A DNA stretch of 23,143 nt from a virus: IMG/VR virus record IMGVR_UViG_3300021961_000661, positions 1 to 23,143 of that record; one strand, given 5' to 3'. The position numbers and the translations under genes are program-made. The notes beneath the pieces were generated by a model. It was not told where the DNA came from, made no database searches, and saw only the letters and a program-made list of their open reading frames with translations. Every line of letters starts with the position of its first letter. Position 1 is the stretch's first letter. Below, one piece after another: positions 1 through 23,143 of the stretch.

Positions 1-79
1 GTGTAACAAGTGTAACAGCGTAACAAGCTATGATTATCAGCGTTTTATGCGTTACAATTGGTGTAACATGGTGTTAACA
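1..79. repeat. Cluster of GTGTAACA-type direct repeats with one inverted pair
   Basis: GTGTAACA occurs at 1-8, 10-17 and 61-68, with near copies at 18-25 (GCGTAACA) and 71-79 (GTGTTAACA). A perfect inverted pair, GTTACA (51-56) and TGTAAC (62-67), is separated by 5 nt. The first three copies are spaced 8-9 bp apart. This could be an iteron or operator array, or the repetitive 3' end of a gene running off the left edge: one plus frame (2-118) stays open from the edge to a TAA at 116-118, giving a Cys/Asn-rich tail. The rest of 80-151 shows no gene or strong hairpin. Confidence 0.5.
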
Positions 80-151
80 AGTATAAAGAACGTTTTTGAC
101 AGTAGGCTGCCGTAATGGCAAAAGTAAGTATTAAATATTTAAAAATGAAAT

Positions 152-685
152 TTATTTTTCTAATTCATCATTAAACGCTGATTTTTTAAGCAAATCAGTA
201 TAATTCATAGAACCTTTACGGCTAACATCGCGGCCAAATATTTTGCCAAATTTTTCGGCTGCATCTTTAACGGCGTAAGTTTCGGCGGCGGGTGCAGCTT
301 TTTGCACTCCATCGGTTTTAACGGCGTTCCAATCGGTTGCGCCTGCGCCTTTGTCTGTTTGTATTGGTGCCGCGCCTATACCATCCTGCCACATTTCTTG
401 GCCGTTTATAGGGTTAATTACGTGCAGCCTTACAGTTACTACTACTGAATTAGCAACTATTTGTGTTGAACGTATTTCTACGTTAAAGTTCCCGAAAATA
501 CGCGTTAACAGATATTCTATTTTTTCAATAGGAATATATTTGTAATCGCGAATCATTGGATGTTGAACTAACCATTTTGCTGGCGGGTCTTGATTCAATA
601 AAACAGTTAGGGCATTTTGCTTTAGGCTGTCTTCATTTTCTACTAATAGTTCTTGAAGTGTCGGAAGTTTAGTTAGTTGTGTCAT
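152..685 (-). CDS. Rad52/Sak-like single-strand DNA annealing protein (probable)
   Basis: A 177-residue protein that probably anneals complementary single strands during phage recombination. Residues about 50-110 match the Rad52-superfamily pattern seen in phage Sak-type recombinases: a YIPIEKIEYLLTRIFG helix followed by strands (VEIR..., VVVTVRLHV) and a glycine-rich GIGAAP turn. A later helix with alternating Ala/Lys (about 128-150, including VKDAAEKFGKIFG) resembles the Rad52 segment after the beta sheet. The start ATG at 683-685 follows an A/T-rich leader without a Shine-Dalgarno site. It lies directly downstream of a RecE-like exonuclease on the same strand, the standard partner of a phage annealase, which strengthens the call. 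The intergenic gap holds four direct repeats. The fold was recognised by eye; another SSAP family, or an unrelated protein, remains possible. Confidence 0.55.
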   Translation of the reverse strand: MTQLTKLPTLQELLVENEDSLKQNALTVLLNQDPPAKWLVQHPMIRDYKYIPIEKIEYLLTRIFGNFNVEIRSTQIVANSVVVTVRLHVINPINGQEMWQDGIGAAPIQTDKGAGATDWNAVKTDGVQKAAPAAETYAVKDAAEKFGKIFGRDVSRKGSMNYTDLLKKSAFNDELEK

Positions 686-700
686 GGTGGTTAAATTTAA

Positions 701-742
701 AAGTTTATCTAAGTTTATCTAAAGTTTGACTAAAGTTTATCT
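701..742. repeat. Four helically phased 10-bp direct repeats (AAGTTTATCT)
   Basis: AAGTTTATCT is present at 701-710, 711-720 and 733-742, with a variant AAGTTTGACT at 722-731. The spacing is 10-11 bp, so all copies face the same side of the helix. The array fills the gap between the exonuclease stop and the annealase start and would be in the 5' leader of the annealase transcript. It is a plausible operator or protein-binding array; no family could be assigned. Confidence 0.6.
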
Positions 743-762
743 AATTATTAGCGTTTAGTTAA

Positions 763-1518
763 TCATTTAGCCCAGTTAGGCAATGAAAGAATATGTATTT
801 TATTATCAGTTGTATAGCCGTGAAAATTATTTGCTTCCTTGCATTTTTTCAGCGTTTCAATATCGGCTAAATATTCTTGGCGGCCGCGTTCTATTGCTTC
901 GGGGTCAAGTTCATAAAGTTCAACATTAAACGGCGCTTCTTTTTCAACAGCTATAAATATAAACCGTTCGGCTTTTGTTAAGTCCATATAAAACGCCGCT
1001 TGAACATGGTACCTGTAATTCCAAACAGATTTGGCAAATTCACCAGGTGCTGAATTAGTTGTTGTTTTAAGGTCGATGCAAACGTTATATTTAGTGTTTA
1101 AAAAATCAACTTTGCATTTCGCGTCAAGGTCTTCAATTTTACCAAATATAGGTAATTCCCCTTGGCCTTGTTCTAATAATAATGCAGCCTTTGGATGTGC
1201 TAATACAGCGTTTTTAATGTTTACGGCTAATTCATAATCTTTAAGCGATACAAATAATTCTTTGTCTTCATTATCTGCCATAAAAGAATCATAAATCAAT
1301 TTACCTTCTTTTGTGCGGCGGTCACATTCAGGCATAACGGCGTAATTATCTTGGTTAAACACAACGCTATGAACTAAACTACCTAAGTTCATGGCTGATG
1401 TTGGCGCCTGTTTTTCACCTTCTATATAGGCTAAATAGTGCGCGGGTGATTTGTGTACTAAGTCTAAAAGTGACTTACTGATGTACTCAGTTTTACGGTG
1501 ATACTCTTGGTTTGTCAT
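763..1518 (-). CDS. RecE-like PD-(D/E)XK exonuclease (DUF3799 type)
   Basis: A probable 5'-3' exonuclease of 251 residues that would generate the single strands used by the downstream annealing protein. Visible family motifs are LGSLVH (45-50, His50), a conserved Glu at GELPIF (121), KVDFL (Asp138), IDLKT (Asp149, Lys151) and YHVQAAFY (170-177), the QxxxY-type motif of the RecE/RecB-like nucleases. The N-terminus (EYHRKTEYISKSLLDLV) matches the usual beginning of RecE-like proteins. The start chosen is the ATG at 1516-1518; an in-frame GTG at 1549-1551 would add 11 hydrophobic residues that look like leader. With the gene at 152-685 it forms a leftward two-gene recombination operon diverging from the methyltransferase gene at 1608. 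Confidence 0.85.
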   Translation of the reverse strand: MTNQEYHRKTEYISKSLLDLVHKSPAHYLAYIEGEKQAPTSAMNLGSLVHSVVFNQDNYAVMPECDRRTKEGKLIYDSFMADNEDKELFVSLKDYELAVNIKNAVLAHPKAALLLEQGQGELPIFGKIEDLDAKCKVDFLNTKYNVCIDLKTTTNSAPGEFAKSVWNYRYHVQAAFYMDLTKAERFIFIAVEKEAPFNVELYELDPEAIERGRQEYLADIETLKKCKEANNFHGYTTDNKIHILSLPNWAK

Positions 1519-1550
1519 AAATTTTAAAAATATTTTATTAAATAATAGCA

Positions 1551-1558
1551 CAAATTTA
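1551..1558 (-). promoter_or_regulatory. Candidate leftward promoter -7 box for the exonuclease gene
   Basis: Read on the minus strand, 1558-1551 is TAAATTTG, matching the Bacteroidota TAnnTTTG box, about 32 nt before the exonuclease ATG. A TTG lies roughly 24 nt further upstream, slightly longer than the usual 19-21, so the -33 element is weak. Confidence 0.4.
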
Positions 1559-1569
1559 AAAAAGGTTTT

Positions 1570-1577
1570 TATATTTG
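1570..1577 (+). promoter_or_regulatory. Candidate rightward promoter -7 box for the methyltransferase operon
   Basis: TATATTTG fits the Bacteroidota -7 consensus TAnnTTTG and lies 30 nt before the ATG at 1608. No clear TTTG is seen at the expected -33 position. The two candidate boxes are only 11 nt apart on opposite strands, so they would compete or be co-regulated. Confidence 0.45.
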
Positions 1578-1607
1578 CATAACAATTGAACGAAAAAATA
1601 AAAATTT

Positions 1608-2249
1608 ATGCACTGGTCAGACAAAATCACAGTAACAAATGAAAATAATATGGAGCTAATGGCACGCTATCCTGATAATTATTTTGATTTGGCGATAGTT
1701 GACCCGCCTTATGGTTTAGGCAAAAAATTAAATCCGAGAGGCGGAATGATAAGTAATAGTTTTAAAGGTATGGGTGAAAATACTTGGGATTCAGAAACTC
1801 CAAAAAAAGAATATTGGGAACAATTATTTAGAATTTCAAAAAATCAAATTGTATGGGGTGGTAATTATTTTATTGATTATTTAACACCAACTCAATGTTT
1901 TATAATATGGGATAAAATGAACGGAACAAATCCTATGGCTGATTGTGAATTAGCTTGGACCTCTATTCAAAATAAAGTTGCAAGAATTTTTAGAATGCAT
2001 CATTTTAGCAATGGTTATGATGATAAAATACACCCAACACAAAAGCCTACTAAATTATACAAATGGATTCTTGACAAATACGCCAAACAAGGCGATAAAA
2101 TACTTGATACGCACCTTGGCAGCGGTTCAATAGCAATAGCTTGCCACGATTACGGTTTTGAACTTACAGCCTGCGAACTTGACGCGGAATATTATGAAGC
2201 AGCTAAAAAACGTTTTTTTAATCACTCAGCACAAACAAAACTATTTTAA
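1608..2249 (+). CDS. DNA adenine N6-methyltransferase, beta class (paralogue 1)
   Basis: A 213-residue methyltransferase that would transfer a methyl group from S-adenosylmethionine to adenine in a specific DNA sequence. Motif IV DPPYG is at 32-36, and the SAM-binding motif I region LDTHLGSGS is at 166-174 behind HPTQKP, the order of the beta class. The middle (about 37-145) should hold target recognition. No restriction partner of the usual kind is adjacent, so it may be an orphan methylase protecting phage DNA. It is closely related to the gene at 3931-4584: both ends match almost residue for residue while the segment before HPTQKP differs. The core is AT-rich with AGA arginine codons, whereas the ends use CGC/CGT. 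Probable first gene of the rightward operon. Confidence 0.9.
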   Translation: MHWSDKITVTNENNMELMARYPDNYFDLAIVDPPYGLGKKLNPRGGMISNSFKGMGENTWDSETPKKEYWEQLFRISKNQIVWGGNYFIDYLTPTQCFIIWDKMNGTNPMADCELAWTSIQNKVARIFRMHHFSNGYDDKIHPTQKPTKLYKWILDKYAKQGDKILDTHLGSGSIAIACHDYGFELTACELDAEYYEAAKKRFFNHSAQTKLF

Positions 2250-2250
2250 T

Positions 2251-2499
2251 ATGAAAACATTTGAACAGCTATCTATTAGATGCGACATTTTAGGCATCAG
2301 TATTTCGGAACTTTGCAGGCGTGCAGATGTTGGGCGGCAAACGGTTGAATATTGGTCTAAGGTTGAACCGCAAACATTGACTATCTATTTTAAACTTATG
2401 AATGCTTTAAACCAAATAGAAAATGAACACAATACAGCTAAGGCAATATCAATTGAAAAGCGTAAGCGACATAAGAGGGAGTTACCAACAGGGGAATAA
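2251..2499 (+). CDS. Small HTH DNA-binding protein (Xre/Cro-like)
   Basis: An 82-residue protein beginning 1 nt after the methyltransferase stop. Residues about 5-45 read as a helix-turn-helix: CDILGISISELCRRADVG, then RQTVEYWSKVEPQTLTIYFKLMNALNQIE, the layout of Cro/C1-type repressor domains. The C-terminus is strongly basic (EKRKRHKREL). An upstream in-frame ATG at 2158 exists but lies inside the methyltransferase in another frame, so 2251 is preferred. Its last 77 nt are read in a second frame as the beginning of the helicase gene. It could regulate this operon, as a small controller protein beside a methylase might, but no operator was found. Confidence 0.65.
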   Translation: MKTFEQLSIRCDILGISISELCRRADVGRQTVEYWSKVEPQTLTIYFKLMNALNQIENEHNTAKAISIEKRKRHKRELPTGE

Positions 2500-3934
2500 A
2501 AAAGTATTATTTGTATTACCTACGGGCGGCGGAAAAACTGAAACGTTCATTTATATGGCATTAGAATCAATTAGCAAAGGTAAGCGCGTTTATTTCTTAG
2601 TGCATAAAAAAAACCTTGTTAATCAGATTTCAGAACGTTGCAGGCGATACGGTTTAAAGCATGGATTTATAGCAGGCAATCGACCTAAACAGTATTACAT
2701 ACCTGCACAGGTTTGCAGCGTTCAAAGTTTAAAGAATCGGTTAAATGAAGTTCCACAGCCCGACTTACTTATTATAGATGAAGCGCACCACGCCAACGCG
2801 GGAACATGGAAGGATATTTTAGATTTTTACGGCGAAAAGGTTTATGTTTTAGGGGTAACAGCAACACCATGGCGCGGCGATGGACAAGGTTTGGGAGATG
2901 TATTTTCTGATTTAGTTTTAGGACCGCTGCCCGCTGAATTAGTGCAAATGGGCAATTTAGTGATGCCTGAGTATTATAACTTCAAACCGTTGGCGGATTT
3001 TACAAAGATTAAAAAAGATAAAAACGGCGAATATAAAGCGGATGACCTTTTTAAAGAAATGGACAAACCTGCGATAACGGGAAATGCTGTTGAGGAATAC
3101 AAACGTTTGGCGCCTGGCGAACCTGCAATATATAGTTGCGTAAATATTAAACATGCTGATAATGTAGCAGCGGCATTTAATGAAGCAGGTTTTAGGGCGG
3201 TTTCTATAAATGGAAACTTAGAAGATTATGAAATTAAAAAAGCGTTTGAAGGTTTGGCTAATCGCAGCATACATGTACTAACGTTTTGCGACCTTATAAG
3301 CGAGGGCACAGATATACCAGCCGTTAGCGTTGTAGGAATGTTACGCCGTACAATGTCGCTTAGTTTATATTTACAGATAGTAGGGCGTGGATTAAGACCG
3401 ATGGAAGGTAAACAACGCTGTTTAATACTTGACCACGTTGGCAATCAAAAATTACACGGGCATCCACTAATGACACGGGAATGGACATTGGAAGGGATGC
3501 AAAAGCGAAAACGCAAAGATACAGATGAACAGATTGATAATGAATACAAAGACTGTACAGAATGCTTTAGGACTTATGAAAAAACACACGCTGCATGTCC
3601 TTATTGCGGTTTTGTTGAACCTATAAAGGTTAGCGAAATTGAACAGGTTGCAGGCGTTGCTGTAAAAGATGAAACAACATTGGATGAACTATTGAAAACA
3701 AAACGTACTGAGCAGGCAAAAAGCCGAACACTTGAAGATTTATGGCAGTTAAAAATACAGCGCGGTCACAAAGACAAATGGGTTTATTTTGTATTTGAAA
3801 GTAGGGTTTTAAAAGACAAAGGTTCGATTGAATATATAAATAAAAAACATGGACTTAACGCTATTAACCGCGATGATTTAAAAGCTGCTGTATTGCGTAA
3901 ATGGAACGAATTTTATAAAACTAAAAGAAAATGA
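2423..3934 (+). CDS. SF2 DEAD/DEAH-box helicase with C-terminal zinc ribbon
   Basis: A 503-residue ATP-dependent nucleic acid translocase. Motifs in order: LRQYQ (6-10), Walker A PTGGGKT (33-39), DEAH (119-122), TATPWR (146-151), a motif V-like LISEGTDIPAV (291-301) and motif VI QIVGRGLRP (318-326). A CxxC...CxxC zinc ribbon follows (Cys378, Cys381, Cys392, Cys395). The conserved LRxYQ segment just after the start supports initiation at 2423, although this makes a 77-nt overlap with the HTH gene. No nuclease or methylase domain is fused, so it is not a complete type I or III restriction subunit. Many phages carry such a helicase for replication, recombination or transcription-linked roles. 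Its stop overlaps the next ATG (ATGA, 3931-3934). Confidence 0.9.
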   Translation: MNTIQLRQYQLKSVSDIRGSYQQGNKKVLFVLPTGGGKTETFIYMALESISKGKRVYFLVHKKNLVNQISERCRRYGLKHGFIAGNRPKQYYIPAQVCSVQSLKNRLNEVPQPDLLIIDEAHHANAGTWKDILDFYGEKVYVLGVTATPWRGDGQGLGDVFSDLVLGPLPAELVQMGNLVMPEYYNFKPLADFTKIKKDKNGEYKADDLFKEMDKPAITGNAVEEYKRLAPGEPAIYSCVNIKHADNVAAAFNEAGFRAVSINGNLEDYEIKKAFEGLANRSIHVLTFCDLISEGTDIPAVSVVGMLRRTMSLSLYLQIVGRGLRPMEGKQRCLILDHVGNQKLHGHPLMTREWTLEGMQKRKRKDTDEQIDNEYKDCTECFRTYEKTHAACPYCGFVEPIKVSEIEQVAGVAVKDETTLDELLKTKRTEQAKSRTLEDLWQLKIQRGHKDKWVYFVFESRVLKDKGSIEYINKKHGLNAINRDDLKAAVLRKWNEFYKTKRK

Positions 3935-4584
3935 AACTAACTGATAAAATAACAGTAACAAATGAGGATAACATGCAGCTAATGGCTCGTTATCCTGATA
4001 AGTATTTTGATTTGGCTATTGTTGACCCGCCTTATGGAATAGGAGTTACTAAAAATAAAAGATTAAACAATAATTCTAATAATGATTGGGATAATAAAAT
4101 ACCTTCAATAGAATATTTTAATGAATTATTTAGGGTTAGTAAAAATCAAATAATTTGGGGCGGCAATTACTTTATTGAGCATTTAAAAAATACAAGATGT
4201 TATATAAATTGGGATAAATTAAATCATTCAGATACTTATGCTGATTGCGAAATGGCTTGGACTTCTTTTGATGAAAATGCAAAAATATTTAAATATATGT
4301 GGGATGGAAATAGATATGGATTTCCAAACTTAATACAAGGTGTAGGTAAAAAAAGTATAAGAATTCACCCAACACAAAAACCTGTATCATTATATCATTA
4401 TTGTTTAACAAACTACGCCAAACCAAACGATAAAATACTCGATACACATTTAGGCAGCGGAAGTATTGCAATAGCCTGCCACGATTACGGATTTGAACTT
4501 ACAGCGTGCGAATTAGATACTGAATACTATGAAGCCGCAATAAAACGAATTAACAACCATATTTCACAACAAAAACTATTCTAA
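3931..4584 (+). CDS. DNA adenine N6-methyltransferase, beta class (paralogue 2)
   Basis: A 217-residue methyltransferase with DPPYG at 32-36 and LDTHLGSGS at 170-178, as in the gene at 1608. The N-terminal DKITVTNE...LMARYPD and the whole C-terminal SAM-binding end are nearly the same in the two proteins, and both end in KLF. The segment just before HPTQKP is different and longer here (about 125-145, with YMWDGNRYGF), which predicts a different DNA target. Synonymous sites have diverged, so the duplication is not recent. The core uses AGA for arginine and is very AT-rich. It is joined by ATGA to the helicase and by TAATG to the HNH gene, implying translational coupling. Confidence 0.9.
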   Translation: MKLTDKITVTNEDNMQLMARYPDKYFDLAIVDPPYGIGVTKNKRLNNNSNNDWDNKIPSIEYFNELFRVSKNQIIWGGNYFIEHLKNTRCYINWDKLNHSDTYADCEMAWTSFDENAKIFKYMWDGNRYGFPNLIQGVGKKSIRIHPTQKPVSLYHYCLTNYAKPNDKILDTHLGSGSIAIACHDYGFELTACELDTEYYEAAIKRINNHISQQKLF

Positions 4585-5204
4585 TGGGAACTAAATGGAA
4601 ACCGCACGAAATAGAACTATTAAAACAGCACTATTCAGACAAAACTATTAAAGAATTATGCGAAATTTTGAAACGTTCTGAAAGGTCTATATATTCGCAA
4701 GCTGATGTTTTAGGTCTTAAAAAGTCCGATGAACATAGAAAAAAATTACTTAAATTAGAAGCTGAAAGGTTAAAAAGTTTTGGCAATGAATCACGATTTC
4801 AAAAAGGTAATAAGCCGTGGAATAAAGGCGTAAAAGGTTACATGGGTGCAAATGTTACAAGTTTTATAAAGGGTAATAAACCGCACAATACAAGACAAGT
4901 TGGCGATACCAGGATAGATGGAAAAGATATGTTTTTGCTTGTTAAGGTAGCCGATAAGCAATGGATTAGAAAAGAAATTTTAATTTGGGAATCAGTACAT
5001 GGTAAAATACCTAAAGGGCATGTAATAAGGGTTAAAAATCCAGCATTAAATAAATATGATATAAATAATTTAATGTTGATTACACATGCTGAAAACATGC
5101 TATTAAACACAATACACAGGCATCCGAAAGAATTACAACAAGCAATTAGAACATTAAAAAAACTTAAAAAAGCAATCAAAAAGTATGGCACGAAACAAAA
5201 TTGA
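4584..5204 (+). CDS. HNH-type endonuclease with N-terminal HTH and NUMOD-like repeats
   Basis: A 206-residue probable DNA endonuclease. Residues about 5-45 (WKPHEIELLKQHYSDKTIKELC, part of a Myb/HTH-like unit, then RSERSIYSQADVLGL) should bind DNA. Two similar segments, FQKGNKPWNKG (72-82) and SFIKGNKPHNT (93-103), resemble NUMOD3-type DNA-binding repeats of homing nucleases. The catalytic part spans about 128-175: IWESVHG (His139), PKGHVIR (His146) and NNLMLITHAENM. The usual second histidine of the HNH centre is Arg149 here, as in a known phage subfamily. It may be a free-standing homing-type nuclease beside the methylases. The start overlaps the previous stop by 1 nt; the 3' end overlaps the next gene by 20 nt. 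Confidence 0.8.
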   Translation: MGTKWKPHEIELLKQHYSDKTIKELCEILKRSERSIYSQADVLGLKKSDEHRKKLLKLEAERLKSFGNESRFQKGNKPWNKGVKGYMGANVTSFIKGNKPHNTRQVGDTRIDGKDMFLLVKVADKQWIRKEILIWESVHGKIPKGHVIRVKNPALNKYDINNLMLITHAENMLLNTIHRHPKELQQAIRTLKKLKKAIKKYGTKQN

Positions 5205-5415
5205 AGACCTTAGAAACTTGTTATTCGAACAAATCGAAAAGCTAATGGATGATGAATCTGATGTTGAAAAAGAAACTGCAAAAGCTAAGGCAATATCAAA
5301 ACTTGCAGATACAATAATTCATTCAGCAAAAGTAGAAATTGATTTCTTAAAAATGATGGGTAATGAAGGCACAGGAACTGGCTTTATACCCGTTGAAAAA
5401 AAACAGTTAGCATGA
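5185..5415 (+). CDS. Small helical phage protein, function unknown
   Basis: A 76-residue, mostly helical protein: IEDLRNLLFEQIEKLMDD, a charged stretch, then AKAISKLADTIIHSAKVEIDFLK and a glycine-rich tail GNEGTGTGF. Similar small proteins are common in phage early regions, often near HNH genes, but I know of no function. It overlaps the HNH gene by 20 nt and the following lysozyme-like gene by 4 nt (ATGA), so it is part of the same transcript. The helix could mediate dimerisation. Confidence 0.7.
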   Translation: MARNKIEDLRNLLFEQIEKLMDDESDVEKETAKAKAISKLADTIIHSAKVEIDFLKMMGNEGTGTGFIPVEKKQLA

Positions 5416-5888
5416 AACACATAATTCTATTTACAGCACTTATAGCAGCTATTATTTACGCTGGCAATAAACCGAAACCGAAACCCGAAGTAATAATTAA
5501 AACCGTTTACATAACCCGTGACACATGCGATACAGACAGCGATTTTATAAATGCCATTGGCGAAATTGAAACGCTAAACACAGATTCACTTATAGGTGAT
5601 GGTGGTCGCGCTTATGGTAGGTATCAGATGCATGCTGTTTGTGTCAAAGGTTCAGGATTGCAAGATTTACTAAATTATCAGCACAAAGATATGTTTGATT
5701 CTATAAAATCCGACCACGTATTTTGGGCAGCTATGGGCGTTCATTGTTATACATACGCTATGAAACACGGTAAATATCCAAATTTAGGTGAACTTGCACG
5801 TATGTGGAACGGCGGCCCGAATGGACATAAAAAACAAAGTACATTAAATTACCTTAAAAAATTTGAACAATGCCTAAGAAAAAATTAA
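5412..5888 (+). CDS. Membrane-anchored lysozyme/transglycosylase-like protein
   Basis: A 158-residue protein with a hydrophobic N-terminus (residues 3-17, ILFTALIAAIIYAG) acting as a signal or anchor, a Pro/Lys-rich linker, and a lysozyme-fold domain. FINAIGEIET (45-54) supplies the likely catalytic Glu51 or Glu53, followed by GRAYGRYQM (66-73), similar to the AYGxxQ motif of lytic transglycosylases, and ARMWNGGPNG (129-138) near the end, a typical helix-loop of the family. It would cleave peptidoglycan glycan strands in the periplasm. It sits among replication-region genes rather than with the endolysin or holin, so it could act early or be one of several lysis enzymes. Overlaps its neighbours by 4 and 19 nt. 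Confidence 0.7.
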   Translation: MKHIILFTALIAAIIYAGNKPKPKPEVIIKTVYITRDTCDTDSDFINAIGEIETLNTDSLIGDGGRAYGRYQMHAVCVKGSGLQDLLNYQHKDMFDSIKSDHVFWAAMGVHCYTYAMKHGKYPNLGELARMWNGGPNGHKKQSTLNYLKKFEQCLRKN

Positions 5889-6160
5889 CAGATTACGAAA
5901 TTCTTTTAGAAATTTACAGACGCGTTTATGCAGTTAGCGAACCGCCTGCAGATTTTGACCAGTTAGTAGCAAATGCCGAAATTAACGAATTAGGGCAAAA
6001 AGTCATAAAGTATTTAGATTATGAATGTGATGATGATGTAATGAAGCAAATTTGCGAAAAAACATTAGATGAATCTAAAGTCAAAGGATGGAAGCGAAAG
6101 CAATTTTTTAACAGTTTTTGGCTTGGATGTTCACCAAAAAGTAAAAAAAGATTACCATGA
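5870..6160 (+). CDS. Hypothetical phage protein, 96 aa
   Basis: I do not recognise the family. It has a helix-rich N-terminus (TDYEILLEIYRRVYAVSEPPADFDQLV), an acidic middle (YLDYECDDDV) and a basic, aromatic end (VKGWKRKQFFNSFWLGCSPKSKKR). The ATG lies inside the 3' end of the lysozyme-like gene (19-nt overlap), and its stop overlaps the next start by 4 nt, so it is embedded in the operon. It has no signal peptide or membrane segment and is probably cytoplasmic. Confidence 0.65.
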   Translation: MPKKKLTDYEILLEIYRRVYAVSEPPADFDQLVANAEINELGQKVIKYLDYECDDDVMKQICEKTLDESKVKGWKRKQFFNSFWLGCSPKSKKRLP

Positions 6161-6426
6161 GCGGCGGCACATTTAATTACATGCAGCACGGAATTCGTGA
6201 TATTTACGAAACAATTGAATATCATTTAGAAATTCAAGGTAAGGAAACAGAATACGGCGGCGAATATCCAATATTTGAACAACAAGTTTTAAAACAATTG
6301 CAAGATGCTGTTGAATGCTTAAAAAAGGCTTATGTTTATGCGCACCGTGTTGATTGGTTTTTAGCTGGTGACGATGGCAATGAAAATTTTCTTAAGCGAT
6401 TAAATGAAGAATTAAACGAATTATGA
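6157..6426 (+). CDS. Conserved 'MSGG' phage protein, function unknown
   Basis: An 89-residue protein beginning MSGGTFNYMQHGIRDI and ending with VYAHRVDWFLAGDDGNENFLKRLNEEL. This beginning and the DWFLxGDDG...F motif are hallmarks of a small protein found in many phages and some bacteria, to my knowledge without a defined function. The conserved ends and the ATGA overlaps on both sides support a real gene. It is probably cytoplasmic; there are no membrane segments. Confidence 0.75.
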   Translation: MSGGTFNYMQHGIRDIYETIEYHLEIQGKETEYGGEYPIFEQQVLKQLQDAVECLKKAYVYAHRVDWFLAGDDGNENFLKRLNEELNEL

Positions 6427-6797
6427 AAGAACAAAACCTATACAAAGCCCTGCAAGCTAAACATAGTAAACAAGGCATATTATTTCGTAATAATACGGGC
6501 ACAGCATACCAAGGCAGGCGCGGACTTATTAACGGCATGATTATGCTTTCAGACCCTAGACCTATAGCGTTCGGTCTTTGTGTAGGTAGTTCTGATTTAA
6601 TTGGATGGACTGAAATAATTGTAACACCTGATATGGTAGGGCAAAAAATAGCTATATTTACCGCTGTTGAAGTTAAAAACGAAAAAGGAAAAGCAACAAA
6701 GGAACAGATTAAATTTTTGCAGGCAGTTAAAAATGCAGGCGGCATAGCAAGATTAACAAGATATATTGATAACGAATTTAAAAATGATGAGATATGA
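6423..6797 (+). CDS. VRR-NUC domain nuclease
   Basis: A 124-residue single-domain nuclease of the VRR-NUC branch of the PD-(D/E)XK superfamily. The pattern is visible in order: FRNNTG (21-26), SSDLIGW with the catalytic Asp (around 58), FTAVEVKN with Glu and Lys of the ExK motif (79-86), then GKATKEQIKFLQAVKNAGGIARL, which matches the conserved GxxTxEQxxFL...GG end. Stand-alone VRR-NUC proteins are common in phage replication modules and may process Holliday junctions or flaps. It overlaps both neighbours by 4 nt. Confidence 0.88.
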   Translation: MKEQNLYKALQAKHSKQGILFRNNTGTAYQGRRGLINGMIMLSDPRPIAFGLCVGSSDLIGWTEIIVTPDMVGQKIAIFTAVEVKNEKGKATKEQIKFLQAVKNAGGIARLTRYIDNEFKNDEI

Positions 6798-8131
6798 ATA
6801 ATGAAACAAAAAAATTACAAAGCGGATTAAGAATTTTGCATATTTTATCACCTGTAAAATGGAATGGTGATACTTTTAATGCTAATTCAGATGCTAATTG
6901 GAAAGTAGCAGAAAAGACTATTAGATTTTTGCCTAATTGTCATCACTATATTTTAGTGCCACATAACCACAATATAAAAATACAGCAAGAAAATGTATCT
7001 TTCATTAAATATGATTACCCTAAAAGTGTTCAGTTAAATAGAGGGATGTTTGATTATAGACAAATAAAGTTTGATTTTACTAAATTAGATGTAGATTTTG
7101 TTTTTAATCACCAACCAGAATTAACTTATAATATTCATCAATGGTTACACACAAATAGATATTATGAAGATGTAATTTATTTTGGTTTTTACCATTGGAT
7201 TGACTGCAAACAAAGCAGAGGTAGTGTAAGTGGATGCCCTTCATTTTATATGAGGCAATTAGAAAGTATGCACATTTTAGATGCAAATTTTGTTCATTCA
7301 AATATTAGTTTAGAATATTTAAAGGGTAATTTTAAAGAATTTGATTGTTCGCATTTAATTAGCAAAGTTTATGAAATGCCTTTAAGCGGTAGGTTAGATG
7401 TTGAACCAACACCATTTAATTTGCCCAATAAAAAAATACTTTTATTTAATCATAGATGGACAGAAAGTAGTGGTATAAAAAGAATGATGGAGTATATAAA
7501 TAAATTAGATGATAGTTATTTAGTTTGGATTACAGATGAAAATTGTGATGTTAAAAACGATAAATTTATAGTTAAAAATTTGTCATATTCAGACTATGCT
7601 TATTTAGTAGAAAATTGCTATGCTTCAATATGTTTTATAGATGGCTATACTACATGGAATTTAGCCGTACAGGATGCTATAATAAAGAAAAGACCAAGTT
7701 TATTTTATGAACATAAAACAATTAGAAAAGTAGTTGGTGAAAATTATAATGGAGGATTTAAAAACTTTAATGAATTTAAACATATTTTAGAAACAAATAC
7801 TGTTGATGATTTTAATAATAGTATTATATTAGAACACGACTTTATTTTTGAATTACAATTAAAAACAGCTATGTTAGAACATTGGAAAGATACTGCAAAG
7901 AAACCAAAAGATGCAGATGCTTGGATTGATTGTATTAAAAATGGTATAACAGATAAAAAATCTATTTGCACAAAAGTAAATCCAAAAGTAAGGTTAAACG
8001 GAACTGCACATTTTATTAGAAGAAACTTGTTAAATAATGGAATAAGTGATGATATAAAAAAACCTTATACTGAATACTTTATAAAGGGAAATAATAATAC
8101 GATAAAACACGATTTATTTAGTAATATATAA
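6794..8131 (+). CDS. GT-B fold glycosyltransferase
   Basis: A 445-residue protein with two-domain GT-B architecture. The N-terminus RILHILSPVKWNGDTF (13-28) is a first Rossmann strand with an acceptor-side loop. The second domain starts at KKILLFNHRWTESSGIKR (213-230) and ends with a nucleotide-sugar-binding region, YAYLVENCYASICF (268-281), TWNLAVQDAIIKKRPSLF (287-304), typical of GT4-like enzymes. No signal or membrane segment, so it acts in the cytoplasm. Lying between a nuclease and a replication gene, it may modify phage DNA (as T4 enzymes do) or another phage or host target; no base-hydroxymethylating enzyme is visible, so the acceptor is unknown. All arginine codons noticed are AGA/AGG, unlike neighbouring core genes, suggesting acquisition. 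It starts by ATGA overlap. Confidence 0.75.
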   Translation: MNNETKKLQSGLRILHILSPVKWNGDTFNANSDANWKVAEKTIRFLPNCHHYILVPHNHNIKIQQENVSFIKYDYPKSVQLNRGMFDYRQIKFDFTKLDVDFVFNHQPELTYNIHQWLHTNRYYEDVIYFGFYHWIDCKQSRGSVSGCPSFYMRQLESMHILDANFVHSNISLEYLKGNFKEFDCSHLISKVYEMPLSGRLDVEPTPFNLPNKKILLFNHRWTESSGIKRMMEYINKLDDSYLVWITDENCDVKNDKFIVKNLSYSDYAYLVENCYASICFIDGYTTWNLAVQDAIIKKRPSLFYEHKTIRKVVGENYNGGFKNFNEFKHILETNTVDDFNNSIILEHDFIFELQLKTAMLEHWKDTAKKPKDADAWIDCIKNGITDKKSICTKVNPKVRLNGTAHFIRRNLLNNGISDDIKKPYTEYFIKGNNNTIKHDLFSNI

Positions 8132-8145
8132 TAAAACCTAAACTT

Positions 8146-8757
8146 ATGACTAACGAAGCCGAAAAACTACTTGAAGATTTAAAACAGGAAGCTATTAAAA
8201 TGGATGCTTGGTTTAAAGATGATACTAAGCGCCAAAATTACAGGCAATTAAAAGAACGGCAACTTTTGACCCTACAAAATATTATTATTGCACTTGAAGA
8301 AAAAGAACAAAGTATTTTTGAAAAGTCTATAATTTTTCCGAATAGCAAAGACTTAGAACAGGTCATTTTAGGTGCTATATTAGTAGACAATAACGCCCGC
8401 GATAAAGTTAATTTTTTAAGTCCTGAGCACTTTTATTTTGATAATCACAAACTTATTTTTGAACTTTGCCAATCGGTCGAAGTAGTAGATATAATTTCCG
8501 TGGCTGAAAAACTTAAATTCCGTTGCGGTGGCCCTGCTTATTTGGCTGAATTAACAAACCGTGTTGCAAGTGCTGCAAATTTAGAATACCATGCACGAAT
8601 ACTAATTCAAAAGCATGTACAGCGCGAATTGATAAAAACGGCTGTTGAAATGATAAACACTATAATGGCTGATAGTGAAGATGTTTTTGAAACGGTGCGC
8701 GGGCTAATGCAAAATATTAAAAAATTTAATGTAGGCAAACAAATAGTTAGACAATGA
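8146..8757 (+). CDS. DnaB N-terminal-domain protein without the helicase domain
   Basis: A 203-residue protein. After a charged helical extension (1-62), residues about 68-165 match the DnaB N-terminal domain: DLEQVILGAILVDNNARDKV, LSPEHFYFDNHKLIFE, then GGPAYLAELTNRVASAANLEYHARILIQKHVQRELI. In DnaB this domain forms the collar that binds primase. Here the protein ends after the linker-like helix (about 190), with no Walker A/B RecA domain. The P-loop ATPase gene at 9515 may supply the motor in trans, with the PAPS-reductase-like gene inserted between them. It uses many CGN arginine codons. It could be a loader, primase-binding adaptor or inhibitor of host DnaB. Confidence 0.8.
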   Translation: MTNEAEKLLEDLKQEAIKMDAWFKDDTKRQNYRQLKERQLLTLQNIIIALEEKEQSIFEKSIIFPNSKDLEQVILGAILVDNNARDKVNFLSPEHFYFDNHKLIFELCQSVEVVDIISVAEKLKFRCGGPAYLAELTNRVASAANLEYHARILIQKHVQRELIKTAVEMINTIMADSEDVFETVRGLMQNIKKFNVGKQIVRQ

Positions 8758-9503
8758 AAATATTAAGTTTTAGCGGTGGCAGAACATCGGCCTATATGCT
8801 TGCTAATTATGAATTTGATTTAGCTATTTTTTGTAATACAGGCAAAGAAGCTGAAGGCACTTTAGATTTTATTAGAAAATGTGGCGAATTTTATGATAAA
8901 GAAATAATTTGGCTTGAATATAATCCTGAAAATAAAAATAAGTTTGATATTGTAAATTTTGAAACAGCATCAAGAAATGGAGAACCTTTTGAAAAATTGA
9001 TAATTAAAAATAAATTTTTACCTAATCAACAAATGAGATTTTGCACAGTTGAAATGAAGGCAAAAACTATAAAAAGATATTTAAAAAATTATTTAAAATT
9101 AGATATAAGTGATGTTGAAATGATTTTAGGAATAAGAGCAGATGAACCAAATAGGTATTATAAATTAAAAGATTCTAATATAAACGGATGGGAAAATGTA
9201 ATGCCTTTATTTAAAGCTAATATAACTAAAAAACATATTTTTGAATTTTGGAAAAAACAACCTTTTGATTTAAATATAAATTCGCATGAAGGAAATTGTG
9301 ATTTATGTTTTTTAAAAGGTATAACAAAAAAAATTGAACTTTTAAGACAAAATCCAAAAGTTGCTGATTGGTGGATTGAAATGGAAAAAAATATAAATGC
9401 TACATTTAATAAAAATTATTCAGTTAGTGAATTATTAAAAATGTCTAAAGAGCAGTTAAATTTATTTGATAACGATATTGAATGTTTTTGTAATATAGAT
9501 TAA
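8754..9503 (+). CDS. PAPS reductase / PP-loop ATPase family protein
   Basis: A 249-residue PP-loop enzyme. The adenylate-binding motif SFSGGRTSA is at 5-13. RFCTVEMK carries Cys97, LGIRADEP (125-132) is a typical family segment, and GNCDLCF (Cys182, Cys185) and ECFCN (Cys244, Cys246) supply further cysteines that could bind a [4Fe-4S] cluster. The family includes CysH sulfate-assimilation reductases and DndC of phosphorothioate DNA modification; phage members are common but their reaction is mostly unknown. DndA/B/D/E are not in the window. The gene is AT-rich with only AGA/AGG arginine codons and is joined by ATGA to the preceding replication gene, so it looks inserted between two core genes. 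Confidence 0.82.
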   Translation: MKILSFSGGRTSAYMLANYEFDLAIFCNTGKEAEGTLDFIRKCGEFYDKEIIWLEYNPENKNKFDIVNFETASRNGEPFEKLIIKNKFLPNQQMRFCTVEMKAKTIKRYLKNYLKLDISDVEMILGIRADEPNRYYKLKDSNINGWENVMPLFKANITKKHIFEFWKKQPFDLNINSHEGNCDLCFLKGITKKIELLRQNPKVADWWIEMEKNINATFNKNYSVSELLKMSKEQLNLFDNDIECFCNID

Positions 9504-9514
9504 ATCATAAGACA

Positions 9515-11230
9515 ATGAAACAGGACAAACCAATAGACTGGGAACAAAAACCCAAACAAACTCCAAAGAAGCCGAAAGCAGAACGCGCAACAGCCGCAGC
9601 ACCTGAAACAGATAAAAAAGGCTTTATAGGTGGGTATTTTCGGCCATTAGGTTGGGGCATTGAAGACGGGCAAATGCTTTATTATTTTTATATTCGTTCG
9701 ACAATGTCGATAGTAAAGTATAAAGCTGCTGCAATAAACAAGGCTAATTTATTGAGCATTGCACCACTTGAATTTTGGCTTCTATCTTTTCCAAACCGCG
9801 ACAGTAGTAATTACGATGTTACCACGGCAGCGGATTATCTTATAAATTTTTGCAACCATGTAGGATTTTACAATACTGAAAACATACGCGGTCGCGGTGC
9901 ATGGCAAGAAAAAAACGGCGTTGTATTTCATGCAGGCCAACAGCTTATACAGGACAAAAAGCGCTACAACCTTGGCGGATTAGATACTAAATATAGCTAT
10001 GTATATAATAAGGCTATTGATATGCCTATTGAAGCGCCTTTGCTACCAACAGAAGCGGGAATGCTTCCAAAGATATTAAATAAGCTAAATTGGCAAACTA
10101 AAGCCGATGCAATATTTTTATCAGGTTGGTTAGCTTTAGCGCCTATTTCTGGTATCTTAAAATGGCGTCCACACATTTGGATTACAGGCCCGCGCGGTAA
10201 TGGCAAATCATGGGTATTAGAAAATATAGTAAATGAAATTATAGGCAATATTGCAGTAAGTGTACAGGGCACGGCGGCAACTGAGCCAGCAGTTAGGCAA
10301 AAACTAAATAGCGATGCTTTACCGGTAACAATTGATGAAGGTGAAGGAAATGATGAACGTGCGGCACAAAGAATGCAAGAAATAATAGGATTAGCTAGGG
10401 CGGCAAGTTCTGAAAAATCGCCCGCTATTGCAAAAGGTGGCAAAGATGGAAAGGCTATTGATTATTTTGTGCGAAGCTGTTTTTTATTTGTAAGCATAAA
10501 TCCGCAGTTAGTTAATGATTCTGATAAGCGGCGTTTTTGTGTTTTGGAATTAAAGAAATTAGCAGACCCGAAAATGTTTAATGAAGTTGAAAAGCTAAAG
10601 AATAAAATAATATTTGAAGACTTTGGGCCACGTTTTCAGGCGCGAATGTTAAACTTAGCTGATAACATACAAAAAAGCATAAAGCTATTTACACACGCTG
10701 TATCGCTTATAACAGAGGATAGGGCAGTAGGTGACCAATTCGGGGCACTTATGGGCGGTTGGTGGCATACGTTGCATGATGACCCTGTAACGCCCGAAGT
10801 AGCATTAGAAGAAGCGGCTACTATTTTAGACATGCGAAAATATGAAGAAGACAAAGAAGACCTAACAGATGAACAAAGATGTTTGCAGCAAATTTTAAGT
10901 CAAGAAATACGTATAGAAGCTGAAAATTACGTAGGCACAAAAACAGTTGGTGAACTTGTAGAATGCGCACACAATTATCAACCAAGTGTAAGACCATCGC
11001 AAGCAGAGGCAAACGAAAGACTAATGCGTTTAGGTATTCGCGTTATTGGTGATGATTTATTGATACTAAATAATTCAGTTTTTGTAAAAAAAGTTTTGAA
11101 TAATACGCCCTGGCAAATATCATGGAATACTATCTTATTAAGGCTTAAAGGCGCATCACGGCGAAGTAATACGCGATTTGCGGCTGGTATGTCGGGAAGG
11201 TGTGTTTCAATAAATTTAAAAAATTTATAA
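9515..11230 (+). CDS. P-loop replication ATPase (phage helicase/primase-like, DUF927-like)
   Basis: A 571-residue protein, probably the DNA-unwinding motor of phage replication. After a basic, disordered start (1-35) comes GGYFRPLGWGIEDGQMLYYFY (39-59), resembling DUF927-type primase-helicases. The ATPase core has Walker A GPRGNGKS (225-232), Walker B VTIDEGE (271-277), a sensor-like FLFVSINP (323-330) and a paired arginine RR (339-340) as possible finger. No zinc finger or TOPRIM primase centre is evident, so primer synthesis must come from elsewhere. The gene uses CGN arginine codons, like the core backbone, and follows the inserted PAPS-reductase-like gene by 11 nt. Exact family membership is uncertain. 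Confidence 0.75.
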   Translation: MKQDKPIDWEQKPKQTPKKPKAERATAAAPETDKKGFIGGYFRPLGWGIEDGQMLYYFYIRSTMSIVKYKAAAINKANLLSIAPLEFWLLSFPNRDSSNYDVTTAADYLINFCNHVGFYNTENIRGRGAWQEKNGVVFHAGQQLIQDKKRYNLGGLDTKYSYVYNKAIDMPIEAPLLPTEAGMLPKILNKLNWQTKADAIFLSGWLALAPISGILKWRPHIWITGPRGNGKSWVLENIVNEIIGNIAVSVQGTAATEPAVRQKLNSDALPVTIDEGEGNDERAAQRMQEIIGLARAASSEKSPAIAKGGKDGKAIDYFVRSCFLFVSINPQLVNDSDKRRFCVLELKKLADPKMFNEVEKLKNKIIFEDFGPRFQARMLNLADNIQKSIKLFTHAVSLITEDRAVGDQFGALMGGWWHTLHDDPVTPEVALEEAATILDMRKYEEDKEDLTDEQRCLQQILSQEIRIEAENYVGTKTVGELVECAHNYQPSVRPSQAEANERLMRLGIRVIGDDLLILNNSVFVKKVLNNTPWQISWNTILLRLKGASRRSNTRFAAGMSGRCVSINLKNL

Positions 11231-11248
11231 AAATATTTATAAAAAAAC

Positions 11249-11278
11249 TTGTTTTTATAAAAAACGGTTGTATCTTTG
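11249..11278 (+). promoter_or_regulatory. Bacteroidota-type promoter of the moron gene
   Basis: TTG at 11249-11251 is followed after 19 nt by TATCTTTG (11271-11278), an excellent match to the Bacteroidota sigma-ABfr promoter (TTTG, 19-21 nt, TAnnTTTG). It gives an expected start near 11284 and a leader of about 35 nt before the ATG at 11320. This is the clearest promoter in the window. Confidence 0.8.
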
Positions 11279-11319
11279 TATCACAATTGATTTATAACAC
11301 AACAAAAAAACTTCAAATT

Positions 11320-12075
11320 ATGAAAACGATTATCACAACTATTCTTGCAGAACTTAAAAATGAAATTCAAAACCTTGTTGATGCACATGTTGCACAATTT
11401 GAAAAAAGATTTGAAAGAAAAATGTCAAAATTTGACTTGGAAATGACTGAATTGTATATTATTGCAGATATGGTTAAATCTGTTGAAAAATATACATCAA
11501 ATGATGATTTTCTTGTTTCTGTTGTTTCATCTGTTAGCAATAAAGGAAATCTTCAAATCAATGCAATTATTGAAAGAAATGAAAAACAATATACATTGAC
11601 AACAGATGTGATTTATGCAGGTGGATACAATATTCAACAATTGCATTACAGATATATCACAAACACAAATCTCCCAAAAACAGGAAACAATGTAATGACA
11701 ACAGAATATGCAAACAAAATCAAAAAAATGACCAAATTAGAAAAATTAAATGAACAACTTGGATATGATGAAAAAACTGCTGAAAAATATTTGAACACAA
11801 TGACCAAAGCAATGAACATGACAGATGAACAAATCATTGAAGAACTTAAACAAAATGAACACAGATTATATTCAGGAAAATATACTTGGGAAAGTTTGAA
11901 TGAACAAGGGAAAAAGAATTATGGAAGCAAAGAACAATTTGAACAAAAAGCAATGAATGATTTGCAATGTGATATTGCCTATTTTAAACATTCTAACATT
12001 ATATTGCAAAAATTATATTTGAAAAGTATTAACAAAGCAATTGAAAAAACAAAAGCAAAAATTGCATCACTATAA
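11320..12075 (+). CDS. Moron-like gene of unknown function
   Basis: A 251-residue protein that I do not recognise. The N-terminus is helical and coiled-coil-like (about 1-60: LAELKNEIQNLVDAHV, FEKRFERKMSKFDLEM). A short mixed region follows (GNLQINAIIERNEKQYTLTT), then a long charged helical part ending in IEKTKAKIASL. There is no signal peptide or membrane segment. The chosen ATG follows the promoter at 11249-11278 and an A-rich leader; an in-frame start at 11200 would lie inside the preceding gene and before the promoter. The gene has its own terminator (12091-12118). Arginine is encoded by AGA and leucine mostly by CTT/TTG, unlike neighbours, indicating separate origin. A host-acting or anti-defence role is a guess from this layout. 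Confidence 0.75.
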   Translation: MKTIITTILAELKNEIQNLVDAHVAQFEKRFERKMSKFDLEMTELYIIADMVKSVEKYTSNDDFLVSVVSSVSNKGNLQINAIIERNEKQYTLTTDVIYAGGYNIQQLHYRYITNTNLPKTGNNVMTTEYANKIKKMTKLEKLNEQLGYDEKTAEKYLNTMTKAMNMTDEQIIEELKQNEHRLYSGKYTWESLNEQGKKNYGSKEQFEQKAMNDLQCDIAYFKHSNIILQKLYLKSINKAIEKTKAKIASL

Positions 12076-12090
12076 TTTATAATATAGGTT

Positions 12091-12118
12091 TACGGTAATC
12101 CTCAAACCGTATTTTTTT
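12091..12118 (+). terminator. Rho-independent terminator after the moron gene
   Basis: The perfect 6-bp stem TACGGT (12091-12096) and ACCGTA (12106-12111), with a 9-nt loop, is followed by seven T (12112-12118). It lies 15 nt after the stop codon of the preceding gene. Confidence 0.75.
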
Positions 12119-12138
12119 AACTTCAAAACTAACTACCA

Positions 12139-12351
12139 ATGGAACTAAAAATGTATTTATCTTATGATGGAACTTTAATGATTCATCAAAGAAATTCAGC
12201 AGGCAAAGACCTTTTTTTTCAAGTCGATATTTCGCGCGGTTACAACACCAACTTTTCGGATTTTGATGGCGAATATGAAGATGAATCCGACTACATAAAA
12301 GACATGAAACAATCTATTGCTAACCAATTTAATTTAGAACAAGAATCATGA
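12139..12351 (+). CDS. Small acidic hypothetical protein, 70 aa
   Basis: I do not recognise the family. It begins with strands (ELKMYLSYDGTLMIHQ, FFQVDI) and continues with a strongly acidic stretch (FSDFDGEYEDESDY); 14 acidic and 6 basic residues are visible. It begins 20 nt after the moron terminator with an A-rich leader and no clear promoter, so it may depend on read-through. Its stop overlaps the next start by 4 nt (ATGA), pairing it with a second acidic protein. Confidence 0.65.
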   Translation: MELKMYLSYDGTLMIHQRNSAGKDLFFQVDISRGYNTNFSDFDGEYEDESDYIKDMKQSIANQFNLEQES

Positions 12352-12677
12352 TAGTTGAAACACAAATAACCGAATATGATAATGATAACAAGCAATACAT
12401 TATCGACATAACAGCTGAATATTACGAATATGAAAAAGGCAGCCGAGATAGTTTTGGCGTACCTTTAGAACCTGACTACGGCGCTTATTTTGTTATTGAG
12501 GACATTATGATTGATGGCAAAAACTATTCGCTTAATGAAATAGCTACATTATTAGATTACTCAATTGATTATGTAGATTATATTATTAAAGAAGCATTAA
12601 GCGATAAAATAGAATCTGACTTATACTCTTATTATGACAACCAAATTGAATACTATTATGAAAACAATTATTATTAG
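12348..12677 (+). CDS. Very acidic, tyrosine-rich hypothetical protein, 109 aa
   Basis: I count 25 Asp/Glu against 6 Lys/Arg and 19 Tyr in 109 residues. The C-terminus is extreme (DLYSYYDNQIEYYYENNYY). The middle contains a probable beta unit (GAYFVIEDIMIDGKNYSL) and a helix (NEIATLLDYSIDYVDYIIKEAL). The family is not recognised. The charge pattern recalls small phage DNA-mimic inhibitors of restriction or other DNA-binding enzymes, but this is inference from composition only. It is coupled by ATGA to the previous acidic gene and overlaps the next small gene by 20 nt. Confidence 0.65.
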   Translation: MIVETQITEYDNDNKQYIIDITAEYYEYEKGSRDSFGVPLEPDYGAYFVIEDIMIDGKNYSLNEIATLLDYSIDYVDYIIKEALSDKIESDLYSYYDNQIEYYYENNYY

Positions 12678-12813
12678 TGCCTGTTTAGGCTTATTATTTG
12701 GCTTAACAGCTGGTTTAACACTTGAAAAACTTTATATTATGTTAGCACTTGCATTTATTGGTGGCACATGCCTTGGAATCGGTTTAATATTGTTAATTGA
12801 AAAAAAGAAATAA
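12658..12813 (+). CDS. Small membrane protein, two transmembrane segments (holin candidate)
   Basis: A 51-residue protein with ATG at 12658-12660 and TAA at 12811-12813. Two hydrophobic stretches (residues 3-21, IIISACLGLLFGLTAGL, and 27-47, ending GIGLILLI) are joined by a short loop (TLEKLY), and it ends in a basic tail EKKKK-like (IEKKK). Its length, double-membrane topology, charged tail and position just before a secreted peptidoglycan hydrolase suit a small holin, but a separate holin-family gene exists at 16836. It overlaps the acidic gene by 20 nt and ends 25 nt before the hydrolase ATG. Confidence 0.6.
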   Translation: MKTIIISACLGLLFGLTAGLTLEKLYIMLALAFIGGTCLGIGLILLIEKKK

Positions 12814-12838
12814 TATTTTTATTCAAAACAAACATACT

Positions 12839-13360
12839 ATGAAAACACTAATCTTAATATTAACAGTTATACTTTTAACTTCAGCTACATTCCCAGCGCT
12901 AAAAAAACAGCCTGCACCAAAACACATAGATAGCTACATAAAACGCTTTTTAGCAACTGCAAAACAAGAAGCTAAACTATTTAATATACCTGTAAGCATA
13001 ACATTAGCACAGGGCATTATAGAAAGCAATGCAGGGCGTTCAAGTTTAAGCCGCAAGCATAACAATCACTTTGGAATAAAACACCGTGGAAAAGGCAAAT
13101 ATGCGATTTACAAAGACGATACACCGCGTGATAGATTTCAAGTGTATAAATCCGCGTGGTGGTCTTATAGGGCACATAGTAAGTTACTAACTTCAAAAAG
13201 ATACAAACACCTCACACGGCTAAATAGATTAAATTATAAAGCATGGGCACACGGTTTAAAAAAGTGCGGCTATGCAACTGAAAAAAAATATGCTGAAATC
13301 TTAATTTCTGTAATAGAAAAGTACGAACTTTGGCAATATGATTTTCCAATTTTTCCATGA
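12839..13360 (+). CDS. Secreted glucosaminidase (GH73/FlgJ-like peptidoglycan hydrolase)
   Basis: A 173-residue enzyme predicted to cut the glycan strands of peptidoglycan. A signal peptide is visible (MKTLILILTVILLTSATFPA). The catalytic domain has LAQGIIESNAGRSSL (57-70, Glu62 the probable acid), NNHFGIKHRG (75-84), RFQVYKSAWWSYRAHSKLL (99-117) and a C-terminal GYATEKKYAEILISVIEKY (144-162), all typical of the GH73 fold. Upstream in-frame starts exist (12797), but the ATG at 12839 puts the signal peptide at the N-terminus. It follows the small two-segment membrane protein, suggesting a lysis pair. The 3' end overlaps the next gene by 23 nt. Confidence 0.88.
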   Translation: MKTLILILTVILLTSATFPALKKQPAPKHIDSYIKRFLATAKQEAKLFNIPVSITLAQGIIESNAGRSSLSRKHNNHFGIKHRGKGKYAIYKDDTPRDRFQVYKSAWWSYRAHSKLLTSKRYKHLTRLNRLNYKAWAHGLKKCGYATEKKYAEILISVIEKYELWQYDFPIFP

Positions 13361-13580
13361 CAAACTTAAGGGCGATGAATGGTATATAGTTGAACAGTTG
13401 CCCGAAGGCAATTATAAGGCTATTTGCACGCGTCAAACTAAAATATATAAGTTAGGATGTGTAAGGAACTTTTTTTTTGATGACAAAGAAATATGGACTA
13501 AGGGAAAATTTAAACCTAAAAATCATTCATTAACAAATTTAAATAAAACAAATGGTAAACCGCGTGACGCTAATCGGTAG
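13338..13580 (+). CDS. Hypothetical protein between hydrolase and SSB, 80 aa
   Basis: I do not recognise it. It has a short strand-rich core (EWYIVEQLPEGNYKAICTR, IYKLGCVRNFFF) and a basic C-terminal part (KGKFKPKNH). The first ATG lies within the hydrolase gene (23-nt overlap), and its end overlaps the start of ssb by 29 nt, so it is bracketed by real genes in a tight operon. Composition and length suggest a small cytoplasmic protein. Confidence 0.5.
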   Translation: MIFQFFHDKLKGDEWYIVEQLPEGNYKAICTRQTKIYKLGCVRNFFFDDKEIWTKGKFKPKNHSLTNLNKTNGKPRDANR

Positions 13581-13908
13581 GGTTGGCAAAGAACCCGAGC
13601 AAAAACAATTTGGTGAAAAGACATTAACAAAATTTAGTTTTGCAACGTCTGAAAGCTATAAAGACAAAAACGGCGAATGGCAAGAAAAAACACAATGGCA
13701 TCAAGTTAGCTATTGGAATAACATTACAATTGAAAAAGGCGATATGCTTTTTATTGAGGGCAAAATTGAATATCGCGAACACGAGGGCAAATATTATACT
13801 GATATTATAGCTTCATATTGTAGAAAATTTAATTCAGGACAAAAAGCGCAAGCAGTTGAAGTTGAAGTATTGCCAGTAAAAAATAATGATGCTGATTTGC
13901 CTTTTTAA
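13552..13908 (+). CDS. ssb: Single-stranded DNA-binding protein
   Basis: A 118-residue SSB that coats single strands during replication and recombination. The OB-fold is recognisable: VNRVTLIGRVGKEPEQKQF (2-20), LTKFSFATSESY (25-36), TQWHQVSYW (48-56), KGDMLFIEGKIEYREHEGK (62-80). The C-terminus ends in DADLPF, the acidic tip with terminal Phe that recruits partner proteins. The linker is very short, so the whole protein is smaller than cellular SSB (about 150-180). It begins 29 nt inside the previous gene and is followed by a strong terminator, so it closes the transcription unit. Confidence 0.95.
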   Translation: MVNRVTLIGRVGKEPEQKQFGEKTLTKFSFATSESYKDKNGEWQEKTQWHQVSYWNNITIEKGDMLFIEGKIEYREHEGKYYTDIIASYCRKFNSGQKAQAVEVEVLPVKNNDADLPF

Positions 13909-13977
13909 ACTTTGAAATATTAAATAAAAATCTTATTTTTAATTACAGTTTTTAATTTTCATTAGTCTTTGGTTTGT

Positions 13978-14011
13978 ACCGCCTGTTTTTGAAGTTCAGG
14001 CGGTTTTTTTT
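13978..14011 (+). terminator. Strong rho-independent terminator after ssb
   Basis: Perfect 8-bp stem ACCGCCTG (13978-13985) and CAGGCGGT (13997-14004), 11-nt loop, followed by a run of eight T. It lies about 70 nt after the ssb stop and 12 nt before the next ATG, separating two transcription units. Confidence 0.88.
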
Positions 14012-14022
14012 AAAAATAAGAT

Positions 14023-14448
14023 ATGTATTTAACATTTGAGCAGGCATTCAATATGATTAAGCCAAACGGCGCTAAAAATGCCAACTATTCAGCAACGCGA
14101 ATTAGACAGCTTATAAATTTAGGTCATTTAGTTGAAGCTAAACCTGAAATATTTGTTGATGATAATAGTATTTTTGTAAGTTTAGGCTACATTAAAACCG
14201 AAGGATTAGTTACTGAAGAATCTGTCAAAAGATATATTTTTGAGCGCAAAGAACTTAAAAACAAGTTAGGCAAGATTCCTAAAAAGAACCGAGAAGTTAA
14301 GGCATATTTTGAAGATGACAGCTATACTAATTTTATGTCAATAGATGCTGCATGTTTATTTTTTGGCATATCTAGGGACAAAATAATGCGCAGTATTGAA
14401 AAGAAAAAATTTATTAAGGTTAAGAACGAAATGATAAAGTTTGTATAG
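14023..14448 (+). CDS. Putative DNA-binding protein with two HTH-like segments
   Basis: A 141-residue protein. Residues 24-36 (SATRIRQLINLGH) and the later VTEESVKRYIFER look like the beginning and end of an excisionase/MerR-like winged helix. A second segment (about 105-130: SIDAACLFFGISRDKIMRSI) reads like a NUMOD1-type or small HTH unit. It lies directly behind the ssb terminator, as first gene of the next rightward block, a position often held by regulators. I found no obvious TAnnTTTG promoter between terminator and ATG. DNA binding is inferred; no named family is claimed. Confidence 0.55.
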   Translation: MYLTFEQAFNMIKPNGAKNANYSATRIRQLINLGHLVEAKPEIFVDDNSIFVSLGYIKTEGLVTEESVKRYIFERKELKNKLGKIPKKNREVKAYFEDDSYTNFMSIDAACLFFGISRDKIMRSIEKKKFIKVKNEMIKFV

Positions 14449-14482
14449 TCCTATGGCGGAATTGGACTACTAAAATTAACAC

Positions 14483-14644
14483 ATGAAACACATTGCAGCA
14501 ATATCACAAATAATAGTCTATTTTCTTATTAGCTATTTTTTTACATGGCAATTGTCGCTTTTGATATTTTTAGCCATATTTTTTAACAACTTACAAAAAA
14601 ACACACATGTTCAACGAATTAGCAAAAAGTATTCACGAAGGTAA
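14483..14644 (+). CDS. Small hydrophobic membrane protein, 53 aa
   Basis: ATG at 14483, TAA at 14642-14644. Residues about 4-35 are almost continuously hydrophobic (IIVYFLISYFFTWQLSLLIF), enough for one long or two short membrane segments, followed by a basic tail (VQRISKKYSRR). It fills the gap between two genes and overlaps the MazG-like gene by 38 nt, a larger overlap than most here. It could be a small holin or antiholin-like protein, or a spurious frame. Confidence 0.4.
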   Translation: MKHIAAISQIIVYFLISYFFTWQLSLLIFLAIFFNNLQKNTHVQRISKKYSRR

Positions 14645-14963
14645 CAAGGCACGTGGATTTTGGGAAGAAGACCGCAAATTGACTGAAGTTGTAATGCTTA
14701 CAGTTTGTGAATTAGCTGAAGCAATAGAAGCGGACCGCGCTGGCAAATGGGTTGATGAAACTGATTTAATTAAATATCTAAATAAATATGAACCCGATAC
14801 ATTTCGCGAAACTATAAAAGACACCGTACAGGATGAAATAGCCGATGCAATAATACGTATTTTAGACTTTAGCCATAAGTTTAATATTGACTTAGATTTT
14901 CACATTAAAGCTAAATTAGCTTACAACGCTTCAAGACCTTACAAACATGGCAAATCATACTGA
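14607..14963 (+). CDS. MazG-like nucleotide pyrophosphohydrolase
   Basis: A 118-residue all-helical protein of the MazG-like NTP pyrophosphatase superfamily, which hydrolyses (d)NTPs to monophosphates and pyrophosphate. The metal-binding pattern is visible: CELAEAIEADRAGK (ExxE type, 34-47) and later VQDEIADAIIRILDF (ExxD, about 74-88). Phage members may clear modified nucleotides or reduce alarmone (p)ppGpp levels; which applies here cannot be told. It overlaps the next gene, which also has an ExxD motif, by 17 nt, so they may be partners. Confidence 0.82.
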   Translation: MFNELAKSIHEGNKARGFWEEDRKLTEVVMLTVCELAEAIEADRAGKWVDETDLIKYLNKYEPDTFRETIKDTVQDEIADAIIRILDFSHKFNIDLDFHIKAKLAYNASRPYKHGKSY

Positions 14964-15150
14964 TAGTATTGTTGAATCGGTTGTACAAAAATTTCAACAA
15001 CGTTCCGAAATAGGAATAAAAAAATACGGTAAAACACTAGATAGAAATGATTTGAACTTTATTGAATGGGTTAATCATTTACAGGAAGAACTTATGGATG
15101 CTATTCTTTATGCTGAAAAATTAAAACAAAATGCTAATACTAAATTCTAA
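14947..15150 (+). CDS. Small MazG-like helical phage protein, 67 aa
   Basis: A 67-residue protein with RSEIGIKKYGKTLDRNDL (19-36) and HLQEELMDAILYAEKLKQ (44-61). The EELMDA segment has the ExxD spacing of MazG-type helices. The RxxxGIxKYGxTL pattern is frequent in small phage proteins, to my knowledge of unknown role. It may be a half-domain that dimerises or pairs with the MazG-like protein just before it. Overlaps 17 nt upstream and 20 nt with the endolysin gene. Confidence 0.7.
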   Translation: MANHTDSIVESVVQKFQQRSEIGIKKYGKTLDRNDLNFIEWVNHLQEELMDAILYAEKLKQNANTKF

Positions 15151-15841
15151 TTCATTGGCAGTTGTAAGGATGCAAATGCAACTTAGACAGCTTGATTTTT
15201 ATAATGGCTTAATAGATGGTTTTTTTGATGAAACGGTACGAAATGCTGTTATTGAATTTCAAAAAAAATATCAGTTAGTTCCCGATGGAATTGCAGGACC
15301 TAAAACATTAACAGTTTTAAATACTGTTTGCGCAAATGGTTTTCACACTTTGTTTTTACATTGTTCAGCTGGTCCTGAATTTCGCGATGCAAAAGCTGAA
15401 CAAATAATAGCTATGCACACTTTGCCCATTTCTAAAGGTGGGCGCGGTTGGTCTAAGCCCGGTTATTCAGATGTAATTGAAACAAGCGGCAAACTTGTAA
15501 ACATTTGGAAGTATAACAATGATAATCTAATAAATGAATGGGAACAAACGTGGGGCGTTTTAGGCACTACACTATTAAATAGAAATGCAAGGCATATTTG
15601 CTATATTGGTGGCATGACTGCTGACATGCGAATGCCAAAAGATACAAGAACACCCGGTCAATTACTTACGATGTATAATTATATTCATGACATAGTAAAA
15701 CAAAATCCAAAAATTATCATTGCAGGACATAACCAAGTACAGAATAAAGCATGTCCAAGTTTTGATGTGCCTAAATATTTAGAATCAATAAATATACCTA
15801 GTTATAATATTGCACATTGGTCAAGCAAACTTAAAATATGA
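15131..15841 (+). CDS. Endolysin: peptidoglycan-binding domain plus N-acetylmuramoyl-L-alanine amidase
   Basis: A 236-residue endolysin with no signal peptide, so it would need a holin to reach the wall. Residues 8-66 are a PG_binding_1 domain (VVRMQMQLRQLDFYNGLIDG, then VPDGIAGPKTL). Residues 70-215 resemble T7 lysozyme-type zinc amidases: FLHCSAG (His77), GGRGWSKPGYSDVI (103-116), AGHNQVQNKACPSF with His200 and Cys208, giving the His/His/Cys zinc site, and Lys206 as a candidate catalytic residue. It would cut the amide bond between muramic acid and the stem peptide. The holin-family gene lies on the opposite strand about 1 kb away. Confidence 0.92.
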   Translation: MLILNSNSLAVVRMQMQLRQLDFYNGLIDGFFDETVRNAVIEFQKKYQLVPDGIAGPKTLTVLNTVCANGFHTLFLHCSAGPEFRDAKAEQIIAMHTLPISKGGRGWSKPGYSDVIETSGKLVNIWKYNNDNLINEWEQTWGVLGTTLLNRNARHICYIGGMTADMRMPKDTRTPGQLLTMYNYIHDIVKQNPKIIIAGHNQVQNKACPSFDVPKYLESINIPSYNIAHWSSKLKI

Positions 15842-16014
15842 CACATACAGAGCGACATAGATTAACAAGGCTGTTAAACTATAATAAAGGTTTTCAAGAT
15901 GCTTTAATTTGGATTCAGAATGACCAGCCTTATGATGAAGAAATTGAATTAAAAATTGATATTATATTACATAAAATTGAACAAATCGAAAACAGACTAA
16001 AGAATGACAAATGA
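15838..16014 (+). CDS. Small charged helical protein, 58 aa
   Basis: ATG at 15838 overlaps the endolysin stop by 4 nt (ATGA), TGA at 16012-16014. The protein is helical: RLTRLLNYNKGFQDALIWIQ, then EEIELKIDIILHKIEQIENRL, the latter with heptad-like spacing suggesting a short coiled coil. No function is recognised. The precise overlaps with both neighbours make it a likely gene despite its size. Confidence 0.6.
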   Translation: MTHTERHRLTRLLNYNKGFQDALIWIQNDQPYDEEIELKIDIILHKIEQIENRLKNDK

Positions 16015-16402
16015 AGAAAAAAAAGCGGCACTAATTGAAAAGATAGGTGAGCAAAAAGTAAATGAACTAACGCAAAATATTTGGCTGTTGTTAGGTTCGC
16101 TTAAGACTGCAAAATATGCTATTGCACAGTTTGAGCCTAAGAAGCTAAAATTTGAAATGAAAAAACGTTTTATAGACTTGCATACAGCTATAAACTTATT
16201 TGTTAATACGTTTGAAAAGGCTGCAAATCCTAAAGAACGCGAATTGCTAAATACAACTTCTTATGAAAATGTCGGTGCCGTTGCTGAATTGATAGCTATG
16301 GCAATAACGTTGCCTGAATCACAAATTGAATGGTATTTGGATGAATGCAAAAAACTTACTTACGTAGCTTTTAATAGGTCACAGGATGAATTGCGTAGTT
16401 GA
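16004..16402 (+). CDS. Hypothetical protein, 132 aa
   Basis: I do not recognise the family. It is predicted largely helical, with a charged start (MTNEEKKAALIEKIGEQKV), an IWLLLGSLKTAKYAIAQF helix too short and interrupted to be a firm membrane segment, and a leucine/alanine-rich helix VGAVAELIAMAITL. It overlaps the previous small gene by 11 nt and the next by 17 nt. Probably cytoplasmic. Confidence 0.6.
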   Translation: MTNEEKKAALIEKIGEQKVNELTQNIWLLLGSLKTAKYAIAQFEPKKLKFEMKKRFIDLHTAINLFVNTFEKAANPKERELLNTTSYENVGAVAELIAMAITLPESQIEWYLDECKKLTYVAFNRSQDELRS

Positions 16403-16781
16403 ATCAGTCAGTAAGCTGTTTAATATTGATGTCAGTAAGTTTCCTGACCGTGAAGTAGGTTATGCAATGTGCGATATTCAAAGAATGATACCAAATGAAT
16501 ATTCTGTTTGGATTGTTTATGCTAATCACACTAAATGTATAAACTTTGACTTATTAAAACAGTTGCCAAAATCAGATAATTATATACCTTTATTTTTGTT
16601 TAAATCAATTATGTCAAGCCGATATAAGTTGCATTGTGAATTTTGCCTTTATGACAGAAATACAGTCAATATAGATGGCAAAGAATATGATTCTGATGAA
16701 TACTTCAAACAGAATAAAATAATTCAAGTGGCGGCAATTATTCAATATGACACACATAAAATATTAAGCATCCTAAAATGA
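16386..16781 (+). CDS. Hypothetical protein, 131 aa, last gene of the rightward block
   Basis: I do not recognise it. It contains mixed helix and strand (SVWIVYANHTKCINFDLL, YIPLFLFKSIM) and five cysteines, including HCEFC (CxxC). It ends at TGA 16779-16781, immediately before the convergent terminator region. No signal peptide. Close packing against the previous gene (17-nt overlap) supports expression. Confidence 0.6.
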   Translation: MNCVVESVSKLFNIDVSKFPDREVGYAMCDIQRMIPNEYSVWIVYANHTKCINFDLLKQLPKSDNYIPLFLFKSIMSSRYKLHCEFCLYDRNTVNIDGKEYDSDEYFKQNKIIQVAAIIQYDTHKILSILK

Positions 16782-16807
16782 AAACCGCTGCCAAAAAAGA
16801 CAGCGGT
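16774..16807 (-). terminator. Leftward terminator after the holin gene
   Basis: The stem is ACCGCTG (16784-16790) and CAGCGGT (16801-16807) with a 10-nt loop. Read on the minus strand it is followed by a T-rich tract (TTTCATTTT). It lies 29 nt beyond the holin stop codon, at the end of the leftward late operon. No T-run follows it on the plus strand. Confidence 0.7.
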
Positions 16808-16835
16808 CACACATGAAAACACAAAAGAGCAAAAT

Positions 16836-17297
16836 TTATTCACCTGCTGGTTTATCACTAGCAGGTTTTTTTAATATATCTTTAGGATTCGGAATAAAGC
16901 CTTTAAAATAACCGATTATATCAACGCCTGTTGTTTGGCTAACGTTTTCAAATATTGATTTTAGCTCAATGCCACAAACAAATAAAGCAACGTAATATGA
17001 TAGTGTAAATTCTAGGTCAAGCATCCACGTAAAAACCTGACTACTTATTATCGCTAAACAATAATCATTCATTTTGTTTATAGTACGTCTAAAACCTTTT
17101 GATTGTATTTTTTCGCCAAGTGCTTTAGCTTTACGAACGCCTGTTAAAAAGTCAACTAAAAGCATTACAGATAAACAAATAATAAGGGGCTTTAAAATGC
17201 AAAGTTGAAGTTTAATTTCGGGCAAAACTTTCATAAAATAGTTAAGCGAATCAGATGCTAATTTCAAAGAATCGGCGGTAATAGTCAGGGAATCCAT
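16836..17297 (-). CDS. Phage holin (TcdE / phage_holin_4-like family)
   Basis: A 153-residue holin, which forms membrane holes that release or activate endolysin. The family signature is LLVDFLTGVRKAKALGEKIQ (46-65) and SKGFRRTINKMNDYC, with a later ELKSIFENV (111-119). Hydrophobic segments are at about 30-50 and 80-110. It begins with one base shared with the preceding gene (TAATG arrangement) and is last in the leftward late operon. Its final codons (KPASDKPAGE) double as a rho-independent terminator for the opposite strand (16842-16872). The amidase endolysin is encoded convergently on the other strand. Confidence 0.87.
   Translation of the reverse strand: MDSLTITADSLKLASDSLNYFMKVLPEIKLQLCILKPLIICLSVMLLVDFLTGVRKAKALGEKIQSKGFRRTINKMNDYCLAIISSQVFTWMLDLEFTLSYYVALFVCGIELKSIFENVSQTTGVDIIGYFKGFIPNPKDILKKPASDKPAGE
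16842..16872 (+). terminator. Rightward terminator embedded in the 3' end of the holin gene
   Basis: Stem ACCTGCTGG (16842-16850) and CTAGCAGGT (16858-16866) with one G-T pair and a 7-nt loop, followed by seven T in all (16866-16872). It serves the plus-strand operon ending at 16781, yet lies inside the coding end of the minus-strand holin gene. Confidence 0.82.
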
Positions 17298-17809
17298 TAT
17301 TCAATTTTAATATATCGTGAAACAATAACCGCGGCTGGTGTTCCTATAAAAATAAACCACCACGGCAACGGTACAAAGATAATAAAAAAAATGAATGTTA
17401 TCATAGAAATCCACGTTCCAAAACATATAGGACACGCTCCCATCATTGACCAATAGTTATTTTTCATATTATTTTCGACATCATTATAAACCATGTCGAT
17501 TTGTTGTAAATACTCTTTGTATATACTATCGGCTTGTTCAGCTGTTTTATTCTGCAATTCAGCATTTAATTCAATGTCGCGTTTAGCTTTCCATTTGTTA
17601 TAATTTGCCCATACGCGGCTTTTTTCTTTGCGTTCGAAATCAAGATAGCGTTTAGAAATAAATTTGCCATAAGCCGAAAATATGCGCCCTGTATAAAATT
17701 CCCCCTGCACAGGCGAACCGATGCAATAATGTAAAAATTTAATTATGCAAGATGCAAATATTGTAAGTGTTATAAGTGATAGCATTACACAATAAATTGA
17801 GTTAGCCAT
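17297..17809 (-). CDS. Membrane protein with central charged domain, late operon
   Basis: A 170-residue protein with a hydrophobic N-terminus (8-30), a charged helical central part (about 48-115, KRYLDFERKEKSRVWANYNK) and a C-terminal hydrophobic hairpin (about 128-165: ISMITFIFFIIFVPLPWWF). The motif GACPICFGTW before the hairpin contains CxxC. I do not recognise the family. Its position just before the holin suggests a role in lysis or the virion-membrane interface, but this is inference. It overlaps the upstream gene by 25 nt. Confidence 0.65.
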   Translation of the reverse strand: MANSIYCVMLSLITLTIFASCIIKFLHYCIGSPVQGEFYTGRIFSAYGKFISKRYLDFERKEKSRVWANYNKWKAKRDIELNAELQNKTAEQADSIYKEYLQQIDMVYNDVENNMKNNYWSMMGACPICFGTWISMITFIFFIIFVPLPWWFIFIGTPAAVIVSRYIKIE

Positions 17810-18021
17810 TGATTAACCATATTAGGAACATCACTATCTTCCCAAGTATCTACGTAAGGCATATCTTCAGCACGAACACCAAAAGAAGCCGTATCTGTAA
17901 ATAAAACAACATCAACAGACAAAAGCTTATCAACTGCCTTATCTCCTATTGTGTTCATATGTATTTCTATGTTTTGAGTTGTTATTTCGACTTTGAATTG
18001 TGGAAACTTATAAGTTGGCAT
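17785..18021 (-). CDS. Small hypothetical late protein, 78 aa
   Basis: I do not recognise it. It has a strand-rich start (TYKFPQFKVEITTQNIEIHM) and an acidic, tryptophan-containing end (YVDTWEDSDVPNMVNQWL). It lies between the DUF1566 adhesin and the membrane protein in the leftward late operon, so a small virion or assembly factor is plausible. There is no signal or membrane segment. Confidence 0.6.
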   Translation of the reverse strand: MPTYKFPQFKVEITTQNIEIHMNTIGDKAVDKLLSVDVVLFTDTASFGVRAEDMPYVDTWEDSDVPNMVNQWLTQFIV

Positions 18022-18039
18022 TTTTATTATTTTTTTATG

Positions 18040-18675
18040 TTATGAAAGTGTTGTTCCAGTTACTGTAAAAGTTCGGCAGGGAATTGCTCTATAACTTATG
18101 CTTGTATTTGTTTTTACTCTTACTGATATAAAATTTGGTGAAGTTAAAAATTGATTATTAATTATATAAGCAGATGTAGTGCTATTTGGCGCTGTTGTAG
18201 ATGTCCAATAATATCCAGAGGGCAAAGTATCAAAAGGTGGATATCCTAAAGGTCTAGTTAAAGGATTCAAATCTGCTATTGAAAATAAACTCATAAATTC
18301 GGTAATATTAGGCAATCTCCAACCATTTGTAAAACTCCCTATACTAAAAAGTAAAGAATTATCAATTGCATCATTCCAAGAAACATCGGTGTAAGTACCT
18401 CTTATTCTATACCACCCCAAAACCTCAGAACCATCATATGTACTCCAATCTATTACAATATTATTAGCGTAAACTTGAGTTCCTAATTCATCTGTAAATC
18501 TGTCTGTTGTGCCAAAGACATTATTTTCTGCAAGTGTGAAAAAATCAACATTTCTACCCGCTTGTAAATCTCCATCGTCACCCGTTCTGTAAGACGTTGT
18601 TTGTCCTGTTTTCATTAGTGTAGCCGTGCTAATGCTTGTGCCACCTGCAACCGCTTTAATATAATTTCCTATCAT
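18040..18675 (-). CDS. DUF1566/Lcl_C domain protein, probable tail adhesin
   Basis: A 211-residue late protein. The N-terminal part contains LMKTGQTTSYRTGDDGDLQAG (20-40) and later VIDWSTYDGSEVLGWYR (74-90). The C-terminal half has the Lcl_C/DUF1566 signature: NGWRLPNITEFMSLF (117-131), GYYWTSTT (154-161) and a closing YRAIPCRTF (195-203). This fold is related to the C-type-lectin/FGE fold and is often used for surface binding, so host recognition is a reasonable guess. It lies next to a tail-fibre-like protein (18678-19271). Arginine codons are nearly all AGA, unlike much of the late operon. Such proteins can be targets of diversity-generating retroelements, but no reverse transcriptase is in this window. 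Confidence 0.75.
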   Translation of the reverse strand: MIGNYIKAVAGGTSISTATLMKTGQTTSYRTGDDGDLQAGRNVDFFTLAENNVFGTTDRFTDELGTQVYANNIVIDWSTYDGSEVLGWYRIRGTYTDVSWNDAIDNSLLFSIGSFTNGWRLPNITEFMSLFSIADLNPLTRPLGYPPFDTLPSGYYWTSTTAPNSTTSAYIINNQFLTSPNFISVRVKTNTSISYRAIPCRTFTVTGTTLS

Positions 18676-18677
18676 AA

Positions 18678-19271
18678 TTAAACTTTTTCAACGTTAAGAT
18701 TTACAACCGCTGCTGTATCAACAGTAACAGTTATTTTGCTACCTACTGCAATTGTATTAGTTAATGTATAAGGTACACCATCATCGTCAATAGTTGTAAC
18801 AGGTGTATTTAAAATATCAGTAACACTATTTATTTTTAGGTCATAAGGCGCATAAAAATCAACTGTCAAAGCATCAACAAGTTCAACTGTATAAATTAAA
18901 TCAGTTGCTAATTCATCGATAGCATCTTGAACATTTGTAGCCGTTAAACCTGAAATAGTATTATTATAAGTAATTGCAGATGCAGCACCACCACCCCCAC
19001 TAACTACAAAAAAAAAATCGCTTGCTAACAATGCAGCAAGGTCAGCACAATCACCTGTAAATGGTATCGCAGCAGCTGGTACAACTTGTGTATTTGCAAC
19101 GGTTGCAGGGTCAAAATATTCTACGCTTCCATTGTCTTGTTCTACTTTAACAGAACCGTTTGCATTGCATTCAATTTCTACAATGTCAGGATTTAAACTG
19201 TTAATAAAATCTCCGCTAGCGTTATCATAAATAGCTACATTGCCATTTGCGAGTTTTACAATATCAATCAT
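18678..19271 (-). CDS. Tail-fibre-like structural protein
   Basis: A 197-residue protein rich in Asn, Thr, Asp and Val. The segment ITYNNTISGLTATNVQDAIDE (about 99-119) is a repeated-unit motif very common in phage tail fibres and appendages (GLxATNVQxAIDEL). Strand-rich N-terminal (KLANGNVAIYDNASG) and C-terminal (SKITVTVDTAAVVNLNVEKV) parts, plus a GGGGAA linker, fit a trimeric fibre or baseplate part. It lies 2 nt before the DUF1566 gene in the same operon, so the two may form one receptor-binding complex. Confidence 0.7.
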   Translation of the reverse strand: MIDIVKLANGNVAIYDNASGDFINSLNPDIVEIECNANGSVKVEQDNGSVEYFDPATVANTQVVPAAAIPFTGDCADLAALLASDFFFVVSGGGGAASAITYNNTISGLTATNVQDAIDELATDLIYTVELVDALTVDFYAPYDLKINSVTDILNTPVTTIDDDGVPYTLTNTIAVGSKITVTVDTAAVVNLNVEKV

Positions 19272-19274
19272 TTC

Positions 19275-19607
19275 TTATAAGTTTAATGTATTATTTGATA
19301 ATCCTATTTTAGTGCTAAATTCTATGCAATCGTATTCTATATTATCAATATTAAGTTTAACTATATTGCCATCGGGGTCTATTATTTGTCCTGTATATGT
19401 GTAATTTTCGTTTAAATTTTCAAGTGTAAAAATTACAATATCAAATAATGCAGCATTAAAACTGTAATAAATAGTAATATTTGAAAAATTTAATTCTAAT
19501 ATCCAAACACCTGCAATGGTTGCAATAATATCTGTATTAAAAACAGCATTACAACTATTTATGCAGCCCAAATTTAACGTATTTTCACAACAATTACAAC
19601 AAGCCAT
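19275..19607 (-). CDS. Protein with cysteine-rich N-terminus, late operon
   Basis: A 110-residue protein starting MACCNCCENTLNLGCINSCN, with seven cysteines in the first 19 residues. The remainder is strand-rich (GVWILELNFSNITIYYSF, FDIVIFTLENLNENYTY) and suggests a small beta-sandwich. No signal peptide. I recall similar CC-rich starts in late genes of Bacteroidota phages but cannot name a family. The cysteines could bind a metal or lock a virion part by disulfides. It is the first gene after the hairpin at 19638-19661. Confidence 0.65.
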   Translation of the reverse strand: MACCNCCENTLNLGCINSCNAVFNTDIIATIAGVWILELNFSNITIYYSFNAALFDIVIFTLENLNENYTYTGQIIDPDGNIVKLNIDNIEYDCIEFSTKIGLSNNTLNL

Positions 19608-19637
19608 ATATATAAAGTTTCAAATTTTTTAAAATAA

Positions 19638-19661
19638 CGGGGCTATTTATTCCAAGCCCCG
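19638..19661 (-). terminator. GC-rich hairpin, possible attenuator or weak terminator
   Basis: Stem CGGGGCT (19638-19644) and AGCCCCG (19655-19661), loop of 10 nt, in a 97-nt gap between two leftward genes. On the minus strand it is followed by TTATTTT rather than a full T-run, so termination may be partial, lowering expression of the distal tail-fibre and lysis genes. Confidence 0.5.
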
Positions 19662-19704
19662 ACTAATTGCCCCAAGGTAGCGAAATTTGGCGGCATAGTG
19701 AATC

Positions 19705-20277
19705 TTAACATATTTTAAACGGTTTACACTTTTCAGTTAGTGCAAAATCATAACGTAATTCAAAATCTATACTTACTATTTGCATTAAACTTTGTAATGT
19801 TTTTGCGTCTTTTCCTGTTTCAGATGCGTAAACAACCCAAGGCAAAATCTCATTTGATACCGGAAACAAACGCGGATTTACTATTGAATAATCATAGTTT
19901 ACAGCCTTTAAATTAGCACCATAAAGCGCAAACTTAACGCTATCTAATAACATTCTAGGGTCAGCACAAAGATGCCAAAATACTAATTTAAATGGAACAC
20001 GCACATCAAGTTCGATACCACAACTTCCCCTTTTAGTATTCGCTGCTTTTCGGACTTCAGAAATAGTACCATTAACACGGATATAATAGCCCGTTCCTGA
20101 GGTGTCTGTGATGCCAACATAATTACGGTGTCCATTTTGTGTAACATTTAAACTCACAACCTGTCCATCAGTATCTTTAACTGCAATACCTTGACCGTTC
20201 ACGTTTACGTTCACAGCTGCCATTTGCGCGTCAATTTGCTTTATTAGTTCGGTTATTATGTTTTGAGTTACGTACAT
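19705..20277 (-). CDS. Putative head-tail or tail structural protein, 190 aa
   Basis: A 190-residue late protein. The N-terminus is helical (TQNIITELIKQIDAQMAAV), then an unusual VNVNVNGQGIAVKDTDGQVV stretch and beta-rich segments (YYIRVNGTISEVRK, IELDVRVPFKLVFWHL). The C-terminus has SIDFELRYDFALTEKCKPFK. Location between the predicted neck or tail-completion gene and the fibre genes suggests a tail terminator or tube-linked part; the family was not recognised. Its start shares one base with the upstream stop. Confidence 0.6.
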   Translation of the reverse strand: MYVTQNIITELIKQIDAQMAAVNVNVNGQGIAVKDTDGQVVSLNVTQNGHRNYVGITDTSGTGYYIRVNGTISEVRKAANTKRGSCGIELDVRVPFKLVFWHLCADPRMLLDSVKFALYGANLKAVNYDYSIVNPRLFPVSNEILPWVVYASETGKDAKTLQSLMQIVSIDFELRYDFALTEKCKPFKIC

Positions 20278-20846
20278 TATAAATAAGTATCTATTTCTTC
20301 AAGTATTGCTAATAATTCATTTCGCGCGGCTGTTTCGCCCATTTCTTTTTCATCATTTGAAACTGTTGAAATGTCTTTGCCAAAACGTGCTTCTTGACTT
20401 TCCATTATATCAGCCATGCTATCATTCGTATAATTAACAGCACTTACAATTCCATTTTCAGTTACTTTTATGCTTTGAAATAACGAACCGCTAAAATTCA
20501 AATCTACCTTTTCAGCTTGCCTGCCTGTTAAATTACGTAATTCAGCATAGCCTTGTGTTAAATATTTAGTTTTGTGCGGATTGCCATTTTTAAAAACTGT
20601 TTGACCGTTTTTACCTTCGGGTTTTATGCCACCTGCTGAAACAGTTGTTAAACTTAGCGGATTTATATAAAATGGATTAACTGAATATTGACCTATCAAA
20701 CTTCCACTAGAATCCAAACCATCAAAAAATATCCTTTGCTTATATTCTGCAATGACTTGAAACGCGGCAACCTGTGAAATTCTACGCGCTGTATTTTCGT
20801 TGGCAATAACCTCTGAAAGTATTTTAAGTCTTGCAATTGCATTCAT
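20277..20846 (-). CDS. Putative tail-completion/neck protein, 189 aa
   Basis: A 189-residue protein. A helical start (RLKILSEVIANENTARRISQ) is followed by FFDGLDSSGSLIGQYS (40-55), then LTQGYAELRNLTGRQAEKVD (96-115) and SGSLFQSIKV (119-128). The SGxLxxSIxV with upstream YxELRxLTGR pattern resembles gp10-type or virion-morphogenesis tail-completion proteins, which commonly follow capsid genes. It ends with an acidic helix. Exact homology not established. One-base overlaps at both sides indicate coupled translation with its neighbours. Confidence 0.55.
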   Translation of the reverse strand: MNAIARLKILSEVIANENTARRISQVAAFQVIAEYKQRIFFDGLDSSGSLIGQYSVNPFYINPLSLTTVSAGGIKPEGKNGQTVFKNGNPHKTKYLTQGYAELRNLTGRQAEKVDLNFSGSLFQSIKVTENGIVSAVNYTNDSMADIMESQEARFGKDISTVSNDEKEMGETAARNELLAILEEIDTYL

Positions 20847-21826
20847 TAGCCCGGAAACATTGGATACATTGTTAAACGCGGTTTACATCTATAACAAAAG
20901 CGGTCAGTTTCTAATATCTGAATTATATTATCAATTTCGTTATCTAAGGCTTCAATACTTGCATTTTCCCATTCAACTATTTTAAGATTTGCCCATTCGT
21001 TACCGTGTGTTTTGATTAGGTTTAATCTATTATTAGGGCTAACCCATTCTTTAAGAATCTGCACTCCTGTTTGATACAAAATTGTCATGCCTAAACGGTC
21101 CAAAAAATTACATATAATATCAGTATCTACACAATCAACACGTACACACGCCCCTAAATAACCATTTACTGATTCGCTTACACCGTTCCATCCTTCAACA
21201 TTTAACACATTATCGCCGCATGGTTTACAATTAAATGCCTGATTGCATGAATATAAATAAGGTTCTACATTAGTATTGTCAATAGTTATTAAAATCACAT
21301 CTTCATTAAATGATTTTTTAATAAATACTGTCATTTCAGTATCAGCTGTCATGCTAATTGTTTGCTGAAATAAAATATTGCCTATATAATCAGTAATGTA
21401 TAATGTAGAATTAGCATTAACAACACTTTTAAAACGAACAGAATCGACAAATATACGGCTTTGTGTGCTATTAATCCATTTCTTAGATACTTTAATACCG
21501 CGATTTACAGCTACAGGCATATCAGTAATATTTGAAACACCGCAAACAGTATATAAGTTGCCTATTGTGTTTAATTTTATGCCACGCGCATTTAATACAG
21601 CCTTTAAACGCTTTTCAACTATATCAGCTGCAAAATACATCTTTTCGCGAACAGTTGCCGTTGCTGATACTAAAGCCTCACTACTAACCGCTGCGACATT
21701 ATTTATAGTTAATCCTTCAAGATTTTCTAAATAATATCCACTAGTCGGAACTGTACTTTCAGGATAACAGCCGTTTAATGAAATGATATAATTATCTAAG
21801 CAATTTGGTGTATTAAGATTCAGCAT
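20846..21826 (-). CDS. Cysteine-rich structural protein, 326 aa
   Basis: A 326-residue late protein with 11 cysteines, including CNQAFNCKPC (about 204-213), CVRVDCVDTDIIC and the C-terminal RFCYRCKPR. Secondary structure appears mixed: strands around SRIFVDSVRFKSV and TLYITDYIGNILFQQ, and helices near EMTVFIKKSFNE and NASIEALDNEIDNIIQILE. The family was not recognised. Its place two genes after the probable capsid gene suggests a head-tail connector or virion protein. It overlaps the upstream gene by 14 nt. Confidence 0.6.
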   Translation of the reverse strand: MLNLNTPNCLDNYIISLNGCYPESTVPTSGYYLENLEGLTINNVAAVSSEALVSATATVREKMYFAADIVEKRLKAVLNARGIKLNTIGNLYTVCGVSNITDMPVAVNRGIKVSKKWINSTQSRIFVDSVRFKSVVNANSTLYITDYIGNILFQQTISMTADTEMTVFIKKSFNEDVILITIDNTNVEPYLYSCNQAFNCKPCGDNVLNVEGWNGVSESVNGYLGACVRVDCVDTDIICNFLDRLGMTILYQTGVQILKEWVSPNNRLNLIKTHGNEWANLKIVEWENASIEALDNEIDNIIQILETDRFCYRCKPRLTMYPMFPG

Positions 21827-22184
21827 CTATATCAGTTTGTTTTTTGCGACCGCGTTTTTTAGGCTGTTCTTGAATAACAGTTTCTTCTATTATTTCAGGC
21901 TGTTCAATTATTTCTTCAATAGATTCTTCAATTACAACCGCTTCAACTTTCTTTGTAGGTATTGATAACATCCCCTCTGAATAAAGAACATCTTTTGGAA
22001 AGTCCTGTTGTTTCATTGCTTTTTCAACAGCTTTGTTCACTATTACAGAACCGATAGTTTTTTGTTTATTGATATAGTCAAATAGAAAAACTACATTTTC
22101 ATTATCAGTTCTTTGAACGCTAACAGCATTATAATATTTGCGAATAATTGCAATAGCTTCGTTAATTTTTTTAAGTGTTTCCAT
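21813..22184 (-). CDS. Small late protein with acidic linker and AT-hook-like tail
   Basis: A 123-residue protein. The first 80 residues look folded (LKKINEAIAIIRKYYNAVSV, VVFLFDYINKQKTIGSVIVN). Residues about 83-108 are a Glu/Ile/Val-rich linker (VIEESIEEIIEQPEIIEETV), then PKKRGRKKQ (about 109-117), which has the basic RGR core of an AT-hook. It directly follows the probable capsid gene and its terminator. It could bind DNA in the head or connector; this is inference. Family not recognised. Confidence 0.6.
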   Translation of the reverse strand: METLKKINEAIAIIRKYYNAVSVQRTDNENVVFLFDYINKQKTIGSVIVNKAVEKAMKQQDFPKDVLYSEGMLSIPTKKVEAVVIEESIEEIIEQPEIIEETVIQEQPKKRGRKKQTDIDAES

Positions 22185-22198
22185 GTTATTAAAAATTT

Positions 22199-22221
22199 AA
22201 AAAGGGGCGGCGAACCGCCCC
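22199..22221 (-). terminator. Strong leftward terminator after the probable capsid gene
   Basis: Stem GGGGCGG (22204-22210) and CCGCCCC (22215-22221) with a 4-nt loop (TTCG on the minus strand). Read leftward it is followed by TTTTT (22203-22199). It lies just behind the capsid stop at 22230, so distal genes depend on read-through or another promoter. Confidence 0.88.
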
Positions 22222-22229
22222 CGTTATTA

Positions 22230-23143
22230 TTATACTACAGGTGGAACTAATTCATCGCAACCTTCAGCAGAATCGCAGAATTTAGCATCAGTAGCAGTTG
22301 GTGTGCCAACTTCGCCACATGCTGGTTCAATGTCGCAATATCCTGTGTCAGCGCAAACAACTTCGTATTTGAATACGTCAAGAACGCCATCAAAGTAGCA
22401 GTCATTAACAGCCCAACACTTAGGCATACCAACAACAGCCCAGTTAGTTACAAACTGAATGTAAAGTTGAATTTCATCTTCGCACTTAACGTAAGACATA
22501 ATAACATCATGCTCAAGACCTAACCAAGGGTCAACAACAGTTGTTCTCATTTGGTCTTCAAACTCGTACATGAATTCGCCTTTGTTTTTAACGAATGTTA
22601 CAAGTTGAAGCGCACCCGGTGCCATAGCGATAATTTCGTTAGGATTACCAAGTGCGGCAGGTAGGTTAGTATCGTAGTAGATTGAACGTGTAATGTCAAG
22701 CAATGACGCATCAAAGCCATTATCATTACCAGCTGCAATTTGACGTGCTTTACGGTATTGGTCAAGTAAAGTACCACCAACTAAAACAAGCATTTGCTCA
22801 ATTTCAGCTTGTTTGCGGTCACTATCTAGGATAGATTCGCCAACAGGGTTAATACCTAAGCCACTTGCAAGGAACAAAGGCAAAGATTTAGATGTAACAG
22901 CAGGGTCAGCACAATCGCATTTTACAAAAGAACCGATAAAATCACCTGTACCAACAATAGTAGAAACTTCTTTTCCAAGTTTATTGATATGATTTCTTAG
23001 AACTTCGTTAACGTAGCTATTCTGATAGTCAGCTTTACCTTCTTTAATACAACGAATTAGTTCATCGTCAATTTTTACTTTTGCTGAAGCTGTTTTGTTT
23101 GTGATTTCAACTTCATCATACAAAGGCTTAATAGTATCGCCAC
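22230..23143 (-). CDS. Probable major capsid protein, 5' end cut by window edge
   Basis: About 304 residues are visible; the frame stays open to position 23143 (GDTIKPLYDEVEIT), so the true start lies outside and the TTG at 23121-23123 is not a start. It has a helical N-terminal region (DELIRCIKEGKADYQNSYVN), a central part with NLPAALGNPNEIIAMAPGAL and long strands (DEIQLYIQFVTNWAVVGMP), consistent with a capsid-type fold, and a Cys/acid-rich tail (CADTGYCDIEPACGEV). It has 11 cysteines in all. Its immediate strong terminator and position at the head of the virion operon fit a highly expressed capsid gene. I did not recognise an exact family, so another abundant virion protein is possible. 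Confidence 0.6.
   Translation of the reverse strand, partial: GDTIKPLYDEVEITNKTASAKVKIDDELIRCIKEGKADYQNSYVNEVLRNHINKLGKEVSTIVGTGDFIGSFVKCDCADPAVTSKSLPLFLASGLGINPVGESILDSDRKQAEIEQMLVLVGGTLLDQYRKARQIAAGNDNGFDASLLDITRSIYYDTNLPAALGNPNEIIAMAPGALQLVTFVKNKGEFMYEFEDQMRTTVVDPWLGLEHDVIMSYVKCEDEIQLYIQFVTNWAVVGMPKCWAVNDCYFDGVLDVFKYEVVCADTGYCDIEPACGEVGTPTATDAKFCDSAEGCDELVPPVV

Follow-up and report, generated by a model that had tools for sequence, protein, structure and literature searches.

An exchangeable gene slot behind a conserved promoter and leader, and the AGGYNIQ protein family of one of its cargoes

The viral DNA analysed here (IMG/VR record IMGVR_UViG_3300021961_000661, 23,143 nucleotides; this whole stretch is called the window) carries after its primase gene a locus that comparison with the sequences of close relatives shows to be an exchangeable single-gene slot with fixed expression signals. 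The slot covers positions 11231–12138 on the plus strand, from the end of the primase gene at 11230 to the start of the next conserved small gene at 12139, and in relatives the same borders enclose a different gene. In the window the cargo (11320–12075, plus strand) encodes a protein of 251 aa, which its ORF and an alignment identify as a long form of a large unnamed protein family, called AGGYNIQ in the following. Accessory-gene slots and injected internal proteins are already known kinds; new, as far as we searched, are the slot itself, the fact that these proteins form a family and, in Bacteroidota phages, the connection of this family with a capsid-targeting-like leader. An orphan gene is thereby turned into two testable handles, namely the list of slot cargoes and the leader-linked family.

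The exchangeable slot and its predicted expression signals

A scan for related primases returned 52 loci, 41 of them with 86–100% and 11 with about 28–35% identity. As L197, L198, L200 and L202 end within the primase, 37 of the 41 close relatives are left, and in one of these (L193) only 139 bases follow the primase and the slot is unreadable. In the 36 readable relatives of these 37, as well as in the window, the first ORF lies 86–102 bases after the primase stop codon behind a common leader. By blastp the cargoes of the window and the 36 relatives fall into 20 families, the window cargo being alone in its own and the 19 others being mutually unrelated; the 36 rows are not 36 independent phages, because they include near-duplicates (e.g. 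L174/L175 and L176/L177) and because L170 and L195 come from one contig. The slot was never seen empty in the relatives and was always filled by another gene, with two cargoes in tandem in L172 and L204. Many cargoes have only 44–73 codons and may not all be genes, and a scan of ten other slot ORFs against Pfam and PHROGs yielded no match to a named function that passed a curated cut-off. The window protein had no tblastn match in any of the 52 related-primase loci, all 37 relatives included, and none in the 14 relative records that were searched whole, which argues against a known replication family universally present at this site, the outcome that the first-pass annotation had named as speaking against its own reading.

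L165 is almost identical to the window in the primase end (596/600), the leader (90/92) and the next gene (205/210), whereas the first 150 nt of the cargo agree at only 42/150 positions, which is about chance, so that the two cargoes are unrelated. In L194 conservation is higher in the leader (89/92) than in the coding sequence beside it (primase 491/600). It is this combination of the same promoter, leader and borders with unrelated cargoes in close relatives that makes the slot exchangeable. Close relatives have thus exchanged the cargo gene as a unit, and we infer recombination within the conserved borders as the route. Cargoes also move without their leader, as L166 and L168 have an identical cargo (195/195) next to a less similar leader (60/80) and primase (427/450), and L186 and L182 have an identical cargo (309/309) with 421/450 identities in the primase. 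The pair L170 and L195 (cargo 105/105 identical) was dropped as evidence for transfer, since both are ends of one 46,416-base contig and a possible assembly chimera; with primases 99% and 86% identical to that of the window at its opposite ends, this contig is likely a chimera or a strain mixture.

A putative promoter of the Bacteroidota type, TTG-N19-TATCTTTG, is located at 11249–11278 on the plus strand, with TTG at 11249–11251, a spacer of 19 nt and TATCTTTG at 11271–11278. It is followed by a conserved A-rich untranslated leader (11279–11319, plus strand), which ends with AACTTCAAATT before the ATG of the cargo gene at 11320; the stop codon is found at 12073–12075. Compared with the Bacteroidota consensus TTTG/TAnnTTTG given in PMC6847099 the −33 element reads CTTG instead of TTTG, making the promoter near-ideal and not ideal. 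A promoter call by motif count alone was rejected, as a scan for TTG-N18-21-TAnnTTTG gave four sites in the window, and 200 dinucleotide shuffles averaged 4.6, which is chance level. The promoter is above chance because it is conserved ahead of unrelated cargoes and not because of the motif count: the untranslated leader, common to relatives with other cargoes, shows 56–98% identity to the window across the 36 relatives, and with the window included the exact TAnnTTTG box is present in 13/38, TATCTTCG in 18 and TAATTTTA in 7. The almost ideal Bacteroidota promoter of the first-pass annotation thus keeps its position and its conservation, but neither a perfect −33 element nor a motif count above chance. 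In the nearest relatives the slot is bounded on its 3' side by a conserved gene for 70 aa (12139–12351, plus strand), the own leader of which also begins with AACTTCAAA.

Downstream of the cargo gene a terminator-like stem-loop is predicted from sequence, fold and relatives at 12091–12118 (plus strand), consisting of TACGGT, a 9-nt loop, ACCGTA and seven T. An automated hairpin scan missed it because loops of up to 8 nt were allowed. The own terminator that had been claimed for the cassette is therefore visible as a stem-loop with a T-run, but it is weak by fold energy (RNA fold −6.8 kcal/mol, z −1.3, 26 of 200 shuffles equally stable). The same element stands behind other cargoes in 6 relatives (7/38 with the window), a different hairpin follows the cargo in 10/38 and neither of the two hairpins is present in 21/38, the window being included in these totals. 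The different hairpin of these 10 phages is a second conserved hairpin-like element, GGGG.GCAG.ATCC.ACCAACTGCAA, which replaces the terminator in L169, L172–L175, L178, L179, L188, L190 and L192.

The codon choice of the cargo gene does differ from that of the 24 other window genes, as had been noticed before: for Leu, TTA is depleted (4/22 vs 239/445, Fisher p 0.0016) and TTG enriched (9/22 vs 59/445, Fisher p 0.0018), and for Arg AGA is enriched (5/5 vs 60/209, Fisher p 0.0023). Its GC content is 27.0%, and two other window genes are lower (23.4% and 25.7%). The independent cassette seen by the first-pass annotation between replication and lysis genes corresponds to this foreign-looking unit of promoter, gene and terminator between the primase and the lysis/SSB genes, and the relatives, on which the verdict rests, confirm at the level of sequence that it is more than a chance arrangement.

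The AGGYNIQ protein family

In a tblastn search of 50,697 phage records with the window protein, BPT24_236 of Tenacibaculum phage pT24 was matched with E 4e-8, and the sub-threshold matches pf16 (E 0.3) and Kimi (E 0.9) share the motif AGGYNIQ..H. With pf16 gp150 as query short forms were found in 34 phage records. One exact motif taken from the alignment gave 382 IMG/VR loci, 80 of which were kept, and a degenerate DNA pattern for the HYRY version of the motif gave 70 loci, 55 of which (without the fusion L153) are long forms with a helical tail. Most relatives were recovered only by motif and alignment, and a single-sequence look-up with the window protein gave nothing in IMG/VR, GTDB genomes or plasmids. 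The family ranges over phages of Pseudomonadota, Bacteroidota, Bacillota, cyanobacteria and desulfovibrios and over genomes of Clostridia and Bifidobacterium; a version with a coiled-coil-like N-terminus is found in Clostridia genome loci (13/17 loci), in phages of Bacillus and Lysinibacillus, FADO among them, and on a single large plasmid of Pontibacillus. Hence the statement that the family is not recognised is true for Pfam, NCBIfam and PADLOC, although relatives are numerous. We found no mention of 'AGGYNIQ' in the papers searched and claim nothing wider from this.

The window protein is a long form, as shown by similarity along its length, by its order of helix, four beta strands and helical tail and by the invariant residues. 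The suggested search for remote homologues led to an alignment of 44 rows, composed of the window protein and 43 full-length relatives with 20–40% identity to it, and to a motif common to the whole family. Nine positions of this alignment are invariant (T95, I98, G101, G102, Q106 and H109-Y110-R111-Y112), with G101, G102, Q106, H109 and R111 belonging to the motif AGGYNIQQLHYR at codons 100–111 (11617–11652, plus strand). The beta-hairpin motif T(I/V).AGGYNIQ..H.R is common to the long, the short and the Clostridia/Bacillus forms. A profile comparison of long and short forms gave a probability of 97.7 and E 1.6e-12 over only 24 columns, and the wide family therefore rests on one motif and a similar strand order. 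The hypothetical protein BPT24_236 is homologous to the window protein along its length and was also matched by structure in BFVD (E 8.5e-14), but it is only about 20–29% identical and is encoded near tRNA and baseplate genes in a 235-kb phage.

In the AF2 model (mean pLDDT 89.5) the helical N-terminus of the window protein is followed by three strands and, beyond the motif loop with its pLDDT near 63, by a fourth strand and long helices; the model of a short form (pLDDT 89.7) shows the same strand order. Neither model had a fold match in the PDB at E <= 0.001. The best Z values of the VIA fold comparison were middling with 7.4 (long helices) and 5.2 and pointed to no function, and cystatin-, NTF2- and PUR-like fold hits were weak and not taken as relatives. 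Sequence profiles compared with the PDB gave a best E of 0.12 for one and no match for the other. For the window protein and three relatives Pfam, NCBIfam and PADLOC yielded only weak matches below the cut-off (such as StiP, NPM1-C and DUF4240), and the window protein matched none of the known anti-phage defence proteins modelled in PADLOC-DB at E up to 1. In PHROGs it matched phrog_7147 (E 0.0042), a family without known function. An obligate partner as in toxin-antitoxin pairs was considered and rejected, since each neighbour family recurs in 4 of the 45 short-form groups at most.

Fusion with a named domain was seen in a single family member, L153 (38–4915), a protein of 1626 aa that is open at the 5' end of its contig and combines PF18905 (DUF5661), an AGGYNIQ domain and an ART-PolyVal-like C-terminus, the match of the latter (E 1.3e-6, 29.7 bits) being just under the cut-off of 31.2. 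Polyvalent proteins are thought, according to PMC5512222, to enter the cell along with the DNA. This relative resembles them by its ART-PolyVal-like domain within a large protein, whereas the window protein with its 251 aa consists of a single family and a helical tail with no second known domain.

A capsid-targeting-like leader in long-form relatives

An N-terminal leader such as MNKFKTYGQFINES is present in 27 of 41 distinct complete long forms. T4 ipII and ipIII start with MKTYQEFIAEA (NC_000866), and in the T4 sequence residues 4 and 7 are described to direct proteins into the head and residues 8 and 10 to direct cleavage (PMC9026906). The leader of the long forms keeps Y/F, F, I/L and E at these targeting and processing places. 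Among 48 T4 ORFs a strict leader pattern selected ipII and ipIII only; around long forms it matched 37 family proteins and 4 others among 797 ORFs, compared with 1/1537 ORFs around short forms and 0/1341 around the window relatives. The window protein itself does not match this pattern, nor does a family member at any of the 80 short-form loci carry the leader. When the leader label is placed on a tree of 42 long forms, 4 changes are required and starred branches force 2; the window row is long-branched and of unsure placement.

The T4-type prohead protease (PF03420) was found in 12 and the T4-type capsid protein (PF07068) in 11 of 17 long-form records, which were selected by size out of a larger set, and both were found in 0/6 window relatives. 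Protease was not matched in L096 and L117, which have no leader, nor in the leader-bearing L119, L125 and L130, perhaps because these are fragments; L123, L136 and L144 possess the protease and no strict leader. Neighbours of the long-form loci include amidoligase-like proteins (34/70), S1-domain proteins (32/70) and baseplate and connector genes. Genes and leader together strongly suggest that the long-form relatives in T4-like Bacteroidota phages are packaged in the head via the leader, and they would then be injected together with the DNA.

According to PMC3012670 the internal proteins of T4 are defence proteins of diverse kinds, among which conservation is limited to the targeting sequence. 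The long-form relatives resemble IPI, IPII and IPIII (PMC3012670, PMC9026906) in the N-terminal residues for targeting and cleavage, in genomes that mostly contain T4-type protease and capsid, and, in L127 and L132, in unrelated neighbours with the same leader. In contrast, the window protein has no leader and its relatives no T4-type protease (0/6); the likeness is one of the leader, with no similarity seen in the protein bodies, and packaging of the relatives is deduced from their genes. None of the papers searched joined 'capsid targeting sequence' with 'Flavobacterium', from which nothing wider is claimed.

In L127 (1344–5550) six further ORFs with a capsid-targeting-like N-terminus according to a looser pattern lie near the family member, which itself fails the strict pattern. 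One of these leader-bearing ORFs is cytidylyltransferase-like (PF01467), and the run of six is possibly an island of injected proteins. In L132 one adjacent ORF has a start identical to that of the family member, again by the looser pattern.

A possible early role and other explanations

In our model a promoter of host type and its leader, both fixed in place behind the primase gene, would drive one swappable cargo gene, in the window a long form with a helix, a four-strand core and the invariant AGGYNIQ..H.R loop. This leaderless version would be made at once by the host RNA polymerase and would act early in infection on a host target, either for takeover or for counter-defence. Virion delivery in the large phages and a host-type promoter here would each agree with a protein that is required as soon as infection begins, from which we infer the early action of the window protein. 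We consider it fairly probable that it is an early takeover or counter-defence protein, both taken together, and regard counter-defence proper as a tentative reading. In archaeal viruses, early anti-defence genes were found among the diverse genes that share one conserved promoter (PMC11065993). Both systems place accessory genes of high diversity, most of them unrelated to each other, under a common regulatory sequence, but the archaeal viruses have many sites per genome and some tested functions, whereas here a single slot of a bacterial phage has been read from its sequence. More speculatively, AGGYNIQ could be a cross-phylum counter-defence or takeover module with two deliveries, capsid-injected in T4-like phages or expressed from a promoter slot in small phages. 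If true, undiscovered early effectors would gather at two places, in the slot and in the runs of neighbours that bear the leader. The fixed promoter and leader with 20 interchangeable cargo families represent a ready list of candidate early effectors, and the link of the leader to head packaging tells when and where the function of AGGYNIQ should be sought.

Morons are single accessory genes of odd composition with their own promoter and terminator, which lie between genes adjacent in relatives and are carried and expressed in the prophage. The cassette resembles them in its location between such genes, its own predicted promoter and terminator and its deviating composition and codons, and the first-pass annotation had regarded it as a moron expressed in the prophage and possibly blocking other phages. 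A classical moron, i.e. a gene for lysogenic conversion or superinfection exclusion read from its own promoter in an integrated prophage, is nevertheless very unlikely. The integrase (PF00589) and resolvase (PF00239) families, for which searches had positive controls in cellular genomes, were both found in 0/8 relatives of 37–46 kb, records of unstated completeness, and expression in a lysogen is unlikely for this reason. The phage group differs from moron carriers in showing no sign of lysogeny in these records, the slot differs in that promoter and leader are fixed and only the coding part changes, and long-form relatives occur mainly in large T4-like phages. Blocking of other phages is not supported either; the family pattern points rather to an action for the phage against the host. 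The window phage is a small, Flavobacterium-like Bacteroidota phage and probably virulent, 'virulent' being a deduction only because the completeness of the 37–46 kb records is not stated; the only match of its DNA to known phages is a methyltransferase stretch common to 16 Flavobacterium phage records.

An accessory gene of DNA metabolism that tunes replication would agree with the surroundings of the family gene, which follows the primase here as it does in Sphingomonas phage Kimi and lies close to genes for an ssDNA-binding protein and a helicase loader in Serratia phage 4S, to a topoisomerase subunit in PspYZU05 and to ligase and Dam in Thanatos-1. This is unlikely given its patchy occurrence (0/52 related-primase loci), its exchange for unrelated genes, the baseplate neighbourhood in T4-like Bacteroidota phages and the variation of neighbours between groups. 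Slightly more doubtful still is a structural or head-morphogenesis protein, with the long forms as internal proteins in a scaffold role and the window gene as a displaced copy: it would explain the leader, protease and baseplate neighbourhood of the long forms and recalls T4 IPIII, which affects head assembly (PMC9026906), but it fits neither the leaderless window protein and short forms nor window relatives without T4-type protease and capsid families nor the absence of the gene from near-identical phages. The shortness of many cargoes and the 21/38 loci with neither recognised terminator might also mean that the slot is filled neutrally by any short ORF, the promoter serving the downstream genes for 70 and 109 aa and the cargo being unselected. 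We think this highly improbable, because the window cargo, with its 251 aa, belongs to a family in which some residues are invariant in all 44 aligned rows and because some cargoes are nucleotide-identical in more divergent backgrounds, as recently transferred genes are.

Beside the slot that would hold this early effector, the window shows further variable or foreign-looking genes. A PAPS-reductase-like gene at 8754–9503 (GC 23.4%, AGA-rich) between a DnaB-like gene and the primase was found by tblastn in only 3/52 related-primase loci (L165, L170 and L195), and its site may therefore be a second variable slot. An ORF for 445 aa at 6794–8131 (GC 25.7%) in the replication region is another candidate foreign cargo. 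Two similar-looking DNA methyltransferase-like ORFs, as read from the ORF translations, are located at 1608–2249 and 3931–4584 on either side of a helicase-like ORF.
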